Shown here: positions 1-64,000 of the stretch, piece by piece
How the letters are laid out: every line of letters starts with the position of its first letter
Numbering within the stretch: position 1 is the stretch's first letter
Assembly (NCBI RefSeq): GCF_900110075.1
Contig: NZ_FOCJ01000007.1
Coordinates: 62,001 to 126,000, forward strand
Source: Paenibacillus sp. OV219
GTDB taxonomy: Bacteria > Bacillota > Bacilli > Paenibacillales > Paenibacillaceae
Direction: 5' to 3'
DNA: 64,000 nucleotides
The notes under the pieces: generated by a model
Seen by the model: only the letters and a program-made list of their open reading frames with translations
What the model was told of the DNA's origin: nothing
Database searches by the model: none
Translations under genes and position numbers: made by a program

Positions 1-1311
1 GCCAGCCCTGTGATGGCAGTTGTCTTCGACAGCGGCAGCGTCGGCGCGTCTCCTGTCAGCCATCTGGCTGTTCTTGCATACGATGACGTCTATGCCGTCG
101 AGTATTTCGGCGATAAGCTGCAAGCGTATTGGCGCCGGAACGGTCAAGGCGCGGAAGAGATGCTCGCGGATGCCTTTGCGGAGTTTGATTCACTGCGCGA
201 GCGCTGTGCGGCATTCGACCGGCAGCTGCTTGAAGATGGCACGAAGGCAGGCGGCGAACGCTATGCCGATCTGCTCGCTTTATCGTACCGGCAGTCCATC
301 GCCGCGCATAAGCTCGTAACGGATACGGAAGGACAGCTGTTGTTCCTGTCCAAGGAATGTTACAGCAATGGCTGCATGGCGACGGTCGATGTCAGCTACC
401 CGTCCATTCCGCTCTACCTGCTGTACAATCCAGCGCTCGTAGAGGGCATGATCCGTCCGATTCTGAAATATTCGTTGACCGATGCATGGCCGTTCGAGTT
501 CGCGCCGCATGATATCGGCCAATATCCGATTGGCAACGGTCAAGTGTACAGCGATAACTCGCGAGATGGGCAAATGCCGGTCGAGGAATGCGGCAATATG
601 CTCATCATGGCTGCTGCTGCATGTCTGGCTGGCGCAAACCGCCAATATATCTTCGACCATATCGAGCTGCTTGGCGAGTGGGCGTCATATCTGCTGGAGT
701 ACGGTCTCGATCCAGAGAACCAGCTGTGCACGGATGACTTTGCCGGTCATCTTGCCCGCAATGCGAACCTGTCCGTGAAAGCGATTATGGGCGTTGCGAG
801 CTATTCGATTCTGAAGCAGCTGCAAGGCGAAGCAGAAGAAGCGGCTCGTTACCGCAGCGCAGCGCAAGATATGGCGGTTAAGTGGAACGAGCTCGCAGCA
901 GATGGCGAACATACGAAGCTTGCTTTTGGCCAAGAAGGTACATGGAGCCTCAAATATAACTTGATCTGGGATGTGCTCTTCGGTACAGAGCTGTTCGACC
1001 GTGATATGATTCGCCGGGAAGTGGCTTGGTATGTGAAGCAAAGCAACAAGTACGGCACGCCGCTCGATAGCCGCGCGACGTATACGAAGTCGGACTGGCT
1101 CGTATGGTCGGCTGCGCTCGCGGAGCAAGACAGTGATTTCACTTCGCTGATCGAGCCAATCTGGCATATGCTGAATGACACGCCGGACCGTGTTCCGTTC
1201 TCGGATTGGACGGATACATTAACGACGAGACAGTTGAACTTCCAGCATCGCAGCGTTGTGGGCGGGATCTTCATGAAGGTGCTGAAGGACAAAGGCATCA
1301 TGAAAGTATAG
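1..1311 (+). CDS. Glutaminase A-like protein, C-terminal part (5' end outside window)
   Basis: The reading frame is open from base 1, so the N-terminus lies upstream; the GTG at 10 is only the first in-frame start codon inside the window. The visible 430 or so residues resemble the six-helical-hairpin domain (DUF1793/DUF4965) of fungal and bacterial glutaminase A-type proteins: an acidic, aromatic-rich (alpha/alpha) fold with NGQVYSDNSRDGQMPVEECG at about residues 173-193 and PLDSRATYTKSDWLVWSAAL towards the end. Glutaminases of this kind hydrolyse glutamine to glutamate and ammonia, but many bacterial members with this architecture sit among polysaccharide-degradation genes and may act on glycans, so the substrate is uncertain. 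No signal peptide can be judged because the start is missing. A hairpin terminator follows the stop codon. Confidence 0.8.
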   Translation, partial: ASPVMAVVFDSGSVGASPVSHLAVLAYDDVYAVEYFGDKLQAYWRRNGQGAEEMLADAFAEFDSLRERCAAFDRQLLEDGTKAGGERYADLLALSYRQSIAAHKLVTDTEGQLLFLSKECYSNGCMATVDVSYPSIPLYLLYNPALVEGMIRPILKYSLTDAWPFEFAPHDIGQYPIGNGQVYSDNSRDGQMPVEECGNMLIMAAAACLAGANRQYIFDHIELLGEWASYLLEYGLDPENQLCTDDFAGHLARNANLSVKAIMGVASYSILKQLQGEAEEAARYRSAAQDMAVKWNELAADGEHTKLAFGQEGTWSLKYNLIWDVLFGTELFDRDMIRREVAWYVKQSNKYGTPLDSRATYTKSDWLVWSAALAEQDSDFTSLIEPIWHMLNDTPDRVPFSDWTDTLTTRQLNFQHRSVVGGIFMKVLKDKGIMKV

Positions 1312-1322
1312 GTAACTTTCAT

Positions 1323-1362
1323 AAAGAGGCGGCGTAAATGGACCATATACGCCGTCTTTCTT
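1323..1362 (+). terminator. Rho-independent terminator after the glutaminase-like gene
   Basis: GGCGGCGTA pairs with TACGCCGTC across a short loop, followed by TTTCTTC. It lies 12 bases after the stop codon. Confidence 0.6.
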
Positions 1363-1491
1363 CATGTTTCAGCGCAGGCAGCAGGTGATACTTCCATTAG
1401 ACAGACAGCCTAGGCAGGTGGGATAATAGCGGGAGTGAAATCATAAAGAGAGATAGATACGGGTGAATGGGATAGGAGAGCGAATCGTAAA

Positions 1492-2877
1492 ATGAGTAGG
1501 GGAGAGCAACAATTAGGGGCACAGCAGCCCTCTTGGAAGAAGCTTACGCTGTTTGCGCTGGCATGGCCGATTCTGGTCGATACCGTCCTGCGGATGATGC
1601 TGGGCACGGCGGACGTCTTTATGTTAAGCCGTATTTCCGATGAAGTGGCCGGTGCGGTCGGGCTTGCGAATGAAATGATCATGTTCTGCGCGATGATGTT
1701 CGGGTTTGTTGCCGTCGGCACAAGCGTTGCGGTGACGCAATATCTGGGAGCCGGGCAGAAGGAAACGGCGAGCCGCATATCTGCGCAGGCGATTACGATG
1801 GTGTTTATTTTTGGCGTTGTGATCAGCGTGGTGCTCTTCTGCTTCAGCAAGCAGGGCCTTGAGCTGATGAACCTTGATCCAGCGCAGGTGGCGATTGCGA
1901 ACAAGTACCTGAGGCTGATCGGCGGATTTATATGGATTGAGGCGCTCTCTTATGCCATCGCGTCGATCATTCGGGCGAACGGCAATACGAGAGGCGTTAT
2001 GTATGTCACGCTCGGCATCAATTTGCTGCACGTTGCAGGCAACTATCTGCTCATCTTCGGTCACTTCGGCTTTCCGGAATGGGGCGTTACAGGTGCAGCG
2101 GTATCAACGATTACAAGTCGGTTGATCGGCGTACTGGTGCTGCTCGTGCTACTGTACCGAACGGTACCGAGCAAGATTCGGCTGAAGGATTACTTCCGTT
2201 TCGACAAGCAGTATGCGTCCAAAATATTAGGTATCGGCTTGCCGTCCGCAGGCGAGCATCTCGCATGGCAGTCGCAGCTGATGATGATTATGGTCTTTAT
2301 TAACATGATCGGTCAGCAAGCGTTGAGCGCGCATGTGTACGTATGGAACATTTCGGCGTATTTCATGGCGATGTCGATGGCAATCGGCATGGCAACGGAG
2401 ATTATCGTCGGTCATATGGTCGGGGCGGGCGAGAAGAGAGCGGCGTTCTTCCGGCTGCTGCGAAGCTTGAAGCTCAGCATTGCGTTAACGGCAGGCTTGG
2501 TGACGGTCGCTGCGTTATTCCGCTATCAGCTCCTCGGTTTGTTTACTGAGGATCCGAAGGTCATTGCAATCGGCGCTAGCATTCTTCTTCTGTCGATCGT
2601 TCTGGAGCCGGGACGTGTCTTCAACATCGTCGTCATTAACTCGCTCCGCGCAGCTGGCGACGCGAAGTTCCCGGTCCTCATGGGCATCTGTTCCATGTGG
2701 GGGATCTGCGTGCCACTCGCTTACTACCTGGGCATTCATCAGGATATGGGGCTGATCGGGGTCTGGATCGCTTTTGCCGTCGATGAATGGGTGAGGGGGC
2801 TGCTCATGCTCGCTCGTTGGAAGAGTGGCGTCTGGGCGCGCAAGTCGCTCGTCAGCCACGAGCATATGACCGTTTAA
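1492..2877 (+). CDS. MATE family efflux transporter
   Basis: A 461-residue integral membrane protein with about twelve hydrophobic segments in two homologous halves, the usual size and layout of MATE (multidrug and toxic compound extrusion) carriers. The N-terminal half has ALAWPILVDTVLRMMLGTAD and the characteristic VAVTQYLGAGQ segment; the second half repeats this with EIIVGHMVGAGEKRAAF. MATE proteins export cationic drugs or metabolites by sodium or proton antiport across the cytoplasmic membrane. It is preceded by a ribosome binding site near 1472 and stands alone, with terminators on both sides. The substrate cannot be inferred from the neighbours. Confidence 0.9.
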   Translation: MSRGEQQLGAQQPSWKKLTLFALAWPILVDTVLRMMLGTADVFMLSRISDEVAGAVGLANEMIMFCAMMFGFVAVGTSVAVTQYLGAGQKETASRISAQAITMVFIFGVVISVVLFCFSKQGLELMNLDPAQVAIANKYLRLIGGFIWIEALSYAIASIIRANGNTRGVMYVTLGINLLHVAGNYLLIFGHFGFPEWGVTGAAVSTITSRLIGVLVLLVLLYRTVPSKIRLKDYFRFDKQYASKILGIGLPSAGEHLAWQSQLMMIMVFINMIGQQALSAHVYVWNISAYFMAMSMAIGMATEIIVGHMVGAGEKRAAFFRLLRSLKLSIALTAGLVTVAALFRYQLLGLFTEDPKVIAIGASILLLSIVLEPGRVFNIVVINSLRAAGDAKFPVLMGICSMWGICVPLAYYLGIHQDMGLIGVWIAFAVDEWVRGLLMLARWKSGVWARKSLVSHEHMTV

Positions 2878-2910
2878 ATGAGATGAAGCAAGCTATAGTC
2901 GGCATGACCG

Positions 2911-2960
2911 GGGCGACCCGCAACTCACAGATGTGACTTGCGGGTCGCTTTTTTTTTTTG
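2911..2960 (+). terminator. Strong rho-independent terminator after the MATE gene
   Basis: GCGACCCGCAA (2913-2923) pairs perfectly with TTGCGGGTCGC (2938-2948) and is followed by eleven T residues. Confidence 0.92.
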
Positions 2961-2962
2961 GT

Positions 2963-3300
2963 TGAGAGTCGGAGTTTCCAACTCTCAGAGTTGATGACGA
3001 AGCTGAGAGACCACATAGGTTCTCTCAGCGCGAAAACCCGGCGCTTCGCTCGCTGAGAGAGCAAATACGCTCTCTCACGCTCGGAAAACGCCGAAACCTG
3101 GCTCGTTCCGAGTCTGAGTGACCGCATACGATCTCTCAGCGCGAAAACTCGGCGCTTCGCTCGCTGAGAGAGCAAATACGCTCTCTCGCGCTCGGAAAAC
3201 GCCGAAACCTGGCTCGTTCCGAGTCTGAGAGACCACATAGGTTCTCTCAGCGCAAAAACCCCGGTGCTTCGCCCGCTGAGAGAGCAAATACGCTCTCTCA
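2963..3300. repeat. Palindromic repeat family A, locus 1 (three 111-bp units)
   Basis: Palindromes of the form CTGAGAG-N(10-13)-CTCTCAG begin at 3003, 3053, 3114, 3164, 3225 and 3276, with a shorter related hairpin at 2963-2988. Spacing alternates 50, 61, 50, 61, 51 bp, so the unit is 111 bp with two different palindromes (centres CCACATAGG and GCAAATACGC). The spacers are GC-rich and nearly identical between units. The tract lies between the 3' ends of the MATE and VOC genes. Long open frames exist across it only because 111 is a multiple of three. No gene is supported here. Confidence 0.9.
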
Positions 3301-3535
3301 CGCTCCGAGATCACCGCCCCCGGCTCGTACGCTCTCTCACGCTCCGAGATCACCGCCCCCGGCTCGTACGCTCTCTCGCGCGCGGAGATCGCTGCCCCCC
3401 GGCTCGTACGCTCTCTCTCGCTCCGAGATCGCCGCCCCCGGCTCGTACGCTCTCACACGCTCGGAGATCGCCGCCCCCCGGTTCGTACGCTCTCACACTC
3501 TCCGAGATCGCCGCCCCCAGTTCGTATGCTCTCTC
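3293..3535. repeat. Tandem array of six 39/40-bp GC-rich repeats
   Basis: Six copies of a unit built of CGCTCTCTCACGCTCCGAGA, then a C-rich run, then GGCTCGTA. The CTCGTAC/TTCGTAC landmark recurs at 3324, 3363, 3403, 3442, 3482 and 3521, so the period is 39, 40, 39, 40, 39. The array continues directly from the last palindrome of the 111-bp tract and seems to have arisen by amplifying its CGCTCTCTCACGCTC half. Copies near 3293-3369 are almost identical and later ones diverge. Confidence 0.88.
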
Positions 3536-3551
3536 GCGTCACGCGATTCCA

Positions 3552-3938
3552 TTACGCATTCGGCTGCCAAACCTTCAGCTTGTTGCCGTCAAGGTCATAG
3601 CAGTCAAATTCTCTAAACCAACGATGTACGACCATCTCCTCGGCGCGAATGCCGTTCTCGCGGGCATGGTCATAAAGGCCGTCAATATCGTCTGTTCGAA
3701 AACAGACGACAGGCATCTCATAGCTTTCTCCGCTCTCGAGCCATTGATTCGTCTTGAAAGTTAGAGCCGTGCGGTCCGTTCGTTCACGCAAGAAAACCTC
3801 CTGTTTCCCTGCGAGCAAGTAATCCTCTTTGCGCTCTAGCCCAAGGTGCAGCGCGTACCACTCTTCCGCTTGCTTCCTGTCTGAAACAGGGATGTAGACA
3901 CCGTCAATTCCAATCAACGCGGGCTGCTTCTTAACCAT
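3552..3938 (-). CDS. VOC (glyoxalase/bleomycin-resistance) family protein
   Basis: A 128-residue single-domain protein of the vicinal oxygen chelate superfamily, whose beta-alpha-beta-beta-beta modules hold a metal. Visible features are the opening IGIDGVYIPVSDRKQAEEWY (first beta-alpha element with the AxxWY helix), the middle strand VVCFRTDDIDGLYDHARENG, and the terminal YDLDGNKLKVWQP strand typical of the family end. The length fits a one-domain VOC protein that works as a dimer. The reaction is not predictable from sequence: members include glyoxalases, dioxygenases and antibiotic-binding proteins. The gene stands alone and its 3' end abuts the GC-rich repeat array. Confidence 0.85.
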   Translation of the reverse strand: MVKKQPALIGIDGVYIPVSDRKQAEEWYALHLGLERKEDYLLAGKQEVFLRERTDRTALTFKTNQWLESGESYEMPVVCFRTDDIDGLYDHARENGIRAEEMVVHRWFREFDCYDLDGNKLKVWQPNA

Positions 3939-4093
3939 CCATTACACCGCCTCTGTAAAAATTGTCGAAAATAGACATTAATTATATAGTTTTGTCAGTC
4001 TATTTAAAGCCTAAATGAAATCGCTTACAATAGCAATTACGCACGGACATGCTTGGAAAAACCTACAATGGCATAGGAGTTGATTACACCGTT

Positions 4094-4963
4094 ATGAAAC
4101 TGCCTGTTGTACATTTGTGCGGGGATTTCGTCGTGAGGCGCAATTGGAAGCTGGAGCTGCGCCGGCTGGAACAGCATGAGCTCGTCTATTTCCCCATTGG
4201 AACGGGTACGACTTACCATATTGCAGGTAAGGTATATACGCTGGACAAGCCTTGCTGGGTCATTACGAGAGCGGGGGCCCTGCACGGCTATCAGTTCAGC
4301 GAGACGTCGGCGACCAGGCATCAATTTATACATTTTACGCTGGAAGACTGCTTCGAGCTTGCCCTGCTGACCGCGGATGGACCGGATGTCATTCCGATTC
4401 GCGATGGCGGATTTCAGGAGCAGATGCTTCGCCACCTAATTGAGGTTTCGTATACAGGCAAGGACAGCAGTCGCAGTGGATTCCTGCTTGCCGCGCTTCT
4501 CAATGAACTAAGCCAGCTAGGCTTCGCAGCCAAACAAAAAGAAACCGTTGCCGGTTCCTCTTATTCTCCTATAGTGGGCAAGGCGCTCGCCTATATTCGC
4601 CGCCATCTGGTCGAGCCCATCTCGGTTGTGGAAATCGCAAGCCACTGCGAGCTGTCGCAGGAGCATCTGTCACGATTGTTCGCACGCGAGGTGGGCATTC
4701 CGCTTCGCCAAATGATTATTCAGCTGCGACTGGAGCGTGCTGCCTATCATCTGCGCCACAGTACCCTCAGCATTAATGAAATTGCTTCCCAGTGCGGCTA
4801 CTCCGAGAATCATTATTTCTCTAGAACGTTCGCCGCTTACTTCGGCATATCCGCTTCTGTGTACAGAGGGAAGTACGCAGCGCCTGCTGAGCGGCATGTC
4901 GTGTACGAGCAGCACATCGACGCGAAATACCCGATCAATACCTACATCTACGTTAACCCTTGA
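4094..4963 (+). CDS. AraC family transcriptional regulator
   Basis: About 289 residues from the ATG at 4094. That start is chosen because AGGAGT at 4075-4080 lies upstream, although the 13-base spacing is long; an in-frame ATG at 4049 lacks a good ribosome binding site. The N-terminal half is a cupin-like sensing domain (GDFVVRRNWKLELRRLEQHE onward). The C-terminal 100 residues form the two helix-turn-helix AraC domain (VVEIASHCELSQEHLSRLFA and SINEIASQCGYSENHYFSRT). Its 3' end overlaps that of the convergent MalG-type permease by 11 bases, and the usual pairing of such regulators with adjacent sugar importers makes that operon (8.1-5.0 kb) a plausible target. No operator was identified. Confidence 0.9.
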   Translation: MKLPVVHLCGDFVVRRNWKLELRRLEQHELVYFPIGTGTTYHIAGKVYTLDKPCWVITRAGALHGYQFSETSATRHQFIHFTLEDCFELALLTADGPDVIPIRDGGFQEQMLRHLIEVSYTGKDSSRSGFLLAALLNELSQLGFAAKQKETVAGSSYSPIVGKALAYIRRHLVEPISVVEIASHCELSQEHLSRLFAREVGIPLRQMIIQLRLERAAYHLRHSTLSINEIASQCGYSENHYFSRTFAAYFGISASVYRGKYAAPAERHVVYEQHIDAKYPINTYIYVNP

Positions 4964-5849
4964 TACCAGTCATCGTAATCCCCTCAATGATGTACCGCTG
5001 CAGCAGCAAGTAGACCACGAGAACCGGGATAACCGCGATTGTCGACCCTGACATCATGAGCGTCCAGTCCGTTACATACAGCCCCTTGAACGTACTCAGC
5101 ATAAGCGGAACCGTAAACTTATCCGTCGTGCTTAAGAAAATAACCGGACGGAAGAAGTTGTTCCACGTTCCGAGGAAGGCAATAATGGCAAGCGCTGCGA
5201 GCGCTGGCTTCACGAGTGGAATCATAATACGCCAGTAGATGGTCCACTGGTTAGCGCCATCGACATACGCCGACTCTGATAGATCGCGTGGAATGCCGAG
5301 GAAGAATTGGCGAAGCAGGAAGACGCCGAACGCGCTGAATAACGAATCAGGAATAATCAGCGACAAGTGCGAGTCCAGCCAGCCGAGGTTTTTCAAAATA
5401 ATATACAGCGGCACGATCGTTACTTGCTCCGGCACCATCAGCATCGACAGGAAAGCGATGAAGAGGATGTTGCGGAACGGAAAGTTGATTTTCGCAAAAG
5501 CAAACGCAGCCATGGAGCAGGTGAGAAGCTGGCCGATGACGATCGCAATTGAAATGTAGGCGCTGTTGAAGTAGGCCTTGTCGAACGGCATTGCCGTCAA
5601 GGAACGATGAATGTTCTCCCAGTGCCACGGATTCGGTAGTAGATTCGGCGGAACGAGAAAGATCTGAGACAGATCCTTCAGGCCGCTAGATACCATCCAG
5701 AAGAATGGGGCAATCATGAGCGCCGAAGCTACGATCAGAATGAGATGGAGAATGATGCCTGGGATATTCAGTTTGAGTGAAGCGCGCCTTGTAGCCGTAC
5801 GCTGCTGCAGCTGCGTCATTGATTCCGTCTTCGCAGATTCCATGAACAT
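4953..5849 (-). CDS. Carbohydrate ABC transporter permease (MalG type)
   Basis: A 298-residue inner-membrane permease with six predicted transmembrane segments and the EAA loop ESAYVDGANQWTIYWRIMIP that docks the shared ATPase. The LPLIVPDS-like stretch and the closing GITMTGIKG are typical of MalG-type subunits of the CUT1 family. It is the last gene of a three-gene operon (binding protein, MalF-type, MalG-type) and follows the MalF-type gene by 9 bases. No ATP-binding gene is present in the operon, so a genome-shared MsmX-type ATPase is inferred. Confidence 0.93.
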   Translation of the reverse strand: MFMESAKTESMTQLQQRTATRRASLKLNIPGIILHLILIVASALMIAPFFWMVSSGLKDLSQIFLVPPNLLPNPWHWENIHRSLTAMPFDKAYFNSAYISIAIVIGQLLTCSMAAFAFAKINFPFRNILFIAFLSMLMVPEQVTIVPLYIILKNLGWLDSHLSLIIPDSLFSAFGVFLLRQFFLGIPRDLSESAYVDGANQWTIYWRIMIPLVKPALAALAIIAFLGTWNNFFRPVIFLSTTDKFTVPLMLSTFKGLYVTDWTLMMSGSTIAVIPVLVVYLLLQRYIIEGITMTGIKG

Positions 5850-5858
5850 TCATCCTCC

Positions 5859-6737
5859 TTATTCGGCGTAATGTACCCATTTGCGGGAGTAGTAGGTTTG
5901 CAGCACGGTTAGGACAAGAATGATTGCGAACAGAATAACAGCGGCCGATGCGCTTCTGCCGAACTGGAAATTCTTGAACGCGAGCTCGTACAGGTGGTAG
6001 ACCATCGTGTAGCTGGCCTTTGCCGGTCCGCCGCTTGTCATGACGAAAGCGGTATCGAATACTTTGAAGGAATCGATAACGGCAATGATGGTGACGAACA
6101 GCGTCGTCGGTGACAGCAGCGGCACCGTAATGCGCCAGAACTGCTGATTTCTAGTCGCGCCGTCAATCATCGAAGCCTCGTAATAGTCTCTGGAAATGCC
6201 TTGCAGCCCGGCGAGGAACAGCACCATGTTGAAGCCGATTCCTTTCCAGATGCTTACGATTGCAAGCGATGGCAGCACGAGATTCAGGTCGGTCAGCCAC
6301 TGCGGGCCTTTGACATTGAAGACCATCTTGAGCATAACATTGATGAGGCCGAAGTCGCCGTTAAGGAGCCACATCCACACGATTGCAACCGCAACCGAGC
6401 TCGTAACGACAGGCATGAAGAAGAATAGGCGATACAGCACGCGCATCCGCACGTTATTCAGGGCAACCGCAGTAAGCAGGGAGAGGAAGATGCCTGCAGG
6501 TACGGTGAGGACGGAGAACAGCAGCGTGTTCCTCATCGCTTTCTGAAAGTCAGGGTTATGGAAGGCATAGTTGAAATTATCGAGGCCGATAAATGTCGCC
6601 GCCTTAAACCCGTCCCAATCGAGCGTGCTGAGCACGAACGCACTGATAAGCGGGATGAGCGAGAAGGCTAGGAGCCCAATGAGCTGCGGGGCAATAAAGA
6701 AATAGCCCCATATGGTGTTCGAACGTTTAGGATTCAT
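5859..6737 (-). CDS. Carbohydrate ABC transporter permease (MalF type)
   Basis: A 292-residue membrane protein starting WGYFFIAPQLIGLLAFSLIP, the usual first helix of MalF/UgpA-type permeases. The EAA motif EASMIDGATRNQQFWRITVP lies about two thirds along. It pairs with the MalG-type subunit immediately downstream to form the translocation pore. The gene is separated from the upstream binding-protein gene by an intercistronic hairpin (6774-6803), which probably lowers permease output relative to the binding protein. Confidence 0.93.
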   Translation of the reverse strand: MNPKRSNTIWGYFFIAPQLIGLLAFSLIPLISAFVLSTLDWDGFKAATFIGLDNFNYAFHNPDFQKAMRNTLLFSVLTVPAGIFLSLLTAVALNNVRMRVLYRLFFFMPVVTSSVAVAIVWMWLLNGDFGLINVMLKMVFNVKGPQWLTDLNLVLPSLAIVSIWKGIGFNMVLFLAGLQGISRDYYEASMIDGATRNQQFWRITVPLLSPTTLFVTIIAVIDSFKVFDTAFVMTSGGPAKASYTMVYHLYELAFKNFQFGRSASAAVILFAIILVLTVLQTYYSRKWVHYAE

Positions 6738-6773
6738 AACGCACCTCCGAAAGTAGCTCGAATGGAATAGTAG

Positions 6774-6803
6774 AGAAGGGGAGGAATGAATTCCTCCCCT
6801 TCT
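6774..6803 (-). terminator. Intercistronic hairpin between binding-protein and permease genes
   Basis: A perfect 13-bp inverted repeat (AGAAGGGGAGGAA / TTCCTCCCCTTCT) around a four-base loop. On the minus strand no long T-run follows, so it is better read as an attenuating or mRNA-stabilising hairpin than a full terminator. Confidence 0.75.
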
Positions 6804-6818
6804 TAAGGCGTTGCTATA

Positions 6819-8123
6819 TTATTTGGCATTAGCCTCAGCGATCTTCTTATTCACGCCTTCCGCCATTTTCTTCAGCGTCGTCTCTGCGTCCTGCTTGCCG
6901 AGCAGCAGCAAGTCGTAGTTATCCTTCACGACGTCCGAAGCGCCTGCTACAGCGGATTCCGAAGGCCAGAGCGCATAGCCGATTTCGCGAGCGTCCAGGA
7001 AGAACTGAGCGTGCGCAGGCTGAGCGTCTTTATCGAGAACCAGATCATCTACACCGGAAACGGAAGGAACGGCATTACCGCCTTTCAGACGGAACTGCTG
7101 GCCTGCCTTCGACACGAAGTAGGACAGGAAGTCATAGGTTTCATCTGGATGAGCCGTCTTCTTGTTCATAACCATGTAAGCGGTAGGGATGCCTGCTGGT
7201 TCCATTTTGTTACCTGTATTCGTAGGCAGAGGAACGATGTCGTACTGCAGCGCTGTGTTCGCGTTATACTGCGGCACCCACCAGCGTCCAGCGATACCGA
7301 AGCCGACTTGGTTGGACATGAACATGGCGTCAGGACCTTGTCCTTTCGGCAGGGAGCCGGAGAAGACGAAGTTCTTGCTCTTCACGTTGTCAGCCAGGTA
7401 CTGGAAGGCTTCGAGCGATTTCGGATCTTTATCCGCAACGAATTGTCCGCCGAGATCTTTGTCGTACACTTTTCCGCCGTTTGTCGTTACCCACGAATAG
7501 ATCGGGGAAGACCAATCTTCAAGCACGAGGCCGTATTTACCAGCCGCTTGGATCTTAGCCGTCAGCTCGGAGAGCTTCTGCCAGTTCCACTCGCCAGCTT
7601 CGTACAAGGCTTGCGGATCGTCCGTAATGCCGGCATCCTGCAGCACCTTCTTGTTGTAGTACATGACAAGCGGGTTACAGTCGACCGTTACGCCGAAGAT
7701 TTGGTCGCCCTTCTTCGAACCGCCCCATAGCCCTTCGGCAAAATCAGACGCTTTGATCGGACTGCTTGGCTTGTCCATCAGCTGTGTCAGCTCAGTGATC
7801 GAGCCGTTGGCAATGAGCTTGACGACGGTCTGATCGCCCGCGTAGAACGCGTCTGGCGCTGTGCCGCCTTGCAGCTGCGTGATAAGCTTTTCTTCATAAC
7901 CGTCGTTCGGTACAGCAACGAGCTCCCACTGTGTCTTCGGGTGATCTTTGTTGTACTGATCCGTTAATTCGTAGAAACGCTTTAGCTCGCCAGGGTTGCC
8001 CCAGGTACTCCATTTCAGGTGCAGCACTTCACCGTCAGAACCGGATTTGCCGCTGCTGCAAGCAGACAGCGCGAGTGATAGAACGACGAGTGAGCCTGCT
8101 GTAAATTTCAAACTTCTCTTCAT
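6819..8123 (-). CDS. Extracellular sugar-binding lipoprotein of ABC importer (CUT1)
   Basis: About 434 residues from the ATG at 8123, which has AAGGGG upstream and gives a clean lipoprotein signal peptide MKRSLKFTAGSLVVLSLALS ending in the lipobox LSAC. An ATG 13 codons earlier would place a charged stretch before the signal. The mature part reads as a family 1 solute-binding protein: LHLKWSTWGNPGELKRFYEL near the start, LITQLQGGTAPDAFYAGDQT, and a late IPTAYMVMNKKTAHPDETYD segment. It is anchored outside the membrane and delivers an oligosaccharide to the two permeases encoded downstream. A cre-like box lies 93 bases upstream of the start. Confidence 0.93.
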   Translation of the reverse strand: MKRSLKFTAGSLVVLSLALSACSSGKSGSDGEVLHLKWSTWGNPGELKRFYELTDQYNKDHPKTQWELVAVPNDGYEEKLITQLQGGTAPDAFYAGDQTVVKLIANGSITELTQLMDKPSSPIKASDFAEGLWGGSKKGDQIFGVTVDCNPLVMYYNKKVLQDAGITDDPQALYEAGEWNWQKLSELTAKIQAAGKYGLVLEDWSSPIYSWVTTNGGKVYDKDLGGQFVADKDPKSLEAFQYLADNVKSKNFVFSGSLPKGQGPDAMFMSNQVGFGIAGRWWVPQYNANTALQYDIVPLPTNTGNKMEPAGIPTAYMVMNKKTAHPDETYDFLSYFVSKAGQQFRLKGGNAVPSVSGVDDLVLDKDAQPAHAQFFLDAREIGYALWPSESAVAGASDVVKDNYDLLLLGKQDAETTLKKMAEGVNKKIAEANAK

Positions 8124-8215
8124 TGTCCGAGTCGACCCCTTCCAGAATTGAAAATCTTCCAATTATGGCGATTTCTAGTGACTGTTCACGGATGTAAGTA
8201 AATTGTAATTCGAAA

Positions 8216-8229
8216 TGGTAGCGGTTTCA
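8216..8229 (-). promoter_or_regulatory. Candidate CcpA (cre) box upstream of the sugar importer
   Basis: On the minus strand the sequence is TGAAACCGCTACCA, which fits the relaxed cre consensus TGNAANCGNWNNCW at all fixed positions. It lies about 93 bases before the binding-protein start. This suggests carbon catabolite control of the operon; not proven. Confidence 0.5.
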
Positions 8230-8392
8230 ATGTGCGTAATTCATACAAGATATGGACTTTTATGATCTGTGAAAGGAGCAAGTCCGTCTATTTTAAAGCG
8301 GAATAAGCCTTGTCAGACCTGGGTGGAAAGGGTATAAAGAAGAGGATAACAAGCTTCTCAATTTCTGGTAGAAGAGGAAGGGGCAGATACGC

Positions 8393-9247
8393 GTGGTGCT
8401 ATCGCTTTCAAGCAAAGTGACGCTGAATAATGGCGTTCAAATGCCATGGCTAGGACTAGGAGTATGGCAGGGAAGACCGGAGGATGGCCCGCATGTCGAG
8501 GCCGCGGTGCGGACGGCAATTGAGGCCGGCTACCGCAGCATTGATACGGCGTCGGCTTATGAGAATGAACGCGGCGTCGGCCGGGCCGTTCGCGAGAGCG
8601 GCGTTCCGCGGGAAGAGATCTTCGTCACGACGAAGGTGGCGAACCCAGAACACGGCTATGACAAGACGCTGCGCGCAGTGGATCAGTCGCTTCGCGAGCT
8701 GAATATTGATTATGTGGATCTGTTTCTGATCCATTGGCCGGTTTCTGTTCGCGCGTCGTTCCTCGATACGTGGCGAGCGCTCGAGAAGGTGTACGCCGAA
8801 GGCAAGGTGAAAGCGATTGGCGTGAGCAACTTCCAAATTCACCATCTTGAGAAGCTGATTGGCGCAAGCGTTGTTGTGCCGGCTGTGAATCAAGTGGAGT
8901 ATCATCCGCGGCTGACGCAGCTGGAGCTGCACAGCTACTGCAAGAGCAAAGGCATTCAGCTTGAGGCGTGGAGTCCGCTTATGCTCGGCCGTGTGCTTGA
9001 AGAGCCCGTCATTCAGGAGCTGAGCGAGCGTTACGGACGGACGCCCGCGCAGATCGTGCTGCGGTGGGACTTGCAGAATGGCGTCGTAACGATTCCAAAG
9101 TCTTCGAACCCGAAGCGAATCCACGAGAACGCCGAGTTGTTCGGCTTCGAGCTGTCGGCTGCCGACATGGAGCAGCTGAACGGCCTGAACCGGAACGAAC
9201 GCTCTGGCATGGACCCGGATAAGTTCGAGCAGCTGTGGAGCTGGTAG
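8393..9247 (+). CDS. Aldo/keto reductase
   Basis: A 284-residue NADPH-dependent oxidoreductase of the aldo/keto reductase superfamily with a TIM-barrel fold. It starts at GTG 8393, behind GAGGAAGGGG. The catalytic tetrad can be seen: Asp and Tyr in IDTASAYENERGVGRA, Lys in TTKVANPEH, and His in DLFLIHWPV. The late IPKSSNPKRIHENAELFGFE segment binds the cofactor phosphate. It most resembles the 2,5-diketo-gluconate reductase/YvgN/YtbE group that reduces methylglyoxal and other small aldehydes. The gene is monocistronic and shares a bidirectional terminator with the convergent second reductase. Confidence 0.9.
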   Translation: MVLSLSSKVTLNNGVQMPWLGLGVWQGRPEDGPHVEAAVRTAIEAGYRSIDTASAYENERGVGRAVRESGVPREEIFVTTKVANPEHGYDKTLRAVDQSLRELNIDYVDLFLIHWPVSVRASFLDTWRALEKVYAEGKVKAIGVSNFQIHHLEKLIGASVVVPAVNQVEYHPRLTQLELHSYCKSKGIQLEAWSPLMLGRVLEEPVIQELSERYGRTPAQIVLRWDLQNGVVTIPKSSNPKRIHENAELFGFELSAADMEQLNGLNRNERSGMDPDKFEQLWSW

Positions 9248-9280
9248 CTCTGTTCTGTTCTGTTCTAGCTCTGTAGATAG

Positions 9281-9325
9281 AAACACCCTCGAAGCCCGAT
9301 GTTACGGGCCCGAGGGTGTTTGTTG
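9281..9325. terminator. Bidirectional terminator between the two aldo/keto reductase genes
   Basis: AAACACCCTCG...GCCCG pairs with CGGGC...CGAGGGTGTTT. The A-run before and T-run after allow termination in both directions. Confidence 0.85.
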
Positions 9326-9354
9326 TTATAACGGCTATGCCGCTATGCCACGCC

Positions 9355-10272
9355 TTATGGCAAAATGTTGCCTGCCGCGCGGTAAATCGCGTACCACTCT
9401 TCGCGAGTAAGGCGAATCTCGCTTGCTTTGATGCAATCGAGCAGACGCTCCACATTCGTGGTGCCTGTTACCGGCTGCATGTTCGCCGGGTGACGGAGCA
9501 GCCAAGCGATTGCGATCGTTGTGTTGCTCACATCGTACTTCGCCGCGATCTCATCGATTTGGGCGTTTAGCTCAGGGAACTTGTCGTTGTCTAGGAATAC
9601 GCCTTCGAAGAAGCCGTATTGGAACGGTGACCAAGGCTGAATCGTAATGTCGTTCAGGCGGCAGAAATCAAGAATGCTGCCGTCGCGGTGGATCGACGAA
9701 TCGTTCACCATGTTTACGTTAACGCCATTAGAGATCATGTTGGCATTCGTGATGCTAAGCTGCAGCTGGTTCGCAATAATCGGCTGTTTAACCGATTTTC
9801 TAAGCAGCTGAATTTGGAGCGGGTTCTGGTTCGATACGCCGAAGTGGCGCACTTTGCCAGAGCTCTCAAGCTTATCGAATGCTTCCGCAACTTCGTCTGG
9901 CTCTACAAGAGCGTCAGGACGGTGAAGAAGCAGAATGTCCAGATAGTCGGTTCTTAGACGCTGAAGGATCTTATCGACCGACTCCAGGATATGCTCCTTG
10001 GAGAAGTCGAACTGACCTTGGCGAATTCCGCATTTGGATTGGAGGAAGATTTTCTCCCGAATCTCATCGTTCATATGTATGGCATCTGCAAAAATCTCCT
10101 CGCACTTCCCGCCGCCGTAAATATCAGCGTGATCGAAGAAGTTCGCACCTGCCTCTAGTGATGTTTGGACGAAACGCTCCGCCTCTGTCTTGCTAAGCGA
10201 ATTGATGCGCATGCAGCCGACGGCCAGAACGGGCACTTCTAACGTGCTTGTACCAAGCTTAATCGTTCTCAT
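9355..10272 (-). CDS. Aldo/keto reductase (YdhF-like)
   Basis: A 305-residue aldo/keto reductase distinct from its convergent neighbour. It has the family opening IKLGTSTLEVPVLAVGCMRI, Asp/Tyr in FFDHADIYGGGKCEEIFADA, Lys in LQSKCGI and His in ILLLHRPDAL. The QPWSPFQYGFFEG segment and the closing VTGTTNVERL cofactor loop match the YdhF/oxidoreductase subgroup. It probably reduces small carbonyl compounds in the cytosol; the physiological substrate is unknown. It is a single gene with its promoter in the 10273-10576 gap. Confidence 0.9.
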   Translation of the reverse strand: MRTIKLGTSTLEVPVLAVGCMRINSLSKTEAERFVQTSLEAGANFFDHADIYGGGKCEEIFADAIHMNDEIREKIFLQSKCGIRQGQFDFSKEHILESVDKILQRLRTDYLDILLLHRPDALVEPDEVAEAFDKLESSGKVRHFGVSNQNPLQIQLLRKSVKQPIIANQLQLSITNANMISNGVNVNMVNDSSIHRDGSILDFCRLNDITIQPWSPFQYGFFEGVFLDNDKFPELNAQIDEIAAKYDVSNTTIAIAWLLRHPANMQPVTGTTNVERLLDCIKASEIRLTREEWYAIYRAAGNILP

Positions 10273-10427
10273 TGGAATTGTTGTCCTCCTCTTCGTTTGG
10301 AAACGCTATACATCCCTTACCGATTGTGACACAGCTGGCCATACATCGCAAGGAGGCAGATTCAAGAACATCTGGCGCGAATTCCAATCTTGGCGGCTAT
10401 GCAAGAGTATGTTATCGTGAGGATAGC

Positions 10428-10492
10428 GAACGAATGAACGAATGAACGAATGAACGAATGGTCGAATGAACGAACGAATGGAATGAACGAAA
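10428..10492. repeat. Tandem octamer repeat (GAACGAAT)n
   Basis: The octamer GAACGAAT and near copies follow one another about seven times, with one GGTCGAAT variant and a GAACGAACGAATG slip. It lies in the 304-bp gap between the divergent reductase (minus) and small membrane protein (plus) genes. Copy-number changes here could alter the distance between their promoters. Confidence 0.8.
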
Positions 10493-10497
10493 GACGC

Positions 10498-10536
10498 AAG
10501 GCGACCGGTACCACCTACCCGGGCGCCTTATTTTGT
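10498..10536 (+). terminator. Terminator-like hairpin in the leader of the small membrane protein gene
   Basis: AAGGCG-ACCGGTA pairs with TACCCGG-GCGCCTT, followed by ATTTT. No gene precedes it on this strand, so it may be an attenuator in the 5' leader of the gene at 10577 or the relic of a lost gene. Confidence 0.5.
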
Positions 10537-10576
10537 GCGGTTACCGCGCAACTGAAAGGAGGCATCCGTGTAGGTT

Positions 10577-11065
10577 ATGAATGTAAAAACGTTAGTTATC
10601 TGTCTGTATGTCATGCTGATCTATTGGCTATCCTTACACGTATCCTTCCTGGATACGTTATTCTTCCCAACGATCGGCGCATTTAGCTTCTTGTTCCTGT
10701 CTCGTCCATTTACGAATCGCGAGCTGGCGAAGGTTGTATTAGGCGCTGTTGTGACGTCTCTGATTGGTTTGCTCCTCGTATCGTTGTATGCGAGTGCGAT
10801 CACTTTATTTATCAATGTCGTCATTGCGATCTGGCTTATTCGCAAATTCAAATGGAATGCACCGCCGATTGCGGCTATTGCTCTTATGCCGTTCTTCTCT
10901 CATTCCCCACATCTGTGGGCGATTCCGATTTCGGTGACAATCGTGCTGCTAGGATTGATGGGCGTGCTCTACGTAGCTGGACTTGTGGAGAGTAAGTTCG
11001 GACAACGTCTGGAACTGCTTGCGGGCAGAAGCAAGGCGGCAGGAGAGCGCGATATTGCAAGTTAA
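10577..11065 (+). CDS. Small polytopic membrane protein, HPP-like
   Basis: A 162-residue protein with four to five hydrophobic helices and a short polar C-terminal tail. Segments such as FFPTIGAFSFLFLSRPF and KWNAPPIAAIALMPFFSH recall the HPP family of small membrane proteins, where a conserved proline-rich turn follows the second helix, but the match is weak and I would not assign a function. AAAGGAGG lies about 17 bases ahead of the start. It is followed by a hairpin and then by the patatin-like gene; the two might be co-transcribed weakly. Confidence 0.7.
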   Translation: MNVKTLVICLYVMLIYWLSLHVSFLDTLFFPTIGAFSFLFLSRPFTNRELAKVVLGAVVTSLIGLLLVSLYASAITLFINVVIAIWLIRKFKWNAPPIAAIALMPFFSHSPHLWAIPISVTIVLLGLMGVLYVAGLVESKFGQRLELLAGRSKAAGERDIAS

Positions 11066-11074
11066 CCTTAGTGT

Positions 11075-11103
11075 CCACAGCCTGAAGAGGTTGTGGATTT
11101 TGT
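11075..11103 (+). terminator. Hairpin after the small membrane protein gene
   Basis: CCACAGCCT pairs with AGGTTGTGG around GAAG, followed by ATTTTGTT. The stem is short and the T-tract interrupted, so termination may be partial. Confidence 0.6.
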
Positions 11104-11210
11104 TGCTTTATATTCATATGTATAAATTGACTTACTCAAATTTGGTTGGATAAAATAATAGAAGCAAACTATAGAAACGTTAGTGGCATATCGTGCAGGA
11201 GGCAGACGTA

Positions 11211-12065
11211 ATGGATTCAATTGGACTCATACTTGAAGGCGGGGGCATGCGGGGCATCTATACGGCGGGCGTGCTCGATTATTTCGCGGAGCAAAATCTT
11301 TATTTTCCATATACAATCGGGGTGTCGGCGGGGGCATGTATGGGGGCCAGCTACCTCTCTCGGCAGATCGGCCGGAACCGGGAAGTGAACGTGAACTGGG
11401 TGAGCGATCCGCGCTACATCTCGTGGAGCGGCTTTTTTAAGAAGGGCGAGCTGTTCGGGATGGACTTCATTTTCGACGAGCTTCCGAACCAGTTGGTGCC
11501 GTTCGATAATGAAGCATTCAACAACTGTCCGGAGGAATTCGTCATCGGCACGACCGATTGCGAAACAGGCGAGACGGTATACTATCGTAAGAGCGATCCG
11601 GATTTTGATTTATTAACCATTATTCGTGCGTCGAGCTCGCTTCCTTTTATCGCGCCGATTATTGAATATAAGGGACGTAAGCTACTGGATGGCGGCATCT
11701 CCGATCCGATTCCGCTGCGTCAGGCAGAGCGCGATGGCTATAAGCGCAATGTGCTCGTTCTTACCCGCAACGACGACTATCGCAAGTCGAGGAACCGGTT
11801 CGCCTTCATCGTTCGGCGCGCATACCGCAAATTCCCGAAATTCGTAGAGAAAATGCTGACGCGGGACCGTATCTATAACGATGAGCTGGACTATATCGCG
11901 GAGCAGGAGCGTAAGGGCAACGTATTCGTTATCCGTCCGCAGCAGAAGCTGATCGTCGGCCGTCTGGAGCGCGATTCGTCGAAGCTGGATGCGCTGTACT
12001 TGCAGGGCTATGAGGAAGCGAAGCTGCTGGCGCCGAAGCTGAAGGCGTGGCTGGAGCAGGGCTAG
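11211..12065 (+). CDS. Patatin-like phospholipase family protein
   Basis: About 284 residues from ATG 11211, chosen because AGGAGG at 11198-11203 is ideally spaced; a GTG six codons upstream overlaps that site. The patatin fold is clear: the oxyanion-hole glycine run LEGGGMRGIYTAGVLDYF, the nucleophile elbow GVSAG with the catalytic serine, and the catalytic aspartate in the LLDGGISDPIPL motif. There is no signal peptide, so it acts in the cytoplasm or at the inner membrane face. Patatins hydrolyse acyl esters of lipids; this one is in the YjjU-like bacterial group. A bidirectional terminator follows. Confidence 0.92.
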   Translation: MDSIGLILEGGGMRGIYTAGVLDYFAEQNLYFPYTIGVSAGACMGASYLSRQIGRNREVNVNWVSDPRYISWSGFFKKGELFGMDFIFDELPNQLVPFDNEAFNNCPEEFVIGTTDCETGETVYYRKSDPDFDLLTIIRASSSLPFIAPIIEYKGRKLLDGGISDPIPLRQAERDGYKRNVLVLTRNDDYRKSRNRFAFIVRRAYRKFPKFVEKMLTRDRIYNDELDYIAEQERKGNVFVIRPQQKLIVGRLERDSSKLDALYLQGYEEAKLLAPKLKAWLEQG

Positions 12066-12094
12066 AGTGTACACGACTGAACTGAAAGCGATGA

Positions 12095-12128
12095 AAAACC
12101 CGGACCAAAGCGGTCCGGGTTTATTTTG
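12095..12128. terminator. Bidirectional terminator between patatin-like and DUF4395 genes
   Basis: AAACCCGGACC pairs with GGTCCGGGTTT around AAAGC, with A-rich and T-rich flanks. Confidence 0.88.
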
Positions 12129-12141
12129 TCGTTGTGTACAT

Positions 12142-12591
12142 TTAGTGTGAAGCTTTCCGGCGCAGGCGGAATTGCTTCCAATGGAAATACATGAAGCAGC
12201 CTAAACAGAAGCCGCTTAAAGCGAGAACGACTGCAACTGTGAGCATGCCGAGGCCAATATAGCTCAGCACCGTGAGGTTTAGCGCATAGGCGACTAGTGT
12301 GACAGCGAGGAAAATGATCGCGAGCAGGTTGTTGAAGCGAAGAAGCTCGCGGCTCTCTGTTTTGGTGCTGACAGGGAATAGCGGCGACAGCACACGCACG
12401 AACAGGTTATAGCGCACGCCATAGGTTCGGCTGATGAGCTGAACGACAAGCGGTAGGAATAGAATCCACAGCTGACCGGTCAGGACGCTGACAATGATGC
12501 TGATCAAGATGCCCAGCTGGTTGCCGCGGACGCGGTGGAGCGGGACTTCATCAACGCAATCAAAAGATAAATTTATAGGTGGACGTTCCAT
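12142..12591 (-). CDS. DUF4395 family membrane protein
   Basis: About 149 residues starting at MERPPINLSF, with GGAGG nine bases upstream of that ATG; an earlier in-frame ATG would lie before the ribosome binding site. There are four hydrophobic helices in two pairs, a conserved-looking N-terminal VRGNQLGILISIIVSVLTGQ, and cysteines in the last helix (GFCLGCFMY). The arrangement matches DUF4395 proteins, which have no known biochemical role and are often found near thiosulfate- or rhodanese-type genes. No such neighbour is present here. The C-terminal tail is strongly basic. Confidence 0.8.
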   Translation of the reverse strand: MERPPINLSFDCVDEVPLHRVRGNQLGILISIIVSVLTGQLWILFLPLVVQLISRTYGVRYNLFVRVLSPLFPVSTKTESRELLRFNNLLAIIFLAVTLVAYALNLTVLSYIGLGMLTVAVVLALSGFCLGCFMYFHWKQFRLRRKASH

Positions 12592-12887
12592 GGAGATCAA
12601 CCTCCGTTTCAATTAATTGGTGTCGATTTATTTTATTATACTCTAAAACATAGTTTTCGGGTAGGATTAATTTGAATGAAAATTCTACGTTTCTCGCCCG
12701 AACTCTTCTAGTTGGGTGGGCATGAGAATTTGCGGGAGTCTTTAGTGCCGAATATAGGTATAAAATACCACAATTTCTTCCATGGATTAGCAACTTTATA
12801 TCGTTTACTATTAAGATTAATAGATTCAGCGTCATTAAATAATCGAATGACAATGGTTTGGGAGTCGATTATTAGAGGAGGGTTATA

Positions 12888-15800
12888 ATGAGAAAGCAAG
12901 GGCTGATGAGGAAGGTTGCGGCACTGCTTGTTGTTGCGATGGTTGTAGGGCTCATACAGACCGCAGGGCTAGGCGCGGGGAAAGCAAAGGCAAGCGTTGT
13001 CGATGCTTTGGCAGGTTTGAGTTGGATTGCGAAGCCGGCGGTGACGAATGATCCGACGGAAATGTTCCGTACGGCTGCTTATGGGGCTGGAACGATTGTG
13101 GCGGCGGGTACGCCGACGATGTATTTCCCGGTTAATGATAGTGATAGCAATCCGAATAATGATACCGATGACTTGCTAGACATGCACGGTGGAAACTTCT
13201 ATGAAACCTCTGAAACAGGGGCGTCATGGAATTCGGTAAATGCTGGAATTGCTCACGAATTGAGAAGCCTTGTATATGGGCCGACCGGTTTCGTAGGCGT
13301 TGGTTACGGCCAGCAGATTCAATACGGGCAGCAGAGCTACCATGGCAAAATAATGACCTCCGCCAATGGCTCGAATTGGTCGCTCACTACTCCTACAGAA
13401 GAGTCGGGTATGCAGCTATTTGGCATCACGACGAATGGGACTAACAAATATGTAGCGGTAGGCGCGCATAGCGATATTAATTTCAACCAGACGCCTGTTA
13501 TTTTAACTTATAATGGAACGTCCTGGTCATCGCAATCTTCTGCGGTGAGCAGCGGGGCGATGAATGCTGTTACATATGGCAATAGCATGTATGTTGCGGT
13601 TGGCAGCAGCGGCGCGATTCAAACGTCGAGCGATGGTGGGAGCTGGACGCAGCAATCGTCTGGCGTTACATCAACTCTGCGCGGCGTTGCTTATGGTAAC
13701 AGCAAATTCGTTGCTGTAGGAAGCAGCGGCAAAATCCTCACTTCGTCTAATGGATCGACATGGTCTGTGGCGACGCCTCCTGTGAGCGGGACTTTCAACA
13801 GTGTTGCCTATGGCAATGGAACTTTCGTCATTGCTGGCAATGGCGGAGTTATTCTGAGCTCGCAGGACGGATCTAGCTGGACCCAGCAGATATCAGGCAC
13901 GACTCAAGTGTTGTACGGAGCAGCTTACGTGAACGGTGAGTTCATGGTGCTCGGCGCGAACGGCACGATTCTGATGGCGCAGCACAAGCTGAACTATACG
14001 GCAGACGCGAACGGTACGATTGCCGGCAATTCGGTGCAAGGCGCGAAGCTTGGCGGGAGCGGTACGGTTGTAACTCCAGTGGGGAGCACAGGATACGAGT
14101 TTGATAGCTGGAGCGACGGGCTCTTTGGGTCATCGGGCGGTGTGCGTACGGACAGCAGCATATCAGGCGATATCAGCGCAGTTGCTTCCTTTAAACGAAT
14201 CATGCTTCCATTGACATACGTTACATCAGGTAATGGCCATATTGATGGATCGAGCAGCCAGTCGGTCCCGTATGGAGACAGCGGTACTGCGGTTACAGCC
14301 GTGCCGGATGATAACAATCATTTTGTGCAGTGGAGCGACGGGAACACGAGCGCAACTCGTACGGATCTGAACATCACGGCGAGCAAGACGATAACGGCTC
14401 AATTCGCGATCGATACTTACAATGTTGCCTACACAGCGGGCGCAGGCGGAACGGTTAGCGGTACGGCTTCGCAGACGGTGAACGTCGGAACGGATGGATC
14501 GCAAGTAACGGCGACTCCGAATACGGGGTATCATTTTGTCGAATGGGATGATGATAGTACGAATCCGACTCGCTCTGAAAGCAATGTTCGGGAAAACTTA
14601 AGCTTTACGGCTAGCTTTGCAATCGACACATTTACGCTGAAATATCGCGCAGGTACTGGCGGTAGCCTAACAGGCGGTGACGCAGATCAGACGGTAGAAT
14701 ACGGACAAGCTGCTACAGCAGTAACCGCAGTACCGGCTACAGGTTACAGCTTCGTTGAATGGAGTGACCATGTAACGACCGCAACGCGCTCAGACCTTAA
14801 TGTTAAGAATAATATTGATGTACAAGCACTCTTTTCAATTAATAAATACACACTTTCTTATCCTGCAACTACAGGCGGCAGCGTTAGTGGCAGTGCTACT
14901 CAGATGGTAGATTACGGTTCTAACGGCACTGAGGTAACGGCTGTAGCGGATATAGGCTATCAATTTGTAGACTGGAGCGACGGAAACACGAACGAGACGC
15001 GACAGGATTTGGGCATAACAAGCAGCAAGTCATTTACGGCGAATTTTGCAATCAATACTTATCATCTCACTTATTCGGCGGGAGCTCACGGAACAGTTGA
15101 CGGAACGCTGCAGCAAATCGTGAACTATGGTGCGGATGGCGCTGAAGTGACGGCGACACCTGAGACCGGGTACCACTTTGTGAAATGGTCCGACAATAAT
15201 CTGTCAGCAAGCCGGACGGATGAGGAAGTCGAACAGGATATTACGGTGAGCGCGAGCTTTGCAATCAATCAGTACACGCTGGATTACGAGACGACCACAG
15301 GCGGAAGCTTGACAGGCAGCGCACATCAGAGCGTGAATTACAATGCTGACGGAACGGAGGTAACGGCTGTAGCGGGGACGGGCTATCACTTTGTTTCGTG
15401 GAGCGACGAGGTGTTGACGGCAACGCGTCAGGAGCTAGACGTTGCAGCGGACAAGCAGGTAACAGCGATTTTTGCAATTGACAGCTTTGTGCTGACCTAT
15501 ACAGCGGGAGCGAACGGCTCGATTACGGGCACAACGCCTCAAACTGTCGAGTATGGCGCGGATGGCGCGACTGTGACGGCGGTACCGGCAACAGGGTATC
15601 ATTTTGTAAAATGGAGCGATAATGTTCTGAGGGCATCGCGGCAGGATACAGATGTGACCGGAGCGATTACGGTAACGGCGCAGTTTGCCATCGATACGTT
15701 TAACTTGAACTATACGGCTGGTGAAGGCGGCAGCATTGACGGAGAGGAAGCGCAAGTGGTTGAACGAGGCGCGGACGGCTCCGAAGTGACCGCAGTTCCA

Positions 15801-18053
15801 GTAACGGGCTATCACTTCGTAGATTGGAGTGACGGTGAAGATACAGCGTCCCGTACGGATACTGGCGTTACCGCTGACATTAGCGTAACAGCGAATTTCG
15901 CGATTAACGAATACACGCTGACGTATACCGCGGGAGCGCACGGATCATTGACCGGTGATCCGGAACAGACAGTGACGTACTTATCGGATGGCTCGGAAGT
16001 GACGGCAGTGCCGGCAACGAACTACCACTTCGTAGGCTGGAGCGATGGCGAAGATACGGCGACTCGTACAGACACTGATGTTACCGCCGGAATCAGCGTA
16101 ACAGCGAATTTTGCGATTAACGAATATACGCTGACATATGCCGCTGGACTGAACGGAACATTGACAGGCGACACGGACCAGAAGGTAACGAATGGTTCAA
16201 ATGGCGAAGCAGTGACGGCGGTTCCGGCAACAGGCTATCACTTTGTAGGCTGGAGCGATGGCGAGGAAACGGCGACCCGTACAGACATCGGCGTTACCGC
16301 TGACGTGAGCGTAACAGCGAATTTCGCGATAAACGTATATACACTGACGTATAGCGCGGGACCGAGCGGAACATTAACAGGCGTCACCGATCAAACGGTA
16401 ACGTACGGCTCGGATGGCACGACAGTCGTGGCAGTCCCGGCAATGGGCTATCACTTTGTAGACTGGAGCGATAGCGAGGATACGGCGACTCGTACGGACA
16501 TTGGCATAACCGCCGATCTAAGCGTAACCGCGAATTTTGCGATTAACGTATACACGCTGAAGTATATCGCGGGAACGAACGGAACATTGACAGGCAACGC
16601 TGACCAGACAGTCACACACGGCTTGAATGGCACGACCGTAACGGCTGTTCCGAACGCTGGTTACCGCTTTGTCAGCTGGAGCGATGGTGTTACAACTGCG
16701 GAGCGAACGGACTTGAATATCAGCAGCGACGTAACCGTAACCGCTTCGTTCAAGCACCTTACTACAAACAGCACTGGCGGCGGTGACAGCACGCCGCAGA
16801 CGGAAGGCGCAGAAGTCATTATCGGAGGAAAACCGTACACGGTGGGCGAACTGCATGATTCTGAGCGTGACGGGCAAACCGTCACAACGGTAACGGTGGA
16901 TGAAGGTAAAGTGAAAGAGCTGCTGGCAAGCGGGGGTCAAGCGCCTACGATTACGATACCAGTGAATACGGATGCCGACGTTGCGGTAGGCCAGCTCTCG
17001 GGCGGCATGCTTCAGCAGCTGGTCGCGAAGGAAGCGACTCTGCGAATAGAGACAGAAGGCGCAATCTATTCGCTGCCTACTCAGCTGATTGATCTGGAAG
17101 CGATGGCGAAGCAGTTCGGAACGGATGTACAGGCGAGTGACCTGACGGTAAGTATTGAAATCGGCAAGCCGACAGCGGCAGCTGCAGCAGCTGCTCAGCA
17201 AGCGGCGGAGAACGGGGATGTATCAATCATTGCCCCGCCGGTTAGCTTCTCGGTACATTTCTCCTATAACGGTCAATCGATCGAGCTGTCCTCGTTCCCT
17301 TCATACGTGGAGAGAATACTAAGTATTCCTGGAATGGATACGATGCAGGAAGCGACTACGGCAGTCATTATCGAGCCGGACGGCACGCTGCGTCATGTGC
17401 CGACAAAGCTGGTTCAGGTGGATGGCAAATGGTATGCAGTTGTAAACAGCTTGACGAACAGTATGTATGCCGTTGTGGACAAGCATGTTCATTTCACGGA
17501 TATCATGAATCACTGGGCGAAGGATTCCATTATAAATATGGGATCACGTACAATCGTAGGCGGAACGGGCAATGAGTTATTTGAACCGAATAAAGCCATT
17601 ACCCGCGCTGAGTTTGCAGCGATTATCGTTCGTGCACTTGGTCTTAAGCTGATGGATGGAACAGGCGGATTCACGGATGTTCAGCCATCGGCATGGTACG
17701 CGGATGCGGTTCAGACTGCTTATGCGAACAACCTTATTAACGGCTTCGAGGACGGCAGCTTCCGTCCGAATGCAAGCATTACCCGCGAGCAGGCGATGAC
17801 GATGATCGCGAAGGCAATGAAGATCACAGGAATCGACGTGAATCTTCAAGCAGGCGACGCGGAAGCTCTGTTAATCCGCTTCGCGGATAAGGCGAGCGCT
17901 GGCGGATGGGCGGTAACCGGTATTGCAGCATGCTTGCAATCCGGCATCGTATCCGGTCAGAGTGCGGCTGCGCTAGCACCGAAAGCCGATATTACACGTG
18001 CAGAGGTTGCCGTTATTATCGAGCGGCTGCTGGTGAAGTCCAGCTTGATCTAA
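12888..18053 (+). CDS. Secreted S-layer homology protein with propeller-like head and 13 tandem repeats
   Basis: A 1721-residue exported protein. A signal peptide of about 36 residues (basic start, then VAALLVVAMVVGLIQTAG) is followed by a region to about residue 365 made of 45-50-residue units of the type NSVAYGNGTFVIAGNGGVIL...W, suggestive of a beta-propeller. Residues about 367-1290 are 13 tandem copies of a 71-residue module (LTYTAGA.GTLTG....V.YG..G..VTAVPATGYHFV.WSDG..TATRTD......) of the Listeria-Bacteroides/InlB B-repeat type. After an uncharacterised 240-residue segment come three SLH domains (about 1533-1721) with ITRAE and ITREQ motifs, which bind pyruvylated cell-wall polymer. 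It is a cell-surface protein, probably an adhesin or spacer-mounted sensor. GAGGAGGG precedes the start. Confidence 0.93.
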   Translation: MRKQGLMRKVAALLVVAMVVGLIQTAGLGAGKAKASVVDALAGLSWIAKPAVTNDPTEMFRTAAYGAGTIVAAGTPTMYFPVNDSDSNPNNDTDDLLDMHGGNFYETSETGASWNSVNAGIAHELRSLVYGPTGFVGVGYGQQIQYGQQSYHGKIMTSANGSNWSLTTPTEESGMQLFGITTNGTNKYVAVGAHSDINFNQTPVILTYNGTSWSSQSSAVSSGAMNAVTYGNSMYVAVGSSGAIQTSSDGGSWTQQSSGVTSTLRGVAYGNSKFVAVGSSGKILTSSNGSTWSVATPPVSGTFNSVAYGNGTFVIAGNGGVILSSQDGSSWTQQISGTTQVLYGAAYVNGEFMVLGANGTILMAQHKLNYTADANGTIAGNSVQGAKLGGSGTVVTPVGSTGYEFDSWSDGLFGSSGGVRTDSSISGDISAVASFKRIMLPLTYVTSGNGHIDGSSSQSVPYGDSGTAVTAVPDDNNHFVQWSDGNTSATRTDLNITASKTITAQFAIDTYNVAYTAGAGGTVSGTASQTVNVGTDGSQVTATPNTGYHFVEWDDDSTNPTRSESNVRENLSFTASFAIDTFTLKYRAGTGGSLTGGDADQTVEYGQAATAVTAVPATGYSFVEWSDHVTTATRSDLNVKNNIDVQALFSINKYTLSYPATTGGSVSGSATQMVDYGSNGTEVTAVADIGYQFVDWSDGNTNETRQDLGITSSKSFTANFAINTYHLTYSAGAHGTVDGTLQQIVNYGADGAEVTATPETGYHFVKWSDNNLSASRTDEEVEQDITVSASFAINQYTLDYETTTGGSLTGSAHQSVNYNADGTEVTAVAGTGYHFVSWSDEVLTATRQELDVAADKQVTAIFAIDSFVLTYTAGANGSITGTTPQTVEYGADGATVTAVPATGYHFVKWSDNVLRASRQDTDVTGAITVTAQFAIDTFNLNYTAGEGGSIDGEEAQVVERGADGSEVTAVPVTGYHFVDWSDGEDTASRTDTGVTADISVTANFAINEYTLTYTAGAHGSLTGDPEQTVTYLSDGSEVTAVPATNYHFVGWSDGEDTATRTDTDVTAGISVTANFAINEYTLTYAAGLNGTLTGDTDQKVTNGSNGEAVTAVPATGYHFVGWSDGEETATRTDIGVTADVSVTANFAINVYTLTYSAGPSGTLTGVTDQTVTYGSDGTTVVAVPAMGYHFVDWSDSEDTATRTDIGITADLSVTANFAINVYTLKYIAGTNGTLTGNADQTVTHGLNGTTVTAVPNAGYRFVSWSDGVTTAERTDLNISSDVTVTASFKHLTTNSTGGGDSTPQTEGAEVIIGGKPYTVGELHDSERDGQTVTTVTVDEGKVKELLASGGQAPTITIPVNTDADVAVGQLSGGMLQQLVAKEATLRIETEGAIYSLPTQLIDLEAMAKQFGTDVQASDLTVSIEIGKPTAAAAAAAQQAAENGDVSIIAPPVSFSVHFSYNGQSIELSSFPSYVERILSIPGMDTMQEATTAVIIEPDGTLRHVPTKLVQVDGKWYAVVNSLTNSMYAVVDKHVHFTDIMNHWAKDSIINMGSRTIVGGTGNELFEPNKAITRAEFAAIIVRALGLKLMDGTGGFTDVQPSAWYADAVQTAYANNLINGFEDGSFRPNASITREQAMTMIAKAMKITGIDVNLQAGDAEALLIRFADKASAGGWAVTGIAACLQSGIVSGQSAAALAPKADITRAEVAVIIERLLVKSSLI

Positions 18054-18079
18054 TGTGGTTCAGAATATCGAATGACAGG

Positions 18080-18115
18080 AAAAAGGCAGTGACCAGGGGT
18101 CACTGCCTTTTTCTA
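18080..18115 (+). terminator. Terminator after the SLH protein gene
   Basis: AAAAGGCAGTGACC pairs perfectly with GGTCACTGCCTTTT, followed by TCTAT. Confidence 0.9.
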
Positions 18116-18130
18116 TGCCTGTTGGCGATT

Positions 18131-18202
18131 CTAACGGATCGTAATGAGCCTATTGAGTAACGTGTTCTAGGAGCATTATTGAGCTCAATTCCGGTCCGTT
18201 AG
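18131..18202. repeat. Family B element (TAACGGA arms), convergent gap
   Basis: CTAACGGATC at the left and GGTCCGTTAG at the right form near-perfect inverted arms about 52 bp apart. The left half also reads GTAATGAGCCTATTG, close to GTTATGACCTTATTG of the element at 59758. It lies between the 3' ends of the SLH and AraC genes. Confidence 0.65.
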
Positions 18203-18217
18203 CGCATTCACTTCCAC

Positions 18218-19075
18218 CTATTCATGCAGTTCATTCTCCATCCGAGCCTTATACTCCGCTGGGGTGTAGTCCGTGTACTTCTTGAACGACTTGCAGAAGT
18301 GGGCAGCGTCGAAGAAGCCCGTGTCGAGCGCAATGTCGGTCACTTGCAGATGGGTCGTGCGCAGCAGACGCTTCGCCTGCTCGATGCGAATCTTCATTAA
18401 GTAGCGGCCGAGCGGAATGCCGGTCATGCTCTTGAAGATTTGATTGAGGTACCGCTCGTTAAGCTCGTACCGCTCAGCGATTTCGGCTAGCGATAGGGGA
18501 TCGCCGTAGTTTTCATTCAAGTCCTTGATGATCTCCTGGATCATCGGCTCATGCTTGAGTGTCTTCGAATTCGCCTTGCCATGGTACAGATGCACCGCGC
18601 GGTAGATCTTCACAAGAATATGAATGAACAGATGTTTAGTGAGATGAGGCGACGGCTTCCCTGAGCGCATCTCTGTGATCAGCGCTAAGAAGTCTTCTTC
18701 GAGACCCGGCAGTGTCAGCGGCTTCGATTGCAGATTTATGGTTTTGTAAATATGGCGCAGCTGCTCCTTGAGAGCTTCGTCCTTGAACTGAAAGGCAAGG
18801 AAGATGACCTTGAAGCTGCCTTCTTCACAGCTGCTATTGCGAATCGTATCGGGCAGGAAGAGCAGGTCATTCTGCGCAACATGTACAACGGTCCCGTCCT
18901 GCCGAATCGTATTCGTCCCTTGAATATAGTAGCTTAGCTCGAAGTCGTAGCCAACGCCATCCCAGCCCGTATTCCGCCAGATGCCGCCGGAATGCAGGTT
19001 CATTCGCGGCCATTCGAGATCAATCATCGCAATGAATTGTTCAAGCCCAGTCAGCAGTGTTTCGTTCGTTGTCAA
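18218..19075 (-). CDS. AraC family transcriptional regulator
   Basis: A 285-residue regulator with an N-terminal cupin (AraC-binding) domain, visible in the stretch FELSYYIQGTNTIRQDGTVV followed by LLFLPDTIRNSSCEEG, and a C-terminal AraC DNA-binding domain with helices LAEIAERYELNERYLNQIFK and VTDIALDTGFFDAAHFCKSF, ending TPAEYKARM. It is divergent from the dioxygenase gene at 19194 with 118 bases between their starts, an arrangement that usually means the regulator controls that neighbour. It presumably senses the enzyme's substrate or a related compound; the ligand is unknown. Confidence 0.9.
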   Translation of the reverse strand: MTTNETLLTGLEQFIAMIDLEWPRMNLHSGGIWRNTGWDGVGYDFELSYYIQGTNTIRQDGTVVHVAQNDLLFLPDTIRNSSCEEGSFKVIFLAFQFKDEALKEQLRHIYKTINLQSKPLTLPGLEEDFLALITEMRSGKPSPHLTKHLFIHILVKIYRAVHLYHGKANSKTLKHEPMIQEIIKDLNENYGDPLSLAEIAERYELNERYLNQIFKSMTGIPLGRYLMKIRIEQAKRLLRTTHLQVTDIALDTGFFDAAHFCKSFKKYTDYTPAEYKARMENELHE

Positions 19076-19193
19076 AATTTATCCACCTTATTTTCTACCT
19101 TTTTTACAATCGCACTTCCATTATACAATACAGCCTTGTACATGCAACGTATAATCAAGTCATAAGTCAACCACATTAAAGGAGTGAACAAAT

Positions 19194-20012
19194 ATGCTAC
19201 TCAAATTGACAGAACAAGAAAGACTGACAGGTGTCCCAGAACAGGAAACAATTGAGATTGCCATTGAGCAAATTAAGAAAAACGGATATATCGGTTTTGA
19301 AAGCGTACTCTCCGCTGAGCAAATTGCTGAGCTGAAGGATGCATTCCTTCCGATGTTCAACGAATATATTGAGCGTTTCGGCTACAACACAGGTACGAAC
19401 CGTGCACAGATGCATCTACCTTTTGTACAACCATTTATTAATGATTACATGATTGCTAACGCGTTCGCGCTGCCAGTAATCAAAGCGGTTCTTGGCGAAG
19501 GCGTTCGCGCAACGTACCTCGCTTCGGATACAGCTTGCCCAGGCTCTGATTATCAGAACGTGCACTCGGATATGCCTCCGCTATTCCCTGACCTTGGCGT
19601 AGCGCTTCCTGCTTACAGCCTTGTCATGAACATTCCACTCGTGGATGTCAATGCAGAGAACGGCCCGCTTGAAGTATGGCCTGGCGGTACGCATCTGGAT
19701 CCAGAGAACACGAAGCATACGTCGATTGACGGTCCTGACGTTCGCGCCGCAAAAACGATGTACTCGGAGAAAATCCATATGCCAGCTGGCTCGATCGTCA
19801 TCCGTGACATCCGCATGTGGCACCGTGGCACGCCGAATGTAACGAACGAGAACCGCACGAACATTGCGCTCATCTACAACAACGATTGGTACGGCGCTGG
19901 CGGCTCGATCCACGTTCCGCAAGAAGCGTACGATCAAGCTTCCAAAGAAGTGAAGAGCCTGTTCCGTTGTGAAAGAATCGGCGTACCAGCTAAGATGCCT
20001 TGGCAGTGGTAA
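19194..20012 (+). CDS. Phytanoyl-CoA dioxygenase family protein (Fe(II)/2-oxoglutarate oxygenase)
   Basis: A 272-residue protein with the jelly-roll signature of PhyH-type oxygenases. The metal-binding facial triad is visible as the HxD of QNVHSDMPPLF (about residue 123) and the distal His of MWHRGTPNVT, with the Arg of NRTNIALIYN binding 2-oxoglutarate. The intermediate NAENGPLEVWPGGTHLD stretch is typical of the family. Such enzymes hydroxylate an organic substrate using O2 and 2-oxoglutarate. No CoA-pathway genes are nearby, so the substrate is unlikely to be phytanoyl-CoA; small sugars, amino acids or siderophore precursors are possible. GGAG precedes the ATG and a terminator follows. Confidence 0.88.
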   Translation: MLLKLTEQERLTGVPEQETIEIAIEQIKKNGYIGFESVLSAEQIAELKDAFLPMFNEYIERFGYNTGTNRAQMHLPFVQPFINDYMIANAFALPVIKAVLGEGVRATYLASDTACPGSDYQNVHSDMPPLFPDLGVALPAYSLVMNIPLVDVNAENGPLEVWPGGTHLDPENTKHTSIDGPDVRAAKTMYSEKIHMPAGSIVIRDIRMWHRGTPNVTNENRTNIALIYNNDWYGAGGSIHVPQEAYDQASKEVKSLFRCERIGVPAKMPWQW

Positions 20013-20028
20013 TTTGCCCGAATTAGAG

Positions 20029-20062
20029 AAGGGCTGCAGCGAATTTGCTGCAGCCCTTTTTG
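20029..20062 (+). terminator. Terminator after the dioxygenase gene
   Basis: AAGGGCTGCAGC pairs with GCTGCAGCCCTT around a GAATTT loop and is followed by TTTGG. Just beyond it, at 20070-20090, is a short CTAACGATTCGTAAG segment related to the family B arms. Confidence 0.88.
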
Positions 20063-20143
20063 GTGCGCGCGCTAACGATTCGTAAGACGACGCTTCTTCA
20101 CTTCATTGATGCCAAATGCTCACTTAATGAGGATCTAGCCATG

Positions 20144-21922
20144 TCAGCCGATTCGCCGCGCATAATCCTGGAGCTGGATGGGCAAATCAATCGTAACGCT
20201 CGTGCCATGACCGGCCGTGCTGTCGATGCGCAGCTCTGCTTGCCTGCCGAACAGATGCTCAATTCGCTGCTTCGAATTCGGCAGCCCGATATGCCGAAGC
20301 CCCGGACTGCGGCGGCTCTCGCCTTCCTCCCATATGGACGCGAGTTGTCCATCCTCAATGCCGATGCCGTCATCGGCAATCGTAATGATGAGCCTGCCGT
20401 CGCGTGCGGTAGCGCTTAAACGGATAACGCCGTTATCATCCTTCGGGCAGATGCCGTGGAAGATCGCATTCTCGACGAACGGTTGAATCAGGTTGCGTGG
20501 AATGCTGCAATCCATCGCCGCATCGTCAATCGCCCACTCCACCTCGAACATATCCGCGTACCTGTAAGATTGAATCGCCAAGTAGTCGCGCAGCAGCGCA
20601 ATATCCTCACGAAGTGGAATGAACGACTGCGCCCCTCCCATCTTGACCGCATCCTGCAAAATCCGAATGAACGAGCTGACCATCCGCACAATATCGTCGT
20701 TGCCTTGCTTTTGTGCCATGTAGATGACCGCATTAAGCGTGTTGTAGACGAAATGCGGGTTCAGCTGGGTTAATAGCAGCTCAAGCTCCATCTCTTTCTT
20801 CTCCTGCGCGTAGCGGATCGTTTCCTCCAAATGGACGCGAAGCTGGTCGATCATCCGGTTAAAGCCGACACCTAGCTTCTCGATCTCATCGCCCGTATGG
20901 ATCGCCACGGACGTCTGCAGATTGCCGCTTGAGGCAGCGTTCATCGCATGATACAGCTGCATGATCGGCCGCGTAATGCGGAAGATCGCCGGCATCATGA
21001 GCAGCAGAATAAGCGCGGTGCTCGTGAGCGTGAAGATGCCGAGCAAGTAGATGATAATGCTCGCCCGTTCGATCAGCGAATGGCGCGAAGTGAAGGAGAC
21101 TAGCTTCCACCCGTTGCCGGCCATCCGGTCAACGAGCATATAGCCGCCCTGCGTCTTATGCTGCGTCTCGCTCGCCTTAAGCTCGGCTGCATCTTGAAGG
21201 AGCTGTGCGAAATTGACTTTTAGCTCCTTCGTCGGCTTCTTCTGGTACAGCACATGGCCCGCGTTGTTCATCCAGACGAGCCCGTCCAAGTCCGCGCTGC
21301 CGAAGCTAAGCTGTGAATCAAAATCGCTGTAATCGAGATTTACAATGAGCTCGCCGATAACGCTGCCGCTTATTTTCTCGATATTGCGCACTTTGACGAT
21401 GTAGCTGATCGTTTTGCTGTCGGTGGCGGGTCCGAAGAAGATCTGATGCGGCTCGGTGAAGCCGCTCGTCTGATTCCCGGCGCTGGCAAAGTTCTGATAC
21501 CACGGCTCCTTCATCCGCTGGGAGAAGTAATCGTCGTACTTCGATTCGCTCCAGAACGTTTCGCCGCTTGGCATGACGAGCGCGAAGCTGGTCACTTCTT
21601 TGCGCAGCCCTTTGTAATCGTTAAGGAAGTTAAATGTATTCTGCAGCAGCATGAATTGATCGAATGTATCGGCAGAATTGTAAGTTTTATAGAACGTTTG
21701 CAGCTGATTCGATATGATAAGAGATGACGCGAATTGTGTAATATCATCGGACATATATTGCAGCTGCCTGGCGGTCTGGCGAAGCTTCGATTGATCGTCA
21801 TGAATCATCTGTTTGACGAGAATCGTCTCGTAATAGTAATAGGTGAATCCGCCCGAGAGCAGAAAGCTGACGACGGCAACGATAACGATCCGCTGAAAAA
21901 TAACCGAGCGCAGACTTCTCAT
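20144..21922 (-). CDS. Sensor histidine kinase, YesM type
   Basis: A 592-residue membrane kinase. A transmembrane helix near residues 11-28 and another near 285-310 flank a large extracytoplasmic dCache-like sensor region; a HAMP segment follows (TRPIMQLYHAMNAASSGNLQ). The phosphoacceptor His is in LLLTQLNPHFVYNTLNAVIY (His_kinase family), and the ATPase has PRNLIQPFVENAIFHGI (N box) and ITIADDGIGIE (G1). It forms a two-gene operon with the response regulator, overlapping it by four bases (ATGA). The pair is divergent from the sugar importer at 23707, so sensing an extracellular sugar for that importer is likely. Confidence 0.93.
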   Translation of the reverse strand: MRSLRSVIFQRIVIVAVVSFLLSGGFTYYYYETILVKQMIHDDQSKLRQTARQLQYMSDDITQFASSLIISNQLQTFYKTYNSADTFDQFMLLQNTFNFLNDYKGLRKEVTSFALVMPSGETFWSESKYDDYFSQRMKEPWYQNFASAGNQTSGFTEPHQIFFGPATDSKTISYIVKVRNIEKISGSVIGELIVNLDYSDFDSQLSFGSADLDGLVWMNNAGHVLYQKKPTKELKVNFAQLLQDAAELKASETQHKTQGGYMLVDRMAGNGWKLVSFTSRHSLIERASIIIYLLGIFTLTSTALILLLMMPAIFRITRPIMQLYHAMNAASSGNLQTSVAIHTGDEIEKLGVGFNRMIDQLRVHLEETIRYAQEKKEMELELLLTQLNPHFVYNTLNAVIYMAQKQGNDDIVRMVSSFIRILQDAVKMGGAQSFIPLREDIALLRDYLAIQSYRYADMFEVEWAIDDAAMDCSIPRNLIQPFVENAIFHGICPKDDNGVIRLSATARDGRLIITIADDGIGIEDGQLASIWEEGESRRSPGLRHIGLPNSKQRIEHLFGRQAELRIDSTAGHGTSVTIDLPIQLQDYARRIG

Positions 21923-23529
21923 CGGCTGTAATCTCCGCTTCGGTATTGATGGGGCAGCGTACCCGTCAGCTTCTTGAACACTTGGCTAAAATGCTGCGGC
22001 GAGCGGTAGCCGACCAGTGTCGCCACCTCGGTCATCTTCGTATCTCCATGACGCAGGATGCGCTTCGCATGGTGAATGCGATGCTCCGTTAAATAATCGA
22101 GAAACGTACGGCCGAGCTCGCGTTTGAACAGCTGGAACAAGTAAGAAGCGCTGATCTCGACGGCATCGGCGACAGCGTCGATACTGATATCTTCACGATA
22201 ATGCGCATGGATGAATAGGATTGCTTTTTGCAGCTTATGCGAGATGCTCCGCGCTTCATCCAGTGCGGTGCACAGCTCGCGAAGCAGGCAGACGAACCGG
22301 GCTTGAATGTCCCGGGTGCTATAGACTGCATGGTACGCCTCTGTGTCGAAAGGGTCAATCTCGAGCAGCCCGCGCTTCACGCGGTGCTCGTTAATAAGTG
22401 CGGTTAGCCCTCTTGCGGTATGATAGAGGCCGCGCAAGTTCCAGACCGGCTGGCAAAGCGGCGTGAACAGCTTCGTGACAACGCTTTCAATTTGCGCCGA
22501 GCCATTGGCATGCTGGGACAGCAGCTCTGCGACTTCCTGCAGCCGTGCTGATGAGGAGCTGTGCGCGAAGCTTATGTCTTGTTGAGCTGATGGCAGCAGC
22601 TGCGGAAGTGGCAGATCATCCGCACAGACGGTTGCCTGTGGACCGATGAAGACGGCATGATGCAGTGCGGCGGTTATTTTGTGATAGGAGGCAGGGAGCG
22701 ACGTAACTGCCCGTTCGTCCGCTTCACATGTATAGCAGATGGAGAAGCTTGCGGGACAAGTCTGGCTCAGCTGCTCGCGGATCGCTTGCAGCAGCGCATG
22801 GAATGACTCGCGCATCGGCGCAGCGATGGCGCTCTTCAGTGAGAACAGCGCAAGCGATTGATCCGCGTTCAGCGGGAAGGCGCCGACGAGCAGCCAGCCG
22901 CTGTCCTCAGCAGAGCCGGTCAGCTTCTGCTCCCAGGTGAGCCGGGGCAATGGCGCAGCTGCGACCGCGACTGCTGCTGGAACAGCTGAGAACGGGGTGT
23001 CGCTATGGAACACCGCCATCGCATAGGGAGGCTTTAGCAGCGGGGGAGTGCCATTCGGCAGGTTGCTGCTGCTCGCGAGCGTCGCTCCAGCCGTTCTGGT
23101 CACGAGCGCTTTCAGCTGCTCGCTGCGCTGAATGACGCGCTGCGCTTCCTCAGTCTCCCATGAGTCTTTCGCCTTGTTCACCTCAAGCAGCAGCTTATCG
23201 CTGTTTACTTCATGCTTGATGAGATAGCTGGACACGCTGCCGAGCGAGATCGCCTTGCGGGCGTATTCGAAATCCTCATAGGCGCTCATAACGATAAACT
23301 TAACGCCGAGCTTCCGCTCGGTTGCGGCGTGGATCAGCTCCAAGCCGTCCATGACGGGCATACGAATATCGACAATCATAATCTGCGGGCGAAGGTCTTC
23401 GCATAATTTCAAGGCGCTGCGGCCGTTTGTTGCTGTCGCTGCGATGTGGAAGCCGTGTGCCTCCCAATCTAGGAGGCTCTTCATATGCTCGGTAGCGATA
23501 CGTTCATCGTCGACCAGAATGATCTTCAT
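21919..23529 (-). CDS. Response regulator, YesN type (CheY receiver plus AraC HTH)
   Basis: A 536-residue regulator: an N-terminal receiver with the acidic pair in IILVDDERIATEHMKS and phosphoacceptor Asp in IMIVDIRMPVMDGLEL, a long poorly conserved linker of about 300 residues rich in Ala, Ser and Pro, and a C-terminal AraC domain (ISIDAVADAVEISASYLFQL and TEVATLVGYRSPQHFSQVFK). It is upstream in the kinase operon and starts 178 bases from the divergent binding-protein gene, the expected target. The linker makes it longer than the classic 350-370-residue YesN, as is common in Paenibacillus. Confidence 0.93.
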   Translation of the reverse strand: MKIILVDDERIATEHMKSLLDWEAHGFHIAATATNGRSALKLCEDLRPQIMIVDIRMPVMDGLELIHAATERKLGVKFIVMSAYEDFEYARKAISLGSVSSYLIKHEVNSDKLLLEVNKAKDSWETEEAQRVIQRSEQLKALVTRTAGATLASSSNLPNGTPPLLKPPYAMAVFHSDTPFSAVPAAVAVAAAPLPRLTWEQKLTGSAEDSGWLLVGAFPLNADQSLALFSLKSAIAAPMRESFHALLQAIREQLSQTCPASFSICYTCEADERAVTSLPASYHKITAALHHAVFIGPQATVCADDLPLPQLLPSAQQDISFAHSSSSARLQEVAELLSQHANGSAQIESVVTKLFTPLCQPVWNLRGLYHTARGLTALINEHRVKRGLLEIDPFDTEAYHAVYSTRDIQARFVCLLRELCTALDEARSISHKLQKAILFIHAHYREDISIDAVADAVEISASYLFQLFKRELGRTFLDYLTEHRIHHAKRILRHGDTKMTEVATLVGYRSPQHFSQVFKKLTGTLPHQYRSGDYSR

Positions 23530-23664
23530 AGTGTAACCTCCATGTACAGGAAGATGATGGCTCTATTATACCTGAGCGTGTAGGGCCGGTAGAAGAGCAG
23601 TGTAGAAATGCAACCAAAAGTGTAGGTTTCTTATATTTCAGCGAGGTAGGTCTACGATTTATAT

Positions 23665-23678
23665 TGAAAGCGGATACA
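23665..23678 (+). promoter_or_regulatory. Candidate CcpA (cre) box upstream of the second sugar importer
   Basis: TGAAAGCGGATACA fits TGNAANCGNWNNCW at all fixed positions. It lies 29 bases before the binding-protein start codon, a position where bound CcpA would block transcription. Confidence 0.5.
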
Positions 23679-23706
23679 AAAACGATCGCTAGGGGGAGAT
23701 TCATCA

Positions 23707-25098
23707 ATGTTGGAGCCGAAATGGAGAAAGCGAGTTGGTGCGGGACTGTCCGCAGCGATGCTGATCGGCTTGCTTGCAGGCTGTGGCGGAGGCAGCGGCA
23801 GCAGCTCGAACGGGAATACAGCAGCGAATGATTCGGCAAGCGGGAACGGGGCAGCAAACAATACAGCTTCAGACAACAACAACAACGCGACTGCGACAGA
23901 CAGTGGAGGAAGTGCAGACAAGACAGAAGGCGAATTCGTCCTGTGGACGTGGGAGCCTGAGCACAAGACAGCGCTGGATTCTTTTCACAAGCTGTATCCG
24001 AATATTAAGGTGAAACGCGTTAACGTGTCAGCAGGCGACGTGACGAAGAAGCTGCAAACGACGATCGCATCAGGCGGTGAGCTGCCGGACGTCATTCGGA
24101 TTGAAGCAGGGCAGAAAGCGAAAATATTCGATATGAATGTGCTGGAGAACCTCGAGGACGCGCCTTACAACACAGATAAAGGATTACTGTTCGACTATGA
24201 CATTAACGCCTTCTCGGTAGACGGCCATCTCGTCGCCATTCCGGATGACATGAGCATTGCCGGAATTGCCTACTTGAAGCCGCTGGCGAAGGAGTACTTC
24301 GGTACCGATGATCCGAAGCAGCTGGAAGCGATGTTCCCGGATTGGAACGCCGTTATCGAGAAGGGCAAGGAAGTCGTCGCAAACAGTGGCGGCAAGGTAA
24401 AATTGTTCCCTGGACTTGGCGACGTCTATACGGTGCTGAAAGGACAGCGCTCCGGCCCGTTCTTCGACGGAGATAAGATGAATACGCCTGTGCTCAAGCA
24501 GCTGCTGACCGATCTCGTCAGCTTCCGCGATTCCGGAATCGTCGATAAGCTGGACCAATGGACGCCAGCATGGAACGCGACGTTCGCGCAGTCCAAATAT
24601 ATGTTCGCGATGTCGCCGGTCTGGATGCCGCAATATGTGATCGGAGCGAACGATAAGGCAGAAGGCCGCTGGGGTCTGATGGTGCCACCTGCTGGCGGTT
24701 ACATTACAGGCGGCTCCTCGCACGGCATTCCAAAAGGTGCGAAGAACGCGGCTCTTGCGTGGAAATGGATTGAGTTCACGTCGATGTCGCAGGATGGAGC
24801 GACCGCGCAGAAGCAGGACGGCGTGTTCACGCACTTCAAGCCAGCCTATGATGATCCGGCGTTTACGAAGTGGACGTGGCCGAGCTTCGGCGATCAAGAT
24901 ATCGGCGAGAAGTACTTCAAGGATATTTCCGAGACAACAAAGGCCGTTCCGGAGAACGTGAATGACCTTCTGCTGAACGATGTCATGAACATTGTGCTGC
25001 AGACGCTATCCAAAGACAATTCGTTTGGCGTCGACCAAGCTTTCGATAAGATCAAGACGGAGCTTACGGCGAAAGCGCCAAACATTACATTCGAATAA
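23707..25098 (+). CDS. Extracellular sugar-binding lipoprotein of ABC importer (CUT1)
   Basis: A 463-residue solute-binding protein of family 1. The signal peptide (RVGAGLSAAMLIGLLAGCGG) ends in the lipobox LLAGC, followed by a low-complexity Gly/Ser/Asn/Thr linker of about 45 residues that tethers the domain to the membrane anchor. The binding domain begins FVLWTWEPEHKTALDSFHKL and includes IASGGELPDVIRIEAGQ. It delivers sugar to the permeases at 25192 and 26103. The divergent YesM/YesN-type pair and the cre-like box indicate induction by substrate and repression by preferred carbon sources. Confidence 0.93.
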   Translation: MLEPKWRKRVGAGLSAAMLIGLLAGCGGGSGSSSNGNTAANDSASGNGAANNTASDNNNNATATDSGGSADKTEGEFVLWTWEPEHKTALDSFHKLYPNIKVKRVNVSAGDVTKKLQTTIASGGELPDVIRIEAGQKAKIFDMNVLENLEDAPYNTDKGLLFDYDINAFSVDGHLVAIPDDMSIAGIAYLKPLAKEYFGTDDPKQLEAMFPDWNAVIEKGKEVVANSGGKVKLFPGLGDVYTVLKGQRSGPFFDGDKMNTPVLKQLLTDLVSFRDSGIVDKLDQWTPAWNATFAQSKYMFAMSPVWMPQYVIGANDKAEGRWGLMVPPAGGYITGGSSHGIPKGAKNAALAWKWIEFTSMSQDGATAQKQDGVFTHFKPAYDDPAFTKWTWPSFGDQDIGEKYFKDISETTKAVPENVNDLLLNDVMNIVLQTLSKDNSFGVDQAFDKIKTELTAKAPNITFE

Positions 25099-25130
25099 GG
25101 CTGCGTCGAACGGGCCAACCAACTTAAAGA

Positions 25131-25171
25131 CCAAAGAACGGCTGCGTATCTCCCGGGCTGTTCTTTGGCTT
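25131..25171 (+). terminator. Intercistronic hairpin after the binding-protein gene
   Basis: CCAAAGAAC-GGC pairs with GCT-GTTCTTTGG across a loop, followed by CTTCTTT. It lies between the binding protein and the first permease gene and probably attenuates permease expression. Confidence 0.7.
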
Positions 25172-25191
25172 CTTTATCAGGAGCGTGAATA

Positions 25192-26106
25192 ATGGATACT
25201 GCAAAACGCAAATGGGTTCCGTATTTCTTCCTATCTCCCTACTTGCTGTTCTATATGGCGTTCGGGCTTATACCGATTATTTTCTCCTTCTACGTCAGCT
25301 TAACGAGCTGGGACGGCATTAGCAGCAAGAAATTCGTCGGCTTCGCCAACTACAAGTTTCTATTCAACGGAGATTCGTACTTCTTTAAATCAATCGGTAA
25401 TACGCTGCTGTTCATCGTGATGACACTACCTTTGCAGCTCATATTCGGACTTCTAATTGCAACGCTGCTCTACAGCCAGTATGTGAAGTGGCGGGCATTC
25501 TTTCAGCTCATTAATTTTCTGCCTTATATCGTGACGCCGGTAGCAGTCGGCTTGATGTTCAATCTGCTGTTCGACTGGCAAGCCGGGTTCGTGAACAAGG
25601 TGCTGATTCATTTGGGCATTATTGATGAAGGCATCTATTGGCTCGGCGACCCCGTGTACACGCGCCTTATTATCGTGCTGATGATGTTCTGGAAAGGCTT
25701 CGGCTATACGATGATTTTCTTCCTCGCGGGGCTTGCCAACATTCCGAAAGACTTGAACGAAGCGGCGCAGGTCGACGGTGCATCCGGCTTCCGCAACTTC
25801 TGGTCGATTACGCTGCCGCTGCTGCGGCCTGTCATTACGTTCATTGTGATTACGGGTATTATCGGTGGATTCCAGCTGCTCGAGGAACCGATGCTGCTGC
25901 TCGGCGGCGCAGGCATGGGCTCCAGTAGTGCGATTATCGGCGGACCAGACCGCTGCTGTCTGACGACGGTATGGAATATGTATGATACAGCTTACGGAAG
26001 CACGACGAGATATGGGCTTGGTGCCGCAATCGCGTATGGGCTATGCGTCATTATCGCGGTATTCTCGTTCATAGGCGTGAGATTTCAGAAGGGGGAACAG
26101 GAATGA
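25192..26106 (+). CDS. Carbohydrate ABC transporter permease (MalF type)
   Basis: A 304-residue permease with six transmembrane segments, starting with a typical MalF/UgpA first helix (VPYFFLSPYLLFYMAFGLIP) and carrying the EAA loop EAAQVDGASGFRNFWSITLP. An extended loop before the last helix (EEPMLLLGGAGMGSSSAIIG) includes two adjacent cysteines (DRCCL), which is uncommon. The stop codon overlaps the next start (ATGA), so the two permeases are translationally coupled. Confidence 0.93.
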   Translation: MDTAKRKWVPYFFLSPYLLFYMAFGLIPIIFSFYVSLTSWDGISSKKFVGFANYKFLFNGDSYFFKSIGNTLLFIVMTLPLQLIFGLLIATLLYSQYVKWRAFFQLINFLPYIVTPVAVGLMFNLLFDWQAGFVNKVLIHLGIIDEGIYWLGDPVYTRLIIVLMMFWKGFGYTMIFFLAGLANIPKDLNEAAQVDGASGFRNFWSITLPLLRPVITFIVITGIIGGFQLLEEPMLLLGGAGMGSSSAIIGGPDRCCLTTVWNMYDTAYGSTTRYGLGAAIAYGLCVIIAVFSFIGVRFQKGEQE

Positions 26107-26921
26107 ATAGATCGCTCCGCACGACGCTTACGACTTCGACGATTGCACTGTTCTCCTTGTTTGCCCTGCTGCCGTTCTACATTATGATCGTGATGGGCAC
26201 GTATCAGAATGAGGAGCTTTTTCAGAAGATTGTGCTGGTACCGGGTCACTACTTGATGGAGAACATCAAGACGGTGGCAGAGAGTCGGTTCGACCTTGCG
26301 TATTTGAACAGCTTCATCGTCTCGGCGGCGAGTACGGTGGTGTCGGTGTTTGTGAGCTGCTTTGCAGGGTTTGCGTTCGCGAAGCATGAGTTTAAGTACA
26401 AGAAGCAGATCTTCTCGGGCGTGTTGCTTACGATGATGATTCCGGGTCAGCTTGGTCTCGTCGCTTTTGTTATCGAGATGCGGTATATCCATGTCTCCAG
26501 CACACTGCTTCCGCTCATTCTACCTTGGGTCGCGAACGCATTCGGTATCTTCTGGATGACGCAGTTTATGAAGGGGGCAATTCCAACCGAGGTGCTGGAG
26601 AGCGCGCGGATCGACGGCTGCTCGGACATCGGTGTGTTTTTTCGGATTGTAGTAGCCTTCATTTATCCGGCAATTGCGACGCTGTCGCTGCTCGTCTTCC
26701 TCTGGTCGTGGAACAATTATTTGCTGCCGTTAATTATTATAAACAAACCGGAGCTGTTCACGATTCCGCTCGCAATCACCTCGCTCGGCAATGCGTACCG
26801 AACCGACTTGGCAGCGCAAATTCTCGGGCTCACGCTCGGGACCATCCCAGTGCTGATTCTGTTTATTTTTGGCTCGAAAAGCTTCATCCGAGGGCTGACG
26901 GCGGGTTCGGTGAAAGGTTGA
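26103..26921 (+). CDS. Carbohydrate ABC transporter permease (MalG type)
   Basis: About 272 residues from ATG 26103, the start set by GGGGGAACAGG just upstream and by the ATGA overlap with the preceding permease; an ATG 20 codons earlier lies inside that gene. It has six transmembrane helices and the EAA loop ESARIDGCSDIGVFFRIVVA. It completes the sugar pore; no ATPase gene accompanies it. The 3' end is followed directly by family A repeats rather than a simple terminator. Confidence 0.93.
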   Translation: MNRSLRTTLTTSTIALFSLFALLPFYIMIVMGTYQNEELFQKIVLVPGHYLMENIKTVAESRFDLAYLNSFIVSAASTVVSVFVSCFAGFAFAKHEFKYKKQIFSGVLLTMMIPGQLGLVAFVIEMRYIHVSSTLLPLILPWVANAFGIFWMTQFMKGAIPTEVLESARIDGCSDIGVFFRIVVAFIYPAIATLSLLVFLWSWNNYLLPLIIINKPELFTIPLAITSLGNAYRTDLAAQILGLTLGTIPVLILFIFGSKSFIRGLTAGSVKG

Positions 26922-26936
26922 TCGGGTGCGGGCGGG

Positions 26937-27219
26937 CTGAGAGAGCGTAATACGTACTCTCAGCACAATAATCGGCCGATTGAAGCTCTGAGAGTACAGA
27001 TTCAGCACTCTCAGAAAAGGAAACAGCCGAAATCGGCAGCTCGGCGGGCTGAGAGAGCGTAATTCGTACTCTCAGCACAATAATCGGCCGATTGAAGCTC
27101 TGAGAGTACAGATTCAGCACTCTCAGAAAAGGAACAGCCGAAATCGGCAGCTTGGCGGGCTGAGAATGCGTGTTGAGAGTGGCCGATTGAATCGATACTC
27201 TTAATATGCTCTCTCAGCA
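26937..27219. repeat. Palindromic repeat family A, locus 2
   Basis: Palindromes start at 26937, 26988, 27049 and 27100 (spacing 51, 61, 51), with decayed copies at about 27160 and 27196. The unit CTGAGAGAGCGTAATACGTA...CTCTCAG plus CTGAGAGTACAG...ACTCTCAG recurs after 112 bp almost unchanged (one T/A difference). Spacers read ATCGGCCGATTGAAG and GCCGAAATCGGCAG. It fills the convergent gap between the MalG-type permease and the small membrane protein at 27272. Confidence 0.9.
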
Positions 27220-27225
27220 CCACAG

Positions 27226-27258
27226 AAGAGCCACAACCCTAGACGGTTGTGGCTCTTT
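27226..27258. terminator. Terminator after repeat locus 2
   Basis: AAGAGCCACAACC pairs perfectly with GGTTGTGGCTCTT around CTAGAC. It may serve both convergent operons. Confidence 0.82.
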
Positions 27259-27271
27259 GCATCCAATCACA

Positions 27272-27637
27272 TTAGGCATGCTGCTTCCAAGGGTTCGAGC
27301 GGCGGATAAGATACAGAATGGTCCACAGCAGCAGAAGCGCGGTTACCGGATGGATTGCAGCGAGCGCTCGCGCATCCAAATTAACCGAAATGTATTGGAA
27401 AATAATAAACAAGTACAGGACGGCCGACAGTGTAATCGTTCGCCAGCCCATGCGTCCAAGCGCCGCGAAGATAATCATGATGATAGGCGTGAATTCGAAG
27501 TAATGAATGAAGGACTTGTGCATCGACCAGTCGCCGTTATCGAATACGGCAAGACCGGCCAGGAAGACTTGAACGAACAGGGATGCGGCGAATAGCCATG
27601 CCAGCACGTAATAGATGATTTTGAAATTGCGTTTCAT
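27272..27637 (-). CDS. Small membrane protein, DUF6220-like
   Basis: A 121-residue protein with four predicted transmembrane helices and short basic ends. The opening YYVLAWLFAASLFVQVFLAG followed by a conserved-looking loop HKSFIHYFEFTPIIMIIFAA resembles DUF6220 proteins, a family of four-helix membrane proteins with conserved histidines of unknown role. It is the last gene of a run with the membrane protein at 27661 and the two-component system further upstream; the gap to the next gene is 23 bases. It may be an effector or accessory of that sensor system. Confidence 0.72.
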   Translation of the reverse strand: MKRNFKIIYYVLAWLFAASLFVQVFLAGLAVFDNGDWSMHKSFIHYFEFTPIIMIIFAALGRMGWRTITLSAVLYLFIIFQYISVNLDARALAAIHPVTALLLLWTILYLIRRSNPWKQHA

Positions 27638-27660
27638 AGAGGCTTCAACTCTCCTTGTGG

Positions 27661-28167
27661 TTATATTCGGCTCTTGCGTTTACCGCCTGGTTTCCATATG
27701 GATAAAATGAACATCGCGATGAGGGATACGGTTTGAATAATGATCCCGATCCATAGCGATATATGATTCACGTTAAAACTTGCCGCGCTCCAAGCGGACA
27801 GACCGTCCGCATCAATGTGGTTCAAACCGTGCAAGGTCCACTCGTACAGCCCATACAGCCCGATGCCGATAGCGAGCAGCGTCAGCACTTCTTTGGCAAT
27901 AATCCAGTAGTAGCGGAACAGTCCCCAAGAGGTCCATACCGATAGCAAAATGCCGGTTATGGTCGTGCCTATCGTCGATACCCGTACGCTTGATGTCGCC
28001 AGCAGCTTCATAATGTAGTAACACGCCTGAAGCACGGAGCCGCTGTCCGTGACAGAGGCCGTCAAGGCGAGAATGATGAAGACAACCTGCACGCCGAGCA
28101 TGATGGAAGCGAAGAGGATGTGGAGCAGCAGAAGAATCCTTCGCTGCATTAAAGATATTTTGTTCAT
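27661..28167 (-). CDS. Four-helix membrane protein, DUF2269-like
   Basis: A 168-residue integral membrane protein with four helices. The N-terminal RRILLLLHILFASIMLGVQV helix carries a His in the position seen in DUF2269/CopD-like proteins, and further histidines lie at HGLNHIDADGL and in VNHISLWIG, so heme or metal binding is conceivable but unproven. It follows the response regulator by 15 bases and precedes the DUF6220-like gene, so the four genes from 30.4 to 27.3 kb probably form one operon. The function is unknown. Confidence 0.68.
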   Translation of the reverse strand: MNKISLMQRRILLLLHILFASIMLGVQVVFIILALTASVTDSGSVLQACYYIMKLLATSSVRVSTIGTTITGILLSVWTSWGLFRYYWIIAKEVLTLLAIGIGLYGLYEWTLHGLNHIDADGLSAWSAASFNVNHISLWIGIIIQTVSLIAMFILSIWKPGGKRKSRI

Positions 28168-28182
28168 CGTGTTAAAGACCTC

Positions 28183-28875
28183 CTACAGATTAAAGCGGTA
28201 GCCAACGCCCCAGATTGTTTCAATATATTGTGGAGCGGACGGGTCGCGTTCAATCTTCTCCCGCAGCTTGCTAATATGGACCGTGACGGTCGCATGATCG
28301 CCGAGCGCATCCAGTCCCCATAATCGCTCGAACAGCTCCTCCTTGCGGAAGACGCGGTTCGGATTGCTGACAAGGAAGAGCAGCAGATCATATTCCTTCG
28401 CTGTAAAAGCAACCTCTGTCTCGTTCACGTAGACGCGGTGCGACTGCCGGTCGATGCGGATACCGTGCAAGGTCAGCTCGTCCCGCCGCCATTCACCGCT
28501 GCCGACGAGCCGGTCATACCGCGCCAGATGTGCTCGCACTCGTGCGACAAGCTCGCCGAGGCCGAACGGCTTCAGAATATAATCGTCGGCGCCGAGGCCG
28601 AAGCCGCGAATCTTGTCCACTTCTTCTTTCTTCGCAGAGACGATCAGAATCGGCAGGTTGCTTGCTTCGCGTACTCTCCGGCATATCTCATAGCCGTCCA
28701 TGCCCGGCAGCATGAGGTCGAGCAGCAGCAAATCGTACTCGCCCTGGAGCGCAAGCGCAAGCCCCTGATCGCCGCGGCTCGCTATGTCTGCCGCGAAGCC
28801 GCTTGCATCCAGATAATCCTTTTGCACCTCGGCAATGACCGGATCATCCTCAATAATTAATATCCGCTTCTTCAC
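28183..28875 (-). CDS. OmpR/PhoB family response regulator
   Basis: A 230-residue two-domain regulator. The receiver has ILIIEDDPVIAEVQKDYL, the phosphoacceptor Asp in YDLLLLDLMLPGMDGYEI and the switch Lys in LIVSAKKEEVD. The C-terminal winged helix (residues about 130-228) shows EVAFTAKEYDLLLFLVSNPN and the recognition-helix segment TVTVHISKLREKIERDP, ending ETIWGVGYRF. It overlaps the kinase gene by four bases and is its cognate partner. Likely targets are its own operon, including the two small membrane proteins; no operator was identified. Confidence 0.94.
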   Translation of the reverse strand: MKKRILIIEDDPVIAEVQKDYLDASGFAADIASRGDQGLALALQGEYDLLLLDLMLPGMDGYEICRRVREASNLPILIVSAKKEEVDKIRGFGLGADDYILKPFGLGELVARVRAHLARYDRLVGSGEWRRDELTLHGIRIDRQSHRVYVNETEVAFTAKEYDLLLFLVSNPNRVFRKEELFERLWGLDALGDHATVTVHISKLREKIERDPSAPQYIETIWGVGYRFNL

Positions 28876-30419
28876 AGCTGGTCTCCTCTCGGCAATCCAT
28901 AATCCGCATCCTCTAGTAGGAGAGGCAGCTTGATCGTAATGCTTGTTCCTTGACCGACTACACTTTGCGCCTCTACCGTTCCGCGATGCTCCTCAATAAT
29001 TTGCTTCACAATGGTCAGCCCGAGCCCGCTGCTTCCGGCCTGTGTCCGGCGCGATTGCTCCGCGCGGTAGAACTGGTTGAACACAAGCGGCAGCGCTTCG
29101 GCTGAAATGCCAGTGCCATTGTCGGCGATGCGGACCGTGACCGTCGTCGCCTCGGTGTTCACGAGCAGCGTAAATCGAAGCTCGCGCGGCTCTTGTTCCA
29201 TATGCGCAAGGCTGTTGCCGACGATATTGAGCAGCGCTCGGTTCAGCTTCTCGCGGTCGGCCCGAATCCATGCAGGCTTGTCGATTAAACCGCTATTCAC
29301 ATAGGTCAGCGCTATACCCGCCATTCGAGGATCATGGCGCAGCTCATCAGCGGTCATCTGTATATATGCCGCGGCATCCAGCCGCTCCCAATTGAACGGC
29401 AGCTTGCCAATATCGAGTGTCGAATAGAGCAGCAGCTCCTCGATCATCCGGTTCATGTCGCTTGTTTTGCTCGCGATCATATCTAAGTACTTGCTGCGCT
29501 TCTCTTCTGTATCTGCCACGCCGCCTTGCAAGCATTCAACGCAGCCTTGAATCCCGGTAATCGGCGTCTTCAAGTCGTGCGAAATGTTCGCGAGCAGCTC
29601 CTTGCGGCTCTGCTCCAGCTGCAGCTGAGCACCGATGGAAGCTTGCAGCCTCACCCGCATCTCCTCAAAGGACCGGCTGAGCTGGCCGATCTCATCCTGC
29701 CGATTTAGCGGCTGCTGTTGCAGTCTGTGCTCCAAATTGCCCTCGCGGATATGGCTTGCTGCATCCTTCAATGCGTAGAGAGGCTTAATGATGCTGCGTG
29801 ATACGAAGTAGGTGAGCAGGCCATTCGTCAGAATGAGCGTGCCGACCAGCGTCAGCAGCACAGTCGGAAAGAAGCGACGGAAGAAGCGGGCGACCGGCTC
29901 CATATCGGATACAATGACGACCGTTCCAGGCTGACCATCCGCCGCGGTGAAAGCGATCTGGTTCAGGCTCAGCTTACTGAAGTCGTCGCGTTTCCAGGGA
30001 GGTCCCCACCCGGCACCGCGGCCTTGCTCGTTGTTGCTTTTATCCTCTGCGAGCTGCTTCTTCACCTCAACCGCATTCAAGCCTTGCGAAGCATATGCAA
30101 TTTCGCCGCCGCCGCTCAGAACAAGAAGACCAGCTTCGACTTTCGCCAGCTCCGACTCCGTCTCTTGGAGGAAAGCGGCGTCCCCGAGCAGCTTCGGATC
30201 ATGCTGGGCAACGAACCGCAGTCCTGATCTCACTTCACTTCGACCGTCGAATAGATTACGGATCGCCGCGAACGGCACGCCGCCCTTGCTGCCGGCCGTT
30301 TCAGCACCGGAATCCTGCATGAACGCGCTAGCTGCGAGCAGCACAGTAAGCACGAGCAGTAACGCTGGGATGGCAATCATGGCGATATAGGAGAATACGA
30401 GTTTTTTTCGGATCGACAT
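28872..30419 (-). CDS. HAMP-domain sensor histidine kinase
   Basis: About 515 residues from ATG 30419, which has AAGGGG ten bases upstream. Two transmembrane helices (residues about 10-30 and 185-205) bracket an extracellular domain of about 155 residues. A HAMP linker (IIKPLYALKDAASHIREGNL) leads to the HisKA dimerisation domain with the phosphoacceptor His in ELLANISHDLKTPITGIQGC, then N box LNRALLNIVGNSLAH, G1 VRIADNGTGI and G2 SSGLGLTIVKQI. It is a complete class I kinase that phosphorylates the adjacent OmpR-type regulator. The stimulus is unknown. Confidence 0.94.
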   Translation of the reverse strand: MSIRKKLVFSYIAMIAIPALLLVLTVLLAASAFMQDSGAETAGSKGGVPFAAIRNLFDGRSEVRSGLRFVAQHDPKLLGDAAFLQETESELAKVEAGLLVLSGGGEIAYASQGLNAVEVKKQLAEDKSNNEQGRGAGWGPPWKRDDFSKLSLNQIAFTAADGQPGTVVIVSDMEPVARFFRRFFPTVLLTLVGTLILTNGLLTYFVSRSIIKPLYALKDAASHIREGNLEHRLQQQPLNRQDEIGQLSRSFEEMRVRLQASIGAQLQLEQSRKELLANISHDLKTPITGIQGCVECLQGGVADTEEKRSKYLDMIASKTSDMNRMIEELLLYSTLDIGKLPFNWERLDAAAYIQMTADELRHDPRMAGIALTYVNSGLIDKPAWIRADREKLNRALLNIVGNSLAHMEQEPRELRFTLLVNTEATTVTVRIADNGTGISAEALPLVFNQFYRAEQSRRTQAGSSGLGLTIVKQIIEEHRGTVEAQSVVGQGTSITIKLPLLLEDADYGLPRGDQL

Positions 30420-30606
30420 TAGGCTCACGCCCCTTTCTTCTCCCATTGTAAATGCCAGCTCTAAACAGCCTCTAAACCAATTCTAAAAAAAGTGTAAAAT
30501 ACAGGTTCTAACAGAAACTAAATGCTTTTTCCATAGTATTCAAACATCTATTCACTATAGTTAAACTAACCAAATTTCAGTTTAGAAGCAAAGGAGAATC
30601 ACAGTT

Positions 30607-32484
30607 ATGAACCGTCCCTCTATTCTTCAGCGCCTGACATCACGGAAAATCACCACGAAGCTGATGATCTCCACGCTTGTCATTTCGCTGCTTATCGTTG
30701 TTTCGATGTCGCTTGCGCTGTTTATTCCGAACTCCTCGGTGTTCCGGGATCAGATCAACGACAAGCTGACGCTGCAGACGCAGACTCTTGCCGCCCAGCT
30801 GGATGAAGATTTACAGCAAAAGCTTGCTAAGGTAGGAGCGCTTGCTAGCATCGGCGTCTTGAACGGGAATGATATGCAGAAGCATCAAGCGCTCATTACG
30901 AATTTCTCCAAACAGAACCCGGATCTCTTCGGAGCGGCGTTCTCGCTCGATCCGACCGGTAAGGTCGGTTTTAACAATGCGGGAACGCAGGTCGATTATT
31001 CAGGTGTTCCCGTATTGAAGAAGGTGTTTCAAGGGGAAGCGAGCATCGGGGATCCAACCGCTCCCAAGATCGACCCATCGAAGATGATCGTTCCTCTGGT
31101 GGTTCCGCTAGTGCAAGACGGCAAAGCAATCGGCTTCTATGCCGCCGGATATGATATTAACGAAGCTTCGAAATATATTAAGGAAGCCAAAATCGGAGAC
31201 ACCGGATACGCAGTCATGCTCGGCAGCAACGGCTTGATGGTGTATCATCCTGATGAAACGCTGCGAATGAAGAAGACGATTTATGACCTTAACATTCCGG
31301 AGATTATTGCTGCTTATGAATCGGCTGAAGCCGGTAAGAATACGTCTTATACGTACACCTTTAATGGAGTTAAGAAGATCGGCTACGCAGCTAAAACAAA
31401 GAGCGGGTTCGTCATCCAAATGGCGGTCCCGGAGAAAGAGCTGCTCGGGCCGATCTACACCATGATGACAACGACCATCATTACTGCGATTGTTGTGATG
31501 CTGGCTGCGCTCGTGCTCGTCTATTTCTCTGCCAGAGCATTGGCGAGACCGATTCTGTACATTTCTGAGATGGTGAACGTATTTGCGGGAGGCGATCTTC
31601 GGCCGCGGCTGAAGGTGAACTCGAAGGATGAGCTCGGCATACTGGCGGATCACATTAACGAGATGGTTGATTCCTTGTCATCGACAATCGAGCAGGTGAC
31701 TTCCGCGTCGGAGAGCGTCGCTGCATCTGCGCAGCAAATTACGGCGAGCACCGATGAAGTTGCAAGAGGCAGCGTCAGCCAAGCTGACCGCTCGCATAAT
31801 ATGGCACAAGTATTCGAGAGCTTGGAGAGCTCGATCCAGCTTGTCGCTTCAAGCGCGCACAGCGCTAGAAAGCTATCGCAGGAAGCGGTCGAGATCGCAA
31901 GAGAAGGTACGGAAACGATCAGCCTCTCGATTGATAAGATGGAGCGTGCCAACACCCAGATGGAGCTGCTCGAGAGCGACTCCAAGAAGATCGGCGACAT
32001 TATTGAAGTGATTGACGGCATCGCAGAACAGACGAACCTGCTTGCCTTGAATGCGGCCATTGAAGCAGCTCGAGCCGGGGAGCAAGGAAGAGGCTTCGCC
32101 GTCGTCGCTGATGAAGTACGCAAGCTTGCGGAACGAAGCAGTGAAGCGACGAAGCAGATCGGCGCGATTATTAAGAACATGCAAGATAACGCCGCTCGCA
32201 GCGTACACGCGGTTGGCGAAGGGGTTGCGCAGTTTGCGCAAACGCAGCATTCATTCGACGGCATCGTGACGAAGGTGAATGACACGTATCAGATGGTTGG
32301 CGAGATAACCGCTTCAAGCGAGAATCAGACGAAGCGGGCGTCCGAGATGCTGATCGAGATCGAGTCTGTTGCGGCGATTAGCGAACAAGCGGCTGCAGCG
32401 GCGGAAGAGACGGCCGCAGCCTCTCATGAATTAGCCACATTAGCTGTCAGACTGCAAGGCTCGGTGGATACATTTAAATATTAA
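30607..32484 (+). CDS. Methyl-accepting chemotaxis protein
   Basis: A 625-residue transmembrane chemoreceptor. After a transmembrane helix at about 19-42 comes a 240-residue extracellular dCache domain with the ligand-pocket region [20 protein letters not shown] and [21 protein letters not shown] second helix (about 285-310), a HAMP domain ([20 protein letters not shown]) and a long coiled-coil signalling domain follow, with the highly conserved hairpin tip [20 protein letters not shown]. dCache receptors usually bind amino acids, organic acids or quaternary amines. It is divergent from the kinase operon and stands alone. Confidence 0.95.
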
Positions 32485-32543
32485 GTTAGATGAGACGGTT
32501 CGCTGCATGCTGATGTGGCGGCCGTTTCTTTTTGCATACGGGC

Positions 32544-32573
32544 TTGTGCCGCACCTCCTATTTATGCTATAAA
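32544..32573 (+). promoter_or_regulatory. Candidate sigma-A promoter of htpG
   Basis: TTGTGC (32544-32549) and TATAAA (32568-32573) with an 18-base spacer. The predicted start of transcription falls just before or within the CIRCE element. Confidence 0.55.
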
Positions 32574-32583
32574 TTAGGTAGAA

Positions 32584-32610
32584 TTAGCACTCGGAAGCTT
32601 AGAGTGCTAA
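32584..32610 (+). promoter_or_regulatory. CIRCE operator (HrcA binding site) upstream of htpG
   Basis: TTAGCACTC, nine bases, GAGTGCTAA: an exact match to the CIRCE inverted repeat bound by the heat-shock repressor HrcA. It lies 38 bases before the htpG start codon and just after the candidate promoter, as in groE and dnaK operons. Confidence 0.95.
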
Positions 32611-32648
32611 ACCATATTGAGCCATGAATTGGGAGGGTATTACAGCCA

Positions 32649-34547
32649 ATGATCAAGCAAGAATTTAAAGCGGAATCCAAGCGTCTGCTCGAAATGATGA
32701 TCAACTCCATCTATACGCAGCGTGAAATTTTTCTGCGGGAGCTTATCTCCAATGCCAGCGATGCCATTGATAAAATTTACTACAAAGCGTTAACGGACGA
32801 TAACCTCGCCTTCAACCAAGCAGACTACTATGTTAAAGTGACCGCGGATAAAGAGAACCGTATCTTGACGATCTCCGATACAGGAATCGGCATGACCAGC
32901 GAAGAGCTCGAGAATAACCTCGGCGTTATCGCAAAGAGCGGCTCCCTCGCTTTTAAGAAGGAGAACGAGAGCAAGGACGGCCATAACATTATCGGACAGT
33001 TCGGCGTAGGCTTCTATGCGGCGTTCATGGTTGCGGACAAGGTGACGGTGACAAGCCGCGCGCTTGGCAGCGATGAAGCGTTCAAGTGGGAATCCGAAGG
33101 CGCGGATGGATATTCCATCGAACCGAGCGAGAAGGCAGCGGTCGGCACCGAGATCGTGCTGCATATCAAGGAGAATACGGAAGAGGACAATTACGACGAA
33201 TTCCTGGAGGAATACCGTCTGCGTTCGGTCATTAAGAAGTATTCCGACTTCATCCGTTATCCGATTAAGATGGACGTGATGGGCCAGCGTCCTAAGGCGG
33301 GCAGTGAAGCAGCAGAAGGCGAAGCGCCTGAGCTGGAGTCGTATGTGGAAGAGCAAACCGTTAACAGCATGGTGCCGATCTGGCGCAAAAATAAAAGCGA
33401 GCTGAAAGCCGAAGACTACGAGCAGTTCTACAATGAGAAGCGTTACGGCTTCGATAAGCCGCTGAAGCATATTCATATTAGCGCGGACGGCGCGGTCGTG
33501 TACCAGGCGATCTTGTATATTCCTGAAAATACACCATTCGACTACTACACGAAGGAATATGAGAAGGGGCTGGAGCTGTACTCGAACGGCGTCCTGATCA
33601 TGAACAAGTGTGCGGACCTGCTGCCGGACTACTTTAGCTTCGTGAAGGGTATGGTCGATTCTGAGGACCTGTCCTTGAACATTTCCCGCGAAATGCTGCA
33701 GCATGACCGCCAGCTGACGCTTATTGCGAAGAATATTAAGAACAAGATTAAAGGCCAGCTGCAGAGCCTGCTGAAGGACGAGCGCGACAAGTACGAGACG
33801 TTCTATAAAGCGTTCGGCAGACAGCTGAAGTTTGGTGTATATAGCGACTACGGCATGAACAAGGACTTGCTGCAGGATCTGCTGCTGTTCCACTCCTCGA
33901 AGGAGAGTAAGCAGGTGACTCTGGATGAGTACGTCTCCCGCATGCCGGAAGATCAGAAGTTCATCTATTATGCGACAGGCACTTCAATCGAGCGGATTGA
34001 GAAGCTGCCGCAGACGGAGCTTGTGCTTGATAAAGGCTATGAGATCCTCTACTTCACCGACGATATCGACGAGTTCGCGATCAAGACGATCATGAGCTAC
34101 AAGGAGAAGCAGTTCAAGAACGTATCGAGCGGCGACCTTGGCATCGAGTCGGAAGCAGATGATGCGACGAAGGATGCGGAAGAGAGCGGCAGCCAAGTAT
34201 TGTTCGAGCAAATGCTTACGCTTCTCAGCGGCAAAGTGACGAAGGTGAAGGCGTCGAAGCGTCTGAAGAGCCATCCGGTCTGCCTCACGAGCGAAGGCGA
34301 GCTGTCGATCGAGATGGAGAAAATCCTCGCGGCAATGCCGAACAACGAGGACGTCAAAGCCGATAAAGTACTGGAGATTAACGTCAACCATCCTGTGTAC
34401 CAATCGCTGAAGGACGCAGCGGAGAAGGATGCGGAGAAGCTGAACCTGTATACGCAGTTGCTATACAACCAAGCGCTGCTCATCGAGGGGCTGCCGATTC
34501 AGGATCCAGTAGCATTTACGAACGACATTTGTAAAGTGATGGTATAG
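32649..34547 (+). CDS. htpG: Molecular chaperone HtpG (Hsp90)
   Basis: A 632-residue bacterial Hsp90 of normal length. The N-terminal GHKL ATPase domain shows [28 protein letters not shown] and [15 protein letters not shown]. The middle domain has the catalytic-loop Arg region ([15 protein letters not shown]), and the C-terminal dimerisation domain ends with a helical segment. It refolds or protects cytosolic client proteins in an ATP-dependent cycle. GGGAGG precedes the ATG. The perfect CIRCE upstream predicts HrcA-controlled heat-shock induction, unlike Bacillus subtilis htpG, which is known to be HrcA-independent. Confidence 0.97.
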
Positions 34548-34564
34548 GTTAAAAAGAATGCAAG

Positions 34565-34602
34565 AACGCCCGCTGCTTGGTTTGAGCAGTGGGCGTTATT
34601 TG
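34565..34602 (+). terminator. Terminator after htpG
   Basis: AACGCCCGCTGCT pairs with AGCAGTGGGCGTT (one G-T pair) around TTGGTTTG, followed by ATTTG. Confidence 0.85.
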
Positions 34603-34625
34603 TGTGTGGGTGAGAGGCAGCTAGC

Positions 34626-35390
34626 TTACGCTGTCTCTTTATTAATTCGGTCCATATACTTCGCTATTTCGGCAAGCAGAGCGGGTTTCACACCGTTGGC
34701 TGCCCGCGCCGCACCGAATTCTTCTTCACCTTCGTCCGGCCGATTGAATACGTAACCGTCCAAGTCGTGAATAATGCGGTGCGCATAAATGACTGCTTGA
34801 ATGTCCCGTTTGGCGTTGCCGATCTGGATAAGTGCTGCAACGTCACGCAAGTCCTGTGCTGCCTTCTCGTTGTCGATGACCTCGGCCAACCGGATGTAAA
34901 GCTCAGGGTGATTCGTTAGACTATCAGGGCTGAATATCCCATCCTTCATCTGTTCAGCAGCTTGGGTCGAATGCCCGTATCCCGTTGTTTCTAAGTATCC
35001 GTTCTTATAGAGCCCGACGGTATTGTTCAAATTTCCGTGAATATACCTGATCGCCTTCGCTGCCTCTTCACGATTCGAAATCGCACTGTGGAGTGCCTTC
35101 GTCCGGTCCGCTTGCGGCAATGCTCCGATCAGCACCCGAGTATCGTTATAATCCACTTGGAACGCGTCGATGTTTTGTGCCTTATAGAAATTAAATTTGA
35201 AGCGTGTCAGCTCGAAATCGTTCGCGGCTTCCAACTGTTCTTTTGCATCTACCTTTGGCGTCACAGCTTCGGCTTCTGTATGGACATTCGACGGGTTGGA
35301 TTTTAAATGGTGAAGTCCTACATATACAGCCCCGCTCATCATAACGGCGGCGGTCGAAATTCCGATCAAAGTAACTTGCCATTTCTTCAT
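34626..35390 (-). CDS. Secreted or membrane-anchored protein of unknown function
   Basis: A 254-residue protein I do not recognise. It has a basic start and a hydrophobic segment (VTLIGISTAAVMMSGAVYVG, residues 5-24) with no lipobox, so it is either exported or anchored by one N-terminal helix. The remainder is polar and mostly helical, rich in Ala, Asn and Glu, with His in YIHGNLNNT, GHSTQ and HRIIHDLD. The upstream gap on its 5' side contains family A repeats, so its promoter must lie within or just before them. Possible roles include sporulation or envelope stress, but nothing in the sequence decides this. Confidence 0.72.
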   Translation of the reverse strand: MKKWQVTLIGISTAAVMMSGAVYVGLHHLKSNPSNVHTEAEAVTPKVDAKEQLEAANDFELTRFKFNFYKAQNIDAFQVDYNDTRVLIGALPQADRTKALHSAISNREEAAKAIRYIHGNLNNTVGLYKNGYLETTGYGHSTQAAEQMKDGIFSPDSLTNHPELYIRLAEVIDNEKAAQDLRDVAALIQIGNAKRDIQAVIYAHRIIHDLDGYVFNRPDEGEEEFGAARAANGVKPALLAEIAKYMDRINKETA

Positions 35391-35504
35391 GATTAATCGC
35401 TCCTAAAATATGGATACTCCCATTATAACGATGTTAACGAAATGCTAAAAGTGGGAAAATAATACAGGTTCAAGGTGGAGGTCGATTACGCGCAATGAAT
35501 AAAT

Positions 35505-35828
35505 CTGAGAGGCCATATATGGTCACTCGTGCGTGAAAGGGGGCGATTATTAAGCTGAGAGTGCTGATTTGACTCTCTCAGAGCAGCGAATAGCTTGAGT
35601 AGGGCGGTTTCTGACGCTGAGAGACCATATACGATCTCTCGTGACCGATTATCCGTGGATTAGAAGCTGAGAGATCATATAGGATCTCTCAGCTTATTTA
35701 TTGGTTCAAAACAGATTACGCAAGGCGCCGGGAGCCTGCGTGTATGCGAAGGTCTGAGTCGGGAATTGCGACTCTCAAGCGTGAAAAGGCGCTGGAATGT
35801 AGCTGAGAGTGGAGAAATCCGATTCTCG
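35505..35828. repeat. Palindromic repeat family A, locus 3 (diverged)
   Basis: Six palindromes start at 35505, 35555, 35617, 35667, 35754 and 35803. Spacing is 50, 62, 50, 87, 49 bp, the same alternation as the other loci apart from one enlarged interval. The copy at 35667-35692 is nearly perfect (CTGAGAGATC/GATCTCTCAG); others show paired changes such as CTGAGTCG/CGACTCTCA at 35754. The 560-bp gap 35391-35951 contains only these and one terminator. Confidence 0.85.
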
Positions 35829-35847
35829 GCACATGAGGCAAAAGCAC

Positions 35848-35880
35848 ACGAAAAAGAGACCCACGATGGGTCTCTTTCGT
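35848..35880 (-). terminator. Terminator after the spore coat gene pair
   Basis: Read on the minus strand, ACGAAAGAGACCCA pairs with TGGGTCTCTTTTTCGT and ends in a T-run. It closes the two coat protein genes upstream of it. Confidence 0.8.
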
Positions 35881-35951
35881 ACGCTTATGCTTACACTCAC
35901 ACTATGCTCATGGCTACGCTCACGTTTACACTCAAATTTACGCCCAGCAGG

Positions 35952-36302
35952 TTATTGCAGCGTTCCGCCATATGGGAACTGCGTCGAATAGCCGTTGAAC
36001 TGTTGATATGCCTGATCGAGCTTCTGCTGCTCCTCGGCCTCGAGCTTGTAGTGGCCTTTTCGGAACATCACTTCGAATATCTCGTGCTGACATTGATGTG
36101 TCTCGTTTAGCACGGTCATAATGTCTTGATGCAGCGATAGATGGCTCGCTTCCCGGGCGGCGATGCCGAAGCTGTTGGCCAAGTACTTCTCCGTCGCCAG
36201 TACATCATTAATCCGGTCGCGGTCGGTTAGTTCGGGTCCCTTCACCTGTGGTTCGTAGGGAGGCTTCGGATTGGCAATCGTATTACTATTGTTCGGACTC
36301 AT
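35952..36302 (-). CDS. Spore coat protein, CotF family
   Basis: A 116-residue protein with the CotF-type helical core LTDRDRINDVLATEKYLANS followed by FGIAAREASHLSLHQDIMTV and a second helix pair (HQCQHEIFEVMFRKGHYKLE). The C-terminus is rich in Tyr, Gln and Gly (YQQFNGYSTQFPYGG), as in many coat proteins that become cross-linked. CotF family proteins form part of the spore coat, a ferritin-like helical bundle without metal ligands. It is 20 bases downstream of a second coat-like gene and has AAGGAGGAG before its ATG. Expression in the mother cell by late sporulation sigma factors is expected but no promoter was assigned. Confidence 0.88.
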   Translation of the reverse strand: MSPNNSNTIANPKPPYEPQVKGPELTDRDRINDVLATEKYLANSFGIAAREASHLSLHQDIMTVLNETHQCQHEIFEVMFRKGHYKLEAEEQQKLDQAYQQFNGYSTQFPYGGTLQ

Positions 36303-36322
36303 GTTGAAGACGCTCCTCCTTT

Positions 36323-36604
36323 CTAATGCTGCTGCGGCACTTGCTGCATCTGTGCGGTATTGTTGTTCTGCAAATGCTTCAAGAGCAGCTTGTAATGGCG
36401 CTCATGCATTTGGCCTGCTTTATTGATGGCCTGCTTGATCTCGGGATCAGAGCATTCATTCGCAAAATGGCTGCATTTTTTCATGGCGAGAATGAGCCAC
36501 GATAATTGATCTTTCACATAGAGCGTGTCCTTGACTGTCATCACGTTTGGCGGCGTCTGCATAATTGCAGTTTGCTGCTGAGTTTGCGATTGCGTTTGTT
36601 GCAA
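36323..36604 (-). CDS. Small spore coat-like protein, first gene of coat pair
   Basis: A 93-residue Gln-rich protein that starts at TTG 36604 with AAAGGAGGT seven bases upstream. The core VKDTLYVKDQLSWLILAMKK and SDPEIKQAINKAGQMHERHY forms two amphipathic helices as in the helical unit of CotF/YhcQ-type proteins, flanked by glutamine-rich tails (QSQTQQQTAI and QMQQVPQQH). Its position directly before the CotF-type gene supports a role in the spore coat. It is too short for a full CotF bundle and might work as a partner of the downstream protein. Confidence 0.8.
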   Translation of the reverse strand: MQQTQSQTQQQTAIMQTPPNVMTVKDTLYVKDQLSWLILAMKKCSHFANECSDPEIKQAINKAGQMHERHYKLLLKHLQNNNTAQMQQVPQQH

Positions 36605-36777
36605 TGAAGTGACCTCCTTTGCCTATTGTCCCGCTTAGCTTACCGCAATCATGATGAAATTAACCGCAGTGACTGCTCATGTCCCCAGCATTTGCCTTGG
36701 TAGATTTGAGCGCTTTTAAGCTTTCTTTAAGGTTACGTCCGTATAGTTGTTGGAGCCAGATAGGAGGAGATGAATGC

Positions 36778-37911
36778 GTGGAACAACAAACACAATTATC
36801 GAGTCAAACACGTTTAAATAGATCGCGTGCGCCTAAGCTAAAGCCTACAAAAACGAAGCGCTTGAAGCGCAGAATGTTGCAGCTATTCATGCTGCTTATC
36901 GTCTTCATTCTATTAGGAGGCGGATGGTTCTACCTGACGCCGTCCGGCTCAAATCTGCGCTATATGATGGCAGATACGCTTATTACGAGCCAGCATCGCT
37001 ACTTGGCGAAGTACCTTATCGGCCAGGATGAGCTAGACAAGCGGGTCGCCGATTACAACAAGAAGTTCGACCAGATGGCGGACGTGAAGGACAATCACAA
37101 CATCAATTTGGCGGCACATCCGGAGGGCAGCGTAGGGATTGAGCCAATTACGCACAAAACCTTCAAGGGCTATCTCATGTACGTGCATGATCCGAAAATG
37201 ATCCGTGTCGTCACAACGAACATTGTTGGCGAAGGAGAGCGCGTACTAAGCATGGTGAAGCGCACGGGTGCGATTGCCGGCGTGAACGGCGGCGCATTCG
37301 ATGATCCGAACTGGGAAGGGAACGGCTTCAAGCCGGCCGGTATCGTCATGTCCGGCGGTAAGGTGCTGTACAAGGGCAATGGCATGAATGCCAAAGTGAA
37401 TGTAGTGGGCATCGACAAGAATGGCCTTATGATCGCAGGTCGTTATACGCCGAACCAGCTAGTAAAGATGGGTGTCTCCGAAGCAGTAACGTTCCAGCCA
37501 AAGTTTATCGTGAACGGCAAAGGGCTTATTAAGAGCGAAGCCGACGGCTGGGGTATCGCTCCTCGTACATCAATGGCGCAGCTGAAGGACGGCACGATTG
37601 TATTCGTCGTGATCGACGGCCGTCAGCCGGGCTATTCGGTCGGTGCGACACTGTACGATGTGCAGAACATTTTGCTCGAGAAAGGCGCAGTAACAGCGGC
37701 TAACCTCGACGGTGGTTCATCGACCGTTCTCGTGAAGGACGATCAAGTCGTTAACAAGCCATCGAGCAAATACGGCCCGCGCTACTTGCCGACGGCTTTC
37801 CTCGTGTTCGACCATCCCGATCAGGTGAACGCCTTGAACATCTGGAGTGGAATTAATATGAACAATTTCGATTCCTCGAAGAAACGGACACAAAGCAGTG
37901 ACGCAGCTTAA
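36778..37911 (+). CDS. Phosphodiester glycosidase family (NAGPA-type) exopolysaccharide protein
   Basis: About 377 residues from GTG 36778, chosen because TAGGAGGAG sits nine bases upstream; the long frame upstream of it has no ribosome binding site. One transmembrane helix (about 30-50, LQLFMLLIVFILLGGGWFYL) anchors an extracytoplasmic domain with the NAGPA family motifs GAIAGVNGGAFDDP, APRTSMAQLKDGTIVFVVID and AANLDGGSSTVLV. The family cleaves phosphodiester-linked sugars; bacterial members are linked with exopolysaccharide or cell-wall polymer processing. It is divergent from the spore coat genes and precedes the deacetylase. A terminator follows. Confidence 0.9.
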   Translation: MEQQTQLSSQTRLNRSRAPKLKPTKTKRLKRRMLQLFMLLIVFILLGGGWFYLTPSGSNLRYMMADTLITSQHRYLAKYLIGQDELDKRVADYNKKFDQMADVKDNHNINLAAHPEGSVGIEPITHKTFKGYLMYVHDPKMIRVVTTNIVGEGERVLSMVKRTGAIAGVNGGAFDDPNWEGNGFKPAGIVMSGGKVLYKGNGMNAKVNVVGIDKNGLMIAGRYTPNQLVKMGVSEAVTFQPKFIVNGKGLIKSEADGWGIAPRTSMAQLKDGTIVFVVIDGRQPGYSVGATLYDVQNILLEKGAVTAANLDGGSSTVLVKDDQVVNKPSSKYGPRYLPTAFLVFDHPDQVNALNIWSGINMNNFDSSKKRTQSSDAA

Positions 37912-37932
37912 TCGTTTCCTACTATTCTAATA

Positions 37933-37977
37933 GAGCGAGCATCTGACCGGAAACGGTTTGGTGCTCGTTTTCTTTTC
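37933..37977 (+). terminator. Terminator after the phosphodiester glycosidase gene
   Basis: CGAGCA...ACCG pairs with CGGT...TGCTCG around GAAA, followed by TTTTCTTTT. Confidence 0.8.
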
Positions 37978-38073
37978 AAATTCTAAGAAGGCCGTTTCAC
38001 CTTGTCTCGGATAAAATCACCCCTCAAGGCAAATAGTAAATGGTGCTCAAGTGGAAAAACAGGAGGAACAAGA

Positions 38074-38847
38074 GTGGTTGTAAGTTGGCGTTTAATCGCA
38101 GCATTGCTGTGCATCATTCTGTTATGCGGCTTCGACAGGCCGGCGAAAGGGCGCTCATTCTATGAGCAAAGAGGCGATATTATATGGGAGCTGCCGATGG
38201 CGAAGAAGGACATCGCGCTCACCTTTGATGATGGACCGTCTCCGAAAGCGACAGAAGAGATTCTGGATCTTCTGAAGGAATACAATGCGAAGGCGACCTT
38301 CTTCGTGCTCGGTCACCGAGTGAAGCAGTTTCCGAACATCATCAAACGCGAGGTGGCTGAAGGCCATGAAGTAGCGAACCATACGTTCCATCATGTATTC
38401 TTCACGAACGGTATTACTCCAGCAACGGTTCAGAAGGAGATTGTAAGCACGGAAGACTCCCTGATTGAGCTGACTGGGCGCAAGCCGCAGCTGTTTCGTC
38501 CACCAGGCGGCTACTACAACGAGCAGACGGTTGAAATTGCGAAGAGGCTTGGCTACACGACAGTGCTCTGGTCCTGGCATCAAGATACGGAGGATTGGCG
38601 CAGTCCGGGCATCGGCTTTATCGTAAGGAAGGTGCTGAACAATGCGCGGAGCGGGGATATCGTGCTGCTGCATGACTATGTGACGGGCAATATACATACA
38701 GTTAAAGCATTGCGAGTGATTTTGCCGGAGCTTGCTGAGAGGGGGTTTCGGTTCGTGACCGTATCAGAGCTTATTCATGATAAGGCGAAGGAAATGATGA
38801 ATATGGGAGAAGGCGGAATGATTCATGGAACCGAAGTACACCCGTGA
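38074..38847 (+). CDS. Polysaccharide deacetylase (NodB domain, CE4)
   Basis: About 257 residues from GTG 38074, with AGGAGG seven bases upstream. An N-terminal hydrophobic segment (WRLIAALLCIILLCGF) exports or anchors it. All NodB motifs can be seen: ALTFDDGPSP with the base Asp and metal Asp, the metal His pair in ANHTFHHVFF, RPPGGYYNE, LWSWHQDTEDW and DIVLLHDY with the catalytic His. CE4 enzymes remove N-acetyl groups from peptidoglycan or other GlcNAc polymers in the cell envelope. Its last codons overlap the thioesterase start by 23 bases, so the two genes are coupled, though their functions appear unrelated. Confidence 0.94.
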   Translation: MVVSWRLIAALLCIILLCGFDRPAKGRSFYEQRGDIIWELPMAKKDIALTFDDGPSPKATEEILDLLKEYNAKATFFVLGHRVKQFPNIIKREVAEGHEVANHTFHHVFFTNGITPATVQKEIVSTEDSLIELTGRKPQLFRPPGGYYNEQTVEIAKRLGYTTVLWSWHQDTEDWRSPGIGFIVRKVLNNARSGDIVLLHDYVTGNIHTVKALRVILPELAERGFRFVTVSELIHDKAKEMMNMGEGGMIHGTEVHP

Positions 38848-39337
38848 AACACGATGTTTTAAAGTATCGCGCGTATTTCCGACTGACGTGAACAACCATG
38901 ACACCTTGTTTGGCGGGAAGCTGATGTCGTACATTGACGACATCGCATCGATCTCGGTATCGAAGCTGTGCCGCTCGGCGGCTGTTACGGCTTCAACGGA
39001 TTCCGTCGACTTCCTGCAGCCGATCCGTCCTACAGATTCCGTGTCGCTCGAGTCGTTCATTACATGGACGGGAACAAGCTCGATCGAGGTATTCGTGAAA
39101 GTCATTCGCGAGGATCTCCGAAGCGGCGAGCGCAAGATCGCAGCGACCTCGTTCCTCACCTTCGTCGCACTCGATGAACGGGGTAAGCCAACGCCTGTCC
39201 CGCAGATTGTGCCGGAGACCGAGGAGGAGCACAAGCTGCACGAAACGGCAGAACAGCGGGCGCTCATGCGCAAGCACCGCCGGGAGGAAAGTAAGAAATT
39301 CGCAGATTATTTGGTCACGAAATATCCGTGGGAATAG
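38825..39337 (+). CDS. Acyl-CoA thioesterase (YkhA-like hotdog fold)
   Basis: A 170-residue single-hotdog acyl-CoA hydrolase. The motif DVNNHDTLFGGKLMSYIDDI contains the catalytic Asn-His-Asp-Thr-Leu-Phe-Gly-Gly arrangement of YciA/YkhA enzymes, followed by FLQPIRPTDSVSLESFITWT. A C-terminal extension of about 40 charged residues (HETAEQRALMRKHRREESKK) is helical and common in Firmicutes members. It hydrolyses medium- to long-chain acyl-CoA to fatty acid and CoA in the cytosol. It is translationally coupled to the deacetylase upstream. Confidence 0.93.
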   Translation: MEPKYTRETRCFKVSRVFPTDVNNHDTLFGGKLMSYIDDIASISVSKLCRSAAVTASTDSVDFLQPIRPTDSVSLESFITWTGTSSIEVFVKVIREDLRSGERKIAATSFLTFVALDERGKPTPVPQIVPETEEEHKLHETAEQRALMRKHRREESKKFADYLVTKYPWE

Positions 39338-39555
39338 ATGCGGGAGCCTGGGCATCATTGCCTGGGTTCTTTTTCTATGTCTTCTCCTCAATGAAGGATT
39401 TTTCCTGTGTTTACATCTATCCGCTTACCTACCAATTTGAAACGGTTCGACAGCGTTCGATCTTAAAAATGGACACAAGGATATAAAAAATGATCCGTAT
39501 AAATCCTGAAAGCGCTTCATGTATAGTGTATATAGTTCCTTAAGGGGGTGGGCGG

Positions 39556-40869
39556 ATGTCAGCAAATCATGCGCTCTTCGCTGGAAAGCATCAACACACG
39601 CGAACAGTCGAAGAAGTATCAGCATTGTTGAAACGTTTCTACTTAGTTGAGAAGGAAATAATGAGAACTCTCGGTGGTTACCTAATCAGTGTAACGAACT
39701 GGGAGCTAAATAAAGACTTGCCGCATCACTTATGGCAGGATTCCCTTAGGGCCGACGCGCTTCGCACGCGCATTATGGAACTGCGTTATCCGCGCCGCGA
39801 TGTGGACGGTAACCACGATCCACAGCTTAGCCGATTGCTGTCGCTCCTCATTCGCTGCCTTGGCGATAACGAGCTTCTGGCAGGCGTCTACGACGTGGTG
39901 AAGCAAGAACTGATGCAGCAATATCAGATCTATCTGCAGCAAGCAGATCCGCTCAGCGATGCACCGACGATTGCCTTTATGTGGCAGTTCCCAGAGCAGA
40001 TTCAGTGTCAGATCGATCATGTAAGTGAGATTCGAGATACACTGCTGCCGAAGGAAGATGTAAGTGAGTGGAGAAACGCCATTCGCTCATATTTGCAGGG
40101 TATTGGTGGCATTGTTGGAAACGGTGTCACAGGCGAGGAATCGATGGCTGCTGAAGCGGCTGATGCATGGATTATCGCGAATAGGCAACCCTACAAAATG
40201 CCGGCGAAAGCCGCACGCGATCCGAGATTCGTCCCGGCGCCAAGCTCCATCCCGCCGAAGAGAGCGGAATCCCCGATTGAAATTCAAGTGCTGCAGGCGA
40301 TTTATCATCTGACCGAAATATGGGCAGCGGAAGCGCCAGGCCTTGCGATTTGGACGTGGGACGATATGCCGTGGGAATTTTACCTTGATCTGTCTCGCTG
40401 GGCATACGATGAGTCAAGGCATGTGAAGATGGGCGAGCTGAGGCTGATTGAATGGGGCTTCGATATCGGTATGGACGTTCCGGTCTACGAAGAAACATAT
40501 GCATCACAAGTGACGAATGGCGGTAATGAGCTAGACCTCATGGCGCTGCTGCACCGATTCGAGATTGATGGTCCAGCCAACCGTGAGAAAGCGAAGCAGG
40601 AATTCGAGCAATTCGGCGATCTGCAAACCGCACACCACATTGATTATGATTGGGCGGATGAAGCCATTCACCTGAAATATGGTCACAAGTGGCTCATGCA
40701 CCGTTTTAATAATGATTACGAGAAAATGCAAGAAGTGATGGAGAAAACACTCGCTTGGTATAACCAGTACGTTGAAGATATCAACAAAGTATGGGATTAC
40801 GAGCCGTTCCTGTCGCGGATTGCAGATAAAATGAAGAGGATTGAGAGCGATTACAATGAGCAGCAATAA
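39556..40869 (+). CDS. Putative diiron ferritin-like protein (oxidase/oxygenase candidate)
   Basis: A 437-residue soluble protein with no signal peptide. Its C-terminal half has the four-helix-bundle diiron ligand pattern: E254 (HLTEIWAAE), E286-x-x-H289 (YDESRH), E336 (LLHRFEIDG) and E369-x-x-H372 (DEAIH). The ligands are spaced 32 and 33 residues within each helix pair, the duplicated E...ExxH arrangement of diiron carboxylate enzymes. It resembles DUF455-type ferritin-like proteins. The N-terminal 200 residues are also helical but lack a second ExxH set. A [2Fe-2S] ferredoxin gene overlaps its 3' end by 14 bases, so an electron-fed oxygen-activating enzyme is inferred. The substrate is unknown; a ribonucleotide reductase, MiaE or desaturase identity is not supported. 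GGGGGTGGG precedes the likely start. Confidence 0.75.
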   Translation: MSANHALFAGKHQHTRTVEEVSALLKRFYLVEKEIMRTLGGYLISVTNWELNKDLPHHLWQDSLRADALRTRIMELRYPRRDVDGNHDPQLSRLLSLLIRCLGDNELLAGVYDVVKQELMQQYQIYLQQADPLSDAPTIAFMWQFPEQIQCQIDHVSEIRDTLLPKEDVSEWRNAIRSYLQGIGGIVGNGVTGEESMAAEAADAWIIANRQPYKMPAKAARDPRFVPAPSSIPPKRAESPIEIQVLQAIYHLTEIWAAEAPGLAIWTWDDMPWEFYLDLSRWAYDESRHVKMGELRLIEWGFDIGMDVPVYEETYASQVTNGGNELDLMALLHRFEIDGPANREKAKQEFEQFGDLQTAHHIDYDWADEAIHLKYGHKWLMHRFNNDYEKMQEVMEKTLAWYNQYVEDINKVWDYEPFLSRIADKMKRIESDYNEQQ

Positions 40870-41167
40870 TCGCGTAACGATTCAAGCAACAGGTGAGTCG
40901 TTTGAAGTCGCACCACGTGAATTCATCCTGGATGCTGCAATCAAGCAGCAAGCCAGCATTCCATATTCGTGCCGTAACGGTACGTGCAGGACTTGTATCA
41001 GCACTGTCGTCGAAGGTACAGTTGAACAACACGATATCGAGGATTGCTTGATCTCGCCAAGCGAGCTTGCAGCGGGCCAGCGCTTAATCTGCCTGGCAAC
41101 CGCATCCGGCGATGTCGTAATTGAACCGCTTCGCAAACTTCCGAAGAAGCAAGTCGTTCAGTCTTAA
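40856..41167 (+). CDS. [2Fe-2S] ferredoxin, plant type
   Basis: A 103-residue ferredoxin starting at ATG 40856, inside the end of the diiron-protein gene. The four cluster ligands are plain: C39, C44, C47 (SCRNGTCRTC) and C79 (RLICLA), the C-x4-C-x2-C-x31-C pattern of plant-type clusters. The ubiquitin-like fold starts VTIQATGESFEVAP. It should carry single electrons in the cytosol. Overlap with the upstream gene makes it the probable electron donor of the diiron protein. No ferredoxin reductase gene is adjacent, so a general reductase must supply electrons. Confidence 0.93.
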   Translation: MSSNNRVTIQATGESFEVAPREFILDAAIKQQASIPYSCRNGTCRTCISTVVEGTVEQHDIEDCLISPSELAAGQRLICLATASGDVVIEPLRKLPKKQVVQS

Positions 41168-41228
41168 GCAACACTGAATTCAGGTAATCCTAAGCAAGAT
41201 TACAATAAAGGTTAACAGGGGGATTAAG

Positions 41229-43013
41229 ATGAAAAAGCATTACGGCATTAAACTTGCATCGCTTACTCTCATTCTTTCGTTATCTGTTTCGCTGGCAGCA
41301 TGCGGTAACAATAACAGCAACAACAACGGTAACACGGGCAGCACTAACGGTGGTTCGACGAACAACGGCAACGAAACGACGGATGTTTCGAAGCTGCTTG
41401 ATGCGAACGCAGAGCCTGCGAAGGATCCGTTCGGTAAGTTCTCTCCAGCGATTGAAGTAACGACAGTTCACACGGACAACGGCGTTGCGAAGAACGCGCC
41501 GGACGGTTCAACGATCGAGAAGAACGTCTATACGCAAACTTGGGAAGACAAGCTTGGCATCAAGCTGAAATATAACTGGTCTGCACCGAATTCGCAGGCT
41601 GAAGAGAAGATGAACCTGATGATCGCATCCGGCGACCTGCCAGACTTCTTCTACGTATCGCCTTCGCAATTCGAGAAGTTGGTATCCACAGGCCAGCTCG
41701 AAGATATGACGGAGGAAGTGCAAGACTACGCGACAAAATATATGAAGAAATACCTGACAGGCGATTACCAAGGTCTGCTTGAAGGCGTGACAAGAAACGG
41801 TAAAATCTACGGTATCCCTAACGGTATGACATACCATGACCAAGGCAACATGCTCTGGATCCGTGAAGATGATCTGCAGAAAGCAGGCTTGTCCGCTCCG
41901 AAGTCGGTAGCAGATTTGGACAAGATCCTCGAAGCATTCAAGAACAATGATTATGACAAAACAGGCAAAGTGATGTATCCGATTCCGCTTGCTGATGCAA
42001 ACCTGAACTCCACAAACTGGGGTATTGGCTCCGCGTTCTTCAATATGTTCCACTCCTACCCGGATATCTGGATCAAGAACAGCAAGGGCGAACTCGAGAA
42101 TGGTATGTTCGGTGAAGAGTCCCGTGAGAATACGCGTAAAGCGCTTCTGAAGCTGCAAGAGTACTACAAGAAAGGCTATATCCATCCAGACTTCGCAACA
42201 CTCGATGATACGAAGTACAACGAGCAAGTTGTGAACAGCCAGTCGACAGTTGTATTCGGCGGAATGTGGGATTCTTGGTGGCCTCTGAACCAAATTCTTG
42301 ACCAAAAACCGGATGCGAAATGGGAGCCAGTTGCCATTCCTTCCGCTGACGATCAACCGGGCAAGTCTTCGGTTACAGCAACGATGCTGCTTGGCGTAAA
42401 CGTAGCGAAGAAGGGCGTTAAGAACCCTGAGGCGCTTGTGAAGATGGAGAACCTATTCCACGACCTGAACAACAATCCAGAGACGATGCAATTCGGCAAA
42501 TATAACACGGATCCTAAGAGCGGCTTCGGCTGGTTCCAGCTGTACCCAATGCACGTGTACAACCCATCGTTTAACTACGAAGGATTCCAGCAAGTTCAAC
42601 AAGCGCTCACAGACGGTCAAGGAGACAAGCTGCCTGAAGCGTACAAGACGTTCTATGATCAAGCAAAAGCGTACCAAGACAAGAACGACAAGAATGGCTT
42701 CCCTCCTTACCTGACTTACACAAGCAAAGGTAGTGAAGGCGTAGTTGACCAGTACATCAAAGAGAAGCGTTTCGAAATGAACGAGTACACAGATATGCCT
42801 ACGCAAAACATGCTCGACAACGCTCCAATCGTCAAGAAAGCTTGGGATGTTATGTTCCTGAATGTTGTTAAAGGCGGCGACATCAGCGGCTACGACGATT
42901 TCCTTGCACAATACGATTCGCTTTACGGCTCTGTAGTAAACCCAGAAGTTAACGACTGGTTCAAAGCAAAGAACAGTGAATCCGTTCAAACTTGGTTCGA
43001 AGAGAAGAAATAA
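41229..43013 (+). CDS. Extracellular solute-binding lipoprotein (LplA/YtcQ-type) of sugar ABC importer
   Basis: A 594-residue lipoprotein: signal peptide with lipobox SLAAC (ILSLSVSLAACGN), a 25-residue Asn/Gly/Thr linker, then a large two-lobe domain of the size found for LplA/YtcQ-type oligosaccharide binders (500-600 residues). Segments such as KMNLMIASGDLPDFFYVSPS and MLWIREDDLQKAGLSAPKSV are characteristic. Such proteins usually bind plant cell-wall oligosaccharides or aldouronates. It heads a three-gene operon with the LplB- and YtcP-type permeases and starts 61 bases after the ferredoxin gene. AGGGGGA precedes the ATG. A strong hairpin follows the gene. Confidence 0.93.
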   Translation: MKKHYGIKLASLTLILSLSVSLAACGNNNSNNNGNTGSTNGGSTNNGNETTDVSKLLDANAEPAKDPFGKFSPAIEVTTVHTDNGVAKNAPDGSTIEKNVYTQTWEDKLGIKLKYNWSAPNSQAEEKMNLMIASGDLPDFFYVSPSQFEKLVSTGQLEDMTEEVQDYATKYMKKYLTGDYQGLLEGVTRNGKIYGIPNGMTYHDQGNMLWIREDDLQKAGLSAPKSVADLDKILEAFKNNDYDKTGKVMYPIPLADANLNSTNWGIGSAFFNMFHSYPDIWIKNSKGELENGMFGEESRENTRKALLKLQEYYKKGYIHPDFATLDDTKYNEQVVNSQSTVVFGGMWDSWWPLNQILDQKPDAKWEPVAIPSADDQPGKSSVTATMLLGVNVAKKGVKNPEALVKMENLFHDLNNNPETMQFGKYNTDPKSGFGWFQLYPMHVYNPSFNYEGFQQVQQALTDGQGDKLPEAYKTFYDQAKAYQDKNDKNGFPPYLTYTSKGSEGVVDQYIKEKRFEMNEYTDMPTQNMLDNAPIVKKAWDVMFLNVVKGGDISGYDDFLAQYDSLYGSVVNPEVNDWFKAKNSESVQTWFEEKK

Positions 43014-43030
43014 TTAATTTAAAGGCATGA

Positions 43031-43061
43031 AGAGTGCGGATGATTCATGCATCCGCACTCT
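43031..43061 (+). terminator. Intercistronic hairpin after the LplA-type gene
   Basis: AGAGTGCGGATG pairs perfectly with CATCCGCACTCT around a 7-base loop, then CTGGTCTTTA. The weak T-tract suggests partial termination or 3' end stabilisation. Confidence 0.8.
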
Positions 43062-43101
43062 CTGGTCTTTATCGCAATTAAAAGTAGTAAGGAGCGAGCT
43101 T

Positions 43102-44001
43102 ATGAATGCATTTAAAATTCCTAGGAAGCAGCTAGCGCTGTATCTCATGCTGATTCCCCCGGTTGTTGTGTTGTTTATATATGCCTACCTCCCAATGCTC
43201 GGGGTTGTCATGGCGTTTCAACGGTACCAACCGACACTCGGCTTCTTTCATTCCGAATGGGTTGGGCTTGATAACTTTAAACGTCTGTATCACATCCCGG
43301 ATGTGAAGCAAGTTATAGCCAATACGCTCTTCATTGCTACGATGAAAATCATTGTAGAGACGTTAGCTGCGATTACGGTTGCCATTCTGCTGAACGAGAT
43401 TATGTCTAAAGTATTCAAACGCACTGTACAAACGATTATTTATTTCCCGTACTTCCTATCTTGGGTTATTCTTGGCGGTATTTTCCGCGATATGCTCTCC
43501 CGTGAGGGCCTCATTAACACAATGCTTGCCAAGTTCGGCGTTGACCCGATTATTTTCTTATCCAAGGCATCATGGTTCCCTTATATTCTTGTAAGTACTG
43601 AGACTTGGCAAATTACCGGCTTCGGTACGATTGTCTTCTTGGCTGCCATCACGACAATCGATCCGACGCTTTACGAGGCCGCTGTTATGGACGGCGCAAG
43701 CCGTTGGAAACAAACGCTGCATATTACGCTTCCAGGCATGAAGTCGACAATTGTATTGATGGTTACGCTTAGCCTGGGCTACATTCTTAACGCAGGTTTC
43801 GAGCAAGTGCTTATGCTTTATTCTCCGGCAGTGTATAAGTCAGGCGATGTTATCGATACTTGGGTATACCGGATGGGTCTTCAGCAAGCCCAATATTCAC
43901 TTGGTGCCGCAATTGGCTTGTTCCGTTCGGTGGTCAGCTTAGTCCTGATTACCGTCTCGTACATGATTGCCCGCAAAATATCGGATCATCGCATTTTCTA
44001 G
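43102..44001 (+). CDS. Sugar ABC transporter permease, LplB type
   Basis: About 299 residues from ATG 43102, with AAGGAGCG before it; an earlier in-frame ATG lies inside the hairpin region. Six transmembrane helices, the opening RKQLALYLMLIPPVVVLFIY and the EAA loop EAAVMDGASRWKQTLHITLP are those of LplB-type permeases, with the family-typical VMAFQRYQPTLGF segment. It forms the pore with the YtcP-type subunit encoded next. Confidence 0.93.
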   Translation: MNAFKIPRKQLALYLMLIPPVVVLFIYAYLPMLGVVMAFQRYQPTLGFFHSEWVGLDNFKRLYHIPDVKQVIANTLFIATMKIIVETLAAITVAILLNEIMSKVFKRTVQTIIYFPYFLSWVILGGIFRDMLSREGLINTMLAKFGVDPIIFLSKASWFPYILVSTETWQITGFGTIVFLAAITTIDPTLYEAAVMDGASRWKQTLHITLPGMKSTIVLMVTLSLGYILNAGFEQVLMLYSPAVYKSGDVIDTWVYRMGLQQAQYSLGAAIGLFRSVVSLVLITVSYMIARKISDHRIF

Positions 44002-44020
44002 AACACAGGAGGGGACGCAA

Positions 44021-44902
44021 GTGGTAGACCGTTCGTTAGGCAAACGTATATTTACGGGCATTAATAGCCTTATCTTCATCTTATTTTCGCTGAGCTGCAT
44101 CATTCCGATGGTTCATGTATTGGCGATTTCGCTTAGTAAGAGCACGGCAGTTACAGCCGGGAAGGTTACTTTCTGGCCAGTGGAATTCTCGACGAAGTCG
44201 TACGAATATATCCTTAAAAACTCCGAGTTCTGGAATGCGATGGGCATTTCTGTGGAGCGTGTCATTCTCGGTGTCTTGATTAGCATGATTCTGACCATCT
44301 TGGCGGCGTACCCGCTGTCCAAGGGTAAGCTTCATTTCAAGCACCAATCGTTCTTCGCTTGGTATCTTGTTGTGACGATGCTCTTCTCGGGCGGCCTTGT
44401 GCCTTCCTATATGATTGTTAGGAATACGCACTTGCTTGATACGATCTGGGCGCTTGTTATCCCAAGTGCAATCTCCGTCTTTAACGTGCTTCTCTTGTCG
44501 AACTTCTTCCGGAATATTCCGAAGGAAGTTGAAGAGTCAGCGTTCATAGACGGTGCGGGTCATGTCCGTATTCTGATGTCGCTGTACTTGCAGCTGTCGA
44601 TGCCGATTATCGCGACGCTCGTCGTGTTCGCGGCGGTTTCGCACTGGAACGCATGGTTCGATGGCATTATCTACATGAGCAATCAGAAGAGCTATCCGCT
44701 GCAGTCCTACTTGCAAACGATTCTTCTCGATTCCAACTCAAGGGTCATTACGAGAGAGAATGCGGAGCTGATGAGCCGCGTATCCGACCGTACCATTAAA
44801 GCATCGCAGGTGTTTATCGCCGCGATTCCGATCTTGTTCGTATATCCGTTCATGCAGAAGTATTTCGTCTCCGGTATGATGATCGGTGCAGTTAAAGAAT
44901 AG
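44021..44902 (+). CDS. Carbohydrate ABC transporter permease, YtcP type
   Basis: About 293 residues from GTG 44021, chosen because GGAGGGG lies nine bases upstream. It has six helices, the EAA loop ESAFIDGAGHVRILMSLYLQ, and the C-terminal QKYFVSGMMIGAVKE ending that is nearly invariant in YtcP-type permeases. It completes the importer. No ATPase gene is linked, so a shared MsmX-type ATPase is inferred. A terminator follows. Confidence 0.93.
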   Translation: MVDRSLGKRIFTGINSLIFILFSLSCIIPMVHVLAISLSKSTAVTAGKVTFWPVEFSTKSYEYILKNSEFWNAMGISVERVILGVLISMILTILAAYPLSKGKLHFKHQSFFAWYLVVTMLFSGGLVPSYMIVRNTHLLDTIWALVIPSAISVFNVLLLSNFFRNIPKEVEESAFIDGAGHVRILMSLYLQLSMPIIATLVVFAAVSHWNAWFDGIIYMSNQKSYPLQSYLQTILLDSNSRVITRENAELMSRVSDRTIKASQVFIAAIPILFVYPFMQKYFVSGMMIGAVKE

Positions 44903-44916
44903 TTCTTCTCGTGCAT

Positions 44917-44953
44917 GAAGCTGACCTCCGTTACAGGGGTCGGCTTTTTTTCT
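44917..44953 (+). terminator. Terminator of the LplA/LplB/YtcP-type operon
   Basis: AGCTGACCTC pairs with GGGGTCGGCT (two G-T pairs) around CGTTACA, then TTTTTTTC. Confidence 0.85.
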
Positions 44954-45039
44954 TCTTGTTTGCTGTTTTTATAGCTGATGCTGTCGAACGTGGGCGAAAA
45001 TGGTTACAATGAGAAGAGTGCTATGGGAGGAGGTGTTTG

Positions 45040-46650
45040 ATGATGATTGCTGGAGCTCTCACGCGAAGCTGGAGGACGCTGCTTGCCATCCTGCTGTGTG
45101 CCAGCCTAGTTCAGATCACCGCTTGCAAGCGTGGGGAGGAAGAGCAGCCGCCGAACGTGAATGAACGGCCAGTCAGCGTTCCGCCAACGACCACGAATAA
45201 TAGTAATCCTACTTCGATTACCAATAATACCCCCATTACGTTGACCGTCTACGTGGATATGCCCTGGTTCTGGGTCGATTCGTTTACTGGGCCGATACCG
45301 GAGGAGCTGACGAAGCGGACAGGTGTGAAGCTGAACATCATCCGCAGTATGGATACGAAAGAACTGCCTGCCATGCTGGCTAGGGGCGATCTGCCGGATA
45401 TCATCTATTCGGATCGGCTCGCAGACCGGCTGGCAACGAAAGAAACAAGCTATGCCTGGGACTTATTAATGAATGCCTATACGCCGAAATTCGTTGTCTC
45501 GGACGAAGAGAAGCAGCTGAACGCTTCGTCGGACGGACATTTCTATACGATCCGCAATTTCTACCAGAGGGAAGTCGACATGTTCAATCCGTACGCGGTT
45601 GCAGGGCCGGGGACGGCTGCGCTTACTATTCGCGACGACATGATGAAGAAGCTCGGTAACCCGCCGCTCCATACGTTAGCGGATTTGGAGCAAATTCTGA
45701 TTGGTGTGAAAGCCAAGTATTCGAGTATGATTCCGCTCTTGCTGGATGAAAATTCGCAATGGAGCAAGTATTTCAAAGAGCGGTTCGGCGTGGAAGGCTT
45801 ATATCAGCATGATGGCAAGGTTCAGAGCCAGCTTAGGAATCCGAAGACGCTGGACTATTATTTGTTTTTGAACCGACTGTACAGGGAAGGGCTTATTAAG
45901 CCGGAGAACTTTACGTTCAACCACGAGCAATATATCGAGAAACGGGACTCGGGCGCGGCATTCGCCTTCATTCGCAATGTGTATGATGCGAATGCGGCGA
46001 ACAGCGCCTATAAGGCGGCGGGTATGGACATCCACGCCAAGCTCGTTACCTCGCCGCTGTCAGACTCCTTCGTACATGTGAGCGATACGATTGGCTGGGC
46101 CGGCACGTATGTAACGAAGAAGAGTCGCTACCCAGATGTAGCGATTCGGCTGCTGCAATACTTGCGAAGCGAGGAGGGACAGCGCCTGATGGCTTGGGGC
46201 ATCGAAGGGGTGCACTGGCATATGTCAGCGGAGGGCTACCCGATCTTTGAGAAGCAGTTTCTGCAGGACAAGTACGCGAGCTATGAACAGTGGGTGCAGA
46301 AGTACGGCGTCTCGGTTTGGGCATTCGGCGTACACGGTAATATTGCGAATCAGGCTGCCTATGACCCGGACCAGCCGGAAATGATGGAGGCGCTGCGCGA
46401 AGAGAAGGAGCACACTGTCTATGAGCCGCTGCTCGCGCGCGTTAATCCGCCATCCGATACGAAGGAGGCAGGCATCGCAGGAGAAGTGGATGCGCTCATC
46501 AGCAGTGAGCAGACAAACGTTATACTGGCGGATACGCAGGAAGCATGCGTGGCGCAGTTTAATTTGATGGTGAGCAAGGCAGAGGGACTAGGCCTCTCGA
46601 AGCTCGAGAAGTGGATGAGCAACAAGTATGCGGCGATATTGAAGAAATAG
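45040..46650 (+). CDS. Solitary extracellular solute-binding-type lipoprotein
   Basis: About 536 residues. Two ATGs in tandem (45040 and 45043) follow GGGAGGAGG. The signal peptide ends in a lipobox-like ITAC. The domain resembles family 1 sugar-binding proteins (ELTKRTGVKLNIIRSMDTKE, MLARGDLPDIIYSDRLADRL, a late SEEGQRLMAWGIEGVHWH) of the LplA type, but there is no permease partner of its own. It sits after the terminator of one importer and is convergent with a YesM/YesN-type kinase/regulator pair. It may be an alternative ligand-loading subunit for the neighbouring importer or a ligand-presenting partner of the kinase; both are inference. Confidence 0.88.
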   Translation: MMIAGALTRSWRTLLAILLCASLVQITACKRGEEEQPPNVNERPVSVPPTTTNNSNPTSITNNTPITLTVYVDMPWFWVDSFTGPIPEELTKRTGVKLNIIRSMDTKELPAMLARGDLPDIIYSDRLADRLATKETSYAWDLLMNAYTPKFVVSDEEKQLNASSDGHFYTIRNFYQREVDMFNPYAVAGPGTAALTIRDDMMKKLGNPPLHTLADLEQILIGVKAKYSSMIPLLLDENSQWSKYFKERFGVEGLYQHDGKVQSQLRNPKTLDYYLFLNRLYREGLIKPENFTFNHEQYIEKRDSGAAFAFIRNVYDANAANSAYKAAGMDIHAKLVTSPLSDSFVHVSDTIGWAGTYVTKKSRYPDVAIRLLQYLRSEEGQRLMAWGIEGVHWHMSAEGYPIFEKQFLQDKYASYEQWVQKYGVSVWAFGVHGNIANQAAYDPDQPEMMEALREEKEHTVYEPLLARVNPPSDTKEAGIAGEVDALISSEQTNVILADTQEACVAQFNLMVSKAEGLGLSKLEKWMSNKYAAILKK

Positions 46651-46800
46651 AGGGTGGCGCTGATAATCATGGCCGACCTCTGACTGCCACTAACCGCTGC
46701 TGAACGCTGACGGTCTACTGACTGTCGACTGCCGCTCGCCGGCTAACGGTCGTAAACATCTTATAGGTCTGAATATATCGCTCAAAGGCCATTTGCTGAA

Positions 46801-46990
46801 GTGAGAGTGCTGAATGAACACTCTCAGCAGTGAAATGGCTGATTTTCAAGCACGAGAGATCATATACGATCTCTCAGCTCCAATAGCAGCTCGAATCCGG
46901 CCAATTGTTGCTGCGAGAGTGCCAAATTAGCACTCTCAGCAGTGAAATGGCCGATTTTCAAGCACGAGAGATCATATACGATCTCTCAGC
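46801..46990. repeat. Palindromic repeat family A, locus 4
   Basis: Four palindromes start at 46801, 46852, 46913 and 46964 (spacing 51, 61, 51). Two alternating types are seen: GAGAGTG...CACTCTC (46801, 46913) and GAGAGATC-ATATAC-GATCTCTC (46852, 46964). The unit recurs after 112 bp with CAGTGAAATGGC and GATTTTCAAGCA as spacer. It lies in the convergent gap between the solitary binding protein and the response regulator. Confidence 0.92.
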
Positions 46991-47014
46991 TGCAGAAGCA
47001 GCTCGCTCAAAAAA

Positions 47015-47153
47015 TAACGGACTCCAGAAGCGCTATTCACCGCTTTTCCAGCCTCAAGAGGCTGGTTTTATCGGAATAACGTCGCTGGAGTCCGTTACAT
47101 TATTTAGAAGCGCTATTTTGGAGCCAATAAGGTCATCTGGATCCGTTAGCCGC
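47015..47153. repeat. Family B element with perfect 13-bp inverted arms
   Basis: TAACGGACTCCAG (47015-47027) and CTGGAGTCCGTTA (47085-47097) are perfect inverted repeats 57 bp apart. A third arm CTGGATCCGTTAG ends at about 47146. AGAAGCGCTATT occurs next to two arms (47026 and 47106). Reverse-complemented, the right part reads CTAACGGATCCAG then ATGACCTTATTG, matching the element at 59758. It directly follows family A locus 4. Confidence 0.82.
47048..47071 (+). terminator. Terminator-like hairpin inside the family B element
   Basis: CCAGCCT pairs with AGGCTGG around CAAG, followed by TTTTAT. It lies between the two inverted arms and could terminate read-through from the solitary binding-protein gene, nearly 400 bases after its stop. 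Confidence 0.65.
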
Positions 47154-47189
47154 GATTAGCCGTGTCCACATTGGACTGGCGTATAACAA

Positions 47190-47975
47190 TCAAGAAGGAT
47201 TTGATTGGCTATACTCCCCGAACTGGCGCGGGGTCATGCCGGTATGCTTCTTGAACACCTTATAGAAGTGCCGCGGATTCTCGAAGCCGGTCAGAACCGC
47301 TACCTCGCTCAGCGGCAAATTCGGACGTTTCACGATGAGCTCCTTCGCTTTCACAACCCGCAGCTGATGGATATACGCGAGAACGTTCATGCCGGTCTCT
47401 TTCTTGAAGAGGTAGCTGACATAGTTCGGATGGAGGCCGACCTGCTCTGCTACGGAGCCAAGCGATAGATCGGTCTGATAATTCGCCTCTATATACTCGA
47501 GCATTTGCTTGCCGGCATCCGGCTTATCCATTTCGGCAGGGAAGCTGTCTTCGTTCAGCTCTACTTCCGCTTCATCCTCATGGTCGCTTTGCAGATCAAG
47601 CTCTGCTTGAATTTGCTCGCCAATCTTCGTGAGCAGCTCGCCGAGCTGTTCATCGTTAATCGGCTTCAATAAATAATCGATGACCTTCAAGCGCAGCGCG
47701 CTTCGGGCATAAGAGAAATCATCATAGCCAGTCAGAATGATGAATCTGCCGCATAGATCTTCGTTCTGGGCGGCTTGAATGAACTCCAGTCCGTTCATCT
47801 GCGGCATATTAATGTCCGTCATGACGAGGTCCGCCGGATGCTGGCGCAAATCCTCTAGCGCTTCCTCTGCGCTTGAGACTCCTGCAATTTCATGAAACGG
47901 CAGGTCAAGCGCCTTCACTTTACGCAGCAACCCCCTCAGAATCGGCGCTTCATCTTCTACAATTAACAGCCTCAT
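47190..47975 (-). CDS. Response regulator, short YesN type (receiver plus AraC HTH)
   Basis: A 261-residue regulator. The receiver has LLIVEDEAPILRGLLRKV and the phosphoacceptor Asp in DLVMTDINMPQMNGLEFI; a short acidic linker (SDHEDEAEVELNEDS) leads to the AraC domain with LGSVAEQVGLHPNYVSYLFK and SEVAVLTGFENPRHFYKVFK, ending MTPRQFGEY. It is about half the length of the regulator at 21919, lacking the long linker. It abuts the kinase gene with a one-base overlap. Likely target: the LplA-type importer and solitary lipoprotein nearby. Confidence 0.94.
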   Translation of the reverse strand: MRLLIVEDEAPILRGLLRKVKALDLPFHEIAGVSSAEEALEDLRQHPADLVMTDINMPQMNGLEFIQAAQNEDLCGRFIILTGYDDFSYARSALRLKVIDYLLKPINDEQLGELLTKIGEQIQAELDLQSDHEDEAEVELNEDSFPAEMDKPDAGKQMLEYIEANYQTDLSLGSVAEQVGLHPNYVSYLFKKETGMNVLAYIHQLRVVKAKELIVKRPNLPLSEVAVLTGFENPRHFYKVFKKHTGMTPRQFGEYSQSNPS

Positions 47976-49753
47976 TATGATTCCCCCTTTCTCGGGATGT
48001 ACAAGGCAACGGTCGTCCCTTCCCCGAGCTCACTTGTAATCCTTAGCCCGTAGGCTTGCCCGAATTTGCTGATCATGCGTTCATGCACGTTCATGACCCC
48101 GATGCCGCCGGACTTCTCGGATTCTTGCGGCCTAATCTCGCCATCTAGCGTGCGCCTCAGCATCTCTAGCTGCTCCGGTGTCATGCCGACGCCATTGTCA
48201 CGAATTTCGACGATGGCAAGCTCGCCTTCGAGCCATGCTTCAATCTGCAGCACCCCGGTTTTGCTGCGCTTCGAAATGCCATGAATGACTGCATTTTCGA
48301 CGAGCGGCTGAATAATAAATCGTGGGCACTCCCGCAGGAGCAGCGCTTGATCCCGAACGATGATATCGTACTGCAGTCGCTCCTCCATACGCACCTTGTA
48401 GATTTCCAAATAACTGCGAATATGCGATAGCTCGTCCTTCAATGTTGCATGACTGCTTCGCGATAAGCTGTAACGGATCGACTGTCCGAGCGCGTAGAGC
48501 ATCTTCGCCACGTCAGGGTCCTCGTTTTCCTCGGCAGCCATCCGGATCGCTTCAAGCCCGTTATAGATAAAATGTGGATTGATCTGCGCTTGAAGAGCCA
48601 AGTATGCCGCTTCCTTCTGTCTTAGCTGAGAGATGTCGATCTTGCTCATCAGCTCGTCATTGCGCGTAATCATCGTGTTATACGACGAGACGAGGAAGGC
48701 GATCTCATCGCTGCCGCGGTCTTCATCGTAGCGTGCGAGCAAGTTCGTGCGCATGTGTCGTCCAAGCTTCAGAATACGCTGAACGACCGTAGAGAAGGTG
48801 ACGAAGTAAGCGCCGGATAGAATGACGAGCAGTGCTGCAATGACAAGCACATACCACCTCACGAGACTATTCGTACGTTGGAAGAGCTCGTCCGTTGGCG
48901 TAAGCGCCATAATAGTCGCCGACATCTTCGGCACCTGGAATTTGTTCATCAGCAGCTCACCGCCAGATGCTTCGAAGTACTGATAAGGCCTCGGCATCTT
49001 AATCGAGGAGAAGATTTGCTCCTGATCGCCTGCGGTGAGCGGCATGTCAGGCTTGGAGACCGTGAAAAGATTGGTGCCGAGCACGTTGCTCTTGTCAGTG
49101 ACATAGAAATAATGCGCATTCGCGCCGCTCGGATCGTTCGAATGGAGCAGGCTACTGACGAAATTACGCTTGAGGCGAATCTCCAGAATGCCGATCTCTT
49201 GCGTGAAATCCTCATTATACAGCTTCTTATAATACGTTAGCTGCAGCGCATCCGAGCTCTTATCGACGATCTGTTGCAACCAATAGCCTTCGCCAAGCTT
49301 CAGCTTGTCCACTTCGGGAGCAATGGTGCTGGCGCTGTCAACGATGCTGGCTCCGAGGTCCAGCACCTTCGGGTTCATTTTGTAGACACGGATTCGGTCA
49401 ATGTACGTCGAGCTATTCTTATAGAAGGAGAACAGCGGCACGAGATCCTTCAAGTAGACGTATACCTGCTCGGACGCCGTTGTATAGTTGCCGGAGAGCA
49501 AGCCGCTCAGTGTGCGGTTCGTCTGGAACATGTCGTGAATCATCTCGATCTGGCTTAAGTTCATCAGGAAGGTGGAGCCAACCTGCTGAATGAGATATTC
49601 ACGGTTCGTGGCGTAATCCTTCACGGCATTATTATGAAGCTGTTTATAATACAACGAGCCAATGAGCAGTGTCGGTAGCAAAATAATGACGACATAGCCG
49701 AGAATCATTTTCTGCGCGAGCCCAACTCGGAATTTACGGAACTTGCGGAACAT
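47975..49753 (-). CDS. Sensor histidine kinase, YesM type
   Basis: A 592-residue kinase, the same length as the one at 20144. Transmembrane helices near 15-33 and 290-315 bracket an extracytoplasmic sensor. A HAMP segment follows, then the His_kinase domain with the phosphoacceptor in LQAQINPHFIYNGLEAIRMA, N box PRFIIQPLVENAVIHGI and G1 VEIRDNGVGM. YesM-type kinases usually sense extracellular oligosaccharides, sometimes through a binding protein. It is first in a two-gene operon with the regulator. Confidence 0.94.
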   Translation of the reverse strand: MFRKFRKFRVGLAQKMILGYVVIILLPTLLIGSLYYKQLHNNAVKDYATNREYLIQQVGSTFLMNLSQIEMIHDMFQTNRTLSGLLSGNYTTASEQVYVYLKDLVPLFSFYKNSSTYIDRIRVYKMNPKVLDLGASIVDSASTIAPEVDKLKLGEGYWLQQIVDKSSDALQLTYYKKLYNEDFTQEIGILEIRLKRNFVSSLLHSNDPSGANAHYFYVTDKSNVLGTNLFTVSKPDMPLTAGDQEQIFSSIKMPRPYQYFEASGGELLMNKFQVPKMSATIMALTPTDELFQRTNSLVRWYVLVIAALLVILSGAYFVTFSTVVQRILKLGRHMRTNLLARYDEDRGSDEIAFLVSSYNTMITRNDELMSKIDISQLRQKEAAYLALQAQINPHFIYNGLEAIRMAAEENEDPDVAKMLYALGQSIRYSLSRSSHATLKDELSHIRSYLEIYKVRMEERLQYDIIVRDQALLLRECPRFIIQPLVENAVIHGISKRSKTGVLQIEAWLEGELAIVEIRDNGVGMTPEQLEMLRRTLDGEIRPQESEKSGGIGVMNVHERMISKFGQAYGLRITSELGEGTTVALYIPRKGES

Positions 49754-50039
49754 GGTTTCACCTTCTTAGCTGTAAGCGAATCTTTCGTACCTCATTATAA
49801 AGTACTTTTCCGTGAATATACAGGTACTGCTTTCGCGTTGGCGTCAATATGCGTTTCATTAATTTTTTCTCATCATTTTCTCAGAAAGGAGCGATAACGG
49901 TGAGTGGCCTAAGGACGCGGTGCTCATTGAAAAATAGTGGGAGTTTTCGCTGTGTTATAGTGTTCTAGGCAAGCGAAGACAACAACACGAGCGATTAAAT
50001 TCCTAACCTACAAATTCAGACATCAGGAGGAACTTACAC

Positions 50040-50786
50040 ATGAAAACAACGACTAACAATAAACGTTTCAATGCTAAAATGATCGGTATTACGCTGGGTG
50101 TATTCGTAGCGATTGGTGGTAGCATGCTCACAGCACCGGGGACAACGCACGCAGCGACAACCTCCAAGACGACTACAACGACGGCAACAGTCTCTAAAGA
50201 AGCTGCGACAGGCACAAGCTTGGTGGATAACATCATTGCGACAGGCGAACAATATCTAGGCGTGCAATATAAATTCGGCGCTAAATCCGGCATTACGAGC
50301 GCATTCGATTGCTCGTCGTTCATGCAATATATCTTTAAAGAGAACGGCATCGACCTGCCTCGTTCGTCCAGACAGCAAGCGCTGGTCGGTACGCCAGTGA
50401 AGAAAGCGGATCTGCAGCCTGGCGACCTCGTGTTCACGGACACGAACAAAGACGGCAAAATCAATCACGTAAGCCTCTACATCGGCAACGGCAAGCTGCT
50501 GCAGACGTATCGTGTCGGCGTCGGCGTGACGATTTCTGATTTTAAAGGAAGCGTGTGGGATCGTACATTCGTTACGGCGCGTCATGTTCTGAGTGGAGAC
50601 AGCGAGACAGACACAGACAATGGTTCTGATGGGAACGTCGGTGGCGACACAGGTTCAGACACAGACACGGGCACTGATTCGGGTACAGACAATGAAGTGA
50701 CGAGCACGACTGATCAGGTCAAATCCGGTGCAACGGACAATGATGGATATCACACGGACAAGCCTTATTACCGCAATAACCGGTAA
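50040..50786 (+). CDS. Secreted NlpC/P60 family cell-wall hydrolase
   Basis: A 248-residue exported protein. The signal peptide (MIGITLGVFVAIGGSMLTAP) ends near THAA. The NlpC/P60 domain spans about residues 60-185 with the catalytic Cys in SAFDCSSFMQYIFKENGIDL and the His in KINHVSLYIGNGKLL; these enzymes cleave the D-Glu to diamino acid bond in peptidoglycan stems. The C-terminal 60 residues are a low-complexity Asp/Thr/Gly/Ser tail, probably a wall spacer. AGGAGG precedes the ATG, and a strong terminator follows, so it is monocistronic. Confidence 0.93.
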   Translation: MKTTTNNKRFNAKMIGITLGVFVAIGGSMLTAPGTTHAATTSKTTTTTATVSKEAATGTSLVDNIIATGEQYLGVQYKFGAKSGITSAFDCSSFMQYIFKENGIDLPRSSRQQALVGTPVKKADLQPGDLVFTDTNKDGKINHVSLYIGNGKLLQTYRVGVGVTISDFKGSVWDRTFVTARHVLSGDSETDTDNGSDGNVGGDTGSDTDTGTDSGTDNEVTSTTDQVKSGATDNDGYHTDKPYYRNNR

Positions 50787-50815
50787 TGATTTGTTAATCA
50801 TATGAACATTTTTAT

Positions 50816-50863
50816 AAAGCGGTCGTATCCCAATGCTTTCAAGGGATGCGACTGCTTTTTTAT
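50816..50863 (+). terminator. Terminator after the NlpC/P60 gene
   Basis: AAGCGGTCGTATCCC pairs with GGGATGCGACTGCTT around AATGCTTTCAA, then TTTTTATTT. Confidence 0.88.
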
Positions 50864-50928
50864 TTGGGACGATTCGAGTATAATTTAGTAGATAAACTAT
50901 GAATCTAGTGAAATGTTTCAGTAGGTTA

Positions 50929-50957
50929 TTGTAATTCCGAGTATTCCGATGTATAAT
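50929..50957 (+). promoter_or_regulatory. Sigma-A promoter of the oligopeptide importer operon
   Basis: TTGTAA (50929-50934) and a perfect TATAAT (50952-50957) with a 17-base spacer, 46 bases before the binding-protein start. Confidence 0.7.
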
Positions 50958-51003
50958 TCAAATTAACAAAATAACACGCATCATTTTTGAAGGGGCTGAC
51001 AGC

Positions 51004-52668
51004 ATGATTAGAAAAAGAAGTTTATCCGTAGTAATTGTTTTAGCCGTATTAACACTCGTAATTAGCGCGTGCGGCGGAAATTCAGCGAACAATAATTCGA
51101 CTGAGAATTCGAATAAAGGCTCGAATGTAACGAACACTGGAACTGCAAACAACGGTGACGCAGCGACGGACACATCGACTGACGCTTCGCAGCCGAAAGA
51201 CGGCGGCAACCTAATTATTGCTGTAGCTGCTGACCCTGATGTACTTAACCCAATCTATGCCGGCGACCGCGTTAGCTTGACGATTGACCAAGCGCTTTAC
51301 GCACCGCTGTTCCAAATCAATAACGGTAAGAAAACATTCTACTTGGCAGACAGCCTGACGCCATCTGCTGATAACCTCACTTACACATTGAAGCTGAAGA
51401 GCGGCCTTACTTGGCACGACGGAGAGCCGTTGACTGCTGATGACGTTGTCTTCACATTCGATAAAATTCTCGACAAGAACCAGAACAGCTTCTTCCGCGA
51501 TTACCTCGTATTCGGAGATAAGCAGGTTCAAGTAACGAAAGTTGACGATCTTACGGTAGAATTCAAGCTACCGCAAGTAAACCCGGCTTTCGAAGCAACA
51601 CTTGTTCAGCTGACGCCGATTCCGAAGCATATTTTCGAGAAAGAAGCAGATATTCAGAAGAGCACGAAGAACGCGACGCCAGTTGGTTCCGGCCCGTTCA
51701 AGTTCAAAGAGTACAAAACAGGCGAGTATGTAACGCTTGAGCGCTTCGATAACTATTTCGAAGGCAAGCCGCACCTTGATTCCATCACGTACCGTGTTGC
51801 AAAAGACACGAATGCCGCTAACCTTGCCCTTCAGAACGGCGAGATTAACGTGAAATACCTGGATCCGCAAGACGTTTCGACGATTGAAGGTACTGGCAAG
51901 TTCGATATTCTGCCATACGCTGAAGGCCGTCTGTCCTACCTTGCATTCAACGAGAACAGCGACATTGGCGTGCTGAAGAAGAAAGAAGTTCGTCAAGCAA
52001 TTGGCTATGCTCTGAACCGTGAAGAGGTCATCCAAGCTGCATATGCTTCCGCAGACTATGCAGATCCGGCTCACTCGGTCCTGACACCTGATACACTGTA
52101 CCACACGAATGATGTACCAACGTTTGATAACGACGTTGCCAAAGCGAAAGAGCTTCTGCAAACGGCTGGCGTTAGCAACCTGAAGCTGCGCTTCATCGTG
52201 ACGAGCGGCAACAAAGTGCAAGAAGCCATTTCCCTGTACACGCAACAGAAGCTGAAAGAAATCGGCATTGACGTTGAAGTACAAAGCTTGGATTCATCCG
52301 CATTCGGCGCGAAAGCTTACGATCCGAAAGCAACTGACTTCGATCTGTTTGTAGGCGGATATATTATGGGCTCTGACCCTGATGCATACAGCGTGCTGTA
52401 CACAACAAACGGCTCGTACAACTCCTTCCACTACGGAAATGCAGAAGCTGACGGCTTGTGGAAACAAGGCTCGACTGAAGCTGATACAACGAAGCGCGGT
52501 GACGTGTACAAGAAGATTCAAGAAATTATCGCAGGTGATGCTGCAATTTACCCAATCGGCTACACGAAGACAATCGTTGCATTCGACAAGCAATTTGGCG
52601 GTGTAGACGAAGCGGTTCTGAAGCCAGTCGTAATCTTTGAAGATCCAGCAAAACTGTACTTTAAATAA
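51004..52668 (+). CDS. Oligopeptide/dipeptide-binding lipoprotein (ABC importer, family 5)
   Basis: A 554-residue solute-binding protein of family 5. The signal peptide ends in the lipobox ISAC, followed by an Asn/Thr/Ser linker. Family hallmarks: GNLIIAVAADPDVLNPIYAG, LKLKSGLTWHDGEPLTADDV, and VGSGPFKFKEYKTGEYVTLE. It captures peptides outside the membrane for the permeases encoded downstream. It heads a six-gene run (51-56.9 kb) that contains all subunits of the importer. Peptide is the default substrate; nickel or oligosaccharide use by this family cannot be excluded. Confidence 0.93.
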   Translation: MIRKRSLSVVIVLAVLTLVISACGGNSANNNSTENSNKGSNVTNTGTANNGDAATDTSTDASQPKDGGNLIIAVAADPDVLNPIYAGDRVSLTIDQALYAPLFQINNGKKTFYLADSLTPSADNLTYTLKLKSGLTWHDGEPLTADDVVFTFDKILDKNQNSFFRDYLVFGDKQVQVTKVDDLTVEFKLPQVNPAFEATLVQLTPIPKHIFEKEADIQKSTKNATPVGSGPFKFKEYKTGEYVTLERFDNYFEGKPHLDSITYRVAKDTNAANLALQNGEINVKYLDPQDVSTIEGTGKFDILPYAEGRLSYLAFNENSDIGVLKKKEVRQAIGYALNREEVIQAAYASADYADPAHSVLTPDTLYHTNDVPTFDNDVAKAKELLQTAGVSNLKLRFIVTSGNKVQEAISLYTQQKLKEIGIDVEVQSLDSSAFGAKAYDPKATDFDLFVGGYIMGSDPDAYSVLYTTNGSYNSFHYGNAEADGLWKQGSTEADTTKRGDVYKKIQEIIAGDAAIYPIGYTKTIVAFDKQFGGVDEAVLKPVVIFEDPAKLYFK

Positions 52669-52681
52669 GAAAAATTTCAAA

Positions 52682-52713
52682 AAATAAGCTGGGTGACACC
52701 AGCTTATTTTTTG
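52682..52713 (+). terminator. Intercistronic hairpin after the peptide-binding protein gene
   Basis: AAATAAGCTGG-TG pairs with CA-CCAGCTTATTT, then TTTGC. It lies between binding protein and first permease and probably lets a fraction of polymerase pass. Confidence 0.85.
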
Positions 52714-52739
52714 CTACACAAAGCAGGGAGACTTCACGA

Positions 52740-53690
52740 ATGAGACAACTCATCGCCAGACGTTTGCTGCAGACGATACCGATGCTGTTTTTCGTATCGA
52801 TTGTCTGCTTTGCTATGATTAAGATGGCGCCGGGCGATCCGGTGCTTAACTTTGTTACACCGAGCATGCACGCGGACGATATTGAACGCATCCGGCATAA
52901 CCTAGGGCTTGATCAGCCGGCTTATGTTCAATACTTCCACTGGCTGAAGGAATGCTTGACTGGAAATTTAGGGTATTCCCTCGTCAATCATAAGCCGGTT
53001 ATGGATCAAATTCTGGAGCGTTTGCCTGCTACCGCGGGCCTTATGGGCACTTCGATTGCCCTTGCTGTAGTGCTTGCGATACCACTCGGGATGCTCGCTG
53101 GCGCATATCGGAACCGCTGGGTAGACAAGCTCGTTAATTTACTTGCCTATATCGGAATTTCGGTGCCGCTATTCTGGCTGGGCATTCTGTTTATGTATTT
53201 CTTCGCCGTTAAATTCGGCTGGCTGCCAAGTATGGGAATGCACACGATTGGCAAGGATTCGGCGCTTGATGTCATTAAGCACGGCATTCTGCCTTGCTCG
53301 GTTCTGGCGATCAGCTTCCTGTCCAGCTATGTGCGTTATATTCGTTCCAGTACGATTGGCCAATTGAAAGAAGATTATGTGCAAATCCAATATGCGTTCG
53401 GCTCGAATCAATTTGCGATTCTGTTCCGGCATGTGACGAAGCACGTGCTGCTGCCTGTCATTACGCTTCTTGGGCTCTCGCTCGCTGAGCTTGTCGCCGG
53501 TGCGATTGTTACGGAGACCGTATTCACTTGGCCGGGAATTGGCTCACTCACGGTGACCGCTGCGAAGGGGATGGATTATCCGATTATAATGGGCGTTACG
53601 CTATTTTCTGCCTTTATGCTCATGATCGGAAATCTGGCTGCCGACCTGCTGTACAGCGTAGCTGATCCAAGAATCAAACAGACGAGGTGA
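52740..53690 (+). CDS. Peptide ABC transporter permease (DppB/OppB type)
   Basis: A 316-residue permease. It has the OppB-type opening RLLQTIPMLFFVSIVCFAMI followed by KMAPGDP, an extracellular loop with DQPAYVQYFHWLKECLTGNL, and six helices with the DPP-type EAA loop region (AFGSNQFAILFRHVTKHVLL). It forms a heterodimeric pore with the DppC-type subunit that starts four bases after its stop codon region. Confidence 0.94.
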   Translation: MRQLIARRLLQTIPMLFFVSIVCFAMIKMAPGDPVLNFVTPSMHADDIERIRHNLGLDQPAYVQYFHWLKECLTGNLGYSLVNHKPVMDQILERLPATAGLMGTSIALAVVLAIPLGMLAGAYRNRWVDKLVNLLAYIGISVPLFWLGILFMYFFAVKFGWLPSMGMHTIGKDSALDVIKHGILPCSVLAISFLSSYVRYIRSSTIGQLKEDYVQIQYAFGSNQFAILFRHVTKHVLLPVITLLGLSLAELVAGAIVTETVFTWPGIGSLTVTAAKGMDYPIIMGVTLFSAFMLMIGNLAADLLYSVADPRIKQTR

Positions 53691-53694
53691 CCTC

Positions 53695-54540
53695 ATGAAT
53701 CGCACCAAATGGAGAAATGTACGAAACGAGCTGTTTTCGAATAAATGGGGTATTGCGGCCGTCATTATTCTTGCTATCTTCGCGGTAGGTGCCGCATTGG
53801 CTTTCTTATCTCCGTATGACCCCAATAAATTGAATGTACTTGAGCGTCTGCAGAAGCCCGGTGCAGCACATTGGTTTGGCACTGATGATTATGGTCGTGA
53901 TTATTTCTCGCGTGCACTCTATGGCGGCCGTGTATCGCTGATGGTCGGAGTAACTTCCATGCTGCTCGCAACAACGATCGGCGTCGTTATTGGCGTTGTC
54001 AGCGGCTACTTCGGCGGATGGATAGACAACGTGCTCATGCGGGCAGTCGAAGTGTTCATGTCGATCCCTTCGTTCCTATTGCTGCTCTTGCTCAGCATAT
54101 TCTTGAAGCCTAGCGTAAGCGGCATCGTTGTCATTATTGCATTATTAATGTGGATGAGCATTGCTCGAATTATTAGAGCAGAGACGATGAGCGTGAAGGA
54201 ACGGGAGTTTGTGCTCTATGCGAGAGCTTCCGGTCAGAGCTCGCTTGGTATTATCATCAAGCATATTCTGCCGAACCTGATGCCTGTTATCATCGTTGGC
54301 TCATCGAATATGGTTGGCTCCGCAATTATGCTGGAATCTTCCCTTAGCTTCCTCGGCTTCGGGGTGCAGCTGCCGAAAGCAACGTGGGGCAGCATGCTGA
54401 ATAATGCGCAGGGTTTTCTCGGAAACGCGCCTTACTTGGCGGTTTTCCCAGGTTTATTTATATTGTTAACGGTTCTGAGTTTCAACGTGCTCGGTGATAT
54501 TCTTCGTATCGGCTTCGAGCCGAAGCTGAACCGGCGCTAA
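53695..54540 (+). CDS. Peptide ABC transporter permease (DppC/OppC type)
   Basis: A 281-residue permease with the OppC hallmark HWFGTDDYGRDYFSRALYGG after the first helix and the EAA region YARASGQSSLGIIIKHILPN. The closing FNVLGDILRIGFEPKLNRR is typical. It pairs with the preceding DppB-type subunit; GAGG lies just ahead of its ATG, four bases after the upstream stop. Confidence 0.94.
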   Translation: MNRTKWRNVRNELFSNKWGIAAVIILAIFAVGAALAFLSPYDPNKLNVLERLQKPGAAHWFGTDDYGRDYFSRALYGGRVSLMVGVTSMLLATTIGVVIGVVSGYFGGWIDNVLMRAVEVFMSIPSFLLLLLLSIFLKPSVSGIVVIIALLMWMSIARIIRAETMSVKEREFVLYARASGQSSLGIIIKHILPNLMPVIIVGSSNMVGSAIMLESSLSFLGFGVQLPKATWGSMLNNAQGFLGNAPYLAVFPGLFILLTVLSFNVLGDILRIGFEPKLNRR

Positions 54541-54572
54541 GCTAAACGGTGGACATAAAGGAGTGAACACAG

Positions 54573-55571
54573 ATGGCAGAACGGCTCTTGTCCGTCGATA
54601 ATTTGAAAGTATCGTTCTTTACCCGCGATGGCGAGAATCAAGCGGTTCGCGGCGTAAGTTTTCATATTGATGCAGGCGAGACGGTCGGCATCGTTGGTGA
54701 ATCCGGCAGCGGCAAAAGCGTCACGGCCAAAGCGCTCATGGCGCTCACACCTCCACCGGGCAAGATGGTCGAGGGTGATATAAAGTTCCGCGGCGAGTCG
54801 TTGTCGCGCCTGTCGGAGAAGGATTGGCGCAAGCTGCGCGGCAACCAGATTGCAATGGTGTTTCAGGACCCGATGACGGCGCTGAATCCCGTTCAGAGAA
54901 TCGGCAATCAGATGGTGGAGGTCATTCGCCGCCACCGTGGTCTTGGGCAATCGGCGGCGCTGCGCGAAGCCATTGAAATGCTGCGTCAAGTTGGCATTCC
55001 GGAGCCGGAGCGGCGCGTGAATCAGTATCCGCATGAGTTCAGCGGCGGCATGCGTCAGCGCGTTATGATCGCGATGGCGCTCTCCTGCCAGCCTGAGCTG
55101 CTCATTGCGGATGAGCCGACGACTGCACTCGATGTGACGATTCAGGCGCAAATTCTGGATTTGCTGAGGCAGCTCAAGGAGCGCTCGAACACAGCAGTTG
55201 CGCTGATCACGCACGATCTTGGCGTTGTGGCGCAGGTGTGCAGCCGCGTCGTCGTTATGTACGGCGGCATGGTGATGGAGGAAGGCACGGTAGAGGACAT
55301 CTTCTATCGTTCGAAGCATCCGTATACGCAGGGCTTGCTTCGCTCCCTGCCGAAACGGGAGAGCGGCTTCAAGGAAAGGCTCGTGCCAATTGACGGCACG
55401 CCTCCGAACTTGCTCGATCCGCCGCCAGGCTGCCCGTTCATGGAGCGCTGCCCGCATGCAATGTCGCAATGCGCGGCGCTGCCGAAGGTGACGGAAGTAT
55501 CGCCGAGCCACCGATATATGTGCTGGTTAGCAGAAGGTGGAGAGGAGGTGCTTCATAATGAGCGAGCATGA
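54573..55571 (+). CDS. Peptide ABC transporter ATP-binding protein (DppD/OppD type)
   Basis: A 332-residue ATPase with Walker [13 protein letters not shown], the ABC signature [15 protein letters not shown], Walker [13 protein letters not shown] and switch His in ALITHDLG. The C-terminal oligopeptide-transport extension includes [17 protein letters not shown], a cysteine cluster common in DppD-type subunits. It powers import together with the DppF-type ATPase, whose gene overlaps its 3' end by 14 bases. Confidence 0.95.
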
Positions 55572-56454
55572 ATGGCTGGTTGATGTACGCAATTTGAAGA
55601 AGCATTTTACGAAGGGCCGAGATATTTGGGGACGGTCGACGGAGGTGCTGAAAGCCGTTGATGGCGTCAGCTTCCAGATTAAGCGCGGTGAGACGTTCGG
55701 TCTCGTCGGTGAATCCGGTAGCGGCAAGTCTACCGTTGGTCGCTGTCTGCTTCGGCTCTATGACTATACATCGGGTGAAGTACACTTTGATGGACATAAT
55801 CTGTCCTCGCTAGGCGAGCGTGAGCTGAAGCCGTTCCGCAGCCGCATTCAGTCCATCTTCCAAGATCCGTACTCATCGCTCAATCCGGGGATGAATGTGC
55901 TTGAGCTCATCGGGGAGCCGATGGATATCCACGGCTTGCAGCGTGGTGAGCAACGCAAGGAGTTCGTCGCGTCACTGTTGGAGCGAGTGGGCTTAAAGCG
56001 CGAGCACCTGTACCGCTTCCCGCATGAATTCAGCGGCGGGCAGCGGCAGCGGATCAGCATTGCGCGGGCGTTGTCCGTGCGGCCGGATTTTGTCGTCTGT
56101 GATGAGCCGATCTCTGCACTCGACGTATCCGTGCAGGCGCAGGTCATTAACATGCTTGAAGATTTACAGAGCGAATTTGGTCTGACCTACCTGTTCATCG
56201 CACATGATCTGTCGATGGTGCGGCATATTTCTGACCGCATCGGCGTTATGTATGGCGGCCGCCTCGTCGAGGTAGCGCCAAGCGATGAGCTGTACGACAA
56301 TCCGCTTCACCCGTATACGAAGGCGCTGCTATCTTCCATTCCGGTACCCGACCCTCACGTTGTGAGAGAGCGGGTAGAATGGGTCAGAGAAGCTGGCGCG
56401 GCGATTCCGGACTTGCGCGAAGTGAGCCCGGGACATTTTGTAGCATTGGATTAG
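55558..56454 (+). CDS. Peptide ABC transporter ATP-binding protein (DppF/OppF type)
   Basis: About 298 residues from ATG 55558, chosen because GGAGGTG lies eight bases upstream; an earlier in-frame ATG lies further inside the DppD-type gene. It shows Walker [16 protein letters not shown], signature [15 protein letters not shown], Walker [13 protein letters not shown] and the closing [16 protein letters not shown] that marks OppF-type ATPases. The C-terminus is shorter than usual and lacks the cysteine cluster of its partner. It completes a full peptide importer. Confidence 0.94.
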
Positions 56455-56468
56455 GAGGGACTAGGACG

Positions 56469-56918
56469 ATGACGGAAGTGGAAGAACGAGTGAAGCTCTC
56501 CCAGTGGGATGCGCTGTTGATGGAATCTCTACGTGTGCTCGGCTGGTCGGATGACGAGATCATCCAGCGCACGAAGCAAGGTGAGCTGCCGAAGGAAGAC
56601 ACGAGCATGTATCAGTTCAATTACGAGGAGCTAACCGCATTCGCGACGCAAGCTTCGGAGACATTCGAAGCGGCGGTGCGTACAGGATATCAGATCAAGT
56701 ACAATACGATCCGCGGCATTCGCAGCTGGATTCATATTGCGTACAAGCTGGAGCCGGAGCTCGTGCTCGATGCGGGCAATGAGTCGGTCATTGCGGAGCT
56801 GACGCTTTCGCAGAAGGAACGCCTCGCGTCCGTCTTATCGCATGGCTGGGCCATTCAAGGCGAGCATGCAGGCGCGGCTGAGGAAGCTTCGCGGTATGTA
56901 ATTGTGCCGCAGGGCTAA
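56469..56918 (+). CDS. Uncharacterised protein at the end of the peptide importer operon
   Basis: A 149-residue cytosolic protein I do not recognise. It starts at ATG 56469, 14 bases after the DppF-type gene, behind TAGGAGGG, so it belongs to the same transcript. It begins SQWDALLMESLRVLGWSDDE, then a likely linker with Lys/Glu/Asp, and a helical second half (YQIKYNTIRGIRSWIHIAYK and AELTLSQKERLASVLSHGWA) with no membrane helix. The alpha-helical, acidic composition might suit a regulatory or adaptor protein. No catalytic motif is visible. Confidence 0.72.
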   Translation: MTEVEERVKLSQWDALLMESLRVLGWSDDEIIQRTKQGELPKEDTSMYQFNYEELTAFATQASETFEAAVRTGYQIKYNTIRGIRSWIHIAYKLEPELVLDAGNESVIAELTLSQKERLASVLSHGWAIQGEHAGAAEEASRYVIVPQG

Positions 56919-56932
56919 TAGTAGGTGAGATG

Positions 56933-56960
56933 AAGCGCTCCTTTTGGGGCGCTTTTTGTT
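56933..56960 (+). terminator. Terminator of the peptide importer operon
   Basis: AAGCGCTCC pairs with GGGGCGCTT around TTTT, followed by TTTGTTTTG. Confidence 0.82.
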
Positions 56961-56994
56961 TTGCGGTTGGTTATCTGGGCCGCTCATGGACGTC

Positions 56995-57015
56995 TAACGA
57001 AACTCAGAATCGTTA
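56995..57015. repeat. Short family B-like palindrome
   Basis: TAACGA and TCGTTA are inverted arms nine bases apart (AACTCAGAA), in the convergent gap between the peptide importer operon and an AraC gene. Nearby 57020-57090 carries three GCAGTCGG-type direct repeats. Confidence 0.5.
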
Positions 57016-57096
57016 TTTGGAAACAATCGGCCGCAGTCGGTCGCGACCATGCACCGCTCCGCCGTAATCGACCGCAGTCGGCCCCGGCTGCTCGCC

Positions 57097-57945
57097 CTAA
57101 CCCTCCTTCTTCCGCACCGCTCCCTCACGGAACACCGTCGGCGTCACGCCTTCGGCGATGCGGAATCGCTCGATGAAATAGCTCGGCTGCGAGAAGCCGA
57201 CCTCGAGCGCGATTTGCTTGACCGGCTTTGCGGTGGCCATCAGCATCTGCTTCGACAGTTCGATTCGCTGATTGTTCAAATAGGTCAGCGGCGGAATGCC
57301 CATCTCTTCATGAAAAGTCCGGCTGAAATAAGCCGGGCTTATTTCGCATAGGTCCGCAAGCTTCTGCAACGGTAGTCTACGGGAGCAGTTCATGCGCATA
57401 TATTCGGCAGCTCGCCGGATGCTGTGCGATAAGCTTCGCTCACCGGAGGTGTTTAGATCGGAGGTGTGGAGCAGCAGCTCCAGCATAAGCTCATACAGCA
57501 GAGCGGCTTGCTTCGGGAATTGCCTCGCGTTGTTCAGCCTGGCAGTCGTCCACAGCTCCTGCACGAGCGCCATTACCCGATCATTTTCCCCGTACGAGAA
57601 TGCCCATACATCACGCAACGCTTTGTCCGCCAGCAGAGGGCTCATGCCTTCGCCAGCGAAATAGATCCACCACACCTCCCATGGATCATCGCCGTTCGTG
57701 CCGAAGAACTGCGGATGACCGCCATAGAGAAACCCCATTCCAGGCTTTAGCTGGGCCGTGCCATGCTCGGTCTGGATCCATCCTGTGCCTCTTACAACGA
57801 AATGAACATTGTAGAAGCTCGGCTGATAGGTCGTACCGCCCACGGAATGCTCGGGCTCGCCTTGGATATGCCCAATGCCAAGCGGGAAGCCGTGGAAACG
57901 ATCGAAATCAGGCCTGGCGGTAAAATGCGCATCATACATGGCCAT
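57097..57945 (-). CDS. AraC family transcriptional regulator
   Basis: About 282 residues from ATG 57945, preceded by AAAAGGGG. The N-terminal cupin domain contains YNVHFVVRGTGWIQTEHGTA and a metal/ligand-pocket region LKPGMGFLYGGHPQFFG. The AraC DNA-binding domain has LQKLADLCEISPAYFSRTFH and VKQIALEVGFSQPSYFIERF, ending EGVTPTVFREG. It is divergent from the aldo/keto reductase at 58097 with 151 bases between starts, so regulation of that reductase/mutarotase-like pair is likely. A decayed copy of the same kind of gene lies at about 59.83-60.37 kb. Confidence 0.92.
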   Translation of the reverse strand: MAMYDAHFTARPDFDRFHGFPLGIGHIQGEPEHSVGGTTYQPSFYNVHFVVRGTGWIQTEHGTAQLKPGMGFLYGGHPQFFGTNGDDPWEVWWIYFAGEGMSPLLADKALRDVWAFSYGENDRVMALVQELWTTARLNNARQFPKQAALLYELMLELLLHTSDLNTSGERSLSHSIRRAAEYMRMNCSRRLPLQKLADLCEISPAYFSRTFHEEMGIPPLTYLNNQRIELSKQMLMATAKPVKQIALEVGFSQPSYFIERFRIAEGVTPTVFREGAVRKKEG

Positions 57946-58096
57946 TGTCCCCTTTTCGCAAAATATTGATATCGTTCGCAAAATCGAGGTATCCTCTTCC
58001 TTTTATCAATAGTATATATTGAGTTTGTGTACTGGGAAATAACAAAAACGATATATTCGGACTGAACTATCATTATTAGAAAGGGGATGTGCAGCA

Positions 58097-59002
58097 ATGG
58101 AATATACGACGTTTGGCAGAACGGGACTTCGCGTATCCAAGCTAGGCCTCGGAGGCGCGCCGATTGGAGGCGATTTCCGGGATATTGATGAGGCGGAAAT
58201 TGAACGGGTCGTACATGAGTCGCTCGACCTCGGCATTAACTTCATCGACACGGCACCGCTCTACGGACTCGGCAAGTCGGAGGAACGAATCGGCAGGGCA
58301 CTCACAGGCGGACGCAGGGACAAAGTAGTGCTGGCGACAAAAGCGGTCCGGTACGATTTTGCCTACAATTATGAGAATGTCATCCGTTCGGCCGAAGAGA
58401 GTTTGAAGCGGTTACAGACCGATTACGTCGATCTGCTGCAGCTGCATGATGTGGAAAAACAGCCGTATGAGCTCATTATTAATGAGGCGATTCCGGCATT
58501 GCTGAAGCTGAAGGAGCAGGGCAAAATCCGCTTCCTCGGCGTCACAACCCGTGATCTGCCTCTACTGAAGCGTTACATGGAAACAGGGGCCTTCGATGCG
58601 ATACAATTTTATGCCCGCTACATGCTGCTCGATTATTCTGCGGCGAATGAGATCATCCCGCTGGCAAGAGCGAACGATATCGCCATTATTAATGGCAGCG
58701 TGCTCGGCATGGGGCTGCTCGCCGAATCTCCGGCCAAGTTTCTCGGTGAAGACATGCGTACCGAAGCGGCGAAACGGATGGAGAAGCTGGCGTTTCTGCG
58801 CCGCTCTGAGCCGAAAGGACTCATCGAGCCGGGCATGCGATTCAGCATGCAGAACCCAGACATCCATGTGACGCTGACGGGCACGGCCTCCAGTCGCTCA
58901 CTGCATGCGAACGCTTCGTATTGCGACGGAGTGGGGCTCGCGCCAGAGGATCACGAGCGGGTGCTGTCACTTTTTGCGGATACTCCGTCCTTATTTGCGT
59001 GA
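58097..59002 (+). CDS. Aldo/keto reductase (L-fucose/D-arabinose dehydrogenase-like)
   Basis: A 301-residue aldo/keto reductase. The opening MEYTTFGRTGLRVSKLGLGG, Asp/Tyr in INFIDTAPLYGLGKSEERIG, Lys in LATKAVRYD and His in LLQLHDVEK give the catalytic tetrad. The late FSMQNPDIHVTLTGTASS loop is of the L-fucose or pyridoxal dehydrogenase-like subgroup rather than the YvgN type. It is followed 37 bases later by a mutarotase-like gene, and both are divergent from an AraC regulator. Oxidation of a free 6-deoxy sugar is inferred from that neighbourhood. Confidence 0.88.
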   Translation: MEYTTFGRTGLRVSKLGLGGAPIGGDFRDIDEAEIERVVHESLDLGINFIDTAPLYGLGKSEERIGRALTGGRRDKVVLATKAVRYDFAYNYENVIRSAEESLKRLQTDYVDLLQLHDVEKQPYELIINEAIPALLKLKEQGKIRFLGVTTRDLPLLKRYMETGAFDAIQFYARYMLLDYSAANEIIPLARANDIAIINGSVLGMGLLAESPAKFLGEDMRTEAAKRMEKLAFLRRSEPKGLIEPGMRFSMQNPDIHVTLTGTASSRSLHANASYCDGVGLAPEDHERVLSLFADTPSLFA

Positions 59003-59039
59003 GTTTACTCCATTAAGCAAAGGCGGCGTGATAACGACG

Positions 59040-59726
59040 ATGAGGCAAAATATCGAGCGGTTCATGTGGGTGTCAGCGCTGAAGCCAGGCATGGAAGAGG
59101 CGTTCGTTCAGGAGTTGAAAGAGCAGCGGGAGCAATTGCAGGTCCGCTTGCACAAGCAAGGCGCACTGGTGTACAGCGTGTTCCGCGAAGGCAGTTATCT
59201 GTTTACATACTTAGAGCAAGCAGCGGATGGGCGAGAAAAGCAGATCGGTTGCATTTGGAATGTGGCACTGACCGCGCTGTTGCAGGCTTGGCCTGCCCTT
59301 GAAGGTGAGGCGGCGGGAACCTACGAGATGCGCATGAATGATATTTTCCACGACGATTGCCCGATGGACGATGTGCCCTGGAGACGCCCGGGGTATCGTG
59401 CGGAGCAGCGAGTCGGCAGCTTGGCGAGATTAAAGCCAGACAAATACAGCAGCTACGTCTTCTTGCACTACCAACTGCAAGAAGAGAAGCCACGGCTTTT
59501 TAACAAATATTATACGATTGGCAGCTTCGGGAGGTATATCTTCTCCTATCAAGAGCTGCCATCTCAGGTCGAGCAAGCTCGAATTGGACAACTTTCGACT
59601 AAAAATTCACCTTTAAATTGGGGCGAGGTGATGGAGCCACATTTCGAGCCATGGACAGAAAAGCCAGACGCAGAGCGGCTTTGGTGTGTACTGGAGGAGC
59701 TTTTTCATTATGAGAATAGCTGGTGA
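59040..59726 (+). CDS. Tandem L-rhamnose mutarotase-like protein
   Basis: A 228-residue protein from ATG 59040 (AGGCGG upstream). It looks like two fused ferredoxin-like alpha-beta modules of the RhaM/FucU-like mutarotase (dimeric alpha-beta barrel) family. Module 1 has ALKPGMEEAFVQELKEQREQ, GALVYSVFREGSYLFTYLEQ and the end MRMNDIFHD; module 2 has LKPDKYSSYVFLHYQL, YTIGSFGRYIFSYQE and VMEPHFEPW. Normal RhaM proteins have one module of about 105 residues and form dimers, so this would be a built-in dimer. The catalytic His of RhaM has no clear equivalent in module 1. It may interconvert anomers of the sugar used by the adjacent aldo/keto reductase. Confidence 0.65.
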   Translation: MRQNIERFMWVSALKPGMEEAFVQELKEQREQLQVRLHKQGALVYSVFREGSYLFTYLEQAADGREKQIGCIWNVALTALLQAWPALEGEAAGTYEMRMNDIFHDDCPMDDVPWRRPGYRAEQRVGSLARLKPDKYSSYVFLHYQLQEEKPRLFNKYYTIGSFGRYIFSYQELPSQVEQARIGQLSTKNSPLNWGEVMEPHFEPWTEKPDAERLWCVLEELFHYENSW

Positions 59727-59757
59727 CTGAGCGAAAGTTCCGTCGACCCCTCCGCCG

Positions 59758-59820
59758 CTAACGGATCGTTATGACCTTATTGCCGTGAAGATGGCAGCTG
59801 TGAAAATGTAACGGATTCAG
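59758..59820. repeat. Family B element (two TAACGGA direct copies)
   Basis: CTAACGGATCGTTATGACCT at 59758 and TAACGGATTCAG at 59809 are direct repeats 51 bp apart. The GTTATGACCTTATTG block matches GTAATGAGCCTATTG at 18141 and the reverse complement of the 47126-47146 segment. Confidence 0.65.
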
Positions 59821-59826
59821 GTGAGC

Positions 59827-60370
59827 TTATTCCCTCCAAATGCGGCAAACCCCGAAGCCGACCTCGAGCGCAATTTGCTTGATTGGCTTCGAGGGTTCAA
59901 TGCGCTGATTGTTCAAGTAGGTCAGCGGCGGAACGCCCATCACTTCATGAAAAGTCCGGCTAAAGTAAGCTGGGCTTATTTCGCGCTTCTGCAACGGCAG
60001 GCTGCGGGCGCAGTTCATGCGCATATATTCAGCGGTGCGCCGGATGGCGTGCGACAGAGCGGCTCATCAATGCACAGCGGACTTGCCTGGCATACAACAG
60101 TTAACAAAGGATATAGGCGTAAGGTTCGGCGACCATCATGTGATCCGCGAAAAGTCCGCATCCACCCCGTGCCTCTCATAATGAGATGTATAATAAAAAA
60201 TTTGGCTGCAACAGCTCCCGCTGCTCGACGAGCCATTCTCGTTTCTTCATTTTTATTGGAAATGTACCCGAGCTCCAGCAAGCCTCGCGCTGTTCAGCCG
60301 AGCAGTCATCCACAGCTCCTGCGAGAACGCTATCGCCCGATCATTTTCCCCATAAGAGACCAGTTGCTAT
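59827..60370 (-). pseudogene. Scrambled remnant of an AraC family regulator gene
   Basis: Minus-strand fragments match the intact AraC gene at 57097-57945 but are deleted and out of order. HTH and C-terminal pieces lie at about 59830-60050 (ISPAYFSRTFHE, NQRIEPSKPIKQIALEVGFG), an N-terminal cupin piece at about 60130-60185 (MRGTGWMRT), and a middle piece at about 60290-60350 (DNA TCATCCACAGCTCCTGC shared with 57540-57560). Frameshifts separate them and no start codon serves them all. It appears to be a duplicated neighbour that decayed after rearrangement. Confidence 0.8.
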
Positions 60371-60429
60371 CGTTAAATGTTTGTCGTTGTTTTCATAGAT
60401 ACATCATATTTGCAGCCGATTAACTTACA

Positions 60430-60560
60430 CCGAACGGTTTATGGTTTTGAAGTTGTAACGAAGTTGGTGTTTGATCCGAAAAGCAGGGGAGAGGAAGCGG
60501 GACTTACGCTTTACAGTGATTCCGATGCCTTCGTGTACTTCGCTATACGCGATGGACTTG
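60430..60560 (+). pseudogene. Fragment resembling a GH43 beta-xylosidase C-terminal domain
   Basis: In one frame the bases translate to FEVVTKLVFDPKSRGEEAGL followed by TLYSDSDAFVYFAIRDG, resembling the strand pattern (attenuated start, PKS/PxxxxEEAGL, then YYY-like strand) of the C-terminal concanavalin-like domain of family 43 glycosidases. Nothing upstream encodes the catalytic propeller and the frame is lost downstream. It is probably the remnant of a deleted sugar-degradation gene next to the AraC remnant. Confidence 0.5.
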
Positions 60561-60797
60561 GTCAAACGGCACGGTTTCTATGCTTTACCGCGTCGCGAGT
60601 CGGTATATATGACAGAGGTGTGTATGGACATGAGGAGGGTTCCGCACTATAGAAACGTTCACGTGCAGCTAAGTGAGTATCAAGAAGTCGGGCAGCTAAT
60701 GCTCGGCTTCTTTTTCATAATCACTTCTTAACAGAGTTAAACTTTGGTATATTGTTTTTGTGGTAATGTATCCAATAGTAGAAAGGAAGTCACCTCA

Positions 60798-61577
60798 TTG
60801 TCTCTAGTTGGAGAAGAACGCAAACAACGCATCCTTGAATTGCTAGAGGAGTACGGCAAAGTCATATCGGTCGACTTGGCCAACATGCTTAACGTGTCCA
60901 AGGAGTCGATACGTCGCTATCTGGATGATCTGGAGCAGGAGGGATTGCTGCGCAAAGTGTATGGCGGTGCCATTAAGAATTATGACCGGGAAGAACAACC
61001 ACATATAACCCGATTGGAACTGCACAAGGAAGAAAAGAACCGCATAGGGCAAATTGCAGCGGGACTTGTGAAAGACGGAGAAGTATTGTTTCTGGATGAG
61101 GGAACAACGCCTATGGCCATCATTCCCCATTTGACCAAAAGCGGTCTAACCATTATTACGAATTCGTGGCTGGTTGTATCCCTGTTGATGGAGCGCGCCA
61201 TCAACGATCTCTATGATGGTCGCATCTTATGGTTGGGCGGGGAAATCAATGCGAAGCATGCGCGCTCAACAGGACCCGTAGCAGAAGAGCAATTAGACCA
61301 TTACTATGTCGATAAAGCGTTTATTTCTGTTGATGGGATAGATGCTGAGGCTGGTTTAACCTGCCTGGATGATGGAAAGGCGGCGATTTCGCGAAAAGCA
61401 ATCGCACATGCAACAGAGACTATTATTTTGACCGATCATTCCAAGCTTGGAAAACGCTATATGCATCGCATCCAATGGAGTCCTGCATTTTGCATTGTTT
61501 GCGATCAACCGCTTCCCAAAGAGTGGAAGCCGAGGCTTGCTGAGGAGAAGCTTAAATGGCTGACCACTAACGAGTAA
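60798..61577 (+). CDS. DeoR family transcriptional regulator
   Basis: About 259 residues starting at TTG 60798, with GAAAGGAAG nine bases upstream; the longer frame has no ribosome binding site. The N-terminal winged helix reads RKQRILELLEEYGKVISVDL and VSKESIRRYLDDLEQEGLLR, followed by the conserved VYGGAI turn. The C-terminal DeoR sensor (ribose-5-phosphate-isomerase-like) has FLDEGTTPMAIIPHL, ILWLGGEINAKHARSTGP and AFISVDGIDAEAGLTCLDDG. Such repressors sense sugar phosphates. Likely targets are the neighbouring transporter and PHP genes. It ends at a bidirectional terminator. Confidence 0.93.
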   Translation: MSLVGEERKQRILELLEEYGKVISVDLANMLNVSKESIRRYLDDLEQEGLLRKVYGGAIKNYDREEQPHITRLELHKEEKNRIGQIAAGLVKDGEVLFLDEGTTPMAIIPHLTKSGLTIITNSWLVVSLLMERAINDLYDGRILWLGGEINAKHARSTGPVAEEQLDHYYVDKAFISVDGIDAEAGLTCLDDGKAAISRKAIAHATETIILTDHSKLGKRYMHRIQWSPAFCIVCDQPLPKEWKPRLAEEKLKWLTTNE

Positions 61578-61599
61578 TTGATAAAGTCACACAAATAAA

Positions 61600-61646
61600 A
61601 AGATCGCCTCAGCTACCTGTTTGGACAGGCAGCTTGGCGATCTTTT
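61600..61646. terminator. Bidirectional terminator between DeoR and EamA genes
   Basis: AAAAGATCGCC pairs with GGCGATCTTTT, with an inner AGCT/AGCT and CCTGT/ACAGG stem, giving a long hairpin with A-run and T-run flanks. Confidence 0.9.
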
Positions 61647-61668
61647 TCATGTCTATCGGATATTGGCT

Positions 61669-62520
61669 TCAACCTAAGATGGCAATGAGCAAAATAGCCG
61701 ATGCGATCGTAATCGAAGCAACAATGCGTTTCGTTCCTTGATTCTCACGTAATACGACGACGCCAAGAAATGTCGCAAATACAGTGCCGATTTCGCGTAT
61801 GGGTGAAATATGCGCCATAGGTGCAACGTTTAAAGCATACAAAAACAACAAATAAGAACCAGGGGACAAGATTGCACCAAGCGTAATGATTTTCCCATTT
61901 CGTACCACTTCCTGTTTCAACTGCTTTGTTCGCAGAACATGTGGGGTTAATGCCAGCAGGCAGCCCAAATTGCCGACGCTAAGCAGTTCCATAGGTGATA
62001 TGTAGTCCAATATAAGTTTATCGATAAAAACGTAAGCAGTCGTACAAAGTCCAACGCCGAACGCAAGCAATAATGGTTTGCGAGAATCTGACAATAGTCG
62101 GTTTTTAAACGACCATCCGCTTAATAGTACAAAACTCACAATCATGCTGCCGAGACCAAGCCAGCCCCATCCAGACAATGACTCCCCTAAAAAAGCAATG
62201 CCGATCAACGGAACGAGCAATGTCGCAGTTCCTCTCATCAACGGGTACAACTGGGACAAGTCTCCTACTTGGTAGGCCAACGACAACAATTTACCGTACA
62301 CGCCTTGAATAATCATAGATAACAATATCAATCCATAAGCCAACAATGGCAATGGCGTGACCCAAAGACGATGAACAAGTAATGGGACGAGAATAAGTTC
62401 GCTTGGAACGAGAATCGCCCATAAGAAGGCAGCCTTGTCTAAACTTCTTTTTGTGAATAAATTCCACACTGCATGTGCGAAACCTGAACATAATACAAGA
62501 CTAATGGCTATCCAGATCAC
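61669..62520 (-). CDS. EamA/DMT superfamily transporter
   Basis: About 283 residues from GTG 62520, chosen for the ideal AAAGGAGGTG just upstream; the longer frame extends past this site. It has ten hydrophobic helices in two EamA repeats (first: ALVLCSG-type start, LYPLMRGTATLLVPLIGIAF; second: LLFLYALNVAPMAHISPIRE then GVVVLRENQGTKR). These drug/metabolite transporters move small organic solutes; the substrate is unknown. It is convergent with the DeoR gene and divergent from the PHP genes. Confidence 0.9.
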   Translation of the reverse strand: MIWIAISLVLCSGFAHAVWNLFTKRSLDKAAFLWAILVPSELILVPLLVHRLWVTPLPLLAYGLILLSMIIQGVYGKLLSLAYQVGDLSQLYPLMRGTATLLVPLIGIAFLGESLSGWGWLGLGSMIVSFVLLSGWSFKNRLLSDSRKPLLLAFGVGLCTTAYVFIDKLILDYISPMELLSVGNLGCLLALTPHVLRTKQLKQEVVRNGKIITLGAILSPGSYLLFLYALNVAPMAHISPIREIGTVFATFLGVVVLRENQGTKRIVASITIASAILLIAILG

Positions 62521-62823
62521 AATAGTATTTTCACCTCCTTTAATAGATCTCCTACTGACAACTAAAATCACATTTTTACAGAATCAAGCTCTAAACCATT
62601 AATTTATTGTATTTCTATGATTCATTCTTGTTAATCGCCATTTACTTTCGTACATTTATTGATCAGAACGATAGTGTCTCTCGTTATCTCGTTCATTGCG
62701 GAAGATAAATAAATAATTCGTAAATAGTATATTCCAAACGTATTGTGGTTTCAACTGTTTTATTGTGCTTTGTGTTGTTATTATCTAATTTCATTCTGTA
62801 AAATGCGCGATATTTTTGGATTC

Positions 62824-62875
62824 TTGTGGTTTTATTTGAATTTGGTTTAAAATAGATGTTGAAAACGCTTAACAA
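62824..62875 (+). promoter_or_regulatory. Candidate promoter and operator of the PHP gene pair
   Basis: TTGTGG (62824-62829) and TAAAAT (62848-62853) are spaced 18 bases. Just downstream, TGTTGAAAACGCTTAACA (62858-62875) is an imperfect palindrome of LacI/cre style; it deviates from cre at the last two fixed positions. The 62521-62931 gap is otherwise AT-rich and holds no gene. Confidence 0.4.
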
Positions 62876-62931
62876 ATGATGTAACTTATGGATAACCACT
62901 TAAAACAACACAAAGTCAATGGGGAGATGTC

Positions 62932-63900
62932 ATGAAGGATATCATATTGTTAAATCGAGAAAAACCAATGTACAAAGGCAATCTCCACCTGCACACGACT
63001 TGGTCGGACGGTCGATTACCTGCAGACGAGGTCGTCAACGTCTTTAAGGCGAAGGGTTATCACTTTATTTCCCTCAGTGATCATGATGTTTACACGCGTA
63101 CGACTGAATTTGATACGACCGATTTCATTACCCTCCCAGGCACCGAGCGGGGAGAGCTGAACCAAGTACCAGATAAGAATCCAGGCTATCACTTCGGCGT
63201 GCTGGACGATCCTACCGTCGAGCCGCGAGAAGAGCGATATCCCCATCTGCATGCATTCCCTGTACCAGTGCCATGGATCGGAGATCATTCCCCGCAGCTA
63301 TTGATCGATGAGCTGCGAGACCGCGGCAATCTCGTCGTCTTTAACCATCCAGAATGGCATCTGACACGATTCGAGGACATGGTGAAGTACGACGGCTTTT
63401 TTGCAGTCGAAATTTACAATCACTCTACCGAATGGTCGACCGCAAGCTCCTACGGCACAGCTTATTGGGATCACGCTTTGCAAAATGGCAAGCGCGTCTT
63501 CGGCATCGCCGCCGACGACTCACATACTCACCAGCCGGATTGGGCCATCCCGGAGTATGGCGGAGGTTGGATTCAAGTACAGGCGGATGCGCTCGCTCAG
63601 ACGGAGGTAATCCGCAGCCTGAAGCAAGGACAGTTCTACTCCAGCTCAGGGCCTGAGGTGTTCGATCTGCGCGTCGAGAACGGAGAATTGCGAATTGAAT
63701 GTTCTCCTTGCAAATTCATCATGTTCAAGGCATTCCCGCAGCGCGGCCCGTTCTACGGCAACTTTGCTACAGGTAAACCGCTCACGAGTGCAACTGCTAC
63801 CATTGAAGAGGATATGATCTATATCCGTGTGGAATGTGTCGATTTCGAAGGAAACGTTGCATGGACGAACCCTGTGTTCGTCGAAGACTTGCTGAAATAG
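62932..63900 (+). CDS. PHP domain metal-dependent phosphoesterase
   Basis: A 322-residue cytosolic protein of the PHP (polymerase and histidinol phosphatase) superfamily. Metal ligands are visible in NLHLHTTWSDGRLPADEV, SLSDHDVY, the Glu/His region VVFNHPEWHLT and GIAADDSHTHQPD. The C-terminal 70 residues form a beta-rich extra domain (VENGELRIECSPCKFIMFKA). PHP enzymes hydrolyse phosphoesters such as histidinol phosphate or nucleotide phosphates, usually with a trinuclear metal site; the substrate is not evident. It is followed 18 bases later by a second PHP gene, so the two form an operon. Confidence 0.9.
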   Translation: MKDIILLNREKPMYKGNLHLHTTWSDGRLPADEVVNVFKAKGYHFISLSDHDVYTRTTEFDTTDFITLPGTERGELNQVPDKNPGYHFGVLDDPTVEPREERYPHLHAFPVPVPWIGDHSPQLLIDELRDRGNLVVFNHPEWHLTRFEDMVKYDGFFAVEIYNHSTEWSTASSYGTAYWDHALQNGKRVFGIAADDSHTHQPDWAIPEYGGGWIQVQADALAQTEVIRSLKQGQFYSSSGPEVFDLRVENGELRIECSPCKFIMFKAFPQRGPFYGNFATGKPLTSATATIEEDMIYIRVECVDFEGNVAWTNPVFVEDLLK

Positions 63901-63918
63901 AAGGAGCGATAACACAAC

Positions 63919-64000
63919 GTGCAATCCGTAATCTATTTGAATGGCGGTAAAAAGAAGTACAAAGGAAATCTTCACACCCACTCAACCAGAAGCGACGGTC
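63919..64000 (+). CDS. Second PHP domain protein, N-terminal fragment (cut by window edge)
   Basis: Starts at GTG 63919, with AAGGAGCG 11 bases upstream, and runs to the end of the window. The 27 visible residues read as a PHP N-terminus: YLNGGKKKYKGNLHTHSTRS, then DG. This has the HxH metal motif and aligns with the start of the preceding protein (KGNLHLHTTWSDG). It is therefore a tandem paralog. Confidence 0.85.
   Translation, partial: MQSVIYLNGGKKKYKGNLHTHSTRSDG

Follow-up and report, generated by a model that had tools for sequence, protein, structure and literature searches.

Linker geometry and helically phased AT content in intergenic palindrome arrays of Paenibacillus

Four palindrome arrays and their anatomy

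The window, that is, the whole 64-kb stretch of Paenibacillus DNA analysed here, contains four arrays of palindromes with CTGAGAG and CTCTCAG arms. The arrays and two accompanying elements, all without strand, are listed below.

2962..3301, no strand: array 1; edge palindrome 2962-2988; regular palindromes 3003-3028, 3053-3078, 3114-3139, 3164-3189, 3225-3250 and 3276-3301, with linkers of 24, 35, 24, 35 and 25 bp between them; Tandem Repeats Finder period 111
3289..3535, no strand: 39/40-bp tandem repeat, 6.3 copies, starting inside the last palindrome of array 1
26937..27126, no strand: array 2; palindromes 26937-26963, 26988-27014, 27049-27075 and 27100-27126; linkers 24, 34 and 24 bp
27160..27217, no strand: cap at the right end of array 2, in which a split CTGAGA...CTCTCAG palindrome encloses an inner one around GGCCGATTGAATCGA
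35505..35829, no strand: array 3; palindromes 35505-35530, 35555-35581, 35617-35642, 35667-35692, 35754-35778 and 35803-35829; linkers 24, 35, 24, 61 and 24 bp
46801..46989, no strand: array 4; palindromes 46801-46827, 46852-46877, 46913-46939 and 46964-46989; linkers 24, 35 and 24 bp

An earlier note on this DNA had described four such loci, and recomputing all palindrome starts confirmed both the loci and their spacings. Start-to-start distances are 50, 61, 50, 61 and 51 bp in array 1 (counted from 3003), 51, 61 and 51 bp in array 2, 50, 62, 50, 87 and 49 bp in array 3, and 51, 61 and 51 bp in array 4; the edge palindrome of array 1 starts 41 bp ahead of the regular series. Two corrections apply: the edge palindrome starts at 2962, and many members carry one to three arm mismatches, as do all four at 46801-46989. 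The window contains 8 exact matches to CTGAGAG-N5..20-CTCTCAG; dinucleotide shuffling, repeated 100 times, gave 0.00 on average.

Each palindrome is 26 or 27 bp long, with 7-bp arms, three to four inner covarying pairs and an AT-rich centre, and successive palindromes are joined by linkers alternating between 24 and 35 bp. Inner pairs 1-4 covary with z values of 3.1 to 11.0 in the 27-bp class and of 2.6, 5.5, 7.3 and 0.4 in the 26-bp class. Such covariation goes beyond the need of a purely double-stranded site, and cruciforms or template-switch correction could be its cause. Hairpins formed by the linkers were rejected because linker ends are no more complementary than permuted columns. A CRISPR array, with identical repeats and unique spacers, was rejected as well, because here linkers recur within arrays and palindromes vary.

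The two spacing peaks of 50 and 61 bp recur beyond the window, an outcome named in the earlier note as support for its reading. They were sought in a 1.66-Mb sample of three genomes, composed of the window itself and of four 400-kb stretches taken independently of the pattern, where 65 of the 77 gaps shorter than 45 bp measure 23-25 or 34-36 bp (42 and 23, respectively). With a looser array definition, 71 of 88 gaps fall in these classes. Linkers of the genome G001 are more variable, lengths of 25 and 36-38 bp being also common.

Other elements may be mentioned beside the arrays. The 39/40-bp repeat at 3289-3535 looks as if one linker and half of a palindrome had been amplified secondarily. 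By eye, a hairpin with a T run, similar to an intrinsic terminator, lies at 2909-2959, between a MatE-family gene (Pfam) and array 1. A 213-bp repeat (4.1 copies, 15785-16652) occurs within a 1721-aa ORF at 12888-18053 on the plus strand, and the 8-bp repeat GAACGAAT is present in 7.9 copies at 10428-10491.

Distribution, genomic place and turnover

A genome-wide search, proposed in the earlier note, found 172 exact palindromes in the window's genome (G000, 6.10 Mb in 38 contigs) against 1 for the reversed pattern. The 117 genomes searched include 22 of the same genus, of which five contain at least 100 exact palindromes (G000 172, G001 100, G003 108, G012 141 and G015 206), two are sparse (G005 5 and G008 3) and 15 have none. 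Outside the genus (95 genomes), four genomes contain one exact palindrome each. Of 394 family genomes, 6 contained the palindrome-pair pattern, and these all belong to the same genus (19 genomes). GTDB contigs yielded 88 loci, every one in Paenibacillus: 31 in P. taihuensis, 31 in strain CF384, 21 in P. lignilyticus and five others in P. alginolyticus, P. phytorum, strain V4I3 (two) and strain Root444D2. Among these five, linker lengths in L037, L110 and L109 are 24 bp for the short class and mostly 33-35 bp for the long one; L075 is devoid of this pattern, and the match in L035 sits at the locus end. The 88 named loci were selected by a 23-25-bp gap; short-linker lengths are therefore biased in this set, and long linkers and composition results are not. 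One array of the sparse genome G005 (L023, 1286-2975) spans 1.7 kb with 30 palindromes whose arms are altered (e.g. GTGAGAGCACG); after its first members, its linkers are mostly 24-25 and 34-36 bp. As to a possible bias in chromosome position, 21 of 31 G001 loci among the matches listed, which are partly restricted by pattern, lie in the half nearer dnaA (main dnaA match at 790 kb; p = 0.07). No description of such a Paenibacillus family was found in the literature searched, which lay mostly outside subscription journals.

In 400-kb stretches of G000 (contig C13), G001 and G003, 8, 9 and 2 arrays were counted (6, 7 and 2 with at least two palindromes), against 0-2 arrays each (0-1 with at least two palindromes) in first-order random versions. 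Lone palindromes with up to three arm mismatches are at noise level, with 64 in real versus 80-81 in shuffled sequence per 400 kb. Single mismatched palindromes being no commoner than in the shuffle, arrays were recounted under a stricter definition, with at least one palindrome having at most one mismatch, and their number fell from 30 to 25. Three of the five arrays dropped were tandem and two lay inside called genes; one of the tandem ones (G001, 10 palindromes) may be real but diverged.

According to a home-made gene caller, which missed an ORF at 26043-26921 ending 16 bp before array 2, the 25 arrays of the 1.66-Mb sample are placed at the 3' ends of genes and comprise 15 between convergent genes, 10 between tandem genes and none between divergent genes or inside a gene. 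Background spacers of at least 50 bp are 129 convergent, 581 tandem and 167 divergent (p = 2.4e-7 for convergent and p = 0.009 for divergent placement). Without the four arrays of the window, in which the family was first noticed, 12 convergent and 9 tandem cases are counted. Array 3 is called tandem because of a minor ORF on the minus strand; judged from the larger ones (34626-35390 minus and 36679-37911 plus), it would be divergent. Palindromes in the sample lie outside called genes in 108 of 110 cases. When pattern-picked loci are added under the looser definition, 42 arrays are convergent, 44 tandem, 2 divergent, 2 inside genes and 26 at locus edges.

Orthologous sites differ in their array content. 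At the G001 sites, array 2 is represented by a single palindrome and array 4 is absent; the L107 array is absent from the G000 site, where L061, an array of P. taihuensis with five palindromes, also has only one palindrome at its own orthologous site. Moreover, G000 contains copies of array 2 at 14 further places, with 83-90% identity over at least 200 bp; one copy, aligned in full, is 88.5% identical over 287 bp. The homology of two copies stops near GCTGAGAG/CTCTCAGC, and left ends vary among 16 copies or array parts. The right-end cap is common to several copies of array 2: eight cap matches were found, seven adjoining arrays and one alone, none of them with a gene-bearing partner, and the sequence examined outside G000 contained no cap. 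The lone cap copy (L257 1501, G000 C15:271110) stands beside a short remnant resembling a long-linker end. Inspection by eye of five ortholog alignments and of one paralog pair revealed no target-site duplication, but the array-less sites are so diverged that one may have escaped notice. Block copies, together with gain and loss of arrays, indicate that arrays spread as blocks, with tandem growth and shrinkage. As for a single recent duplication, which by the earlier note would have spoken against its reading, it does not fit most arrays, which differ in their linkers, although the subfamily of the array at 26937 reflects recent block dispersal.

Mobilisation by a RAYT, another suggestion of the earlier note, was rejected. 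Pfam Y1_Tnp (PF01797) was without match in ten genomes (G000 and nine others, including all five dense carriers), in a search whose control gave matches in 5 of 14 named genomes, and the tags GTAG and CGTC are not enriched, being present in 4 and 0 of 150 palindrome flanks against 212 and 448 of 20000 random 8-mers (1.1% and 2.2%). Carriage by plasmids, phages or viruses was rejected too, array 2 being unmatched among plasmids and phages and the palindrome-pair pattern among viral contigs.

It may nevertheless be imagined that the arrays are a selfish repeat, in which palindromes and phasing would serve the repeat's own mobilisation or amplification complex, with a transposase or recombinase acting in trans and no function for the host; gene 3' ends would then be the places that tolerate insertion. 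The 14 block copies, the common end of homology and cap, the empty or single-palindrome orthologous sites and the patchy distribution all agree with such a repeat, against which stand the missing Y1_Tnp, the confinement of the cap to G000 in the sequence examined, the variable left ends and the absence of target-site duplications by eye and of plasmid, phage or viral-contig copies. On the whole, we consider this explanation doubtful.

Helical phase and composition of the linkers

Phase, linker and wobble tests were run on the looser array set and genome-by-genome phase counts on the stricter one. Among linker representatives with less than 60% identity (64 short and 72 long), AT content is highest at positions 7-8 and 17-18 of the short linkers and near 8, 17-19 and 27-29 of the long ones. 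In 98 non-redundant units with 27-bp palindromes, the AT peaks are found at about 0, 20.5, 30.5, 51, 72, 82, 92 and 113 bp from the palindrome centre, at which the phase of the pattern is anchored. From linker positions alone, the best AT/GC period is 10.29 bp (bootstrap 10.24-10.33, the units being not fully independent).

The phase predicted from the palindrome centre was observed in 63/64 of the short representatives and in 65/72 of the long ones. In the stricter set, it was found in 24/24 short and 15/15 long linkers from those stretches of three genomes that were taken independently of the pattern (G000 12/12 and 9/9, G001 8/8 and 3/3, G003 4/4 and 3/3). The corresponding counts are 36/38 and 33/37 in P. 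taihuensis, 17/17 and 21/23 in P. lignilyticus, and 17/17 and 25/29 in strain CF384; representatives of other lineages have the predicted phase in 11 of 12 cases. Control sequence 300 bp from the arrays is at chance (55/116 in phase). The flanks just outside the arrays are weakly in phase (92/142) and are perhaps decayed units.

At 10.29 bp per turn, a distance of 51 bp makes roughly 5 helical turns, one of 62 bp roughly 6 and one of 113 bp roughly 11; for 26-bp palindromes (spacing 50, 61 and 111 bp) the fit is less exact. This suggests that the fixed 50/61 geometry amounts to about 5 plus 6 turns, with a matching 10.3-bp AT phase in the linkers, and both the helical fit and the linker phase are additions to the earlier note.

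In this context, DNA gyrase might be envisaged as the wrapping protein, by analogy with E. coli BIME-2, and the arrays would relieve supercoils at gene ends. The arrays are indeed positioned downstream of genes. However, gyrase is generally regarded as universal and the arrays are not. In the consulted part of the E. coli study (PMC6379681), the gyrase motif is phased, with enrichment both in BIME-2 and in the regions that follow transcription units, but its period is 10.75 bp, outside the bootstrap interval obtained for the arrays. An involvement of gyrase therefore appears unlikely.

Could the common phase merely be inherited? If one ancestral array had spread and decayed, geometry and AT phase would be unselected left-overs. 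Mean identity of representatives is 0.335 versus 0.250 when shuffled for short linkers and 0.295 versus 0.254 for long ones, and many short linkers of G000 and G001 have in common a core resembling AATCGGCCGATT. Part of the common phase may therefore be due to descent. Still, sequence is nearly random between representatives while linker length (24/35 bp) is kept, which supports the constraint on geometry seen in the earlier note, and the same phase recurs in the diverged lineages. Furthermore, about 98 pairs of homologous short linkers were compared. Substitutions occur at a rate of 0.187 at AT peaks versus 0.326 elsewhere; AT-to-GC change (0.070 versus 0.330) is reduced much more strongly than AT-to-AT change (0.074 versus 0.117; p = 1.8e-5), in statistics that ignore the phylogenetic kinship of the pairs. 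Long linkers (about 52 pairs) follow the same trend without significance (0.205 versus 0.242, p = 0.085; class test p = 0.059). In short linkers, the AT peaks thus change more slowly and tend to stay within the AT class, which speaks for selection on that class rather than for inheritance by itself; descent alone is quite an unlikely explanation.

Finally, transcribed palindromes could act as terminators or stabilise mRNA 3' ends, as the location of arrays after genes and the covariation of inner pairs 1-4 would allow, but this explanation is highly improbable and the RNA-level reading was rejected: the sense strand has no wobble bias (130 G-T versus 113 A-C in 44 tandem arrays; G-T-biased arrays 22 versus 16, 6 ties, p = 0.42), T-run terminators are as common without arrays (34/101 array-free convergent spacers) as at gene ends beside them (13/38 with enough room, 7 more being too close), complementarity of linker ends is at chance, and the window has no Rfam match above the gathering score (0 among 4227 families). 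The DNA-level target suggested in the earlier note is, by contrast, supported.

A possible role in DNA shape, and known systems

Since neither a RAYT nor RNA-level selection is supported, DNA shape remains, and a bending or wrapping site is the favoured reading. We give even chances to the view that the arrays are dispersing intergenic sites of DNA bending or wrapping at gene ends, with a role in helix shape; its chief competitors are the purely selfish repeat and gyrase. In such a model, a putative DNA-binding protein would recognise inverted CTGAGAG half-sites flanking an AT-rich centre. The half-sites would share one face of the helix, and a protein assembly could have the DNA curved or wrapped around it thanks to the phased AT minor grooves. 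The arrays would then serve as architectural or topological sites at the points where the neighbouring genes cease to be transcribed. The helical period of 10.29 bp, shorter than that of the gyrase motif, would fit a left-handed or planar bend better than the positive wrap of gyrase. Any such function would be dispensable, dense arrays being missing from most genomes of the genus (15/22 with none and 2/22 sparse).

A more specific version of the bending or wrapping site is possible, and we propose it tentatively: a nucleosome-like particle of wrapped bacterial DNA, carried by a mobile cassette that spread to gene ends. A unit of 111-113 bp would then make up about 11 turns of 10.29 bp each, its CTGAGAG half-sites facing the same side of the helix at intervals of about 2, 3, 2 and 4 turns. 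Left-handed wrapping is expected to give a period below that of free DNA. The value of 10.29 bp, lower than that of free DNA and of the gyrase motif, would match a left-handed wrap.

RNA hairpins or a RAYT are the usual explanations for palindromic intergenic repeats in bacteria, and the Paenibacillus family gave a sign of neither in the tests made. Its linkers vary in sequence and yet retain both length and helical AT phase. Selection on the shape of DNA at gene ends thereby becomes directly testable, and the arrays offer a natural bait for finding a bacterial DNA-wrapping protein.

The BIME-like layout pointed out in the earlier note holds, in that intergenic palindromes are separated by two alternating linker lengths. 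As in E. coli BIME-2/REP elements, palindromes alternate between short and long linkers, grow in tandem and are found at gene ends. For comparison, 26 REPs were detected by means of a simple pattern in four stretches, of 50 kb each, from E. coli MG1655; their centres lie 37.5-38.5 and 51-55 bp apart, versus 50-51 and 61-62 bp in the Paenibacillus arrays, and a period of 89-91 bp in two arrays of at least three REPs. In the part of the literature consulted, E. coli REPs carry the GTAG tag and are associated with TnpA_REP (PMC8266576), both absent from the Paenibacillus family in the flanks and genomes examined. GTAG/CGTC-tagged REP superfamilies are described, in the portion of PMC3733652 available, as 20-40-bp palindromes occurring singly and as dimers, some with spacers of similar length; they differ from the Paenibacillus palindromes, which have no tag enrichment, and the main text of that article contains neither the word Paenibacillus nor Firmicutes. 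The present family has several REP/BIME features (20-40-bp palindromes, many copies, a mostly intergenic position, alternating linkers and tandem growth), but the two others tested, the tag and a RAYT, failed, and it is therefore not classed as REP/BIME.

MITEs such as bcr1 and Nezha resemble the arrays in being dispersed non-coding copies, and inverted ends may be a further likeness; the arrays differ from them by a tandem multi-unit body and variable left ends, and no target-site duplication was noticed by eye. Nucleosome positioning sequences show an alternation of AT and GC that follows the helix with a period of about 10.2-10.3 bp. The arrays have this alternation too, but are bacterial, intergenic and anchored by palindromes. 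The E. coli gyrase motif obtained by Topo-Seq extends over 130 bp (PMC6379681); apart from its longer period, it differs in that the part of the article consulted names no conserved half-site. As a long degenerate site whose GC content is phased to the helix, it is the published pattern nearest to the Paenibacillus arrays.
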